From contig NC_132894.1 of assembly GCF_030463535.1 (NCBI RefSeq), positions 32,135,625 to 32,199,624 of the forward strand: 64,000 bases of DNA, in the 5' to 3' direction. The notes under the pieces were generated by a model. It saw nothing but the letters and a program-made list of their open reading frames with translations, made no database searches and was not told the DNA's origin. Positions 1 through 64,000 of the stretch are shown piece by piece. Both the position numbers and the translations under genes were made by a program. This DNA is from Salminus brasiliensis (Eukaryota > Chordata > Actinopteri > Characiformes > Bryconidae). Each line of letters begins with the position of its first letter. Positions within the stretch are counted from its first letter, which is position 1.

Positions 1-1097
1 TAGTGCGCTGGCTTGTTATTCTTTTGAAAGAAAAAAGACAGACTTCAAATACGACGTTTTAATTTGTTTGTTTTTCCAACGAACGTGGCCAAGGCGCACG
101 CACACTCACTCTCTCGCACACTCTCACAAACACGTGGTTAAGCTAACCCTTCCTGTTTGCGCACTTAGCTTCATTCAGGGGCGTTACTGACCTTTAAATG
201 AGAAACATGCAATGGTTTCTTTTCCTCAAAGTGTGTCTGGATGATTCCACCATTAGGGTGTCCCACCGATGTTACATTTACAAATATGTGTGTAAAGGAA
301 AGGGCACTTTAAACACAGGTAGCCTGGCTTACCATGGTAGGGCTCCAGTTAGGCCATAGTTGTCGACCCTTGTTGTACTACCAATGTGGGTTCCTTTTGG
401 GCTAACATTAAGGGCCTCAGTTGTGGACCCTAGTTGAATTACCATGGTGGGGCCCAGTTAGATTACAATTGTAGGTCTTAGTTCAGCTATAATTGTGGGG
501 CCCAGTTGGATTACCATTGTGGGGTCTAGTTGAGGTGGGGTCCAATTAGATTACAGTTGTAGGCCCCAGCTGGGCTATCATTGACAGCACCAGCTGGGCT
601 ATTGTGGTGAGCCCCAGTTGGGTGACCATTGTGGGCCCCAGTTGGGCTGCCGTTATGTGCCCAGTTGGGCTACCGTTATGGGCCCAGTTAGATAACCAAT
701 AGTGGTCTCCAGTTGTGTTACCATAGTGAGCCCCATTCAGGCTTTAATGGTGGAATTCAGTTGGGCTACTGTGGTGGGGTGTAGTTGGGGTACGGTGGTG
801 AGGCTCAGGTGGATTACAGTTGTCCCAGTTGGACTACCATTATGTTGGGTTACTTATTCCGTTTACCATGATAGGGCCCAGTTGACTTACCGTGGTGAGC
901 TTTCATGGTGGGATTGAGGTGGTCTACTGCTGTAGGGCCCAGTTGGGTTACTGTTGTGGTTTGGGGGAAATTGTTTTTTTGCTGCTTTAATCATTTTTCT
1001 TGGGGGGCAGGTGGGGGTGGTACAGCACAGAATGCTGTACTGTGGCGCTGTAATAAAGTGCACTATGATTAATGATGCCAATTTGTGTTTGATTCAG
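1..1097 (+). other. NOTUM intron (5' part of gene outside window)
   Basis: No coding exon is visible here. The first recognisable NOTUM exon begins at 1098 in the middle of a codon, so this stretch is the end of an intron whose upstream exons lie left of the window. It is dominated by a degenerate minisatellite (about 310-960). The short open frames in it look like chance openings within the repeat. Confidence 0.75.
310..960 (+). repeat. Degenerate minisatellite, unit about 24 bp
   Basis: Imperfect tandem copies built on the core CCCAGTTGGGCTACCATTG, followed by a GTGGGG-like spacer, with many substitutions and some unit-length changes. It lies wholly in a NOTUM intron. The GGGCCCAACTGGG core, read on the other strand, recurs in dispersed copies near 36.6-36.9 kb and 59.87-60.1 kb, so the array may have grown from such an element. 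Confidence 0.8.
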
Positions 1098-2213
1098 GTA
1101 CAGGCATTCTGTCTCCACAGCCTGAGGAAAACCCGCACTGGTGGAATGCAAACATGGTGTAAGTATTCTCCAGCAGACTGCTCCGTACACACCCAAAGGC
1201 CTTTTCCACTGTGTGTGAATAAGCGCTCTCAGTGCTGCGGCCTGCCCCTGCCCCGCTGCGCTCCCTCCACAGCCTCTAAAGCCAGCATGAGAGATGTGTG
1301 TGTTTACACAGATACAGAGGCAAACACAGACACACACTCACTTTACTTTGATATAGAATCTGGACCACCCAAGGCATGTAGGTCATACACAGCATGGTAA
1401 AACTCAGCTGAACTGTGTGTGTGTGCGCGAACATATATATATATATATATATGTATATTGTTGCTTGCTGTCACATAAACCCTTCAAAAGGCAATTTCAT
1501 AGAAGAAAAAAAGTCTTAATGTTCAATTGAAGTCAATGTAAAAAGATTTTATTCCAATATATTCATTTTTGAAGCATTTTTATTGGTCCAGATCCAAATA
1601 AATTGGAAAAAATGGAAAATTCTGCAAATGGAAAATAATTTCCTCTGCAGACATACACTTCTGCACGTTATAATGCACAAATACTGTCTACATTAGGGAG
1701 GTTGTGGCACATTTTATTTGTTTTCAGTATATGATCATTTGCATGATTATTATAAATAGTGTCCTTTACATTTATAATGTCTCTGGCTCGACCCGTAGCC
1801 CAAAGGGTGAGTCTTAAAGTATCAGCTGTTTGCTTGGACTGCATCCAGGGCTCAACAGGTCCATTAACGAACCTCTACTTAGTCGGCCCTGATGTTTTTG
1901 GAATTGTTAGCGCTGCACAGCGAGAACTCCTTTGTTGTGGAACTACTTTTGGCGGAAGGATTTGACAGCATATTGAGTATGAAATTCAGGGTATCTCTGA
2001 TTTGTTTTGTTTCTTTATTTTGTAAAAACTGGTATAACAGCAGTATAACACTGGAAGTAGTGTGTTATTGCGAATATGTTATATGCATATGTTGTAATAT
2101 GTTATGTTCTATTGCTTAAGTAATAGAGAGAGTTAAAAAAAGTGAGCAGGAAAGCACTCCCGAAAACTGGGTAAAGCTTGAGTGTAAAATTCTGTAATAT
2201 TACTTTACTGTAC

Positions 2214-2269
<56 letters not shown>

Positions 2270-3404
2270 GATGACTGTGTTATACTTGCATTTTCAGATT
2301 TATTCCCTACTGCTCCAGTGATGTGTGGAGTGGAGCTACGCCAAAAACAGACCAAAGTGAGTGACAGTACAGTGTTTTTGAGTGTGGTGAAGTTTTTTCA
2401 CATATAATACAATAGTCTTTGGTCGCAGATGTATGTATAAAATGGAAATATGGTGTCAGTGCTCTACAACCGGTGTCAAATAATTATTGGGTTATAAATA
2501 AATCAGAAGCTGCGAGCCCAGAATGATGAAAAGATCTTTAGATGATTTGAACATAACTGAGAAATTACTGGAACATCAACAAGGAAGAAATGAATATTCA
2601 GAATGTTTAAAGAGCAGTAATGAAATCTCGAGACTCGTCTTTGACCTGATAATACAGTATATGATCATTTGTATGATAATATTTGTGTTTTTTGTCAAAT
2701 TGAATGTTCTTTGTTGTTGTACATAAAATTATGACACAAAATTATGATGACAGGTGACCTCATCAAGAACAGTGCATGTGTCTGGGTTTATCAGTGGTGG
2801 AAAATAAAAGAAGTACAAGCTTTTTTCTTTGCTGTAATATCTAAAAATACAGCCGTAAGTGGCAATACAAGGGGTCCAATCACCATAACCGTGTGTCTGT
2901 GTCTCCAGTTGACCCCTTTATCTCTCTATGTGTGTGTTTGTTTAGATGACTATGCTTTCATGGGCTCGCTGATCATTCAGGAAGTTGTAAAGGAACTCTT
3001 GACCAAAGGGCTGGACAATGCTAAAGTCCTTCTACTAGCAGGAAGCAGGTCAGTATGCATGTAGCGGGACAGACAGTCATGACATTCAAGCTCTTTCAGT
3101 GTCATTCAAGTGTTGAATTTCATTTGAAGTGTAAAGCAGTTTAGAGGCTTCAATGATGTGTGTGTGTGTGTGTGTGTGATTGTATCAGTGCTGGAGGTAC
3201 AGGCGTCCTGCTGAACGTGGACCGTGTGGCCGAGCTGCTGAAGAGCAGAGGTCACGGGTCAGTTCAGGTCAGAGGCCTGGCCGACTCTGGGTGGTTTCTG
3301 GACAATAAGCAGTACCGCTGTACAGACTGTGTGGACACCATGAGCTGCGCCCCCACGGAGGCCATCAAGCGGGGCATCAGGTGAGAGCGAGAGAAGAGAG
3401 AGAA

Positions 3405-3439
<35 letters not shown>

Positions 3440-4977
3440 ATGTGAAATGCTGACACTGCTCTTTGTGCTGTAGGTACTGGGGTGGAGTGGTTCCTGAGCG
3501 ATGCAGGCTTGCTCACCCAGGAGAGGAATGGAACTGTTTCTTCGGTTATAAAGTCTACCCCACACTGAAGAGTAAGGGAGAAACAGCGCCCTCTGCTGGA
3601 TTCACACTCAAACAAGCCATTCACACCATTACCAGCCCTTCCACTCACTCACTTTCTCTCTCTCTCTTGCTCAGGTCCAGTGTTTGTGGTGCAGTGGTTG
3701 TTTGACGAAGCCCAGCTGACAGTAGATAACGTCCATCTGATGGGTCAGCCAGTGCAGGAGGGTCAGTGGCGGTACATCCAGAACCTGGGGATTGAGCTCA
3801 GGAACACCCTCAAAGACGTCCCGTAAGCATTTCCACACTCGCTTCAAAAATACTTATGCTTTCTCACAGATTTTCTCCACATCTAATCTGAATTCCAAAA
3901 GACCAATAAAAGCACACTGATGAAACTTTACCACCTGTTCTTCACTGTGTTCCACAGGGCCATGTTTGCACCTGCCTGTTTATCACATGAGGTGATCACC
4001 AGAAGGTGCGTTTTCCTCTTTCAGCCTTCACTTCAAAGGTTCAGTAATGGAAGTGCTTGGGTTTATGGTCGCTGTTTGCTCGAGTTGATCATTGGAAGCT
4101 AGTTCTTCTCGACAGGGTTGTTGGATATCACTTTTTTGGGCTTACTGGCCATTATTAGGAAGATGACACACAAAACTATAGCAAATGAATAACCGCAGAT
4201 GTTACACACATGGCAGTCGAGCAATGTCCACACCCAAACACACCTCTCAACTAGTTGGTGCTTTACAGTGTGAAGTACTCTGCCAATAGTAATAGAAAAG
4301 ATCAAGTCATAGCACCACCTGCTGTACTGGAGCAGCTAAACCGAAACCGCAGGTTTCCAAAGTGGGTTAGACTTCGCACAAACCTTGTGAGCTTTGTTTC
4401 GCTGCAAGTACACCAAGTCCTTAGGGTGGACTGATACTTGCAATTATCAGGAGATACTGACACTCATAGAATGCTTCTCAGCCAATCACAGTGCACGAGG
4501 GGAACTAACTCAACCCTCAGTGCTGTGCAAAGAGTTCAGGCCTCAAAACGGCTGAAGTGCAACCATGCAAGCTTCATCTTCTCTCTATTTGACTCATGTA
4601 ATGACTCTCTCTCCCTCTCTCTTTCTCTCTCTCTCCATAGTTACTGGATGGACATACAGGTGAAGGGTACGTCTCTGCCTCGTGCCCTCCAGTGCTGGGA
4701 CCGCAGCCTCCACCAAAGCCTCCGTAACCATGGCAACAGCAGCAGCAGTGGCAGCAGCCCCCGCTCTCCGCCCCGAGGCTGCCCGCTGCACCTCATCGAC
4801 AGCTGTCCCTGGCCCCACTGCAACCCCACCTGTCCCGCCATCCGTGACCAGCTGACGGGACGGGAGATGAGTGTGATTCAGTTCCTCACACACATGGGCT
4901 TCGACGTGCAGCGCATGGCACAGCAGCAGGGCCTGGAGCCCAACAAGCTACTGGGCATGCTCAACAATGGCAGCTGA
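1098..4977 (+). CDS. notum: NOTUM, palmitoleoyl-protein carboxylesterase (5' incomplete)
   Basis: Secreted alpha/beta-hydrolase that removes the palmitoleate lipid from Wnt proteins and so shuts off Wnt signalling outside the cell. Exons read as 1098-1158, 2298-2356, 2946-3048, 3189-3380, 3474-3571, 3675-3822, 3958-4005 and 4641-4977, all joining in phase to give 347 C-terminal residues. The nucleophile motif GSSAGGTG is split by an intron inside the catalytic Ser codon (3047-3048 plus 3189). The Asp of FDEAQ (3704-3706) and the His of CLSHE (3986-3988) complete the triad at the 49-residue spacing of human D340/H389. Other family landmarks are [34 protein letters not shown] and [12 protein letters not shown]. 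The end, LGMLNNGS, matches the family C-terminus, and only the Ser/Gly-rich insert in the last exon looks lineage-specific. Signal peptide and N-terminal exons are off-window. Fish have several notum copies; I cannot say which this is. Confidence 0.95.
2217..2268 (+). repeat. (TG)n microsatellite before a NOTUM 3' splice site
   Basis: About 25 uninterrupted TG dinucleotides end some 30 bases before the acceptor of the exon starting at 2298. A shorter TG tract (about 3157-3178) sits about 10 bases before the acceptor of the exon starting at 3189. Confidence 0.95.
3384..3440 (+). repeat. GA-rich tract filling a short NOTUM intron
   Basis: The 93-base intron 3381-3473 is mostly GAGA sequence starting directly after the donor. 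Its complement, a CT tract at about 3653-3669, precedes the acceptor of the exon starting at 3675. A second CT tract (about 4603-4636) precedes the last exon. See the finding on complementary tracts. Confidence 0.95.
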
Positions 4978-4980
4978 GCT

Positions 4981-5014
<34 letters not shown>

Positions 5015-7400
5015 GGCTTGCTAAAGATCAAGGAGAAGAAGAGGAAACGTTAGCTTACCCAATCAGAACACAAGAGGAATAAATTGTACTGGCCAATTAG
5101 AATGCAAACGGGACATTTCAAGTAGCCAATCAAAATACAGGACCTAAAAAAAAAATCAGTTAGCCACTCAAGAGTACAGAACTGAAAATTCAACAACCCA
5201 ATTAAATTGCATGAGGGAAATTTAACTAGCCAATCGGGTTGTAGCCCTGAAAATTCAGCGAGCAAGAATGCTAAACTAAACTAGCCAATCAGAGCAAAGG
5301 CCTGAAAATACTAGGCCAGTCAGAGTGCTAAACTAAAAATTCATCCAGCCAACCAGAGTGAAATACTGATAATTCAGCTAACAAATGAGAGTGAAAGACT
5401 GAAAATTCTGGTAGCCAATAAATGCGAAGGCCTGAATATTCAACTAGCCAATCTGAGTGCAGGGCTTAACATTTATCTAGCCAATCAAAGTGAAGGCCTG
5501 ACAATTCATCCAGCCAACCAGAGTGAAATACAGGAAAAATACAGCTAGCGGATCACAGTGCAGGCCTAAACTTTGGCTAGTCAATCAAAGTGAAGGCCTA
5601 AAAATCTAACTAGTCAATCCGATGGGTTTACACATAATAGGTGCACTGCTGGAGAGCAGTTTGGCTACCCAGTGTTCAACAGCGATGACAAAAACAGGTT
5701 TACAGCTTTGGATTGTTAGTGGCCACATTATTAGAAACCCCCACCATGCTGCTCCACCTTGTTAGCCCTTGTGTTGATTGTCCATTTGTGCTAGCCTTCC
5801 TTTGGCTCTTCATCAGTGCTCAGTTTTTGACCACAGAAGTATGTTTGGCCGCTCTTGAGGGGGGTATGGGTGTGTGTGTGTGTGTGTGTGTGTACCACTC
5901 TCTGCCTGGCAACTCACATGTGTGAACTCCGGCAACACCACTGTATCTCGTACCAGTGCCACACACACTTTACCTTTATCATATCAGCAGCAGCAGTCCT
6001 GTCGTCAAGAACTGACCAATGATGAATAAGCTGGACAGTGTATTTCTTATTCTGGATAAAATGGACCCATTATGTAGGTTGATCTCTGAAGGCGGTCAGT
6101 GTGGAGCAGTATAAGGTTGGAGTTTCTGATATGGCGAATGCATTGGGCATTCTCTATGTATGCACGTTCCAATACAGGCCTTTCAAAACATACATAAAGT
6201 TAATTTGCATAGATATATAATGCTAATGATAACAGGAGGGGGAATCCTCCTGCTCTGCAGACCTCAAAGTTCAAAGCGATGGAGGTAGTTTCACTGTAAT
6301 GATAAGCTTTCTCTGCCCTCTGCTGGCGGCAAAGGCAAACTGCAACAGAACTCATAAACCTCACAAATCAGAAATCATGAACAGGCTTTTTTTTTGGACT
6401 GCAATTTTTTGTTTGTTTGTTTGTTTTTTTGTTGATGTTATTGTTGTTGAGTACATCATTCTGTTGGACCGCCACAGCATATCGAGAGACTGTAACAAGA
6501 CTAGACTCTTCAACAAGAAGCTCCATGGTGCTACAGCAACATTGTTTCCATTCAGTTCAGTTCAGTTCTACATTATTCAGCACTGTTTTTTTTTTTGGGC
6601 CGAGTCTCTTGAGCATGAGCCAGTCCGTGAACTCCAGCAGGAACTCCAGCAGGCAATGGAATATGAACTAACGCCAGCACGGGAACGGCTGCCGATCACA
6701 AATCTCGCTCCCACTCAACCCTCGGGGTGGAGTGAGACGCAAGGCCCCAGCGCTGACGCCTTATTAACATATTGTATATGCTGTCACACAGTATGAAATA
6801 TGCATTTTACAGACACGTATGATATTCTCAGAGAACTGAGAACCAGCCTTCGAGCTCCAGGTCATATTTTGTAACATTTCTAAACAGGAGGTAAATGTAA
6901 GCTACACTGTTGAAGTTATCTATTTAATTTAATATGTAAATCCTATATTTATGAGGACCTCTGAGACAGAGAGGAGCTACTTTGTAAAGTGTACATACCG
7001 TTCAACACTTTCTTCGCTGGTTTGAATCGCATGTCTTTGTAACAAATTTTTAAAAAGGTACATTATAAAGGTGCAAAAAAAACCCAAAAACAACAACATC
7101 TGCTGGATGGTGTCCATGTTTTCTTCTGTGTGAAGCATATAGGGACCCTACCTGATGGCTTTCAAGTTTGAAATGTTATTACAACTGGATGTCATGGCTT
7201 AAAAGTACCATAAAATCATAAACTACACAAACTTAGCAATAGCAAAGTACTAAAATAGCAATGCTGCTTTTTAATCAGTGGCTCTCCCTTTGCTCTGTGT
7301 GAGCATGAAGTCCTGTACAATATTGTGTGTGTTATATTACACTTGCATCTTATAAATATCTACCATACTTCACAGTCTGAACATAAGGAGTTGTGTAGAC
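4978..7400 (+). other. NOTUM 3' UTR and intergenic stretch
   Basis: No coding exon seen. It starts with (CA)n just after the stop codon (4982-5010), then a degenerate minisatellite (5060-5625), a TG tract (5873-5893) and AT-rich sequence. The first clear plus-strand AATAAA I noted is at about 7409, inside a MITE-like inverted repeat. How much of this belongs to the mRNA cannot be judged from sequence alone. Confidence 0.6.
5060..5625 (+). repeat. Degenerate about 42-bp minisatellite with CCAAT motifs
   Basis: About a dozen imperfect copies of a unit containing TAGCCAATCAGAGTG followed by GAAGGCCTGAAAATTCA. It lies less than 100 bases after the NOTUM stop codon, so it is probably transcribed in the 3' UTR. 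Copies carry CCAAT or its near variants. Confidence 0.85.
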
Positions 7401-7579
7401 TCTTAAAAATAAAGGCGATTTGAGCGATGCCATAGAAGAACCACATTTGGCTCTAAAAAGACTGTAATAAGCCGGTCTGTATCTCTGTTACAAACATGGT
7501 TCTGTAATAAACGGAAAGTGGCTCCTCTAAGGCATCGCTCCAAGAACCATTTCCAGCACCTTTATTTTAAAGAGTGTAT
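7399..7579. mobile_element. MITE-like inverted repeat between NOTUM and tmc6
   Basis: The ends are inverted copies of ACTCTTAAAAATAAAGG, and the middle carries the internal match GAGCGATGCC ... GGCATCGCTC. The same family recurs at 18985-19220, 21930-22460, 29755-29936 and 52548-52637. Each terminal repeat contains AATAAA, so the element offers a poly(A) signal to both convergent genes (7409-7414 on plus, 7561-7566 on minus). Confidence 0.75.
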
Positions 7580-8051
7580 TATGAGCAGAAAACAAACATG
7601 CATCTATACAGTATAATCTCATCATAATACATAAATACAAGAGTTTCACAGAATCTTGCTTTAAAAGACACAGGTTTTCAGAGTAGTTCGGTACCAGGTG
7701 CAGACGTCAAGGTCATTTCCCTCCTAGACCAACATCTGTTTCCTACCCTGATCTTAAAATACATTTCTTTAAAAAAAAATGTGCACGTCTCTGCGGGATG
7801 TGCCAGTCTGGTCTGGTCGCTCTTTCCAAAGCAGACATGATGCTTCTGTAGAGTTCAGTGGTGACAACCTTGATGGGATCCCAGGGCTCAACAGTGGTTT
7901 TGTCTGAGTGATGAAGCTCAGATGAAATAATGCAACGATTCCTCGCCACCAGCTTGTAGGGATGCAGCTGTTGAAGATGCAGGGGGCAGAATGGCAAGGG
8001 GCTCCAGATCCAATACCACTCTCAAAGGAGGGTATGGAAGCTTGGGAGAAG

Positions 8052-9152
8052 TCAGGAGTAACTGGAATCCTGAAACAGGAAAGAGGTTTTTTTCAGTGTG
8101 AGAAAACTGTACTCTTTGAATAGGGTTTGTTTGAGCGAGGGTACTGTGCAAGTATGGCAGTAGAATTACAATACACAGTATTACTGCTTAATAAGCATTT
8201 CAATACTAGAGAACAGCAATGCTGGGGCTGCAGAGGGCTATAATATGCACGTTTCTGATGTGAGCAGAAATGTAAAATGTTATATTTTGTGGTCCAACAG
8301 ACTAAGACACCGTCACTATGACCTGGGGATCGCTAGGGTCGAATCCCGGGTCATGCTGCCATCAATTAGCAGCCAGATCCCGAGAGAGCACAATTGGCTC
8401 AGATCTCCCCCTCACACATTACTTCAGTGTGTGATGCTGGCCAGCATGAGAGTCTGCTAAGATGATGCATCAGAGCAGGGTACCCAGCTTTTTCCTCCGA
8501 GCAGTGATGTTGCATCGAAAGCAGTTAAAAAAAAGCAATGGCTGATGTGTGACGTGTGCATGTGTTGGAGGAGACGTGTCAGTTGTCACCCTCCCAGTGC
8601 TGGGAGCATTACATGTGATGTGGGAGAGGACAAATTAGTGGGTGGCAAACGTGATGAAAAATTGGTGTGTGTGTGTATATATATATATATATTATGAGAT
8701 TATTTAGTTATTTCCTTATTTATGTATTGCTGTCTGCCTTCAGGAGATCTGCCAAATGAAAAATACATATTAATTTGATGTATTTTTTTTTTAACTATAT
8801 AGTAGATTACTTCCAGAGTCTCATAAAGAAATATACTGACCTCCCCCAGGATCTGAAACCATCCTGAGGGAGTCCACATATTTCCTTAACTCCAACCTAA
8901 CTTGAAATGCAACCTAACTTGATCCTAAACACCTAGGGCCCTGAGGACTGATTTGAGAACTACTGGACTAGATTTCAGAGGTTTTCAAGATATTTTGCAG
9001 AGTGCGAGCATTCTGACTAATCGGAAATTACCGACCGGGATTTGTGCATGTGGGTGTATAAAAAAAAAAAAAAAACTGGACAATATTCAGCCACATCAAA
9101 GACTAACCATAGTTTTAACATAATAAGGCACAATGATAGCAATGCAAATGTG

Positions 9153-9218
<66 letters not shown>

Positions 9219-12200
9219 CTAACCTTGCTGGCTCCCCGGACGCGACGAGGTGACCGTGGTCTTTTCTGTTCGTGTATATTTTGTAGCCTAGTGATCAAGA
9301 ACTTCTTGTCCTCCCCCTCCTGGACAATGAGAACGAGGAGCTGGGAGTTACAATGTGTTTGGTATTAGACTTATTTTGCTCAGAGTACTTTTTAGAGAGT
9401 GCTTACATTTTCAATCTGCTCCTGAAGCAGCTCAATAATCTTCCTCTGTCCATCTACCACCTGACTGTGGAAGTAGATCACAATCCTGGTGGAAGGAAAA
9501 AAAGAAACACAAAAGTGATTTAAACAACTTGAATCTACACTTTATCCACATTTTATTATTGATACATTACCAAAAATATCTGATCTAACATCAGTGTGAT
9601 ATTATGCTTCTTTATTGCATCATAAACTGTGTGTGTTTTACCACTGTTTGATCCAAATATATGGATAAGATTCAGAATTATTTTAAACACACAAATCTGA
9701 TACATGAAATGGGCTATTGTGTGGCTGGAATGTAGACCATAAATATAGTGTAAGCAGTAAAAAAAAAAGTCTAAGAATTTTATTTTGGGCCATAGTGAAT
9801 ATTTGGACAAAAGTATTGGGACACCTGATCATTCTGTGTTTCTTCTGCAATCAAGGGCTTTTGTTGGAATAACTCTACTCTCTACTGTATTTACTGTTCA
9901 GGAAAGAAGGCTTTTTACTAGATTGTGGAGCACTGCTGTGTGTATTATTACTGAGTGTATTATTGTAAAGAGTGAGAATGAGAACGAGCAAGAGCGCAAG
10001 TGAGAAAAATAGGAAAGTGTGACTCACAGGAAGATGCTGGCAGCAAGGAAGAGGAAGAAAGGGTTCTCCACCAGGTATGTATGAGCCCAGGTGAGCCAGG
10101 TCAGTCGAGGGTTGTCCTTGGCCAGCTGTTCCACCCACCTCTTCCCTGACTGGAACATGGTGTTAAGGCCCTGGAAGGGCCCGCAGCTCTCAGATGGCTT
10201 TATTCTGCTCCACAGAGAGAAACAGAAGAAGAAGGGTGTTAATCTCTGGCCTTACAATGCAATTATGGTTCTTGCATCATTAAATCTGAAATCAAATCTC
10301 ATTCAACTTTTACAATTTAGCTACTGGCTACCAGCACTGGTAGGGTGAAGGTTGGCATGTGCTTCCAGTTCACATGAAGCTCTACTGCAGAGGTGCACAA
10401 TCCCAGTCTTGGAGGGCCAATCTTAGCAGCAGAGCTTCATGTGCTTCACCCTACCAGTAGAACTGAGCACCTCTCCTTCAAACAGCTGGACACATTTGAA
10501 GGAGAACACTAACTGCCAGCTCTGTTAGGTCAGCAACCAGTTGCCCATACTAGCCATCATTACCTCGAGTGATGCTATGTTAGCATGGATGCACCTGGCT
10601 AGCACTGTGTTGAGTGACAGGGTAGAGAGAGGGCCATCCTATCCAGCCAAAGAAAGTAAGGCCAATAAAGCTCTCTTAGACTCTTGGCCAAGGATGGCTG
10701 GGCAACACTGAGGATTAAACCTGCGACCGTTAGACGACTGGAGCAATGTTCAGATAGCTTTGCCACCCAGGTGCCCAGAATTATTTGTAAAGATACATTT
10801 GTGCGACTGGAATTTAGGTAATAGAACAACCTTCATATCTTTTAACCCCTTAAACCCCAGGTTAATGATTCATATAACTACTGTATAGCAGTTAAGCATA
10901 CCAGAGTTCCTGAGTGTTGAGCCCCACAGGGTTCTATTTTAGGGCCTACGGAACTGTAATGTAAATTATGACAGTAACAAAGTGTGTGCTTACATAAAGA
11001 GGTTAATGCACTAAAACACAGTGTGTGTAAAGACGGAGACTACATCAAGTCTGACATCATAAACCTGTAGTTTATGTGTCTGTGTTTTTGAATGAGCAAT
11101 TCACTCACGTCCACATGGTGTAGGTGACACACACTGCTGCTCCCAGGAAAGAGGGGAAGCAGAGAAGGGTGATGAAAAAGGTGGTCATCTGGCTCGCCCT
11201 CCACGGCTTCCTGGGAGCCTGACAATTCATCATCAGACTAGTCTGCGAGAGAAAGACAGGGGAGAAGCGTGAGTCTCAATAATCAGACGTAAAGGCATGT
11301 GCAAACATGCACCCTCCTGCTGCCTGCCCGGCTCCTGTCTCATGCCTCACCTTTTTCATGTAGAAAAGAAGGAGCAGCTTGATGACCTGCACTACAGGCA
11401 AGAGGGGAGTAAACAGCAATCCCAACCTGCACACAAGCACACCCCGTTAGCCCCGAGGACTGCAATGCCTAATGACCGGGCTATTCACTAATTTATTAAC
11501 TTATCATGGCATCATGGGATGTGTAGTTACCAAGCTAGCGTCTGTCCATAGATGAGTTCAAGAACATTCCGTGCAATATCGAACACAGGCTTCCTCTCCT
11601 TTTTCAGAACCTTCTGTGAAAATAACCTGAAAAAGTAGAAAGGGAAAGCATGTCAGCTTAAGGAAGTGGTTTTGCTGGTGAATCAGAAATGTTGTTGATT
11701 GGCTTTTTAATGCTTGCTATGCTCTGTAGGGATGTAGCGTTCTAGTAAACCATACTGTACTGAACTGACTAGTGTGTTAACATATTAGCTTATGGCTAGA
11801 ATGTTAGTTCGGGACACTGTAAAGCTTAAGTTTTTATTTCCAAAGTTGATTTGATAAAAATTCTTCAAATTAACATATTAAGGCTGGTTTCAGCCACTCC
11901 TCCATTTGCTCCATTGAAAAATACAGTCTACAAAATCACTCCGCCATACTGTATCAAAACAAAGGACACAATTTGTGAATCGTTACACTGCTAATGTCTT
12001 GCTCTTTAAGTGACGTAGTTTGGCTGGGAACTCACCGCCACAGGAACTCTCCAAAGAAGGTATCCAGCATTGTGAAGATGAAGTCCATCAGCAGGAATCG
12101 ATACAACTCTTGTCCCACAAAACTCTCCCAGCACTGATCACACACACAACAACAAGTCCAGTCAGGTTTAATCACCTTCAGAATCTAAGTGTAACCTACA

Positions 12201-15200
12201 GTTTAATGCCTGTGAGGCTACCTGTATGCTTAAACACCATTTAGGATTTTTAAAAAAGGATTTATCCCATTTTCTAGATGGAAAACAGGAATAAATGGAT
12301 ACCCATCCTTCAGCGCAGGTGTAAGTCCAGCATAGTATGCTGGTTTCCCTGCTCTAACAGACGTTCTACACCTGACAATTAACAGGTGAGTTTAATCAGG
12401 TGTTCTTGAGCAGGAAAACTGTAGACAAAAACCTGTACAGGCACCCTGTCCTCAAGGACCAGAGTTGTCCATCGCTGCTGTACCGAGCCAGTGACTTTAG
12501 CAGGAAGTTATGCATAATATAGCCAGTACATGTGATCAGTATGATAAAATGTCTCACCTTGAGCCCCGCGCTCCCTGGATTCAACGCCACCCGCCCCAAC
12601 CAATGATAACACAGCACTCCGAGCACGCTCACTTTTAGCATCAGGTTCCTGACAAAGAAGAAGCAGAGCTCAATATAAAATACATGGATCTCTGAGTAGC
12701 CACTATGGCCCAAGTTTGAATCCCAATGTATGCTGGTTTTCCAAAAGATTGCAACTGGCCAATCATTAATTCCCTTATCAGTTGGATGTGTGGCAGAGCC
12801 GAGTAGCCAGCGCTTTGGCTTTGGCGCGTTGGCTGCCCGGAAATCCTGGTGGCTGACTCTGCATGTATCAGAGGATGCATGTGCTAGTCCTCACCCTCCT
12901 AGTGTCAGGAACATTGCTAGAGCTAGGGGGAGCTACGGGTGGGGTTAACTGGGAGAAATAAGGGTACAATTTGATTTTAAAGGGAAACAAAAGGTGGTGT
13001 GTTTAGAGCTGCAAAATGGGGAGTTCCATGTCCAGAACTGGGAACCGCAGGTTTATATAGTTCAGTTAAGAGCTTCAATTAGAAACAGCTTATTCAAACT
13101 TTGTAGAAGTTGTTGTTTTTAAAGAAATGTTGTTTAATGAAATATTGGATAGCTATAGTATTTGTACCAGAGAAGAAAAAATACCCATGCAGGACATTAG
13201 CTTATGCACAGTGTACAGTGTTGTGGACTACCTGAAGATGGCAACGTAATTGCGCTTGCTGGGAGAATCATACTCCTCCATCCAGGCCACAGTGTTGAAA
13301 AAGCCAGGCAGGAGCAGGTTAATGGAGGACACGGCCACCGGGAGCGCCAGCAGGCTAGCCTCCTTCAGCAGGCGACTCTCTGTAGTGTTTGTGGAGGAGA
13401 GAACACGAACCTTCAGGTCCTGAGATAGAGACAAAAACCAACAAGTATACAAATTGAGAAGAAAGCATGAAGGTTCCAAGTGTTCAACCATACATATTTG
13501 TCATTCCATATTCCACCACGCCTGGAGGGAGCGGACATGCACACACAGCTCTGGAATTCAGAGACAGTTGCAGATTACGCATTTCAACTGATGGCAGGAT
13601 ATGTAGCGTCTACAGAGCCAACTTTGCAGGAACAATAGGGGGTGAAGCTAATTAAAAATCAGGAAGGAACATGGCAAATGCATGAGGGCTTCTATAACTG
13701 TAGCGCATTATCCATAACTTTAAGGTACTCCCTTAACAATTTTCAATTAAGTCCGAACCCAGTCCAGTTTGGGCATTTTGTGAGCATTATTCAACTAACA
13801 AGGTAAGATTTTGGCTTTTGAGGGCTTATTTGTAGCAAAATGTTTTTGCCTTTAGATGTGTAATTCTCTCAGTTTCAGTAGCTTCTTAAAGCTGGGGCAC
13901 ACTTACTACGAATGGGCCATAGGGCATGCAGTCAAAGGGACCTAATCAAGGGTGTGTACCCTCGATTGCTTGTTGACTAAATTCACACAGCTGCCTTGTG
14001 TAGTGTTGTATAGGACATATATGCAAGTTTCTTTTTCCGTCTGTGAGCCAGTTTCAACAAAAGCTCCTTTTTGTTTATTGATAAACAGCAAAAACAACAG
14101 TTTTTTTTTATTGCACAACAGATATTTACATATGTATGAAGGCAAGAGGTCACACAGGAAATGTTTTTTTAAGCATGATAAGAAAAAAAGTATTAAATGA
14201 AATGCGAAAATAATAATTAAACAAAAAGAAGTGGTAGCAGTGGTGATCAAGTGGTCAGTGGAGCATTCTGAAGCTGCTATTTTAGAGTAAAATTGCTACA
14301 TAATGTTGTTTAAAAGAGAAAAACCAAAGAACAAGGACACACAGTGTCACGGATGCAAAGCTCTAGAAACCAATCATGTATGTGGTCGCTAGGGACAGTG
14401 GCCCAAGAGATACGAACATCAGACAATGCTGACAGTCCGATGCAACGCCACAGGTGCCATGCTGCAACCGCTTCAGCACTAGATATAAACCAGCCCTTGG
14501 GATTTCAGTGCATCAGAGCTTCAGTGAATTTGCCTGTAGTGTATCATTGTGTAACTCACCTTGTGCATGTGCTCTGAGAAGCAGTAGATGGCATAGGCAC
14601 ATCCCGCAGTGCTGCCGACACATATCGTCCAGGCCAGTAACTGGATGGACACGGTTGCCAGGCGCTGCAGCGCTGAAGACTTCACCTTCTTTCGGTTCAC
14701 CTCCGCCACCAACTCCTATAAACACATACACAGGAGGAAAGGTGTGTATGTTAGTATGATTCAGAAGCCTGTTTTTAAAGCAGCATTATGGAGAATTGTT
14801 TGCTCCTGGGCTCCCACTACAGTTGGGAAGTATAATCTGCACTTCCAGCTACAGCCTAAGGACACTCTTCAGCTACACTTAAGGATATTCCAGGACTTTA
14901 CACAAATATGACTCGGAGGGTTACACAGTTCTGGAGAGCGATGTCCTGCCAGCTTCACCAGAGTTATATTGAGTGTGCTGAGCCTGGGGATGCAACGATA
15001 GAGGCACAATTCTCCCTTTTACAGGTCAGTAGAGCATCCCCATGATTCTGAAGCTGCTATGTTATGGTAAATGTGATCCATAATGTTGTTTTAGATAGAA
15101 AAAATAAATATCAAGAACACACAGTGTTATTGATGCAAAGCATTAGAAGCCAATCGAGTGCTAACAGCTACAGACATACAAACCTTTTTGGTATTTCGCA

Positions 15201-18152
15201 TCTAAAAAAACTGCAAAACAATATAGTACAAGCAGGTCCCCCTAACTAAAGGTGCTGAAAATGCACACTTGAGGGTACTACCCTCCCAAAGTGTATGTGT
15301 GTGTGTGTGTGTGTCTCTTACTTTGAGCTGGGTGGAGATGTTCTCACGCTGCAGCCTGACTGATGATTTCTTGGTCACTTTAAAGTCCCAGGAGCAGAAG
15401 ACCTTCATGGCTAGCAGGCCTTTGGAGCGGTCAATGCGGAAGCTCTGCCCAAACGACTTAGACATGCTGGGGCACAGATGTGTAAAGGCAATGTATTCAT
15501 TTGTGTATTATTAGATACGGTAATATATGGGCGTTATTACTTGGAAAAAGTAAAAGAGTTGTGTTTTCATCTGCATATGAGATGTAAAACAACTGGGTGC
15601 ACCTCACTATTACAATTACACAGAAATGTTGCTCACCTGTAGACGAGGATGATGCAGGTGATGAAGAAGGCTGCTCCAATGGTAAAGAAGTAGGCCAGAG
15701 GCATGTTATAGGACAGGTGAAAGCCACAAGAAGACTGGTTCCTGGCATCACTGCAGGCCTTTGTGAGGGTGTAGTTACTGTAGTAGCCGTAGTACATTAA
15801 AGAGTCTGAGAAATAGCCCTGAGAGAGCAGGAGAATAAGAGAGAGGGGGTTAACATGCTATTGCTATTAATGATAGCTAAAGTAAATAACATTGATTTTT
15901 AAATGCTGCATTCCAGGGCAGGTAAGCTGGGTCTTACCGCCCCAGTGAGCAGCTCAAGGCCGAAGAAGCTGTCTGAGAGGGACAGTGTGGGGGGGCGAAC
16001 TGCCTGGGGGACCACCAGAAACAGGGTCAACACAAGCAGCAGGAAAACATTAAAGAAGATGAGGGTCCTGAGGAAGACAAAGTAGGAGAGGACGCCTGTC
16101 CCGAATCGCCCGCTCACTCGCTTCAGAGCCGTCTGCCACAGCTGGAGAGAGGAGAGGAAGGATAGCCAGCTGTACCAGCTCTGTCTGAAAGCCTGAGGGG
16201 AGGAGTGGAGAGAAAAAAAGGGAGAGAGAAAGAGAGAAAGAAAGATCACAACGTGATCCAATCACCAAAAACATGGTTAAAGCCAGGTATGAACAGGCGT
16301 TCTTTCTCAAAGTCAGCCCAGCTAACTTCCTCTCTTCCCCCACACTGCAACTCAAATTCAGCCCTAGGGACCAGAAAGAAAGTAGAATCTGGACAATGTC
16401 CAGCACTCTTGAGCCTGAAAGCTGAACTTTATAGACCGATTAACTGCTCTGAGGAAATACAACACATTAAAGGTCTGGCCCACTCAGAGAACTACACCAC
16501 TAAAGGGTCTGACGGGCTATCGGAGGGAAGGCGAGGCCAGCAGGAGAAAGAGTTCTGACAGAAATGTGTATTAACAAAAGCCTCAGAGTCGCTATCTGGT
16601 ATTAATTAGTGCTGCATGCTGGGTAATGCACTCACAATGATGATGTAATATTTCAACTGGCTGCAGCAGGGGATCTTGTTGCGGGAGAGCGAGCGGGCAG
16701 TTTTATTCAGGGCTGAACGCCTGCAACAGAAAAGACAGCATGGTTGCAGAACTACGTCCAACACTCACACTACTACCATCCATCAGTGATGGTAAGACCA
16801 AGATACATCATGGCTCAGTTTAATAAGAATAAAGAAGACATTTAAAAGCATAAAAAGGCTAAATAAATAAATAAATACATTGAAAATACATATAATATAC
16901 ATACACTATGTTGACAAAAGTATCTGGACACACCTCTACATCACTGAAATCAGGTGTTTTAATCAGTCCTATTGCCACATGTGTATAAAATTGTTACTAC
17001 TACTACAATGAAGTGAGGTTAAGGGCAAATAAAGAAAGAATGGGTGGTTCTAAATAGCTCACTGAATTACAGCTTGGTTCTGTAATAGGATGCCACCAAC
17101 TCGCCAACAACTCAGTCCATGACAAACTCTTCCCTTTTAGATATTCCACAATCAACTGTGAGTGGCATTGGTAAGTGGAAGCGTTTAGGAACCACAGAAA
17201 CTCAGCAACAAAGCATGAGACCATGCAAAGTTAGTCAGTCAGCGAGTGCTGAGGAGCATAGTGTTTAAATTTCTCCAGCGCTCCAAACCTGCTGTTAGGG
17301 GGACCAACTCTATATTAATGGCTATGGATTTAAAATGGAATGTCATAAAAGCTCCTGTAGGTGTAATGTGTAGGTGTCCCAATACTTTTGTCTATATAGT
17401 GTATATTAATACACATAATATACATACAATTCAAAATACAAAGCGCAATAACCTGCTACATACTACAAAAAAGTGCTATAGTGTATCTATCTATGTACTA
17501 ACACTCATTCAGTCCCTGGCAGCCTAAAACCAACATGAAACAGCTTCAGTTATGAAGGCCAGTTGTTCACATAGATAAGCTGTTAAAGGAAAAGTTCAGC
17601 AAAAAAATCAAATATATAAAATAATAGCATGCTTTATAACTGAACCCATGCCAAATTAATTTTAGCCATGCTGGTTAATAATAGTTTTTTATTTTTACTG
17701 TTTACATAGCTCTTAAATGGATTTTGGCAATTAAGTGTGTATTTATGATTATGATAAGATTAAAAATTGGTGAGCATCTAAGTCCAGTGTTTCTTAGCAA
17801 TGTTAGCCTTGCTTTTCCTATTGTAAACTAAATAAGCAAACTTAATAAACAGATAATAAACACAAATAATGTCTTAGCTAATTGACTGTGATCAATCACG
17901 CTCATTTTTTTTCATCTATTCATTTCAAATATCATGGAAGGTTTAAACTAGGTCATTCTGAAGTATTGCTCAAAAGAAAACGGCAACAATGAGAAGACAA
18001 TGGGACTGTGAGTGCCTGTATTGCTATACCTCAGTTCCCACTTCTCCTGCAGGCTCAACGGAATGGCTCTCAACATGCGCACACGGTCATTTTCAGACAG
18101 GTTCTGCAAGTTGTTGACCAAACGTTCCCTTTTATTCTCTACACAGACAAAA

Positions 18153-18194
<42 letters not shown>

Positions 18195-21158
18195 TTAGTC
18201 ACATATTCTACTAATGGCACCACACACAGGCTTTTCACATCCACTACTCATTACGTTTGCTCACACATAAAAAGCATACACACTAAAGCTCTATTAGACC
18301 TGGAAGCCCTTTAGGACCAGCTCATTTGGGGGATGTTTGTAATAAAATATTTATATTCAATAAAACTCTTGTATCTTTACAGCAATAAAATTACTGCTGA
18401 ATGAGCAGGTTTCCAGACTCACCGAGTTGCTCAGCACAATAAGACACTATGGCCCGAGGACCGCAAGTTCAATTGCTGGGTCATGCTGCTTCACCATCAG
18501 CAGCCGAAAAATTAGAGTGCACAACTGGCTGTGCTCTCTCTGAGTGAGTAGATGGCGCTCTCTCCCCTCATCACTCCCATTGTGAAGCTGACTGATACAG
18601 GCATCTGTTGGCTGATGTTCAGAGCTAGCTGTGTTGGGTACCTAGTGATGCTGCACTGGCGGCAGTTTGAAAAGAGGCGGTGGCTGACTTTATCTGTATC
18701 TGAGGATTTAAATCACCACCTAAATCCAACCCACCCCACCCACAAGGCTCTCTTACCCTCCCTGTCGAAGTTCCCAGCGTCTGTCTCTACGCGGTAGCCA
18801 CAGATGCTGGGCCTGGCGGAGCGAGAGAAGGAGCGGATGGAGGGACGGCTCTGTCTGCGCCTGCACAGCTGCATGGTGCGGTTATAATACTGTGAGAGGA
18901 TCGCTCCACGGCTGCGTCCTGGAACAGAGAGAGAAAAAGGAGAAGAGATTCAGAGGACTGGAGAATCCAAAGACGGCTTTACACTCGTAACAATTTGGGT
19001 GCTACAAAGGGTTCTTTGAGCGATGCCACAGAAGAGCCATTTTTAGAAAAGAGCATGAAGAGTATGAAGAACCTTTAAACTGTTAAATAAACTTTAACTT
19101 TATATAAACTTTAAACCTATAAAGGTTCTTTACACATAGGTCTCCTGTACAAAAATGGTTCTTTATGGGATGAAAAATGGTTAATCTGTGGCATCATTCT
19201 AAGAACCCTTTGGAGTGTAGTCCTAGTTCAGTGGTCATCCACCTAGCTCCTGGAGATGTTTTCATGCTTTTCAGCTATAGAAAATCCAGACTATGTCCAG
19301 CTCTGTGATGTTTTGGAGCTTTTCTTTTGAAGAGCATCACTTCCAGCCAGACAGGGCCCTCAGTTTTGCCCATATTTATAGGGCTTTAAAGAGGGCTTAT
19401 TTATGTATTTTTATTATTATAGAGAAATTTGTTGTCAGCAGCTTTTTATTTGGATGTGTGTGAAGGCTCATCCTTTCGCTGCTGTTTCCAACTTACCTAG
19501 CATCTGACTGGCTTCAGCTACATGGCCCAGCTCAACATTATATACGTTTGGACCAAAACCAACTATCTCAACAACAGTTACCACCACAGATTGCGTCATC
19601 ACTGAATGGAGTGATTTGCTGGATTTCCTTAGAAAGCACAATCCCATCTGGCACAGGTCCAACTTCTAAACCAGTTCTGGCCTGTTTCCAGTTGGGTGAT
19701 GATCGGTTCTGTAGCTATTTCAGGTCTGGTGGACACATCTGTTCAGTAGGGAAACTGCCTGACTTGCAGCTCACTTTCAGTTCCCCAAACAGGTGTATAA
19801 TCAGATACAGTGAAACAGGTCCAGTGATAAAAATATGCGCAGTATAAAAAGTATGCCCTGGTACAGGCAGAAGCAAACACTTATGAAAACAGTAATGAGG
19901 TAGAACACACTGACCTTTGGCACACATTTTATCAAGCACATCTTTTTTTGTTTGCACTGTTTTGTTTGTAACGTGTAGTTGTTGTGGGCATAGTATGACT
20001 GTGTGCCATTTTGGGATTTAGGCTGAGTGCTGAGCCCGTAGTAAGTATTTACTTAATAGCTTAAAGTATAAAGAGAGCTGAAATTAGGTCACCGAGGGTA
20101 AGGTAAGATGTGTACACTAAACAAATAACCTAATACTGGTATTAAAGTAGGGCTGTGTATTGGCAGGAACCTGGTGACACAATATGTCTCATAATACAGG
20201 GGTTACAATTTAATATTTTGAGGTACAGATTATTTTTTTATTATAAATTTTGAGAAAACTGTCACAGCCTAAAAAAAAAAAAAACACACCATCATCTGCA
20301 TAAAATTTGAGTAAAAGAAAAGTTGAACAGTGGGATCTGAGGACAGAATACAACACTAAAATCTAGCAGTTAATCAATCTTTATATGTAACATAATAATT
20401 AATGTAAGCATTATTAATGAATGCTTCGAGGATCAATACAATCCAACAATAATAACAACACTGTAATATATAAATAATGACAAATTGCATAAACACTATT
20501 TCTCTTTTGGCACTTTCCCTCAGCAAGTGACTAGAACTTCACTTTCTAAACACATCTAAATGACCTAAAGAAACATTATGCATTTACCTTAAAATTACCT
20601 GTTGAATCATGTCGATGCTCTAGTGACTGTAATAGGGAGTACTGCGTCTCTGTAATTGCCACTCCAGGCCGAAATGCTGCTACTGCGCTATTGGACTTGT
20701 GAAGTATTATTTCACGACCTCTCACCAGAAATCAGAGTGTCATATTTGTGTAAAATCCTGAAAAATTACTCTACCGCCTCAGTCCACATACTTCTTTACC
20801 TTCCGCTACATGCCGCCTCCGAATCTCTCAGCTTGTGAACAAATGCACAGGCACAGCTGTCCATGAAGGGGTGCTCAAAGCAAGATTTGTGTTTACGGCA
20901 GTGGAGTAAAAGATCATTTCACTCCCCAACTCTAGGGGGAGCCCAGGAGTAAACCATAGGAATTCTTGCATAATGCTGCTTTAATGTATTGGTCTTAAGT
21001 GGTGACTGTGGTGGACAGGCAGCACTCACCGATAGTACGGCTCGGCATGGAGGAGAGCACTCTGAGAGTGGCTGAAGACCAGCACTGCTCCACCAGTGCA
21101 TTATCCTCGCAAACACCTGCACAACTGCCTTCACTACACAGGGATGGGAAATCATCTG

Positions 21159-21197
<39 letters not shown>

Positions 21198-21358
21198 TAC
21201 ACAGTCAATGATCTATTCACAGACACAATTGATTAAAGAAGTCTACAATTTATAGTTATCAAACACCTGGTTTGGTAAATCAGTGCTTAATGATGGAAAA
21301 TAAGGTGAACTGATGATGGAATTGAACACACCACAGTTCCTGACATTATCTAAAAATG

Positions 21359-21400
<42 letters not shown>

Positions 21401-21542
21401 CTCTGGTCTCCTCCTCTAGATCCAGTGAACCCAACTCCATTGTCTCTGTGTGGTTTAGGTCCTCGCTCTGCTCATAAATCAGCTGAGTGAAGGAGTCATG
21501 AACCCTTTCTTCATCCAGAGGACTCCTAGAGCACAACAATCA

Positions 21543-21580
<38 letters not shown>

Positions 21581-24297
21581 TTGCATTTAGTGTGTAACAG
21601 TGTGTTTTGCCCAAAAATCCAATTCACACAATTTCCCCCACAACCGGTGTCTGAAGTTTTCGACATCAGTTTTGCACAGAAGCTACAAGGCTAACGCAGT
21701 TCTCAGACAATGGACGTTCACAGATCTGATAAATAGCATCAGAAAAACTGCTTCCCTATCACACACATCTCTCAAACCAAACAGACTTGCTTATGTGGTT
21801 TCACACAGTCGAGTAGTCAGACAACTCGAAGGCAGAGACACATTTTGAGCTGTCTGATTGTGCAAGTTTACAGACAACAGTGTGTCAGGCAGTGTCAGAA
21901 AACACATTAGCAAGTCAACACTCCTTAATTAGACGGTTCTTTAGGGGTTCAAAACCCTTTGTATGACTACAGATTTTCTTGCACCAGACTGATGGAGAAC
22001 TTGCTGCAGATGGTTCTACATAGCTCTACTATTGTAACGATGTCTAGCTTATGTCTTCTAACAAGTGAGAATTTGAGAATTTCCCCACTGTGGGACTAAT
22101 AAAGGATTATCTTATCGTATCTTATCTTAAGTGCTATATAGGACCATTTTCAAAACGGTTCTATATAGAACCATCTACAGGACATTCTCCATTAATCTAA
22201 AGAACCCTTTCATGAAGCTTTAAAAGAGCACTTGAATCACAAAAAGGGTTCTTTGAATGTTTGTTGTTGGTTCTTTACTAAAGTACCCTTGAAGAACCAG
22301 AATCCTTTGTTAAGTGTGCACTCTTAAAAATAGAGGAACGTCCAGTGGCTTTTCAAATGATCCCAGAAGAACCACTTTTGATTCCATAAAGAACCAGGTT
22401 TGTTAAACATGCTTAAAACCCTTTACTTCAAGGGAAGGATCTTCAAACATTAAAAGCTTCTTCACACATTTAAAAACGTCTTCACACTCGCATTTCTATT
22501 GCAAGCATGAGCTGGCTTTCCTGAAAGCATCTGAGCACAAAGAAGAATCTTAACTGGTCAAGCGAAATCATTCTAAACACTCTCTCTCCCAGGCCACTGG
22601 ATCCTGATGCTTTTCAGAGAAAACCTGGTCATAGTTGGTATGTCTGTGGATGGAGCATGGGCAGCTCAGCCTAAATAAGGATACTGGACTAACAGAAGAA
22701 CCACAGTCACACATCTTCAGTGCCCATAACAAAAGGAAGTGAGTTGCACATGATGGCGTCAAGTCATCGGTCACATGCTCAGGGCTTCAGCTGGGACACA
22801 AACAAATTGCTAACAATCAGACTCAAAACAAAGGGCTTTCTCTGCTGAGGCTTGGGGGCCGTGCCTCTTCTGCAGCCCCTCGGAAAACAAAGAAGAGTGG
22901 GAAATCAGGCCCTGCATGCGAGCACAGAGTTTTATCCGGCTCTATGGAAGACTGTAAACAATGCCAGGACACTTTCATGAACTGCTGCACAGATAACACA
23001 GGAAGAAGTGGAGGGAGGCAGAATTGCTCCACACTTTACAGAGTTTGCAGAATTGCCAAGATGCATCCTCTTAAAGGTATAGTTCAGCAAAAATTCTATT
23101 TAATGTGGTTTATCACCTACCTCAGATGCAGTCCATCGAGCAAAACATGTATGACACCTGCCATGTGCTTTTTTAGTTTTGAACATGAGATGCTATGCTA
23201 ATATTGCTAACAAACACTGGACTTAAACTGTCACCAATCTACTCTTGTTAAATACTCACCCAAATCTTTGCTTAAAAAATGAAACAAAATGCTACATACA
23301 AAACTATATAGACTTTTTTTTAAGCATTTAAACTTTATTTGGAGCAGTTAAGGCTCTGCATAGTTTTTTTGTCGATATTTCAGGCAGCTGGGTACTGCTA
23401 TTATAATGCTATATAATACTATAATGCTATATAATGGTATTTCTGGTTCAGTATTTATTTATTTTAAATTCTGGAAGAAAAGACAACATTATTATTTTGT
23501 TGTTGTATCGAAATTGGTATTGACAATCATATAATATTTTGTGGTATTAGTATCTACCACCAGAATTCTGTTATTGTGACGTCCCTAATTTATTTATTTT
23601 TATTTATCAATCCCACCTGGAAGGCCAAACACCCAAACCCCATTCATGTGAACTCCCCCTATCAAGGATGAAGACCAGCAAATGCCTCCTCCGACACAAC
23701 TAAAGCCACCCAATCACTGCATCTTTTAAACAGCCACAGCGGTAGAATTCCAATACTGACACGCTCTGGCTCTGGCTCTGGCTCTGTACAGCTTATTGAT
23801 ATCACATCTTACTCCCAAGAAAGACACACTCCCTTGTGGATGATGGGTGAGGAGAAGCTGATCATTCAAGTGCAGAAATACCCAGATCCCAGAGTGGGTT
23901 AAGAGACATTTTTGTGTTTGCATGTTTGTATTAAGAAGAGACTAGTGACAGTCTTAATCCAGTGATTGTTAGCAACATTAGCCTAGCATCTCCAGGTCTA
24001 AACTAACGAAGCAAACTTCAGTTACCTTGGATGATCGACTGCACCTGGAGTCTGTGATGAATCACGTTAACTGATTTATTTCGCTGAACTTATTGTTGCG
24101 TGGGTTAGCTAGCAGCAGCTACAATCCAAATGGTTGGTTGGTCCTAACAGTGTGCACATATCGGATAGAGTCATCATGTTTCTGAATATTTCAAAAAACA
24201 AACAAACAAACATTAAAACCAATTGAAATTATACTTACTCCAGTCCCGTCTCAATGAAGTGGGCATCTGCGTCGAAACTCACACTACGGGCCGCCAT
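8052..24297 (-). CDS. tmc6: TMC6 (EVER1-like) transmembrane channel-like protein
   Basis: Multi-pass membrane protein of the TMC family. Mammalian TMC6 sits in the ER and forms a complex with TMC8, CIB1 and the zinc transporter ZnT1; loss causes epidermodysplasia verruciformis. Twenty coding exons in transcript order: 24297-24239, 21525-21401, 21155-21030, 18918-18757, 18138-18030, 16720-16636, 16192-15938, 15818-15637, 15466-15322, 14715-14560, 13419-13232, 12648-12558, 12133-12036, 11626-11531, 11426-11351, 11242-11109, 10204-10028, 9485-9407, 9319-9224, 8069-8052. All junctions keep frame, giving 818 aa (human TMC6 is about 805). Start [14 protein letters not shown]; the N-terminal part is cytosolic and Arg/Ser-rich. 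The TMC signature is [13 protein letters not shown]. Hydrophobic segments include [35 protein letters not shown] and [16 protein letters not shown]. The tail ends in a five-residue exon, DSSYS. Teleosts may have two tmc6 copies; paralogue not assigned. Confidence 0.95.
8287..8665 (+). mobile_element. tRNA-derived SINE-like repeat, family 1
   Basis: The head GTGGTCCAACAGACTAAG and the B-box-like GGTCGAATCCCGGGTCATG look tRNA-derived. They are followed by AGCAGCCAGATCCCGAGAGAGCACAATTGG-type sequence and a region ending in TG/TA repeats. Related copies lie at about 12690-12965, 18420-18735, 34655-34850 and 39190-39385, and inverted at about 38290-38560 and 47080-47300. Confidence 0.75.
9153..9217 (+). 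repeat. (GT)n abutting a tmc6 splice donor
   Basis: About 32 GT units on the plus strand, so CA repeats in the tmc6 transcript. They begin directly after the donor of the penultimate coding exon (donor at 9223-9218). Similar short CA tracts follow the donors at 15321-15317 and 21400-21399. Confidence 0.95.
9796..9960 (+). mobile_element. Tc1/mariner-type MITE fragment, family 2
   Basis: Begins with the family signature TTTGGACAAAAGTATTGGG and continues with the shared internal GGCTTTT...ACTAGATT...GGAGCACTGCTG segment seen in the longer copies at 27215-27600 and 51382-51815. The right end is missing. Confidence 0.7.
12690..12965 (+). mobile_element. SINE-like repeat, family 1 copy
   Basis: It shares the AGTTTGAATCCCA B-box-like stretch and the downstream GGCTGACTCTGCATGTATC / CTAGGGGGAGCTACGGGTG segment with the copies at 8287 and 18420. 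It lies in a tmc6 intron just upstream, in transcript sense, of the exon 12648-12558. Confidence 0.65.
14245..15160. repeat. Related repeat copies flanking a tmc6 exon
   Basis: Two direct copies, at about 14250-14383 and 15020-15155, share GATTCTGAAGCTGCTAT-like starts, ATAATGTTGTTT, and AACACACAGTGT followed by ATGCAAAGC. They flank the tmc6 exon 14715-14560. The right one is joined to a segment with GCAGCATTATGGAGAATT (14780), a motif that returns at 20585-20985, 58190-58392 and 61165-61280 and so marks a dispersed family. Confidence 0.65.
16905..17403. mobile_element. Full-length Tc1/mariner-type MITE, family 2
   Basis: The left end is ACACTATGTTGACAAAAGT and the right end is the inverse complement of a near-identical ACACTATATAGACAAAAGT. 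About 0.5 kb, with no transposase frame. This is the best complete copy in the window; others at 9796, 27215, 30410, 36905, 40545, 51382 and 56365 are fragments or carry insertions. Confidence 0.85.
18157..18190 (+). repeat. (CA)n upstream of a tmc6 acceptor
   Basis: About 17 CA units on plus, so TG in the tmc6 transcript. They lie about 20 bases before the acceptor of the exon 18138-18030, with a T-rich stretch between. Confidence 0.9.
18420..18735 (+). mobile_element. SINE-like repeat, family 1 copy
   Basis: Shares GCTCAGCACAATAAGACACTA, CAAGTTCAATTGCTGGGTCATG and the TCAGCAGCC ... AGAGTGCACAACTGGC block with the copy at 8287. It ends next to the tmc6 exon 18918-18757, directly 3' of it in transcript sense. 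Confidence 0.65.
18985..19220. mobile_element. MITE-like copy, 7399-type family
   Basis: Contains GGGTTCTTTGAGCGATGCC and ends with AAGAACCCTTTGGAGTGTA, an imperfect inverted pair like the 7399 element. In a tmc6 intron. Confidence 0.65.
20585..20985. repeat. Dispersed repeat ending in CATAATGCTGCTTTAA
   Basis: Right end is CATAATGCTGCTTTAATG, as in the copy at 58190-58392. Internally it has GTGTAAAATCCTG..AAAATTACTCTACC.GCCTCAGTCC, matched at 58230. The inverse complement of the end is also found at 14775. In a tmc6 intron. Confidence 0.65.
21160..21193 (+). repeat. (CA)n at the 3' end of tmc6 intron 2
   Basis: Reads (TG)n in the tmc6 transcript and ends five bases before the acceptor of exon 21155-21030. 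It is complementary to the tract at 21362-21398, at the other end of the same 245-base intron. Confidence 0.95.
21362..21398 (+). repeat. (TG)n at the 5' end of tmc6 intron 2
   Basis: Reads (CA)n in the tmc6 transcript and starts immediately after the donor GT (21400-21399) of exon 21525-21401. Confidence 0.95.
21543..21582 (+). repeat. (CA)n at the 3' end of tmc6 intron 1
   Basis: Reads (TG)n in the tmc6 transcript, about 17 bases before the acceptor of exon 21525-21401. That 125-base exon is thus framed by TG upstream and CA downstream. Confidence 0.95.
21930..22460. mobile_element. Nested MITE-like copies and a retroposon tail
   Basis: It contains repeated GGTTCTTT / AAGAACC blocks and a CACTCTTAAAAATAGAGG end (22320) of the 7399-type family. 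Between them, at about 22075-22135, is CCACTGTGGGACTAATAAAGG followed by (TTATC)n, a 3' tail type common on fish retroposons. An inverted tail of the same type lies at 31396-31460. Confidence 0.6.
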
Positions 24298-26894
24298 CTT
24301 CACCACAGCCTGAGGGTCCTGTCTCAGCCCGTCAGTTGACAACAACCATCAAAACCAACAAGCTAAACGAGTCGACCTCACTCCCTCCACCTGTCATTGT
24401 GTTTCACCAAGTCTGAAAGCAAAGAAACGAGCAAAAGAGAGAGAGAAGGGAGAGAGAAGAGGATTAGGAGATGCCTGTCTGCTTACATTTGGCAAGTCTG
24501 CCGTGTTACAACATGCCTTTTGTTGCTTTCCAGCAGTGGAAATACCTATACACACCCACTGCAGGCAAACAAGAAAGAGCACGATCTGTTTGAAGACAGC
24601 GCACAGTGTTCAAGATCCTAAAGCCTAAAAGAACCACAAACTACCTTCTACCTTCTAAAAAACAACTCTGACGATCCCCTATTTTAGCCCATAGACATTT
24701 TCCTGTGACTCTGTGAGTCTTATATGGCTTCAAACACTCTTATACATGCCTTTACATCTCGGCCACTTCCTGTGAGACAGTTAGAGCAAAGCGGAATTCC
24801 CTGTAGACACAGAATCCTGTGGGAAAGCCTTGAACAAGAAGGATGAACATCTGACTCATATTGACTGACTCCAACTGCTCAGATTAGAATCTGACCTGAC
24901 TGCAGATATGCTTTTGGGGCAGATATGATCTAAGCTACTCCTACATAAGGCTATTTTTTGCCAAAAAACTGATACAGCAAGTGTTAAAGGGCAGTGACAT
25001 CACAGCATGGGAGTTGAGACCTTCTACCTCTCTTATTGCAGGAGTGTGATTCATTTGGGCATGTGTGAATAGAGCAATTGCACTTAAATGTAGACCAAAA
25101 CATCCACATCGAGAGGTGGTCTCGGTGAAGTCCCAAATAAACTCTGGAGTGGGTCGTTTGTAGTGAGGACGTGATTTGACCTCGATTATACCCAACTATC
25201 AGATGTACTCCTCAAGTTTGAGCTAAACGGCTCCCGTAGCCAGGCGCTGACCTGGTATACTGGCTAGATATTTAATGTTACTACAGCTCTGAACAGATTC
25301 CATATCCTCTGTTGTTCCATGTTAAACTGAATATAATTATGCACTAGTCCAGAACACAGGAGCTTCTTCCTGTCCTTTCTTTCTTGCTCCTGCCTCAGAC
25401 AGGTCTGATCAGTAAGCAGAGAGAACGTTCCCACATGGGTTGTAGCGGCGATTTTGGGTACGCTTGGATTTTACCTTGTGAAAACCAAGAAGGCAAACCA
25501 AGTAGTGGACACTCCAAGCTTATAAACCTGTTAACTGATTCAGCCCAGAGCAAATCAACTATGAGTGTGAAAAGGCCCTTAAACTGTCATTGGCTGAAAA
25601 AGAAACATCAAAAGATCTGAAATAAGATTTATTTATTGAGGAAAATTATTCAAGATGAAAAATCTTTGTTGAAAAAAAGTATGTGAAATCTCCAAGAGTG
25701 CAAGTTCATTTAAGGGGTAATTGAAGTCAGGTGTTTCAACCAAGGGATATGAACCTGGTGTCAGGTTAACAGGCCCTCTAATGTTTCTGGAACATAAACA
25801 TTGTCATCACACAGGTTTATGGACGTCCACTCCAATTTGGTGTACTACTGCAATATTGCCGTTATTACTGTAAGCAAGGAGATATATTACATTTTTGCAT
25901 TAATTTAATTATGGGAAAACATAAGTAGTATAAAACACATCAAAATTTGACTTTTTATGCCATCAGAACAGTGGGGTCAAAGCCATGGAGGTTTAAATAC
26001 AACACACAATGAACCACTGTCCAACACCAAAGTCTGCATGTAAACTATTAAATAATAATCAATACTGTGTTTAAGAATCAATACAGTGCTGAAAACACAA
26101 TATCACAATACTTCGATATAGTGATATTTTCTTACACCCCTACGACTGTATTAGATCATTTACAGTGACTGTACAGTAGTGTCACATTGACTCTCAACTA
26201 CTACGTTAATGCACAACATCAAATGACAAAGCATTTCATAGGAAAAAAGAAGCAGGTTCCAAAAAGAAGCCCTTTAAGAGCGGTACATCGTGACTGACTC
26301 ACTTAAGAACCACACTGGTCTCACATACACACACACACAGCAGCACAAACACACAGTGCTGGTGTCACACATTTCACAACCTCAGAGACAAGCGGCACAT
26401 TTGGCAACTCTGAACAGTATGTGCGGAAATCATAGAAACAAAGAAAATCACCACATTCAGAAGAGCCGGCTTCAGACCAGCACTTTCAACCGCCACACAG
26501 GCTGGAACCGCCAGTTCCTACAGGAGCGCTAGATTGGTTATGACCTAGTAAAAGGAGAATAACTCCGCAAGGCATAGGCATATATGTGTGTGTGTGTGTG
26601 TGTGTGTGTATAGATGTGTGACTTAGATTGTGTGTGGGTAGAGAGGGGCGTCTTAAAACTTCCTACATACGCTGAGACCTTTTTTCCTGGCACACACACG
26701 CTGATGACATCAGAAATCTGTGGTCAGAAGTCAATGGAAAGCATGGTTGAGAATCTTACAGAAGACAATGAGCTGAGCTGCTTAAAGCAGTCTGCTTTCT
26801 GTGTGTAGTCTAGCTAGGCTGAATTGTCTCGTGTGTTTTCCGACTGTTACTCAAGGAGCCACTTACAGTGCTGTAAAAATGCAGCTGCTATTCA

Positions 26895-26938
<44 letters not shown>

Positions 26939-27083
26939 ATATCTGTTATTGTGCCTGACTGGGAGGGGGGGTAAGAGTGTGAGAGAGGAAGGGAGGGAGT
27001 GAAAGAAAGACTTATCAGGGCCTCTGTGAGAAAAAGGGCTGACCTCAGCTCTGGCCATTCTCTCGCATGTGTACACACACACA

Positions 27084-27120
<37 letters not shown>

Positions 27121-27214
27121 GACCATTCCTCACACATCATCAGTACGAAACAAATCTCAGTTGACAGTCTATCAAACCAGCCTGAAAGACGTCAAAACTG
27201 CCATACAGCCATAC

Positions 27215-27600
27215 GCTATTTGGACAAAAGTATTGGGACACCTGTTCGATCATTGTTTCTTTCCAAATCGAGAGTATTAAATCTGCTTTTGTTGGAGTAA
27301 CTGTCTCCACTGTTCAGCGAAGAAGAAGGCTTTCTACTAGATTTTGGAGGAGCATTGCTGAGAGGATTTGATTGCACTCAGCGACAACAGCATTAATGAG
27401 GTCAGAATGTTGAATGATCACCTCCCCACCTCATCCCCAACTCCGATCTCATCCCAAAAGCACTGGATAGAGCACCACCATCATTCCAGAGAATGCAGTT
27501 TCTACTGCCCCATTCTTGGGTGCCAATAGGTTAATGATTATCTGCTCAAGAGAGTCCTATTCTATTGCCAATTCATTATTTTGGAGTTAATCCGTGGTGA
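27215..27600 (+). mobile_element. Tc1/mariner-type MITE fragment, family 2
   Basis: Begins TTTGGACAAAAGTATTGGG and includes the AAGGCTTTCTACTAGATTTT, GGAGAGGATTTGATTGCA-type and CATTCCAGAGAATGCAGTT segments shared by the other copies. The right end decays before the terminal repeat. Confidence 0.75.
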
Positions 27601-28186
27601 AAGCTGTTCCGTGGTCAACTCTGTGCAACCCTGCTATATCCGTCAGGAGAGCCTTGATGGAAAGCTTGAGGGAGAACTGCCTTAACATGACTCCTAGGTC
27701 AGAGGTTGCTTAAACAACTGCCAAACACACACATTTGGAAACTGAGGATATTTCTGAACTTCCTATGAAGGAATAACAAAGAAAACTTTTCACTGACTTT
27801 TCAAAAATGTCTGCTTGATCTGATGGTTGAGATGTAAACAAAGTTCTTCAGAGCAGACTAGGAACCAGAGGTCACAGGGTCTACAGCACAAAACTAGCCA
27901 TTTTATTTATTAACCAAAAACACCAATGAACCTAAACGGTTTACTTGCCCCCTTCATGTCCATTTTTTTTCCTGTGTGTACTTTACCAACAAACTTTAGG
28001 CCAAGAGCTTTTCATAGTACTATCATAAAGGAATGCCTCAAAAGTCGGATTATGTGCTCACAGCCTTTTCTCATAATCGTTTCCTGTGTGGAAGCATTTA
28101 AAGGCATTAAACCCTTCAGCCGTGTTGCTGCTTCCACCACAGTCCACTACACTTCCCTAGAAAATCTTCTTCATCACACCTCTCTA

Positions 28187-28551
28187 AGGGTGTTTTCACA
28201 CTTGTTTTTTTTCCTGGACCAAGAAGTGCTCGCTCTGAGGGCGTTCTCACACTAGAGCTTTTTTCTGGACCCAGTTCTGCTTGCTCTGTGAGTTCGCTAA
28301 GTTTGGCTAAGTGTGAATGCAATTTTTGAGCATGGGAGCGGCCCAGAGCACCAAGCTCTGGTCCTCCTGAAATCACTGGCCTGGAGTTCGCTTTAAGCAG
28401 ACTCAGCAGCTGAGAAATGCAGCCTACCTTGACAGCAGCCTAGGTTTTGGAGCACAGGGATGGTGTGAGAAAGCAGATCAGCGATAATGAACCCCCCAAA
28501 ATCAGTCCTGGGTGTGGACTTATGTATTTGGGACAAGTGTGAAAACACCCT
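28187..28551. mobile_element. MITE with perfect 19-bp terminal inverted repeats
   Basis: AGGGTGTTTTCACACTTGT at 28187-28205 is the exact inverse complement of 28533-28551. Related GTTCTCACACTAG / CAAGTGTGAAAGC blocks occur inside and just to the right. About 365 bases, no coding capacity, unlike the other families here. Confidence 0.8.
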
Positions 28552-28739
28552 GTTAGTTCGGTACGTTTGGTCAAGTGTGAAAGCTGTTTTGGAGCCCAGG
28601 GGCGGTCCTCCTGAAATTGGTGGTCCTTCTGGCGAGGTCTTTACTCTGTATCGACTGCCTGGCTATTGCTTGTTTGCAGGTGGGGGGACAGAGACAGAGA
28701 GAGAGAGAGACTGGAATTTGGAGGTGTAAAGTTGTCCTG

Positions 28740-29260
28740 AAATGTCTGCTGAAGCATTAAGATTTCCATTTACTGGAACTAAAGGGCCTATAGGCCATCC
28801 CTTGAAAAACAACTCCATAGCATTATCCCTCCTCTACCAAACTTTACAATTGGCACAATGCAGTGAGGCCAGGCACATAACATTCTCTTGGCATTTCCCA
28901 AACCCACACTGGTCCACACTGCCAGAACATATTTCCACTGCTCCAGAGTCCAGTGGTGATGAGCTTTCCACTTCACACGTCCAACGCTTGGCCTTGTGCT
29001 TAGTGATGTAAGGATTTACATGCAGCTGCTCAGCCATTGCAACCCTTGCCATGAAGCTCCCAGCGCACAGTTTTAGTGCTGATGTTAACAACATGCACTT
29101 GGACCTGACCCCGCTCTGTAACTTTAAGTGGTCTGACACTTCCTGCCTGATTTGCTGTGGTTCTTAACTGCTTCCACTTTTCAAGACTACCACTCACACT
29201 TGATGGTGGAAGATCCACGGAGGGAACAAATTAAGGCAGACTGCATGGTTAGCTGCTCGA
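28740..29260 (-). pseudogene. Degraded Tc1-like transposase remnant
   Basis: Minus-strand pieces read [16 protein letters not shown], then (after a frame break) GPLVPVNGNLNASAD. Both match the Tc1-family stretch around the second catalytic Asp region (typical form GGGSVMVWGCFS...GPLVPVKGNLNA). The frame is broken repeatedly, so this is not an active gene. It lies in the presumed tmc6 first intron. Confidence 0.75.
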
Positions 29261-29754
29261 TTTTATACACCTGTGGCAATGGGACTGAATAAGACACCCA
29301 AATTCAATAATTAAAAGGTGTGTTCTTCAAATACTTTATAAATGCATTTATGGCATCTTTAATAATTGAATTGTGGAGAAATTGTATATGAAACATCGGG
29401 GAAATTCTGCTTTAAACATTTGATCATTCTGTAACTAATCATTTCCTTGCTTGTACTAGCTCCAGAAATGCCCACTGTCCAGGCTGTTCCTCAACCAAAT
29501 AATGGAGGGAGTTTTTGGAAAATCACAATGGGTGGAGGGCTAAGCATGGGTGGCTTCAGGGTTCCAGCAGAGCTTCAGATGATACAACTAATTCATAATC
29601 TGAGGGAACGCCTCCCACCTTCACATCCAGAGATTGTGACACGGTCAAAAAAGGAACTTGAGAAGCCGGTTGGTTGCGCCAGTCACACCCATTCTCTCTA
29701 AGCAGAGCAGAACACAAACACCGCAGCCTGAAAAATGGGTCAAGGAACCACAGC

Positions 29755-29936
29755 AACTCAAAAAAAACCTCTGTTTAATGGTTCTTTGCACGTTTTAGTG
29801 TTTCTATGATGGAAAAATTGTTGTGTATGGTTCATTAAAGAACAAGCATGGCTCTAAGCTGTAACAAGGGGGTTCTCATACTGTTACAAGTCAAAGAACC
29901 TTTCTGGTACTACATAGAACCCTTTTTGTTTAGAGC
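29755..29936. mobile_element. MITE-like copy, 7399-type family
   Basis: Paired blocks AATGGTTCTTTGCACG and CAAAGAACCTTTCTGGTAC / TAGAACCCTTTTTGTTTAGAG in inverted arrangement. The ends are diverged. Confidence 0.55.
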
Positions 29937-30409
29937 ATAGATATGAAGAAGATATAAATAGATATAAAGATGAGACATCAGCACGGCATTGCTGCAGAAA
30001 CACTAGCGAACCCGAGATTTAAGTCCACACATCACCATGGACACGCTGGGCTACAAAAAGAGCTTAGAACCCACAAACCACCACAGAAAGACTGGTTTGT
30101 GACATTACCGTGGAAACATCACAGCAACGTTCCCTCAAACGCAAAGGAAAATATTCCTCCTCCCACCTGAACCTAATTAGCTTCATTCGGCTCACCTCAA
30201 ATAACACAGTGCGGCCTCTGCATGCGGCGAGTTCGGGAGAACGAGGTGAAACACCAGTAAAACCAGAGTCATTGGCAGACCACACAGTACAGATCACATA
30301 ACAGACTACACTGTGCAAAAGTGGACTTTTGTAAGAGCAAGAAGCAGGCAGACCTAAAACTGCACCCAAGTAAAAGAACTAGCCGCTATTTCTGTGAAAC
30401 AATACAACA

Positions 30410-31065
30410 CTAACAGGACAAAAGTATTGGGACACCCGCTCATCCACTGTTTCTTGCAAAATCAAGGGTTTTAAAAGGGAGCTTACCCCGCTCTGGGTGT
30501 GTGTGAACTCACTGCCCCTAGATCACTAGTGTGCGTGTGTGTTCACTACCACAGATGTGCAGTGCACACTGTACAGTGACAAATACATGCACCTTTACCT
30601 TTTTTTTTTACCTTTACCTTCTGTTGGAGTGACCGTCTCTATTGTCCACTATATTTTGGAGCATGGTCGAGAGGATTTCATTGCATTCGGCAACAAGAGC
30701 AAAAGTGAAGTCAGGATGTTGGATGATCACCACCCAACCTCCTTCTGAAAGTTTTGAATGGAGCACCACCAGTGCTCCACAGCTGTGCAATGCTGGGGGC
30801 TTTATAACTGTGTGTCACCATCCCACCTCATCCGCAACTCCCCAATTCATCCTAAAAGTACTGGATGGAGAACCATCCATCATTCCAGAGAACCCAGTTC
30901 CAATTCCACTGCACCACAGCTCAACACTTGGGGGGTTCACACCCCTCTATCCCACACCTGGCATTGGGCACGGTACCAATACGCTCATGATCACCCATGT
31001 CTATTCTATTCCATTGCCAATACTTGTCTACAGGGGCTGGACAAGCCATTTTAGCCTACAATGCA
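30410..31065 (+). mobile_element. Family 2 MITE with a SINE tail inserted
   Basis: Starts GGACAAAAGTATTGGGACAC at 30418. At about 30485-30615 it is interrupted by a 3' SINE segment (ACTGCCCCTAGATCACTAGTG ... ACAAATACATGCACCTTTACC) that matches the SINE at 56655. The family 2 sequence then resumes and ends with the CTACAGGGGCTGGACAAGCC block. Insertion order: MITE first, SINE later. Confidence 0.75.
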
Positions 31066-31395
31066 TACATTTTAAGAGTGCATACAAATTCTAATTCTCT
31101 GAAATGCAATTTTTACTGGTAGATATTATATGTTTTTAGATAATAATCAAAGTTTTATTACTAACAGATTTACAGATCGTCCCACTGTCAGGGCGATATC
31201 CTTAACTGTAATTTTGACAGATATATGGACCTGAACTTTTTACTAGTCAGAATTACACTGTGATTACAATTTCTTTTCATAAACAGAACATTTTGTTAGT
31301 GTCATGCAAAAACCTCATATCTCTAAAAATGTAACTTTACAATGAAAGTCGATGTAAAAGACTGTATTCCCGGCCATTCTGGAGCATTTTTATTA

Positions 31396-31460
31396 GATAA
31401 GATAAGATAAGATATCCTTTATGAGTCCCACAGTGGGAAATTCTCAGTGTCACAGCAGAA
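31396..31460 (-). repeat. Retroposon-type 3' tail, inverted
   Basis: (GATAA)n followed by ATATCCTTTATGAGTCCCACAGTGGGAAATTCTC, the inverse complement of the tail at about 22075-22135. No body of an element was recognised beside it. Confidence 0.55.
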
Positions 31461-32456
31461 AGGGATAGCAAGACACTCTTCGTAGATAAATCGTAGATAA
31501 ATAATTTAAACTATATACACAATATAAATAAGAATAAAAAAGCAATAACAAGTTATTGCAAATGATTTCTTTACCTTTTTAATCGTAAAACATTTTTTAT
31601 AACATAATTGATAACTGATATCTGTTGATTTCATTGTTTATAATCTATCATAAGGAAAACGGCATTACAAAGACGATAGGCTTGCATCACCGGTGGCATT
31701 TTTAGACTGAAGGCTTGCCCATATTTCCCACCTCTGAAAATGGGAGGCTTTTTGTGTATTTACTACACATTTGTTCACAAATTGCAGACTGTGCCTCCCT
31801 AACCATTTACATGAAATGTATAATACTTATTTAATAAATATTCTCATTGACTTTTTTGACATTGATTTTTTAAAGAAATGTCTGTCTGGGTAGATTTGGC
31901 AAGACACTGCATTAGTTTGTGGTCTCAGCCTTAAAGAAACAGATCATATAAATGAACGTGGACTATTTCACTTAGTATGGAGTCGACTGTCGTGGTAGAA
32001 CTTGTTGAAAAGTTTGATTTAAGGAGGAAGTCATGATTACCCCTCCATATTCTTCAATCCTGCCCATATCTTTTTGGGTAAGCTGAAGTATGGGGGGGGG
32101 GGCCCAAACACAGCAGGCCTGGGGGTGGGGGTGGAGCTTAGCGTCCTTAGAGGGTTTAAGTGCAGTGATCCCCCCCCCCCCCTTCACACACACACACATA
32201 CAATAACAAGCCCTGAAAGACCCAGACATTCCCATATTATTGGAAATAAGGGGTAATGTCTAGGGTTGTGCTTTTCTAAAGGGGTCAAAACGCTTTTACT
32301 ACTTCCTTGAGTAAACACAGCAAGTACGTTAAGTTAACGTTAACACGCTCCAGTCAGTAAACCCCAACTTTGCTAAGGCGCCAGTGCTGTTTAATCCCCC
32401 CAGCGACATTTTCACAAGGCATTAGCTGAAGTAAAACCCCGAACACAGTCACTTAC

Positions 32457-32600
32457 CCCTCAGTTCATTCATGCGGTGAGTCCTAGTGGCCGCTGCTGTT
32501 GGTCTCTCTCAGTAGAGCTGAGGCTGTCTGTGCTTCAGCAGAGCGAACGACTCTCCGTTTCTGGGGGGGTGGCCAGTGTCTGTTAGGCTGACAGGGGGGT
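32457..32600 (-). promoter_or_regulatory. Probable non-coding first exon and promoter area of tmc6
   Basis: On the minus strand a consensus donor GTAAGT (32456-32451) follows the stretch ending GAACTGAGGG. The sequence around it (32440-32780) is richer in G+C and CpG than its surroundings, as expected near a start site. The 5' edge of the exon is not determined. Head-to-head placement with tmc8 resembles the mammalian TMC6/TMC8 arrangement. Confidence 0.5.
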
Positions 32601-32978
32601 GTAAACACGCTTAAACCGGTTATGTCTGCGTGGTGTTTATCAAAACCTATATCAAAAAGGCATATTTGGACGGTATTCTGGCGATAATGAGTAATACTAA
32701 ATAACTCAGCAAGTTTATAAAGTTTCCTCGGAGTGGTACAGTCCCACTGGCGCTTGATTGACGGTAGCTCGCTGTAGCGTCTTAATCACACTCACAGAAA
32801 TATGTATAATAACGAAAGAGCATGTTAACAGTTACCAACTGATACTACGTTTAGGACTGAGATTTAGGGTGGTATAATAGGGTATAAATCGCTGACTGGG
32901 TGCTGAACATTTGAGTGAACAACATTAGATTAGATTAGATTAGATAGGAATGTTGTCACATTAATGGACATCGATATG

Positions 32979-33681
32979 CCTGTCTGTCTGTCTGTCTTTC
33001 TGTCTGTTTATCAGTCTGTCTGTCTGTCTTTCTGTCTGTTTATCAGTCTGTCTATCTTTCTTTCTGTCTATCTATCAGTCTGTCTGTCTGTCTATCTATC
33101 TGTCTGTCTGTCTTTCTGTCTGTTTATCAGTCTGTCTATCTTTCTTTCTGTCTATCTATCAGTCTGTCTGTCTATCTATCTGTCTGTCTGTCTGTCTGTC
33201 TTTCTGTCTGTTTATCAGTCTGTCTATCTTTCTTTCTGTCTATCTATCAGTCTGTCTGTCTGTCTGTCTGTCTTTCTGTCTGTTTATCAGTCTGTCTGTC
33301 TGTCTTTCTGTCTATCTATCAGTCTGTCTGTCTGTCTATCTGTCTTTCTGTCTGTTTATCAGTATGTCTGTCTGTCTATCTGTCTTTCTGTCTATCTATC
33401 AGTCTGTCTGTCTTTCTGTCTGTTTATCAGTCTGTCTGTCTGTCTTTCTGTCTATCTATCTATCAGTCTGTCTGTCTGTCTGTCTATCTATCTGTCTGTC
33501 TGTCTATCTGTCTTTTTGTCTGTTTATCTGTCTGTCTCTCTTTCTGTCTGTTTATCTCTCTATCTGTCTGTCTATCTGTCTTTCTGTCTGTTTATCTGTC
33601 TGTCTGTTTATCTGTCTTTCTTTCTATCTATCAGTCTGTCTGTCTGTCTGTCTGTCTATCTGTCTTTCTGTCTATCTATCA

Positions 33682-33718
<37 letters not shown>

Positions 33719-33989
33719 TCTGTCTATCTGTCTTTTTGTCTGTTTATCTGTCTGTCTTTCTGTCTGTTTATCTCTCTATCTGTCTGTCTGTCTGTCTGTT
33801 TATCTGTATATCTATCTATCTGTCTCTCTGTCTGTCTGGTAGATAGATAGACGGACAGACAGATAGCCAGCCAGACAGACAGACTGACTGACTGATAGAT
33901 AGATAGATAGATTAACAGATTAACAGATAGACAGACAGATAGACATACAGACAGATAAACAGACAGAAAGACAGATAGACAGACTGACT

Positions 33990-34032
<43 letters not shown>

Positions 34033-34230
34033 TAACAGACAGATAGATTGACGGACAATCTATCTGTCTGTCTATCTGTCTGTCTATCTGTCAGTCTGTC
34101 TGTTAATCTGTCTATCTATATCTATCTGTCTGTCTGTCTGTCTGTCCGTCCACCTGTCCGTCTGTCTGTCCGTCCATCTGTCCGTCTGTCTGTCTTTTTG
34201 TCTGTCTGTCTGTCTATCTATCTGTGTATA
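32979..34230. repeat. 1.25-kb GATA/GACA (Bkm-type) tract with two strand switches
   Basis: Plus strand reads mixed TCTG/TCTA units over 32979-33838, switches to AGAC/AGAT units over about 33839-34057, then back to TCTG/TCTA to about 34230. A short (AGATT)n precedes it at 32927-32946. Because the unit carries no stop codon in some frames, long Leu-Ser-Val-Cys open frames appear; these are not genes. The tract lies between the tmc6 first exon and the tmc8 start codon. Confidence 0.97.
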
Positions 34231-35939
34231 GTGACCTATATTGTGTTATATCTACCATATTTATCATAAAACTATATTCATATTCCTTGCTTTGTCGATT
34301 TTTATACAATGCTACTATTTGCACTCTGTTGCCTTGTACTTGTACTGAGGAGTAGTTGAATCTATCTAATTAGACCTACTATACAACTTGACTATACTAT
34401 AATATTTCCATTACAATTTAAATTCAAAGATCTTAAAGGGTCCAGCATTTGTCTAGTTTCTCCTGAGATGCACTTTCCGTCAGTTTATGTACCTTCTCAT
34501 GTAAATTTGTCTTTTTGGTGATTGGTTTTTATGACATCACAACAACATTTAACAAATGCCACATTTTTGCAGTTTATATTACAACCAGCCCTTTTAACTT
34601 AAGTGAGGAATATGTGTTTCTTGTAAAATAGGTCTTCCAACCAAGGTTTATAAATAAAAGGTTTTGGGTGGTCCAGCAGACCAAGGTGCTGATACTGTCC
34701 CGGGGATCTGTTGCCTGCCATCAGCAGCCAGAATCCAAGAGAGCACAACTGGCCTTGCTCTCTCCACCTCATTTCAGTGTGATGTTGGCCGGCATGTGCG
34801 TCTGCAATCTGGTCTATATACAAGTTCAATGATGATACCATTGACATGACATCCTGCTAGTCTTTAGGGCTTCACACTCCACTATGCCTACATTTAGCAC
34901 AATACCCAATGCATGCATGGACATGTCTCTGTGCTTTACTGCAAACCGTTTTTCCTTTACTGGGTTGCAGCATCAGCCCACGCTGGTTTCATTTTAAAAT
35001 TGACACATCTTCCTGAGGTTACAGATGGCTAGTAAATGCACTTAAGTGGCACTTCAACTTCTGCAGCCTATTCAGAAAATCACTTTCAGGAGCAAATCCA
35101 CCCACTTGGCCTATAGGCCCGTCCACACAGTCACGCTTAGACACTATTTATAACAAGAAAGCTTCCATATTACTTCAATAAGCTTCTACAATATTTCTAC
35201 AATAAACAATTTCTACAAGAAGGAAGTTGTTTTTTCCTGCAGTGTCATTTGTAATGTGTGTGCATGCTTCCTGTATATCACGTATGCAATGTGATAGATG
35301 GCTTGAATATCTGGCTGGTCAACAGATAGACCTTTAACATGTGGAGTACTCACATGAAAAGGCTTTATCCTTCATTTGAAGGCTCCAAACCCGTCATTAT
35401 TACACTAGAATATGTAATAAGGTATTTAATAAAACCCGAAATCAAGACTCGAAGCCTAGCAATTTAAGGGGTTTAGCAGCCCACCTGAATGTAGGCCTCA
35501 AAATTAATCGTAACTTACTGCCATACAAGCCGTGACCACCAACCATAAGCCAGAAGCACACGTACCTACCTGTCTCAGAAAGGTCCAGAAGGTCCAGCTA
35601 TCTCCCGTATTAGTGAACACGCTTCCAATCCAAGCACATGCACCTGTCAATCTCGAATTGGCACTACACAATACTTATCTCAGTTTTTAAAAGAAATGTC
35701 TTGACTTTTTGCATCACAACTGACATCCTCCCATGTGTCACATGACTTCCTGAGAGCAGTGATGCTTGTTGGTTTACCCTGAAGTGCCTCCACATCCTGC
35801 ACTTGCACCATATGGCTATCCAGCAGCTGCACACACGCTTCTTGATTTGCCACTTATTGCACTAATGTTCGATAAGTGTGTGTGAGTAGCCACAAGGCTA
35901 CTTAGCTCATCACCTGTTGAGTTTTACTTCCAAGATAAT
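34231..35939 (+). promoter_or_regulatory. Sequence upstream of the tmc8 start codon
   Basis: No coding exon found. It contains a family 1 SINE-like copy (about 34655-34850) and otherwise ordinary sequence. The tmc8 promoter and any 5' UTR exon must lie here or farther left, but no TATA box or start site can be fixed with confidence. Confidence 0.4.
34655..34850 (+). mobile_element. SINE-like repeat, family 1 copy
   Basis: GTGGTCCAGCAGACCAAGGT, then ATCAGCAGCCAGAATCCAAG and AGCACAACTGGCCTTGCTC, matching the copies at 8287 and 39190. 3' part lost. Confidence 0.65.
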
Positions 35940-38900
35940 ATGGATGACAACCAGCGCAGAGTCACCTTCCAGAGGCTGTCATCTGGTGAGTGGTCTCATG
36001 TGTGTTTGTCCTTTTTTTGGCTGTTTTGAAAGGGAGGAAAACAGCAAACCTGCAAGTGAGTGAAAATAAATGGCATTTCCTATCCTGCTTCGATTCGCAT
36101 TACTTTTTCTTCTCATGATGTTGAGTTTTAGCCTAGACTTTACTTCCTCTTGTTGAGAATCAACAATGCGGTGGTGTTTTTTGCTCATTCTACAAGTGTT
36201 AGCCACTGCTTACTATTTGTGTGAAAAGAAGTTACTGCTGTAATTAAAAGCGGCACCTGCTGTGCGCTGCCTTGCGTGTGTTTGTATGTGCTGCATGGCA
36301 CCAAGTCTGGCACCATTTAGTGTGAAAGTACAGTGTCGATCAGATACGTCTTGACATTTAAGATTGAAACATTTCACTAAAGGGAAATTCCATCCCTTTT
36401 AAGAACCCTGTAGACATTCACTGTAGACTCTGATTGTCTCTACAGTGGTGGTGACTGGAACCTGGAGTTGTGATGTCTGCAACACAAACATCCATTAAAT
36501 TTACTATTTAAAATAAACAGACTCAGGGCCTTCTAGGACTTCATTGAAAGTCTAGTGTTTTCTGTATGTACAATACATGTATGTCATTTTAGTATACCAA
36601 GTAACATTGCTATCCTGTACAGAAGAAAGGGAAAGCCAGCCCAGGCAAACAAGTCCATGTGGGGCATGTATGGGTAGCCCAATTGGGTTCCACATTGGCC
36701 CCACATATTGACGCTCACCAGGGTCAGTGATGGGACCAGGCAGGATTAAATATGGCCCTATCTGGGTTGTACACTGCATATGTGAAGTTAAGGCAAGCTC
36801 TAACCATAGGGCCCATTTGGGAAGCCCAACTGGGTACCAGTATAAAGCATGTACAAACCCACTTAGAGCCCATGCCTAGCCTAGCCCATGTTTCACATTT
36901 TAATTACATTTAGTGACAAGAGCATTCTTCAGGTCAGGATGTTGGATGATTACCATGTCACCTCATCCTAAACCCCTCATACCCCACGCCTGGTATTAGG
37001 CAACATGGTGCCAATAGGTTCATGTTTACCTGCTCTAGAGAGTCCTATTCTATTGGCAGTACTTTTCTATAGGGACTAGACAAGCTGTGTGTGCACATCT
37101 GTGTCAGCAATAAGTGCAACTTTCATTAGACAGGGTCTCAACAAACATTTGGACATATAGTGTTTATGTTAATTACTATTGTAAGATTAAAATAAAGGAC
37201 TTACATTTTTTAAAGTTTTGAATGCCTATTTAATCTAAAACACCCCAAAATTATAATGTGCGCCATTGTTAGTTTAATGCTATCATACTACTAGAAATTC
37301 TATAAGGGCGCTAGCATGAATTAGAATCTAATAATAAGTTTTGTTTTTCTAGTTCTAATATTTTAACATTCATAATGTTCATCAGTGCTATATGATTAGT
37401 AGTACAACTATGCCAATAACATGTCTTAAATATTTCTCAAAATACATGTAACCTTTTTCTGTAACCAATGATGAGTCATTAAACAGTCTGATTAGATTAA
37501 ATGTCTGGTTCCTGGTTCGCCAGCACTGTGAACAATTCTGAATGGTTGAGATAAGATTAAGATCATTGTTTAAGGCCATAGCACAGCAGTGTAATAAAAT
37601 TTAGCCTCTGCATTTAGCCCATCTATGGTTGTGAACACACACACACTGTTATTTGGTGGACCATGCTATCAACATAGGTTGATCCTCTGAGCGAACTCAG
37701 AGAGTTTCCGGCTGGAGTTCAGGTGGCTTCTGCTTGTGGCAGGAAGCCAGTTCCTCCTCTCTGAAGCTGAGGAGGATAAGTGAAGCCAGGAATGAGGCAT
37801 GTTCCTCCTCCCATAATTGTTGTTATTTCCTAACACTACTAATTAATTTTTGGTACTCTTCTTGGATCCCCGCACCACCGTCGCTCTGCATTTGACGTAG
37901 TAGTTGTCTGTTGCAAAATTTGAGTAGCCTCTGTACGCATCTGAGTCTAGATATGCCACAAATTGGATGTGGGCTGACAGTCTGCATATAGCCTAGGTCA
38001 CTTCAGCTGTGAATCTTGAGGAAGGAGAGGAGGGGCACTGTTCCTTTACTCACTCTGCCCCCAGTTCCTGCCAGTGCAGGGGATTGAACTGGTGGCCTTC
38101 TGGTCCCAGGCCCACTTCTCTGACCTTTAGGCCATGGCTCTAAATGCTTTTAAAGAAGCAGTGCAATTCTCCTGCATTTACATTAAGCTTTGCCTAAATA
38201 ATGATTTCAATGTTTACTTTTACAAGCTACTTTGTCAGAAATTTCCCTTGCCTTCAAATTTGGTACTGCCAATTAACTCACTCATTCGGAGCCCCGCTAG
38301 CACTAGCAATGCACTCAACACTAGGAGAGTAAGGACATAGCACGTCTCCTCCAGTACATGTGAAGCCAAACACCTACAATGGGGCATCACCAGGCAGCTA
38401 GACACATTCGGACAAAAGTGCCGGGTCCCCAGCTCCACCACACCAGCTAACAGATGCATGTTCCAGCCTACGTCGCTTAAGAGTGGAAAAAGAGGGAGCA
38501 TGACATCTACCCACCCGGAGAGAGCACGACTAATTCAAACTTGTGATCTCTGGCTGTAATAGCAGCGCATTAGTCTGTGGAGTCTGTCCACTCCGAGCCT
38601 ACAAACTACTCTCAAAAGTGCTCATTGAAAGTCTTCAGGCCTAAGTGTGGTTTTAACACCTTAAAAGCTGATAAGTGTTGACATATGCATATGAGTGTGT
38701 TAAATTCAGACCTTGTGAACTGACTCAACCAGCGGGGGAAGGGGGGGTTATTTCTAGACCATTTCGAGACCATTTTTGAGGCACCAAAGAACAAATGTAC
38801 TGTCTGAAACACCTTGTTTGTCACTGTTGTTGTTTTTTTTTATTCTTGCAGAAGACAGCATTTACTCAGAGGACTCGTGCGAGTACTACCAGACCGACAT

Positions 38901-41900
38901 CTATGAGCAGCTGCCCAGTTCGCTGTCCAGGTGGAGGTGCCAGTACAGGGATCAGGCAGAGGAGGATGATGATTATGAGGACTTTGAATATGTTGCAGCT
39001 CCGTACAGAGACTGGGACCCCACAAAAGCACTGAAGACGCTGCCCCTGTGTATGCATGATAAGAGGAACATCAGGTGTGTAAAGAGAGGACATAGTACAG
39101 GCCATACAGAAGTGATTATTTGAGTTAAATAGTTGGGATTAATTCATTAATTGGCCGATTGTGTTGATAAGACTTTCAAGTTTATTAGGTTCAGATGTGG
39201 CTCAGAGTGGTCTGGTAGATCAAGGCCCTGCCACTATGATGCTAGGATCAAATCCCGAGTCATGCTGTTTGCCATCAGCAACCGGAGTCAGAGAGAGCAC
39301 AATTGGTCTTGCTCTTTTCAAGTGGGTAGATGGCTCTCTCCAAGTGTTGGGAGCATTGCTAGTGATAGGGGGAGAAATAAATGATATTAAAAGAGGTTTA
39401 TTGCTATTTATGTCCTTGGTATACTCATGTGGTATGGGCCTCAAGCTGGAATTCACCAGCATGGACCCCTGTCCCACAATAGGCCAAACACGAGTCACAC
39501 GAATGATATTTTATGTCAATCAGGGAGAGACGACACCAAGAGCTCAAAATTGGTCATTGGGTATCATGGAGGCAGAGTCAGCAAATTGCCAGGAGGCGCA
39601 TGAGGGAGCATCTTGAGAACTTCTTCTCAAGACTACTGCCATGGAAACACACCCTCCATAAAATTGAAGGTGACAGTATACACTCAGCATTCATTTCATA
39701 GGTCCACTGTAGACTGTTAATCCATCTGTTGCTCAACAAATCAGCCTCTACTCCGTTTTCCATTGAACAGTTTTTGATATTATTAGTTACGTTACCATTA
39801 CTATTCAATCTAAGGTTCAATCTAAGCACTCTATTCTAAGGGTGTCACTGGTACGAGAGCATCAGGAACAGCTGTCTTGCATGAGCTGAAGGTTTTTACA
39901 TTGTCAGTCTCACTGCTAGGTCAGTGGTAGAGTCCACTTCCTGAAAACATCCAGCCAAACAACATCCAGAGGTCAGAAAGATGGGCTACAATCCTAGAGA
40001 TACTCAATATTCATGTTGTGATCACAGGTAGATTCGGTGTGGGGGTGAAGGCCTACTTTGTGTTCCTGAGGTACCTGCTGGGCCTAAACCTGCTAAACTG
40101 CATCATCATTGGTGTATCAGTGCTGTTGCCTACGCTGTATGACAGTAAAGGAAGCACACACCCAACACACTGTAAGTACAGTAAAACAATGCGCACTGGG
40201 GACTTCAAGTAGAATCTCAGAGCTTCATGTAGTCTCCATTAACTCCATTAATCTGATTCCTGTTTCACAGGGGATTCAGAGATCAAGCATAACGATTCCA
40301 TTTTAGACATTTTTCTGGGCTCGGTGAGTTGCTTCTTGTTCTTTACCTTTACCACAAGTTATCATGCATTGCGAAATAGTTTTCTAAAGGTGGGGCCGAG
40401 ACTCAGTAGCCAACTGGGTCAATTGCTTGGACGTCAGGCATTAAGAGATTCCCTTGTTGATGACAGTCACAATTGCCTGCTTTTTCCAGCTTATCCTTTT
40501 ACAATGCTTTATTGTCACTGAAGCTTAGCCTGCAATCAAGACAACACAACTCATAAAACAACATGTCCAAATGTTTGTGGACTTCTCTTCTAATGAATGC
40601 ATTCAGTTATGCACACACATATCTTGTCTAGTCCCTGTAGAGAAGTGTTGCCAATAGAATAGAGCTCTCTAGAGCAGATAAACATAAACCTATTGGCACC
40701 ATGCCTAATGCCAGACGTGGGATAGAGGGGTATGGAGCCCTCCAGCGTTGAACTGTGGAGCAGTGGAATTGGAATTGGGTTCTCTGGAATGATGGAGGTG
40801 AAGGTGCTCCAGCCAGTATTTTTAGGATGAGTTGGGGAGTTGCAAATGAGGTGGGTTGGTGACACTCATGTCGCTGAATGCAATCAAAACCTCACAGCAG
40901 TGCGCCAAAATCTAGTAGTAGACAGCTGCTTTTGAAGTGCGTCTCAAGCAGTGGCAGCAAGGCAGTAAGCCCATTAGTTCTCATTTAGCTAGCACTAGCA
41001 TGTTTAGCACTAGCAAAACTAAAGAAACCAATGTTTACAGTGGGAGGAATTCTCTTAATTAATTCATTTTTTGGACAGAATTGGTAGGATAATCATCTTG
41101 GGTGGGATGTATCTTTTTCCAAATGTCTTCTTTGGTACCTTGGTGTCCAGTGTCTCTGTGGTCATCTCACTCTCTGTGCTTTTGCAGGGCTTTCTGGAAC
41201 GTTCCCCAATCTTCTTTAGTTTCTACAAACTCAAAAACGAAGACCAGAAATGTATGAACACGTCACTCCTCTTCTTCGCTGGCATGGTCTTCATCATTGT
41301 CCTCGGCCTCCTCATGATAGTGCGCAGGTCAGAGCAATTTCTTGCTGCGTTTTTATTCTCTGTGTAATTTCCCTTCAATAAATAAAAACAAATAATAGTA
41401 ACCCTTCCAAAAAAGCTGTCTTTGTATAAGTGTTGTATATCTCTTCTATAATAATCAATATAATATATAATTATATATAATCTATAATCTATTTTTTTCA
41501 ATATAATAATAAATGTCCTGTCTTACAGTAATCAAACTTGCAACAATCGATAATATTTGTAATGTTATATTCTAAAATTACCTGTACTATTATTATAGAT
41601 TAATATTGTTTTAGATCTTTTTCATGTCTTTTTGCCGGCCCAGATAGTCGGCTGGCCTTAAGGAGGCAATTTTGCTTACTGACAGGCCTCGCCCAGCATC
41701 GGTACCCTGGCGTTAGCATCGCTATCATGGCATTAGCATCGCTGCTGCATCGGCCTCGCCCCTTATTGCTACCAACACAATGTTAGCATTGCTACCAAGC
41801 TGGCCTCCAGCCTAACCAGCACTGCTAACACAGTGTTACAAGCCATTTTCATGAGGTCTTGGGCCCTATTCATCTAAACTAGTAAATATGTGGTCTATTT

Positions 41901-42738
41901 CTTAAGGCTCTGAGGGCAAGACTTGAGTCCATCACCAGGCAGGATCAGAGGAAATGGTACAGGAAACATAATAGAGGTCATTTTATACAACAGAACCTTT
42001 TTCATAATGAAGAGCAGACATTTTGGTCCCAAACTCTCCATTGTTGAAATGCCGTTGTGCAGCCAATGGCGGTCCGGCTTGGTAGTACACACCTTTACTT
42101 ATGCCTGTGTACATACTGTATAGTTTGGAGATAGTTTGTAAATATAATATTAAAATGGCTATAATAGTGTTGTCACACACATACAAATCATTTTATTTTC
42201 TTTGGACTTTCCCTCTTTTCCAGAACGGTGGTGGGCTACAAGCACACGTGGCTGACGGGAAACCGTTTTAGTGTGAACATGAGCTATAAAGTGTTCTGTG
42301 GGTGGGATTTCTGCATCCAGGACCCTCGGGCAGCCGTGTTGAAACACAGTTTCGTCAGAAACGAACTCAAGGTGAACTTCTGACAGCGGCACTGATAGGC
42401 TGACCTTTAAACCAGTCCTGGCTAATCACACATAAGAACAGAACAAGATGTCATTTCTTAGAGTGCATGGTCACGTCACATTTCCCTGATAATTCTGTTT
42501 TCTAGCTGTTAATTCAAATTCACACCCTGGGGTATACATACATACCAAGTGCTCCTATATGGTAAATAGAGTACCTTGTGGATTTAATTCATTTAATTCA
42601 TTTAGTTCATTGAAAACCAGGGGTGGTCATAATATTCTGATATGACCAGATATATTTCCTATCTTAAAAAGCCAGGGACTGAGATTGTATGGCCTTAAGT
42701 GGCAGTATAAGCAGATATTATTAACAGACGGACATGGG

Positions 42739-42794
<56 letters not shown>

Positions 42795-42807
42795 TTAAAT
42801 ATATATG

Positions 42808-42857
<50 letters not shown>

Positions 42858-45800
42858 ACATATATACAATATATATATATATTATTTCTGTTATTATACC
42901 AGTGGAACCATTAGGCCAATGCTACCCGTAAGACTCTTTCTTGTTGTTGTAGATGGACCTCGAGGAGCAGAAATTTCGTCTAAGGGTCTCCCAGCGGACA
43001 CTAAAGCAGTGGGTGCTGCTCTACTTCCTGCGAGTAGTTCTCAATTTATTAGTGCTGTTGTTTCTGGGCGGTTCCTTCATCCTGATCTACTACGCCACTA
43101 TAGAGTCTCAGAAAGAGGTGAGAAGGAAACAATGTCTAAATTTAGACATTTAAATGATGTCTCTCTATCTGCTGCCTGGCCCCTGGTTTAGTGTATAGTG
43201 CCTGATAGATCATGAAGAATTAACTGCAAAACACTCTTCTCCCCCTCATAGTCTCTCTGTCTCTCGTCAGAAAGCTGATCTCCACTGGACTCTGAAGCTC
43301 CTGTGGGAGTATCTTCCACCCATCACTATTACATCGGTCAACTTTCTGCTGCCACAGCTGTTCTGCATGATCACAGTGTATGAAGACTACTCCCTCGCCA
43401 CCCAGCTTAATCTCACCTTGGTTCGGTAAGAGGGCACCATTTTTCACCAGCTCCACCGAAACAACATGGCTGTCAAATTACAACAGCAGTACAATGTCTT
43501 TTAATTCAGTAGTTTAGTCGATACTAAAACCTAAACACATGGTGGTGGTAGTTTTAACACAGTGTTAACACAGACTTATAAACTTTTAGTGCTTGTTCCC
43601 AATAGGAGTATCTTCTTGAAGCTTGCGAGCTTAGGCATCTACCTCTTCTTCCTCATCACAAACCCCAAGACGTTTGTTAATAATAATAATAATAAGAAGG
43701 TGAGTCCTGAATTTTTTTTAAATGGGGAAGCCCTCTCCCAGCACACCAGAAGGTGCTTCTATACCTATTAAAAATACATAGAATGTTTAAAAAAATGACA
43801 GCGTGTGTACAAATAAATGCCTGTGGACTTTTTCAGTGTGCGGAGACGGAGTTTGGGAAAGAAATGTACAAACTCACCATATTTCACCTCTTGGCATGTT
43901 TCTGCAATGCTTTCTTGGTGGCCTTCCCCAGAGCGTAAGTTTTTTCGGCCTCATGCTGTCATTAGAAAAATTAAACTTATAAACAAATAATGTGAATTTG
44001 GAGTACATTTCATTTGTGATGATAATTGTCTCCTGTTAAAGTATCAGGTGCTGTCTCTTGTCTCTTTGCTGGCTTTTTATAGCTTGCTAGTGGAGAAATA
44101 CCCCTCCTCAAAGCTGGTAATGAAGGTAGGCAAGCCGGAGTTTGTGATCCCATTAAACGTGCTGGATCTGGTCTACAGTCAGACAGTCACTTGGGTGGGA
44201 GTTTTCTACTGCCCTCTTCTGCCAGCCATCAGCATTTTAAAACTACTGGCTGTCTTCTACATGAAGAAGGTGTGTAGGCCTTACAGTGTTCGAACATACT
44301 CATCTGCTTATCTAAAAGGTTTAGTATAGCATGGTTTCCAATGGTGGAAAAATGATGCCTAAATAAAGGGTTTTTGTCCTCTCTGCTCTTTAGTTCACTT
44401 TGGTCCGGTGTTGTGTTCCTGCTCAGAGAATGTTCAGGGCCACCAGCTCTTCGGTTCTGTTTCACTTCATGCTCTTACTGGGCCTCATCATGTCAGCTGG
44501 GACGCTCGGAGTCAACATCAATAGGTACAGCAGTGCTGGAAGATTGAAAGATTATTTATCACAAACAAACAAACAAAAAAAAACAATGCATTTTTCTCAA
44601 TGTACACCTCTCCTGCTGTCCTGACCCCGCTCAGGTTTATTCCTGGTCAGTGTGGCCCGTTTGTGGGGAACAGCTCCGTGTTTAATGTGACCAGTGATTG
44701 TTTGGGAACACTGCCGAGCCCTGTCCAGACCGGCATGCGTTACATGACATCTGAGGCCTTTGCATTCGCTCTCATATTGGCTGAGGTGTAAGTTAATGGG
44801 TCTGTGTTTTAGTAGCTGTTTGTTTTATTACATGTTCATTTGGGTTCGATTTAGAGTTAAAATTAGACCTTTTTTAAATAGGCGCTTACATATAACATAT
44901 ACCTGCAGGGGAAGGTAAAAAAATAAATATAAAAAAAAAATAAATATAGGTTCAATATAGGTTTTAATACAGGAAGAGTTTAATTAGGAGCATTTCTATT
45001 CGTCACAATGTAAAAAAGTGATGATTTGTGATGATATGTGTATATCATTATTGCATATATAGTTTACTGCAGAAGATTTTTAAACTTATTTTAGCTTAGA
45101 AAATTAATGAAACATGAAACCTTTGCGTATGGTTGCATATTTGTATCTGTATATAGTTTGGCAAGAACTGTCTAGGCCTAACCCCATATATATACACCAT
45201 ACATATTCCATATAACACCATATATATCTCTGATCTAAATTTTTTTTTTTTTCTTACAGTATCATCCTGACATCTTTTGTGTCTCGTGGAAGAGCCAATC
45301 GTAAAGCTATAGAGAGACTGAAGGATATGCTGGTTATGGTAAGTGTAGGTTCTGGAGCAGGTCCATTGCTGGTTTCACTACTATGGAACAAATCATAGCT
45401 TGTCTGTCTGAAATGGTAGGGTTATAGAAGCAGGGGACAAAACTTCAATGTGACTTTACTGAATGTACAGCGGAACTAATTGATTCAAAAGATAAAAGGA
45501 AATATGGCAATATGAAACTGATCTTTTTAACCCCAAGAACCTATATGTGGGCTCATATTTCAATTCAGCTACATGTGTTACATATGTATTTCGTATTGCT
45601 GATGGAATAATAAGTCTTATGCTTAATATCGGAAGTATCACCCCTAGTATTTTGTATATAATATTCATAAAAATCTTAATATATGGCTGTTCCTGGGACT
45701 GTTCCAGGGACTGTTCCTGGGTTTGGCCTAAAACACAGAGTGGTATTAATTTCTTTGTGCCATCTTTACCCTCTTGCCCTGCAGTGTAGCTCAGATAAGC

Positions 45801-45886
45801 GTTTCCTGGTGAAGCAGCATTCCACACTGATCAGGCGACAGAAAAGGACCCGCCAGAGCACCGAGGACATGGTCTCACCGAACTAG
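35940..45886 (+). CDS. tmc8: TMC8 (EVER2-like) transmembrane channel-like protein
   Basis: Partner of TMC6 in the mammalian ER complex that controls zinc handling and keratinocyte and lymphocyte defence. Sixteen exons: 35940-35985, 38852-39074, 39524-39669, 40028-40171, 40271-40323, 41188-41327, 42224-42371, 42953-43117, 43271-43425, 43606-43699, 43837-43934, 44083-44269, 44394-44524, 44635-44787, 45260-45338, 45785-45886. All join in frame, giving 687 aa (human TMC8 is about 726). The N-terminus is acidic and Tyr-rich. Family landmarks are GRFGVGVKAYFVFLR, CGWDFCI, FGKEMYKLTIFHL and PGQCGPF. The CWET signature of the family reads CAET here. The tenth exon ends in a run of five Asn coded by (AAT)5. 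Start chosen at the only ATG that gives MDDNQRRVTFQRLSS with a good donor after it. Identification as tmc8 rests on family match, shortness, and head-to-head position with tmc6. Confidence 0.92.
36600..37160. repeat. GGGCCCAACTGGG-type repeat joined to a family 2 MITE end
   Basis: 36600-36900 shares ATCTGGGTTGTACACTGCAT and CTCTAACCATAGGGCCCA with the copy at 59870-60110. 36905-37160 carries the family 2 right half (GTCAGGATGTTGGATGATTA, GAGAGTCCTATTCTATTGGC, ACAAACATTTGGACATATAG). Both in tmc8 intron 1. Confidence 0.65.
39190..39385 (+). mobile_element. SINE-like repeat, family 1 copy
   Basis: GTGGCTCAGAGTGGTCTGGT resembles a tRNA A-box head, followed by GGATCAAATCCCGAGTCATG (B-box-like) and the shared AGAGAGCACAATTGG block. 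In a tmc8 intron. Confidence 0.65.
40545..40925 (-). mobile_element. Family 2 MITE fragment, inverted
   Basis: Starts CCAAATGTTTGTGGAC and runs through GTAGAGAAGTGTTGCCAATAG, TTCTCTGGAATGATGGA and AATCAAAACCTCACAGCAG, the inverse complement of the 51382-51815 copy. In a tmc8 intron. Confidence 0.75.
41640..41850 (+). repeat. Short degenerate tandem GTTAGCATCGCTAC units
   Basis: About five imperfect copies of GTTAGCATTGCTACC-like units mixed with GGCCTCGCCC blocks, in a tmc8 intron. Confidence 0.6.
42738..42882. repeat. Long (AT)n tract
   Basis: About 145 bases of nearly pure AT dinucleotides with short interruptions, in the tmc8 intron before exon 42953. It is self-complementary, so it may be unstable and badly assembled. 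Confidence 0.95.
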
Positions 45887-46227
45887 TGAAATGGTGCTCG
45901 GACCCTGGTGTTCTGATTCTGTACCTTTTAGCACACCAGGAGCCTCCAGGAGCCTCTTTTATGCTGTAACATGGCTAATACTAGGATGGGTTGGATACTT
46001 GGAGATATAACTTGGAGATCCACAGGAAAAAGGCAGATCAAGGCAGATCTCAATTGAGTGGGAACAAGTTTTCAAAAGTTCGGCAGCAGTGTTAATCTCA
46101 GTATTAAACTTTACGTTGCCATTTTTGGGGCCTTTTTTGGCTAATCATACATATAGCCACAATAGCATATTTTGTAAAGCTATTCCTTTAAAATATTTAT
46201 GCTGATAAAAAGGGATATTTCTCTTTA

Positions 46228-46235
<8 letters not shown>

Positions 46236-46267
<32 letters not shown>
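46236..46267. repeat. (TA)n tract in the tmc8 3' UTR
   Basis: About 16 TA units between the tmc8 stop codon and its likely poly(A) signal. Confidence 0.9.
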
Positions 46268-46270
<3 letters not shown>

Positions 46271-46331
46271 TGTTTGAATGATAATGCTGTAATATCTGTG
46301 TATTTGTGTGTATTTGAAGTTTTTCATGCTG

Positions 46332-46337
46332 AATAAA
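46332..46337 (+). terminator. Likely tmc8 poly(A) signal
   Basis: AATAAA 446 bases after the tmc8 stop codon and about 230 bases before the start codon of the next gene. Confidence 0.65.
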
Positions 46338-46568
46338 TTTGACCATTAGCTAAAATGGGTGTGGTTTCTGGTAGAGCTACTGTTAGCAGTTCTGCAGCGC
46401 TTCTGTTGGAAAAGACATGAGCTTTTTTTTTTATCTGTGGTTTACACATGGCCAGGAGGAGCACAACACGTACACACACATACACACACACACATTCACA
46501 CATGCCTTCAAACATAAAAAGCTCCACCTAAGGTCACAATGCTAGCAGTGGAGTAAAAGAGCTCCAGA

Positions 46569-49500
46569 ATGGGAGAAGGTTTGGGGTTACAGCTGATGTC
46601 AATCTTACGTGAGTTGCACATTCTATCAGTATCTCGCAGCATGAAAAGGACAGAGAACATATTTTAATGTTTAATGCTGGCTTTAGTATGTGCTCAAGTG
46701 TCTAAACAGTCTGTTTTCCTCTGTTTGTATTTCAGTTTTGGCTGGAGATGTGACTAAAACAGGTAGATTTGCACCATTTTAGATAGATTAGACAGTGGCA
46801 TTAAAGGAATCATTTGGTGAAAAATCTAATTAATATGAGTTATGCTTTACCCAAGATGCAATCAATCTGTGAGGATGTGTTTAGTATTTGATGTTTGCTT
46901 CTTTGTTGTAAAATGGGAGTTGCTACGCAAACGTTGCTAACAAACATTGGATTTGGATTGTCACCATTCTCATGTGTGTAAATACATGCCCACAATTCAA
47001 CCAAAACATAACATGTCCAGACCTCCATGTCTTCAAGCAGACAAATGTGGTTTAAAAAAATCATGTATTAGGTGTTTATTTTGTCAAATTATTCCTTTTC
47101 TCCCAATTTGTTACTTCCAATTAACCCACCTGTTTGTACCTCCCCTTATTAATAGCAGTGCTCCTGTGCCTCCTCTGAAGTATGCTATTATGCTCTTTTC
47201 AAAAAGTGCCAGGGAGCTGACACGCCCCAGCTCCACCGCACCAACCATCGCACACCTCTGCCGGCCAACATCGCAATAAGTCAATTGTGCTCTCTCAGAC
47301 TCCGGCTGCTGATGGCAAAGGTGCACGGCTTGTAGTTTTCTTGACAAGCTTTTGCAGCAATAAGTTAATATGTTGGAAAGTGGTGATAGTCTATGTCCAG
47401 TGTTTCTTAGCAACATTAGCCTACAACAGCACACATCAGATAGCCCAATATGTCTTGGATGATAGATTACATTTGGGGTCAGTGATAAATCACGTTAACT
47501 TGATTATTAGATGAACTCCTTCATTAATCTCAGGCTCTTTATTGTGTGCAGGCGGATCGATTCCGAGGCCTCAGTTCACGGGGCCTAACATGGCCTACCT
47601 GAAATCTACAGAAATGTTTGAATGTAAGCTGTCGAGGTGGTCATCACCTCTGACCTACGAGCTCATTAAAAGCCCTGGGGAGGTTCTTGAGTCGATAGAT
47701 GATCCACTGGGAGGCCAGCCAGTCACTTTCACTTTGAGGGTCAATGAGAGGTCAGAGGGACAGTACGTATGCAGAGTGAGATCAAGAGGGCAAACCAGCA
47801 CCAGCGATGCTTTAAACTTACAAGTAGTGAGTGAGTAAGATATTTAAGCAGAACTGGTGAGCGTGGAATTAAAAAAGGTAAATTTTAACACTTTCATTTT
47901 CTCCTCCTCAGTCCCTGTACAAGGTGTCCAATTAGTCACCGATCCTGACCCGCCTGTCATCTACGAGGGGTCTGGGTTTACCCTGCACTGTCAGGTCAAA
48001 AAGGGGACTCACCTCGCTTACGTGTGGTACCACAACAAACAGGAGCTGAACCCACCCTCGGCCTTCCATCATCTCTCTGGAAATACACTGACAGTGGACA
48101 GAGCTGGCGAAGGGCATGCTGGGTACTACACATGTATGGCCAATAACAAGATGGGGAACAACAGTAGATACTCCAGCAGCACAGAGGTCACCGTTGTTGT
48201 GAAAAGTAATAGGGTTTGGTTAATTACTCCAAATCTTTACATACTTTACATACCTTATGACCTTTTGGACCCTCTGCTTTTTCTTCATTCATTAATCTTA
48301 TGTCTTTGCATGTTTATATCTTTATATTCAGTAGCTACTGTGGATGACTAATCAGCGATAACAATAACACCACCTGCCTAATATTAAGTAGAACCGTCGT
48401 GGCATGGACTCAGGAGGTGTCCTGTGACACCAAGGCATTAGCAGCAGATCCTTTAAGTCCTCTTAAGTTGTGAGGTGGGGCCTCCATGGATCACATCAAT
48501 GACCCTTAGGTGCCCTGTTGCCAGTTTATTGGTGGTTCCTTTCTTGAATATGTATAAAAAAAACAAGTCGGGGCCAACAGTGGCAATAAAGAAGTGTAAG
48601 AATCAGCCAGTCTCACTATTTACAAAGTTTTCTTGCTGGCTGTGGCATCAGTGAGTAAGAGGGTTGAGTTTTATTTTGTATGAAATTGGCAAATACAAAA
48701 AAATTGGTTTGCTAGCAGCCAAAAACATCACACACAAGGAAGTCCTTACCAACCTTTTTTTTACCCCAATTATTAGTAATTTTCAATTCCCACCTACTAG
48801 CTAGGACTTCCTTAATCACTAGATGAAGCCAGAGAGAATGAGGGCTAGCATGTGCTCCCTTCAAGTCACATGAAGCGAGCCACTGTATCTTTACAAAGTA
48901 CTCCAAAACAACATCATTGGACAGTTTGAGTGTAGAACTGTAATACTTTACAAAGCTTTACACAATAATGACTTCAGTATGTGTCTCATCATTCACAGAA
49001 TACCTGTCAGCTCCCAGGCTTTCATTCACCCTCTACCATCATGGCTCTGGTTACCATGCTAATGTCAGCTGCAGGTCGGCACGCGGCAGCCCGCCGGTGA
49101 CGTTCCAGCTCCTGCTGGATGGAAAGGAAGTGCCTGTTCAGCAGACAGGTTTGCTGGAGGCCTGGTTTAGTCTGCCTGTCTCTGTGGGGCTGGATATGGG
49201 AACGGTGCAGTGTAAGGCAGAGACTGACATTCAGCAGCTTCTTAGCGACCCAAAGGACCTGGAAGTGGGTGAGTAGTCAGAATTACAGCGATGGTTCTGG
49301 ATCTGAGGACAGGAGTATGGACAAAATTAAGGTTTAAAGATGTAGATACTTGTTCATCTTGGAAATGGGCTTCTTCTTTGCTGTAGTAACAGTCTCTGCT
49401 CTGTAGGAATACATAGAACCATTGCTATGTGGTCATCAGTGAGATTAGGTACTGATGCTGGATGATTAGTTCTGCCAGTCCAACCCAATCACTCCAGAGA

Positions 49501-50683
49501 ATGCATTTCCACTGCTCCACAAGCATTTGAACAAGTCACAAAGCCATCAGTTTTACTTGTGCATGATTCAAATATACACATCTCCTTCAGTTCCAGTAGG
49601 AGGCACTGCACGTGTCCTGGTGGAGTACCTCCAGACAGCAGACTCTGTGGTGGTGGCTGCCCTGCTCCAGTGTGTCATCACCAGAGGAACTTTCCCACTT
49701 TTCTCCTGGTCCTTCAACCGCACCATCCTACAAGCAGAGGAAGACTCTCATGCCTTAACTCTGAATGGCCGCATCCTAGTCGTCACAGCCATCAGTGCTG
49801 GGATCTCAGGTTCTTACAGTTGCAGAGCGCGGGACAGCTTTAACCCCAACTCATCTTGGGTGGACAGTGAGGAGGTGTTGGTTAAAATGACAGGTAAGAT
49901 GGTGCGGCCTTGTGTTCCTATTAGGTTTTGCAGTCAGTTACTAAAATACTGTACCCACGTTTAGTGTTGCAATATGTAATTTGGGTCGATCACTAAGATC
50001 TAGTGATAATATGATCGTAATGGATCTCTATGGATATCTTCTAAAATAAAATTGGTATATTTCTAAGCCAAACCAATCTGTAGTATTAAATTAGGAATTA
50101 AGAAAATCTTGTAATCCTGTAATCATGTGTATCATTATGTAATGCCTCTATGTCTTGTTTTGCTTTAAGAAAATTGCCTCAGTGCCTTTAGTGTTGGTTG
50201 TCATGATAGTGATCACTGCTCTGCTTTACATTCTATCATAGAGGTAGAGATGACCTCGGTAGAAGTCCTCGCCGTGGCGTTCTGCTGTTTCCTGCTGGTG
50301 GTTATTGTGGCAGGGGCGTGCTGTTTGTACTGCAGCATCAACCATGAGCGCTACCAAGACAGTAGCACTGGCCGTATGTCTCTAAACCCTGGCCGGTCAT
50401 TTAAGAGTGTAATTTCTATTCACATGACATGACAACACATACACACTTCTATCTCCCTCTCTTTTTTAGGGGAAGAGGACTGCTGGGAGCAGACCAAGTG
50501 AGATCTTACATTTGCATGCATTTTTTATGCATTTTTAAGCACCAATAATGAGTGAGATTGACTACACATGCCCTGGCCTGTTCTTTACTTTTTAGCCCTG
50601 AGACAGGTCATGCCATGCTAGAGACCGGACCTGGGCCACAGGTTGAAGAGGTGGAGGCAGATTTTATGGAAGTTGAAGTTTAG
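46569..50683 (+). CDS. Four-Ig-domain FCRL/PECAM1-like receptor, short tail (gene A)
   Basis: Type I membrane protein, 486 aa, of the Fc-receptor-like/PECAM1 Ig family. Exons: 46569-46608, 46736-46762, 47552-47830, 47912-48205, 48999-49268, 49591-49893, 50242-50373, 50470-50497, 50596-50683. Nearly all introns are phase 1. The signal peptide (MGEGLGLQLMSILLLAG) is split over two tiny exons, the second of 27 bases, a family hallmark. One Ig domain per exon: residues about 23-115, 116-213, 214-303, 304-404, each with the Cys pair (for example FECKLS/YVCRV, LHCQV/YTCMA). Membrane span about 410-435 (VLAVAFCCFLLVVIVAGACCLY). The tail of about 50 residues is acidic and has no ITIM or ITAM. Ligand unknown. 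Neighbour of tmc8, where human has C17orf99 (IL-40), also an FCRL-related Ig gene. Exon 1 is the least certain exon; the ATG inside it is an alternative start. Confidence 0.88.
47080..47300 (-). mobile_element. SINE-like repeat, family 1 copy, inverted
   Basis: Inverse complement of the family: GCCAGGGAGCTGACACGCCC, CACCAACCATCGC..ACCTC, GTCAATTGTGCTCTCTCAGA, CTCCGGCTGCTGATGGC. In gene A intron 2. Confidence 0.6.
48350..48620 (+). mobile_element. Dispersed repeat beginning CACCACCTGCCTAATATTA
   Basis: ACACCACCTGCCTAATATTA followed by CGTGGCATGGACTC and TGGATCACATCAATGACCC. A related start (CCATAACTTTAAAACCACCTG) appears at 58078. The type is common in fish genomes; element class not assigned. 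In the gene A intron between Ig domains 2 and 3. Confidence 0.6.
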
Positions 50684-51225
50684 AATGAGGCCTAAAGGCT
50701 AAACAGGTCAAATTGCACTTGCATATTATAGTCACTTTACAATAAGGGTCAAATATAAGGTCTAATTTATTAATTGATCAGTCACATTAATTACATTTAT
50801 CAGCACAAAAGTAAATGTGTCAGAGTTAGCCAACCGGGTTCTTTTGTAGTCCCAGCTTATGCTTAGCAGAAAGCTACTGACTAACTGTCTTTATTTTCCT
50901 GATTTTCCATCTTCCACAATTTCATAGCAGCATCTGATCGAGCGAGACCTGCTGCAGCCCTCTAGACACTCAAGACTTTGTGGCTTGGAACAAATACCCA
51001 ACAGGATCTGGAACCAGCCTACTGATCTTATTTATTACAGACAATTTATTTACGTTTTGTTTTTCTCTTCTTTATTTGTAATACAGTACATTACTGTGAT
51101 AACAATGTGTTTTTGATGCCAAAAACACAATCTATGTTAATTGCATTCTAAGTTGTTTTGTATGCTAGTAAATGCACACAAAATGTCAGTCCTGTTTTTA
51201 CCTTGCTAAATGGTTGATACCTCAA

Positions 51226-51231
51226 AATAAA
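51226..51231 (+). terminator. Likely gene A poly(A) signal
   Basis: AATAAA about 540 bases after the gene A stop codon, in AT-rich sequence before the repeats of the intergenic stretch. Confidence 0.55.
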
Positions 51232-51381
51232 AGCATTTAAAGCCAAGTTTGGAGGTTCTTTAAATGTGGAAATGCAATTAATGTTCAAAAAGACATCAGA
51301 ATAATCAGAATAACTGAAAATATTTTCCATGTTTAACAAATGGCTTTCAATTTTTTTCTGGCTGCACTGAGCAAAGGTATA

Positions 51382-51815
51382 CTATGTAGACATTTTGGGA
51401 CACTTGCTCATTCAAGGCCTGTCTTTACTGTTCAAGGAAGAAGGTTTTCTACTAGAATTTGAAGCACTGCTGTAAGGATTTGATTGCATTCAGTAACAAG
51501 AGTGTTAGTGAGGTCAATGTGTTGGATGATTAACACCCCACCTCATTCCTGACTCTCCAACACCATCCAATCCCAAAAGGCCCAATGCTTGGGGGCTTTA
51601 TACACCTCAATACCACGCTTGGTCTTAGGCATGGTGACAATAAGTACATGTTTATCCACTCCAGAGAGTCCTATTCTATTGGCAGTACTTCTCAACAGGG
51701 ACTAGACAAGCTATGTGGGTGCATTTGCATATCTGTGTCAGGAATGGGTGCAACTTAAAGTAGCTGAATGCGTTCATTTGAAGGGTGTCCACAAACATTT
51801 GGACATGTGGAAAAA
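51382..51815 (+). mobile_element. Family 2 MITE between gene A and gene B
   Basis: Left end near ACTATGTAGACATTTTGGGA, right end ACAAACATTTGGACATGTGG. Internal blocks (GAAGGTTTTCTACTAGAATTT, TTGGATGATTAACACCCCACC, GAGAGTCCTATTCTATTGGC) match the other copies. No gene in 50684-52466. Confidence 0.75.
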
Positions 51816-51829
51816 ATAGTGCAGAGTTT

Positions 51830-52115
51830 CAGTTGCAGTGCAAAAAACACTTCTCCAACTGTTAAAAATGTGGGTGGATTGGTCATGCTTTGGGGTTGTG
51901 TTGCAGCCAGTGGCACATTTACATTTTACTGGTCCAGGAAAGAATGAATTTGATGAAATACCAGCAAATTCTAGAAGTAAACATCAAAAGCTAGCTAGAG
52001 GTCTTGCCATGGCCGTCAGAGTCCCCCACCTAAACGTCATTGAAAATCTCCGGATAGACCTCAGTGTAGAGCAGTGCACAGCAAGACGGGCTGGTCTGAG
52101 TAAACGGCTTTCCTT
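51830..52115 (+). pseudogene. Degraded Tc1-like transposase remnant
   Basis: An open stretch on plus reads MLWGCVA-like and FTGPGKNEFDE, then RSKHQKLARGLAM, VPHLNVIENLRIDL. The last part resembles the Tc1 catalytic end (SPDLNPIEMLWRDLKR) with the diagnostic N-x-I-E-N-L spacing. Several frame changes are needed, so it is dead. It ends about 350 bases before gene B. Confidence 0.65.
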
Positions 52116-52466
52116 ACTGTGTGATTCTCCTCTGTTAGTGATTGGAGGGTGCAAACCACAGGACAGTAGCTCTCCTATCAGCCCAGTGCAGATGGTGAAG
52201 TGGAGAGAGACTAAAAAGGGTGTGTCATATCCAGCTCTCCCCAGCATGAGGTGTGTCTCTCTCAGTGTGCATATGCACGTGTGTGTTTTCTGGCTCAACT
52301 GTTCAACTTCAAAAGTTCAACTGTCACCATTTAGAGTTCGGCATCTTAGGATTTAACGAGATGTATTCGGTTTGCTGGTCTGGTCCCGTTCTGCTGATAT
52401 CAACAGTCTGATATTTGAGGACACAAACATCAGATTTTAGAGGCCACAAACTGGATTATGACCAAA

Positions 52467-55400
52467 ATGAGGTTTCCTTCTGAACTTCTGCTGGTTCTTC
52501 TGGGTAAAAAAGACAATTCTTTATTATTCTATTCAGAATACTTTTACAAATAACGGAGTCACAAATGGTTCTTTGAGCTGTAGAAGAACCATAAAGAACC
52601 ATAGGTATGTGTTTCTAGCACCTTTATTTTTAAGAGCATACTGTGCCAGAGTCTTTTGAGAGCATGTGTGACTGTGTTAGCTTAACCATGTCTAAAGCTC
52701 TCCTGGAGAAAGATCAGTGTTTCCAGTTGCTATCTAGCATCTAGTTTATCTTATCCAATCTATCCTCATTTATGTGCAGCCTTGGAGGTGTGAAGAGCCT
52801 TCTAGAAGGTATTTATTAAAAGTAGTTCTTCTGTGGTGTGTGTATTTAATTAAAATTCAATTAAAGAAAATGTACCCAGGCCAAGGTCCAGAACATCTAA
52901 CAAGGTCTAAACTCCATAAAAAACACACTCTTTGAATTTGACTGAATTTTTAGGTATCGGGACTTCATATAAAAAACATCTGGTCTTTAGAGTACAACAC
53001 ATAGCAGATTCCACGTGTCATTATTTATTTAACACAAATGGAGAAGCTCATTAACTCATAGCTTCATGAACCATCTGCAGCAATAGTTTGAAGTAATGGT
53101 TTTCTGTAAGACTTCTGTAAAGTCTCTCACATTGTTCTGGAGGCCCACATCTTCTTTACACTGTTGCTTCAGTTCATTGAGGATTGGTGGGCATTAATTT
53201 ATGCACAGCTCTCCTAAGGTACCGCCACAGCATTTCAGTTGGGTTGGGCTTTGGACTTTGGACTTTGACTGGGCCCCTGCAGCGCCTTGATTCTTTTCTT
53301 TTCCAGCCATTCTGTTGTGCATTTTCTGGTGTGCTTGGGATCATTGTCCTGTTGCATGACCCAATGTCAACCAAGCTTAAGCTTTTGGATAGATGGCCTC
53401 ACATTTGACTCTAGAATACTTTGGTATAAAGAGAAGTTAAAGAAGGTAAAAGACAATCCATAAAATCCATAAAAATGACTGACATGGTGCGTGACTGAAA
53501 CCACTGAGAAACTCTGGTAATAAATTTTTTCACCCCACCTCACCATATAAAACTAGTCCCATCCATATTGGGCTTTAGACAAATACTGAATAAAGTTTAG
53601 AAATAGTAGTCTTCTATGTGCCTGTGTTTCATGGCCTGTTCTTTCTTTTTTCCACTAGGCTTTTCTGGCATATGGCAAATGACAAGTAAGTGACCACATC
53701 TTCTCCAATGCAACCAGCTTCTGTTCTTCAAAAGATGCACACTGTTTAACTTACAACACTTACCCCAAACACCGTTGTTGTTCCTCATTCAAAGGAAAAT
53801 CCAGCTTAACCAAAAACAGGGCTGGAAATCCAAAACACCAAAACTGCTGCATAACAGTGCAGACAGGTTTAGCACAATTGTCCCTCAGTAACACTGGACA
53901 GCAGACAACGGGTTGCTACCTGAACCTGACTTCATGATCACGGCTTTTCCTGTGTCAGACAGGGAAGCGTATATCAGTGCTAGGCTAAAAGCTAACCCTA
54001 TCTATTATGAATGTATTTCTACAAACAATTTATTATTTATTCATCCTCGGCTGTTGCTTAAGTATGACACCGCGTCTCTTCCTATTTCAGACGGTGAGAT
54101 ATTAGGGAAACCCATGATCACCGGACCTTCTGATGGCATTTTAAAGAAGGTTGTAGAGTTTCTCTGCATTGTGGACCAACCCCCGTTAAACATGTCGGTT
54201 CTGTACGAGCTCTTTAAGGAAGGTGATTTTGTGAAGCCTTTTGGAGAGTACACTGCCCACGCTGGAGAGCCTGCCACATTTCCTCTGAGAGTCAGACTTG
54301 CCCATGATGGAAGGTTTATATGCAAAGCCAGCGGACACAACAACACAGAGGTCGAACCCTCATACAGTGACCCATTGCGCTTCAGAGTTATTGGTGAGTA
54401 AAACACAAAAGCAAAAGGCTCGGAGTCAGATGCTCACTACTGAAAGAGCAATTTAGCTTAAAGCAGTGAAGGAGAACAGTGGTGAGAACAGATCAACTTT
54501 ATGCTTTTTGGAGATCAGTTCCTCTTCTACTCGCTTTATTATTCACAGTAACAGAAAATCTGAACAGGGGGTTCCCTAACATTTGCATGTCAGTTTATAT
54601 GGATGCTTCTTCAGTAGGTGGATCTTTTAACCATTGAAACATAACAACAATTTTTTTGTTTTCATTTAGTGCTGTCAACATTAACGACTCATCTACAAAC
54701 TTTAACACATTCATATTTCTTAGCGCACATTTATCATCTTACCCAGTGTAGCCCCAACCTTCTCCCATAGGTCTCTCTCTTTACGGGGCCTAGTGACGTA
54801 TTAGCATTTTTATTTAGCGAGTGTCACTACTATTGAGCTCAGAGGGTAGATTACGCTTTCTTTATGCTGAAATATGGATTAAATCTCATAACTATCTCTC
54901 ATTCTCCTACACACACACACACAGCTGCTCCTCTCTTAGCTCTTTGCTTAATCCAGCCCAATGACAGATCATCTATTCATCTCTTGGTGAAGCATTTTCT
55001 CTGTTTAAGCTTTTGTGTTCGAGCTTCGCCATGTTCGAGGCTAAATTTCATTAAACTAAACAGAGATATCATAAGAAAAATTCAAGAATGTGGTAGCTAA
55101 CATAGTTAGAATATTGTTATGATTAACCTGATTAAATATTTGAATCAGTTGACGCCACTATTTTATTTATGTCACGACTGTGTATATGACCAAGACTGAA
55201 CTTCTATAGAATTCAAATATTTAATATTTATTTGCCAGATGGTAAAGTGCAGAAATCCAGGTTTTTCTAAAGGGTTCTCTTACATTTTCACACTTTATTT
55301 ATTTTCCAGAGCATCTGGGACACACAGGTAACCTTAGTTACGATGTCGTGGCCGGAGTGGGGGGTCAAATAGGCCCAAGTTGTTGGACCATGGCAGTGTG

Positions 55401-58400
55401 TATGTATGAGGGTGGAAATATCTCTCTAAATATGCAGCTACAGCATGATAATGTCCATTAAAAAATACACCAATAAAACCAATAAATAGCCTTAACAGCC
55501 TATATGACCAACTCTCCATCTCACAACATAGGCCTACTTGAAACCCCCCAGCCCCAACATCCTAACTATGATGGACACACAGGAAGCTAGACAGCTCACT
55601 GAAATATTCAGTCACTCCTGATATCATCCCTTATAAATAATTATACCAAGTAAATATTGTACTTTTCTAAACAGGGGAGAAATAATGTCTTTAAATGTTT
55701 TTAAATGTTTTTTTCTTTTTCAACACATTTGTTTTATTGTGTTTCAGAAAAGGCAGAAGGTGCACGTATCACATTAGACCCAGATTCTGAGGAATTCTGG
55801 GAGGGAGACAATGTGACCCTAAGGTGCAGTGTGGTTATAGGGAGTTACATCTTGTATGATTGGTTCCTGAATGTCGCGCCCATTGAGCTGCACTTTAACA
55901 GCTCCCATGGAGAACTGACCATTACGAGTCTCTCCACCAACGACAGTGGGGAATACAGCTGTGTGGCTTCAAACGAATACAGCAATGGCACTCTCATCTC
56001 CAGCAGCACTATCAGCAAGAATCTGCGTGTTAAAGGTAGTATCATATTCATATTCGATCATACGTACTGTATAACTCTGCTGATGGAAGGCTTCTGTTTT
56101 ATTAATGTGGAGAAAAGTCCTTTGCTTCAACCTGAATATCTGTTACATTTATATATTACACCTATTTATAGCTTTTGCTGGAAATTATGTTATTATTGTG
56201 CAGAACGTAGCACTGAGTCAAAAGACACATTTTGTTGATTTGTAAACAAGTGAATAAATCTTCTACACAATACAAACAAAATTATAAACAAGACCTTCAA
56301 TAATTCCTGTTTATTTTCTGAATTTAACATTTTTCACGATTTTAATGTGCTTAACTATATGATCAAATGTTCGTGGACACCCCTTTTAATGAATGCATTC
56401 AGCTATTTTAAGATGCACCCATTACTCACAAATGTGCAAATAGCTAGAGTAAGCAAGAGGGGTATAAAGACCCCCAGCATTGAGCTCTGGAGCAGCGGAA
56501 GAACTGTGTTCTCTGGAATGATGGATGATTTTCCATTTAATACTTTTGGATGATTTGGGATAAGGGATGAGGTGGGGTGGTGATTACCCAACGTCCTGAC
56601 TTCACTAACACTGTTGGCATTGAATGAAATCAAATCCTCACAGCAGTGGTGCAGTGGGCAGTGGTGGCTCAGCGGTTAGAGCGCCGGGCTGTTGATAACA
56701 GGGTTGTGGGTTCAGTTCCTGGGCTTGGCAAGCTGCCACTGTTGGGCCCTTGAGCAAGGCCCTTTACTTTCTCTGCTGCGCTGGAGTTGGCTGCCCACCT
56801 GTGTGTGTGTGTACTAACTGCCCCTAGTTCACTAGTGTGTGTGTTCACTTCCACAGATGGGTTAAATGCAGAGGACACATTTTGCTGTACTGTGACAAAT
56901 ACGTGCACCTTTACCTTTTCAGTGCTCCTAAAGCCTTTTCTGAAGAGTAGCTGCCTGATTAGAAACTGCACAATTTATAAACAGTTCATTTCAACTGCTG
57001 AAGTAATGAGACTTTTCTAAAAGTGTACTGAGTAAAAGGTACAGATTTGTCTTGTAAATGTAGGTTGTAGAATAAAAAATAATAATAATAAAAAAAAATA
57101 TATATATATAACCTTTTAGTGAGTAAAAAGCACAGTTTTTTCTAGTGAAATGTGGGGTGTGGGAGTAAAGTAGTATAAAGTGGCAGAAATAAACACGTAA
57201 TAAAACAAAAATACAAAATAAATATATATTTAAAAAATGAGCAAAATTAAATTAGCTACAGCATACACTGGAGATGAGCAGAGTCTGCCATGCTCCAAAT
57301 ACACTGGACAAGTTTGCATGCTTTCCTGGTATCTGTGTAGGCACATACTGTTAGACTGTTGCTTCTGCCTGATTGCCCCCTACCCACACTCCCTCCATTT
57401 TTCGCTACTACCTATTAAAAATTAATGGAGGCGAAATTACGAATGATAAATTAGCACGCACTGGACATGCACTGTTACGGTCTTCTCCCGAATAATCCAG
57501 AGCTGAAGTCTAGCAGTTTTGCACTTAGAGAATCAGAAACACTGTGCATAATCCTTTGCATAAGACTGTATTTTGTATTTGTGTGGATTGTGAAATATAT
57601 ACTGCATTCAATATAATGAAATGCTCGCTCTCTCTCTCTCTCTTGCTCTTTTTTGTCTTGCTCTTTCGCCAATCTCCCATTCTGCCCGATGCAGAGCTTA
57701 TGTCAGAACCAGAAATCTCATTTGCAGTTGTTAAAGATGGAAAGGGGATTTTCAGCGCCCTTGTGACGTGCAATTTGGACAAAGGAACCCCACCCATAAC
57801 CTTCAGCCTTCTCAAAAACGATACCAGTGTTGCTAGTGAACGAGGCCTACGCACTGTATTCTCTGTGCCAATTCATCTGGACCAGGACATGGGCTTGGTG
57901 CAGTGCCAGGCAAACGATGGGACCAGAATGCTGAAGAGTAAACCCCTCAACCTCACAGTGGGTATGTTGACCACACAGGAAAAGCATTCATGTAGCAGAA
58001 TGAACCTAAATACACAGACAGCATTCATGTGCTTGAAAAGGGAATAGAACTGGCTGCAGCCTCATATACACCAATCGGCCATAACTTTAAAACCACCTGC
58101 TTAATATTGTGTAGGTTTCCTTGATGTCGTTGCCAGTCCAGGCTCTTGATTACTGCTCTAAGTAACCTTTGAAAAGTGGGCAGGACATCGTTCACAAGAA
58201 CTGCGTAATGCTGCATAACCCGAGTCATGTTTGTGTAAAATCCAGCAATATCACTTTGCCCCCTCAGTCCTGTACAGACAGTTCTGTAACTCTCAGATTG
58301 TCCAGAAAAGCATGTCCTTAAAGGGCATGATGCGCTTCCTGGCTGTAGGGAGGAGCAAAAATACCAAATCTCCATAATGCTGCTTTAATGTTCATTTTCC

Positions 58401-61400
58401 ACTTTGTCACCCAAACAGAGTCAGTTGGAGGTGCCGTAGAAATGAAGATTCAGAAAATGGTGGAGCATGACTTTGAGGTTTTAGGCATTTGGCTGCAATG
58501 CAGTGTAGAGAGAGGAACCTTTCCACAATTCTACTGGTTCCTCAACAACACCATGCTAAAGAATCCAGGGTTATTTTACTTTTTGCTCAAGCCTAATGAC
58601 GCAGTCTTGGCATTCATTTTGGCCCCGGAAGCTGCTGGCATCTACCACTGTGAGGCAGCCAACGAATTCGACAACACCATGACACTTCGGAGTCAGAAAG
58701 TCCTGATCAGTAAGAAAGGTAACTGACTATGTGTGGGCTTGTGTGAGGCCTGTGTATGTCTGCATGGATGCAGAGGGTGCAAAATCAATTAAATCTGACT
58801 AAGGCATAGATTAAGCCTAATTTTACATGTTTAGTATGAGTCATTTATCTCTATTATTAGTGCAAGGCCAAGCACTCATTTTGCCTGGGTGGTTAAAGGC
58901 CATGGCTCCTAAATCTGGTCCTTGAGTCTCCATTTTTTAATGTCTTTTCACTCTTGAATGGCATATTAATTAGTGCAGTGTTATTATCAGGTGCATTGGT
59001 AGCATGGGAGACTGAAAGATGTCCACTGTATGAATTATGAGTTGACCGACACCCGAGTTGACCGTGCTCCAGTTATGCATTCTGAGTTTACCCCAACTGG
59101 TTTGACAATCCTTTACTGGTGTTTTATGGTGAATCTTACCAAAATGTTCCACTTTTTATGCCCCAAGTTAGCAATATGCTGTATTTAAATACCATGAGAA
59201 CACAGATAGAAGATGGACAGCACTGAATGTCTGGCTGATTTAATCAGACATAAAAATATATGTCTAATAGAAGTGCTAATGGACTGTAGAAAACTAGCTA
59301 CTGTTTTTACTACTGTTGATGTACGGTGCGGCCATATTGGATATGTAACTCTGGGTAGGTGAGGCTCTCCAGACTTCCCAAGCAGAAATACAACCTGTGG
59401 GGAATTTCAGCAGAAGTTCTGTACTTGGAACTCAAAATTACTCCTGAACCAGGACTGAAAACCAGGGACATGGTTTGGACCAGTTTTTTTCAACAAGAAA
59501 ATTCAATACTAAAAAAAAAAAAAAAGGAAAGAAAAAATAACTTTTTTATAATAATTTATAATGCAATACAGATTTACAGAGTTTACAAGCGTGTTCTTTT
59601 AATAAATACCGCGTTTCTAATTATTTTCCATTTCTGTTAGATTGTCTTTTCCAAGAAAAAGTACTACAAGGACGATATGGCTCATAAAAATACTTTATCT
59701 TATTGCATGCTATCTGGCACTACTGCTCTTTTCCATAATTGCATGTGACATTAATGATTTATGAAAATTATACCGTCACACAAACCTTCCAGCTTGACAG
59801 TAAATTTCATGCCAAAGCACTTTTGCCACGCTTAACGTGCTAGACGTGCATGTGGTGCCACCCAGTGGTAGATCTGTGTGGGTAGCCCAACTGGGAACCA
59901 GAAAGTTTAGCCCTCAGGTCCATTTTGGTCACATATGAATGATGGTACCAGGAGAAGTTAAACTTGGGTGCTATCTGGGTTGTACACTGCATATATGGGG
60001 CCTAGATGGGACCCATGTGAGATTAAGGTGGGCTCTAACAATAGGGCCCAACTGGGTTCACTGAATCCACCTAGTCCACGCTCCACCCATGTATATCCCA
60101 CATGACCATGTCGGCTGGGACCACTGTAACCTAATAAATAGGACTTCATTACTGTGTTGCATATTTTGCATGGTGTAAGGGCAATGCAGCCATGGCCCAG
60201 TGTGTCAAAGTGATTGTTGATGGTAAACAAATATATATGCTGCTAAAAAAATGACATGCTAAAAAAATGTTGGAGTACTCCTTTAAGTTCAGGGTTCTCA
60301 CTTTATAGAGCAGAAAACACACTCTCAGTAAAAGATGACGAATCTCAAATAATCATTTTTCTAAATTACGTAATTGGAGAGGGTCTAAAAATATAGGCCA
60401 CAATCTATAGAACAGCTATAAAACCAATAGTATGTTCTTTATTAAAGAAGAGTAGGTCACTCCACTGTTTTCCTGCTTTAGTGATGAACAAAGTTCCAGT
60501 GAAGGTGGTGGCGGTCATCTTCACCTGTTTCTTCGTGGTGGTGGTCGCTGTGACTGCCTGTTGCCTTTATGGGCTGGTATTACGTGAGTATATCAATGAT
60601 GCATATCAGTTTAGCATTCATGATGTTTCCATTCATAAACGTGTATATGTATTATTTGCAGAATCGTTACATGTCTGTGTCCTGTAGTAATTTATTTTTA
60701 GTGCCTAATTCCTCTGGTATTACCTGATTCCCACCAGGAAAGAGGACAACCAGCAAATACAGAGAGTAAGTTTATGAGGTTTATTTAAAACTAGACTGTA
60801 ATTAGATTAGATTCCATTCTAGGGCCTTCTCCAGGAGATTTCTTGACCACTATCACCCTCAGGATATTTGTCTTTTTCTTTTTAGTCTCAAAGAAGACTT
60901 GCAGATGAGTAACATAACCGACATTGTTGAATATGAGGATGAATTTGATGAGGAGGGAATGGTGAGGACCCATTTTGTCAAAGCTTTTGGTATTAAAGGA
61001 AGGGTTTGGTAAACAATCTGCCCCTTGCATGGATCATACTGCATCAACGTGTCTGAAGTCTGACTAGTCTGCATTGGAACTATTGACTAATGTAGCTATC
61101 AAACAGTGAAAAATCATATACCACACTGTCATCTGTGGGCAACATGGGCAAAGGTACATCTAGGGGTTAAAGCAACACTATGGAAAATGGCCATTTCTTG
61201 ATCCTTGGCTCCCCCTACAGTCAGGATTCAGTATAATTCACGCTTTAAGCCACCACTAAAGGACACTTTTTCTAGACGAACAGAGGAAAACACCCACCCC
61301 TGAAAGTGAAAGATACAGATAAAAGAAACATAAAGATAAAAAAAAATAATGTCATATGGTCTTTGTTATACATTTCGAATACATTTGGTGGAAAAACTGG

Positions 61401-63259
61401 AAGTGTGACTAACAGTCAGTGTTTTCCTTGTGTAGGCTGTAGATGCATTTGAAGAAGATCAGGACGTTGTAGAAGCCTCCAGGATAGAAGACTCTGATGA
61501 GGTACTGTGCTTCACACAAAGACTTCGGTGTTCCCTTGTGGAACAGCATCAGCATTCCAAAAACATTCAAAAGATTCCAGTCCTTCCACACAGTTCAAGA
61601 ACATCAGTATTGTTCAAACTCTGCCAGTTCTCACACTCACACTCTGAATTCAGTTCTTCTGTCAAAGCAGGCCATAAATATGTGGCCTGAGACAGGTGGT
61701 AATAATGTTGGTTTGCTTTGCAGGATGAAGAGGAGGATGAAAACAGTGAGGGAGAACAGGAGGAAGAAACTAGTGAACAGGAAGAAGAAATTGGAGAACA
61801 GAAGGAGATGTCTGGACTACAGGGAGAAGAACTCAGAGTAAAAGAAGAAGAACCTGGAGTACAGGAGAAGATGTCTGGACTACAGGGAGAAGAACCTGAA
61901 GTGCAAGAGGAGGAACATAGAGTACAGGAAGACGAACCTGGAGTACAAGAGGAGGAACCTGGAGTGCATGAAGAAGAACCTGGAGTACAAAAAGAAGAAC
62001 CTGGAGTACAAGAGGAGGAACCTGGAGTGCAAGAAGAAGAACCTGGAGTACAAAAAGAAGAACCTGAAGTACAGGGAGAAGATCCTGAAGTACAAGAAGA
62101 AGATCCTGGAGTACAAGAGGAGGAACCTGGAGTACAAGAAGAGGAACCTGGAGTACAAGAGGAAGGTCCTGAAGTACAAGAAGAAGATCCTGGAGTACAA
62201 GAAGAAGAACCTGGAGTACAAGAAAAAGAACCTGGAGTACAAGAAGAAGACCCTGGAGTACAAGAAGAAGATCCTGGAGTACAAGAAGAAGACCCTGGAG
62301 TACAAGAGGAGGAACCTGGAGTACAAGAAGAAGATCCTGAAGTACAAGAAGAAGAACCTGGAGTACAAGAGGAAGATCCTGGAGTACAAGAAGAAGATCC
62401 TGGAGTACAAGAAGAAGATCCTGGAGTAAAAGAGGAAGATCCTGGAGTACAAGAAGAAGGTCCTGAAGTACAAGAAGAAGATCCTGGAGTACAAGAAGAA
62501 AAACCTGGAGTACAAGAAGAAGATCCTGGAGTACAAGAAGAAGACCCTGGAGTACAAGAGGAGGAACCTGGAGTACAAGAAGAAGATCCTGAAGTACAAG
62601 AAGAAGAACCTGGAGTACAAGAGGAAGATCCTGGAGTACAAGAAGAAGATCCTGGAGTACAAGAAGAGAAACCTGGAGTACAGGGAGAAGAACCTGGAGA
62701 ACAAGAGGAAGATCCTGGAGTACAAGAAGAAGATCCTGGAGTACAAGAGGAAGATCCTGGAGTACAAGAAGAAGGTCCTAAAGTACAAGAAGAAGATCCT
62801 GGAGTACAAGAAGAAGAACCTGGAGTACAAGAAGAAGATCCTGGAGTACAAGAAGAAGACCCTGGAGTACAAGAGGAGGAACCTGGAGTACAAGAAGAAG
62901 ATCCTGGAGTACAAGAAGAAGAACCTGGAGTACAAGAGGAAGATCCTGGAGTACAAGAAGAAGATCCTGGAGTACAAGAAGAAGAACCTGGAGTACAAGA
63001 AGAAGAACCTGGAGTACAAGAGGAAGATCCTGGAGTACAAGAAGAAGATCCTGGAGTACAAGAGGAGAAACCTGGAGTACAGGGAGAAGAACCTGGAGAA
63101 CAAGAAGAAGAACCTGGAGTACAAGAGGAAGAACCTGGAGTACAAGAAGAAGATCCTGAAGAACAAAAAGAAGAACCTGGAGTACAAGAGGAAGATCCTG
63201 TAGTACAGGGAGAAGAACCTAGAGAACAGGGGGAAGAAACTAATGTACAAGATGAATAG
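52467..63259 (+). CDS. Four-Ig-domain FCRL/PECAM1-like receptor with long acidic repeat tail (gene B)
   Basis: Tandem paralogue of gene A, 1009 aa. Exons: 52467-52503, 53661-53687, 54091-54393, 55748-56035, 57695-57961, 58419-58718, 60482-60583, 60738-60765, 60886-60961, 61436-61501, 61724-63259. The split signal peptide ([15 protein letters not shown]) again has a 27-base second exon. One Ig domain per exon with Cys pairs EFLCIV/FICKA, LRCSV/YSCVA, VTCNL/VQCQA and LQCSV/YHCEA. Membrane span about residues 412-436 ([23 protein letters not shown]), then KR-rich stop-transfer. A 28-base exon follows, the same size and phase as in gene A. Then two small acidic exons ([28 protein letters not shown]) lead into a last exon that codes 511 residues of PGVQEED-type heptads. 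The tail after VEYED has no tyrosine and no classical ITIM. A possible 18-base microexon (55310-55327) would add six residues in frame. Exons 1-2 rest on splice logic. Confidence 0.87.
52548..52637. mobile_element. Short MITE-like copy, 7399-type family
   Basis: AATGGTTCTTTGAGCTGTAG, AAGAACCATAAAGAACCATAG, and the end CACCTTTATTTTTAAGAGCA. In gene B intron 1. Confidence 0.6.
53040..53420 (-). pseudogene. Degraded Tc1-like transposase remnant
   Basis: Minus strand encodes [16 protein letters not shown], a strong match to the C-terminal catalytic region of fish Tc1 transposases, preceded by decayed [20 protein letters not shown] (typically a DNDPKHT..TTEWL-like block). Only about 66 codons stay open. 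In gene B intron 1. Confidence 0.75.
56365..56660 (-). mobile_element. Family 2 MITE fragment, inverted
   Basis: CAAATGTTCGTGGACACCCC, TTAATGAATGCATTCAGCTA, GTTCTCTGGAATGATGGATG and AATCAAATCCTCACAGCAG match the inverted copy at 40545. In the gene B intron before Ig domain 3. Confidence 0.75.
56655..56935 (+). mobile_element. tRNA-derived SINE, family 3
   Basis: A-box-like GTGGCTCAGCGGTTAGAGCG and B-box GGGTTCAGTTCCTGG at tRNA spacing, then CCACTGTTGGGCCCTTGAGC and GTTAAATGCAGAGGACACAT, ending CAAATACGTGCACCTTTACC. Classic tRNA-head SINE of teleosts; its tail is also found at 30485-30615. Confidence 0.88.
58190..58392. repeat. Dispersed repeat ending CATAATGCTGCTTTAATG
   Basis: Shares ATGTTTGTGTAAAATCCAG, CCCCTCAGTCC and the end with the repeat at 20585-20985. 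It sits right before the acceptor of gene B Ig exon 58419, leaving 26 bases to the splice site. Confidence 0.65.
59870..60110 (-). repeat. GGGCCCAACTGGG-type dispersed repeat
   Basis: TGGGTAGCCCAACTGGGAAC, CTATCTGGGTTGTACACTGC and CTCTAACAATAGGGCCCAAC match 36600-36900. In the 1.76-kb gene B intron before the membrane-span exon. Confidence 0.65.
61165..61280 (+). repeat. Dispersed repeat fragment (AGCAACACTATGGA type)
   Basis: AAGCAACACTATGGAAAATGG, GGCTCCCCCTACAGTCAGG and ACCACTAAAGGACAC parallel the segment at 14775-14900. Confidence 0.55.
61800..63235 (+). repeat. 21-bp coding minisatellite (gene B tail)
   Basis: About 68 units of CCTGGAGTACAAGAAGAAGAT, all of 21 bases, so frame is never lost. 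Variation is mostly Asp/Glu/Lys/Gly at position 7 and Gly/Glu at position 2 of the heptad. Longer blocks are duplicated: GACCCTGG followed by the same variant order at 62291 and 62543 (252 bases, 12 units) and again at 62858 (315 bases, 15 units), and CAGGGAGAAGAACC..GAGAACAAG at 62681 and 63080 (399 bases, 19 units). GA-rich on plus, so CT-rich on minus. Confidence 0.97.
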
Positions 63260-64000
63260 ACCAACACACACAACACAGGCATTGTTAATGGCATAATAAT
63301 CAGAGACGGAAAATACAGGTCCAGAAAATAAAAGCTCTGCCTCAGGAATTTGTTCCAATTGCTTGGGCAGCTGAGCTGCAAAAAATCCTGGGATGTTTTT
63401 TTTTTCCAGAACTGAATTTTCTTTATCTCTAATAATAATCAGGATGCACTGAAATGGAATTTGTGGGCTGATATTGGATATCTGATATGTTTCATGTACA
63501 GATCTGCTGATGCACTTGGATCAACATTACAGAGAAATATAGTGATTATTTCTGCAGGGCTCTGAATGCAGTACAATGAATAAAAGACTGTTACTTTAGG
63601 CCGCAGAAGTCCAGCATCATCTAAACACCCTGCTCTCCTGGAGCTCTATACATGAGTCATCAAATGTCAGTTGGAAGTAATATCAGTCAAATAAACATCC
63701 AATTTTTTTCAAACAATCCTTTTTTTTTCTGACCAGTCTGTCGTGGTGAACTATATGAAGGTCTTGCATTCTTCTGCATCAGGCTATTCTGCTTTTTTAC
63801 TGCCTTTTTACTGGTTTTAAAGTGTTTTAAGAAAATGGTCAAATTGTTCCAAGAAAAAATGTATTGAATTTAAGTGGAAGGAAGGTTTTGAGTCGTGCTT
63901 TTTCATTGTTATATTTTTCCTGTAATAAAAGATTATGGTTTCCAATGTTTGTTTTTGTATGGGAGCGACTAAGGGAGTGAGGGAGGTAGGGAGTGACTTG
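63260..64000 (+). other. Gene B 3' UTR and downstream sequence
   Basis: No further gene seen. AATAAA candidates occur at about 63580, 63690 and 63924-63929; the last, followed by GATTATGG and a T/G-rich stretch, looks best as the poly(A) signal. Confidence 0.6.

Follow-up and report, generated by a model that had tools for sequence, protein, structure and literature searches.

Results

Two adjacent Ig-family receptor genes

The window (the whole stretch of DNA analysed, 64,000 nucleotides) contains two tandem genes for Ig-family receptors, gene A and, downstream from it, gene B. A TMC-domain gene lies directly upstream of the pair, at about 43.8-44.3 kb; as human TMC6 and TMC8 are located near C17orf99, conserved linkage is possible. 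Elsewhere in the window, a Pectinacetylesterase-family match is found at about 2951-3046, within an interval of about 2950-4980; this is possibly NOTUM. The open reading frame at 4438-4977, which has no Pfam family above cut-off, may be the end of the Pectinacetylesterase-family gene. Scans of the 64-kb window yielded neither an Rfam match at gathering score nor a tRNA gene. Inspection by eye revealed tRNA-SINE-like text at 56640-56900, in a gene B intron.

The gene B model, extended in the present analysis, comprises 11 exons (52467-63259) and encodes 1009 residues. The exons were predicted from splice signs and phase alone; every intron is GT-AG and the phases chain throughout. The features of the two genes are as follows.

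47552-50683, + strand: gene A, tandem paralogue with four Ig domains, membrane span, 28-bp exon and 88-bp acidic last exon
52467-52503, + strand: gene B exon 1, N-terminal half of signal peptide (12 residues), phase 1 out; in-frame ATG, hydrophobic, GT donor
53659-53685, + strand: exon 2, 27-bp mini-exon, C-terminal half of signal peptide; AG/GT, phase 1-1
54091-54393, + strand: exon 3, Ig domain 1; phase 1-1, aligns with gene A domain 1
55748-56035, + strand: exon 4, Ig domain 2; Pfam Ig_3/Ig_2/I-set
57695-57961, + strand: exon 5, Ig domain 3; Pfam Ig_C17orf99, 40.6 bits against a cut-off of 26
58419-58718, + strand: exon 6, Ig domain 4; aligned to FCRL5 (phmmer) and to gene A
60482-60583, + strand: exon 7, membrane span; hydropathy peaks at 2.92 (19-residue window), aligned with the gene A span
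60738-60765, + strand: exon 8, 28-bp basic juxtamembrane exon; matched in gene A by a 28-bp exon in the equivalent position
60886-60961, + strand: exon 9, acidic cytoplasmic exon, 25 residues
61436-61501, + strand: exon 10, acidic cytoplasmic exon, 22 residues
61724-63259, + strand: exon 11, carrying the array; 73 slots of seven codons each, consensus PGVQEE(D/E), TAG stop at 63257-63259
63260-63929, + strand: predicted 3' UTR region of gene B; AATAAA/ATTAAA signals at 63327, 63579, 63690 and 63924

Gene B is predicted to encode four Ig domains, each on one phase-1 exon, ahead of a hydrophobic span that begins at residue 415. The cytoplasmic region amounts to 568 residues, against 414 preceding the span (signal peptide included). 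An earlier note on this DNA had described an Ig-family receptor carrying the repeat array in the correct phase as a cytoplasmic tail larger than the ectodomain, and both points are borne out by the predicted exon chain. The same note had placed two small acidic exons before the array. Both are present, but there are actually three small cytoplasmic exons, the 28-bp basic exon having been missed. Finally, the description of the tail as tyrosine-free holds for the array exon but not for the cytoplasmic region as a whole, which contains two tyrosines, one in the sequence SKYRDL, jointly encoded by exons 8 and 9, and the second in IVEYEDE. SKYRDL is an ITIM-like match, the ITIM consensus being [SIVL]xYxx[ILV].

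Gene A ends in a short acidic tail devoid of any array, its 88-bp last exon encoding the terminal acidic VEEVEADFMEVEV. Aligned with each other, the two proteins share 138 identities over 439 columns; the Ig domains, the span and the juxtamembrane part all fall within the best aligned stretch. Pfam family Ig_C17orf99 also matches gene A, with 57.6 bits against the cut-off of 26. The model of this gene covers the exons from the Ig domains to the acidic end.

A seven-codon repeat fills the last exon of gene B

The array exon (1536 bp) consists of a single GAT codon followed by 73 slots, each of 21 bp and all in the same register. It contains 511 sense codons and no indels; the last slot ends in the stop codon, the protein terminating in TNVQDE. 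The single frame through 511 codons reported in the earlier note is thus confirmed, and its count of about 68 copies is a fair one: 37 slots read PGVQEE[D/E] exactly, all in register, and of the 72 complete slots, 63 differ from this sequence by no more than two residues. At the DNA level, mismatches to the consensus were judged against a background drawn from 45.0-61.6 kb (median 15, 0.1% quantile 9). The first recognisable unit is slot 2 (61748), with 6 mismatches; slot 1, with 13, is unrecognisable as a repeat, and slot 4, with 10, is marginal. No repeat was found 3' of the stop codon, where the five slots tested gave background values (14-18 mismatches). Tandem Repeats Finder assigns the array scores of about 2000 at periods of 42 and 63, far above chance.

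Counted from slot 1, the 510 residues of the array carry a net charge of -200, as the strongly negative tail of the earlier note would have it, and lack Y, C, W and F altogether. Within the array core (slots 9-72, 448 residues), which is 42% acidic, S, T and M are missing as well. The mean number of acidic residues per unit holds steady at 2.95-3.00 along the array. At the nucleotide level, the exon is 74.5% purine. No Pfam family was found for the array at E values up to 1, and viral contigs yielded no confirmed relative of gene B domains 2-4 or of a piece of the tail.

The open frame is weak evidence of coding in itself

An imperfect CTGT array at 32980-33838, assumed to be non-coding, was used as a negative control. 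Over 859 bp it has no indels and keeps a single phase throughout; its three forward frames are free of stops (286, 286 and 285 codons), the reverse frames containing 26, 25 and 19, and a 292-codon open reading frame covers it (32964-33842). Likewise, the 21-bp array can be read without a stop in one antisense frame, where a 604-codon open reading frame spans it. An open frame with zero indels was therefore rejected as proof of coding. Because long frames come free in such repeats, the case for coding depends on the phasing of the exon chain and on the array ending at the stop codon.

That repeats give long frames without coding would suit an array lying mostly outside the protein, as a result of alternative splicing or polyadenylation, or of gene decay; alternatively, the copy number could be an assembly artefact, exact repeats of up to 164 bp being open to short-read misassembly. 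We consider this set of explanations quite improbable. Against it stand the canonical acceptor in the correct phase, the ten other intact exons, and the in-phase stop at the array edge, followed by poly(A) signals. Furthermore, exon 11 has no internal acceptor by the rule applied (YAG after at least 9 pyrimidines in 12), one GTRAG donor-like site being present. We infer that gene B is expressed and spliced into the array exon.

Block duplications within the array

Units at the edges of the array are diverged, those in the middle nearly identical. Mean mismatches per unit are minimal at lags of 9, 12 and 15 units (2.04, 2.06 and 2.00, respectively). At lag 12, a stretch of 7 units recurs exactly; at lag 15, 12 units are 98.4% identical (4 mismatches in 252 bp). 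The longest exact repeat within the array measures 164 bp (at 62252 and 62504). Duplication of whole blocks is apparent in the DNA.

62147-63112, + strand: higher-order blocks of about 14-16 units with starts near slots 21, 35 and 50; the final block runs to about slot 66 (edges drawn by eye)

A homogeneous middle combined with exact repeats at these lags is typical of recent unequal exchange. The copy number is likely to be polymorphic between individuals, the figure given here depending on the quality of the assembly.

Minisatellites with 33-bp and 24-bp units occur elsewhere in the window, at 5279-5619 and 421-800, respectively. The 24-bp array contains a GGGCCCAACTGGG-like motif that, on visual inspection, reappears within introns of gene B (near 59886 and 60045).

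Substitutions among units

Changes between units were counted on a minimum spanning network of 29 haplotypes (core slots 9-72) and compared with a matched neutral simulation; such counts are estimates and have little power for subtle constraint. The core gave 37 changes, 10 synonymous (10.2-10.3 expected) and 27 nonsynonymous. Slots 2-72 gave 61, of which 14 were synonymous (15.5 expected), and slots 1-72 gave 73, with 17 synonymous (18.0 expected). Thus, the synonymous fraction is neutral-like in each set. Nonsense changes are absent throughout. The neutral expectation was 2.2 for the core (P about 0.10), 3.9 for slots 2-72 (P 0.016-0.018) and 4.7 for slots 1-72 (P 0.009). Of the last two, the figure for slots 2-72 is the safer, since slot 1 cannot be recognised as a repeat. 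There may be a mild bias against truncation of the tail.

Changes that gain or lose an acidic residue number 18 in the core, against 11.5 expected (P 0.022, for an excess, not a depletion), and 24 in slots 2-72, against 18.8 expected. Charge-neutral replacements, D/E swaps excluded, are scarce in the core (3 against 8.2 expected; P 0.028, uncorrected for the six classes compared), but not in slots 2-72 (11 against 14.0; P 0.22). In direct comparisons of duplicated blocks, all four differences between slots 33-44 and 48-59 alter the protein, as do three of the four between slots 21-24 and 35-38. The two remaining comparisons comprise one of 7 units with no difference and one nested within slots 33-44 versus 48-59. 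Overall, residue-level constraint on the array is not clearly visible. Purifying selection on Glu and Asp positions, for which the earlier note had proposed a check, was not seen, synonymous changes being at the neutral expectation and acidic positions unprotected.

These data bear on the idea that the tail is selected for length and charge rather than for sequence, as a long, disordered acidic bristle, devoid of phosphorylatable residues, that would space the signalling tyrosine, crowd the inner face of the membrane or buffer cations. The restricted, acid-rich composition of the 448-residue core, the constancy of acidic residues from unit to unit, the lack of nonsense changes and the acidic nature of the upstream cytoplasmic exons are all consistent with selection on bulk properties. 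Nevertheless, we find it unlikely, though it is the foremost alternative to the account favoured below, as acid gain and loss in the core run slightly above the neutral level and the gene A tail is short. A related proposal is that a length-variable, S/T/Y-free polyanionic tail generated by unequal crossing-over sets signalling reach, acting as a tunable brush beside one ITIM-like tyrosine, with copy number varying from individual to individual; we rate its chances as low.

Discussion

The account that we favour, and judge somewhat better than even, is that an already acidic last exon contained a 21-bp unit without stop codons, which expanded by unequal exchange, largely neutrally, in a receptor that tolerates the resulting tail. 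An ancestral acidic tail, whose short form would persist in gene A, may have held one such unit of seven codons. This would then have been copied, in whole units and in blocks of about 15, by unequal crossing-over or gene conversion. With a unit length divisible by three and no stops, the array can change in length and stay in frame. The resulting tail, some 510 residues long, would be acidic and intrinsically disordered and is apparently tolerated by the receptor, any signalling presumably proceeding via the juxtamembrane SKYRDL tyrosine, used as an ITIM. At most, the tail might serve as a sequence-independent spacer acting through bulk charge.

The earlier note had suggested a charged bristle, a calcium or cation buffer, a scaffold or neutral growth of a minisatellite; of these, the last agrees best with the substitution data. 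Full neutrality is not established, however, given the absence of nonsense changes, the small number of charge-neutral replacements in the core, the end of the array at the stop codon and the constant acidity. The first three of these are also the few coding-like signals in the exon, the array ending exactly at the stop. In conclusion, gene B represents a genuine, unusual variant of an FCRL-like receptor gene, and the origin of its array was probably neutral.

If expressed, gene B would constitute a natural experiment on how much disordered charge the tail of an immune receptor can bear, for which the adjacent, array-free gene A offers a ready control. Long reads would allow the number of units to be genotyped and tested for association with signalling or immune traits. 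If neutral, the expansion would illustrate that, through a seven-codon unit without stops, a receptor can add more than 500 residues at little cost.

Comparison with known systems

Among sequences of solved structures, to which this comparison was confined, FCRL5 is the best phmmer match of both genes (gene B domains 2-4, the query being without domain 1: 4.7e-28, 105 sequences matched; gene A domains 1-4: 5.5e-38, 86 sequences matched). PECAM1 is absent among the best 60 of the 105 matches of gene B and the best 60 of the 86 matches of gene A. Membership in this group was ruled out: PECAM1 has six Ig domains and two ITIMs, whereas gene B has four Ig exons and one ITIM-like match. Assignment to C17orf99/IL-40 was likewise rejected. 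The Ig_C17orf99 domain is present in both genes, but C17orf99/IL-40 is secreted and without a membrane span, which gene B possesses.

The array resembles the C-terminal domain (CTD) of RNA polymerase II in its tandem heptads and regular proline (best phmmer E value to the array, 9.2e-07). Unlike the phosphorylatable YSPTSPS unit of the CTD, the array core contains no S, T or Y. Homology to the CTD or to SF3A2 was rejected, the matches reflecting shared periodicity and low-complexity composition. A coiled coil is not supported either, since a proline occurs every seven residues. The array has the attributes of a coding minisatellite or VNTR: tandem units, a unit length that is a multiple of 3 bp, and homogenisation in blocks. 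No published description of such a tail turned up among the papers listed by literature searches, the single PGVQEE hit being a urology case report.

RPGR exon ORF15 is likewise terminal and rich in purines, and it encodes a long acidic domain rich in Glu, whose GEEEG/GEEEEG repeats are glutamylated, according to the available portion of PMC4890669. By analogy, the Glu-rich units of gene B could be substrates for side-chain glutamylation and work like the Glu-Gly domain of RPGR-ORF15, their exon being terminal, purine-rich and Glu/Gly-containing. This strikes us as highly improbable: EED/EEE is flanked by Q and P rather than set in a G-E(3-4)-G context, and the array consists of PGVQEE(D/E) units ending in TNVQDE and a stop, with neither GEEEG repeats nor a basic end domain. 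RPGR is, moreover, a ciliary protein with Glu-Gly repeats and a basic end domain, as described in the same portion of that source, and homology is not claimed.

The closest parallel is with the FCRL family. The accessible sections of PMC2413239 list as FCRL features a two-exon signal peptide, phase-1 Ig exons, cytoplasmic exons apart from the span exon and YxxL motifs. Neither these sections nor those of PMC4016189 mention a repeat-array tail. Gene B differs from this scheme in its 510-residue acidic array and in having a single YxxL motif. It shares with FCRL genes (PMC2413239, same sections) the predicted two-exon signal peptide and phase-1 exons, as well as cytoplasmic exons separate from the span exon and a YxxL/I/V motif in the tail, with one match, SKYRDL. 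In zebrafish, four FcRL5L genes are reported, two each on chromosomes 3 and 7 (PMC4016189, in the sections available); the occurrence of these fish FCRL5-like genes in pairs is matched here by genes A and B.
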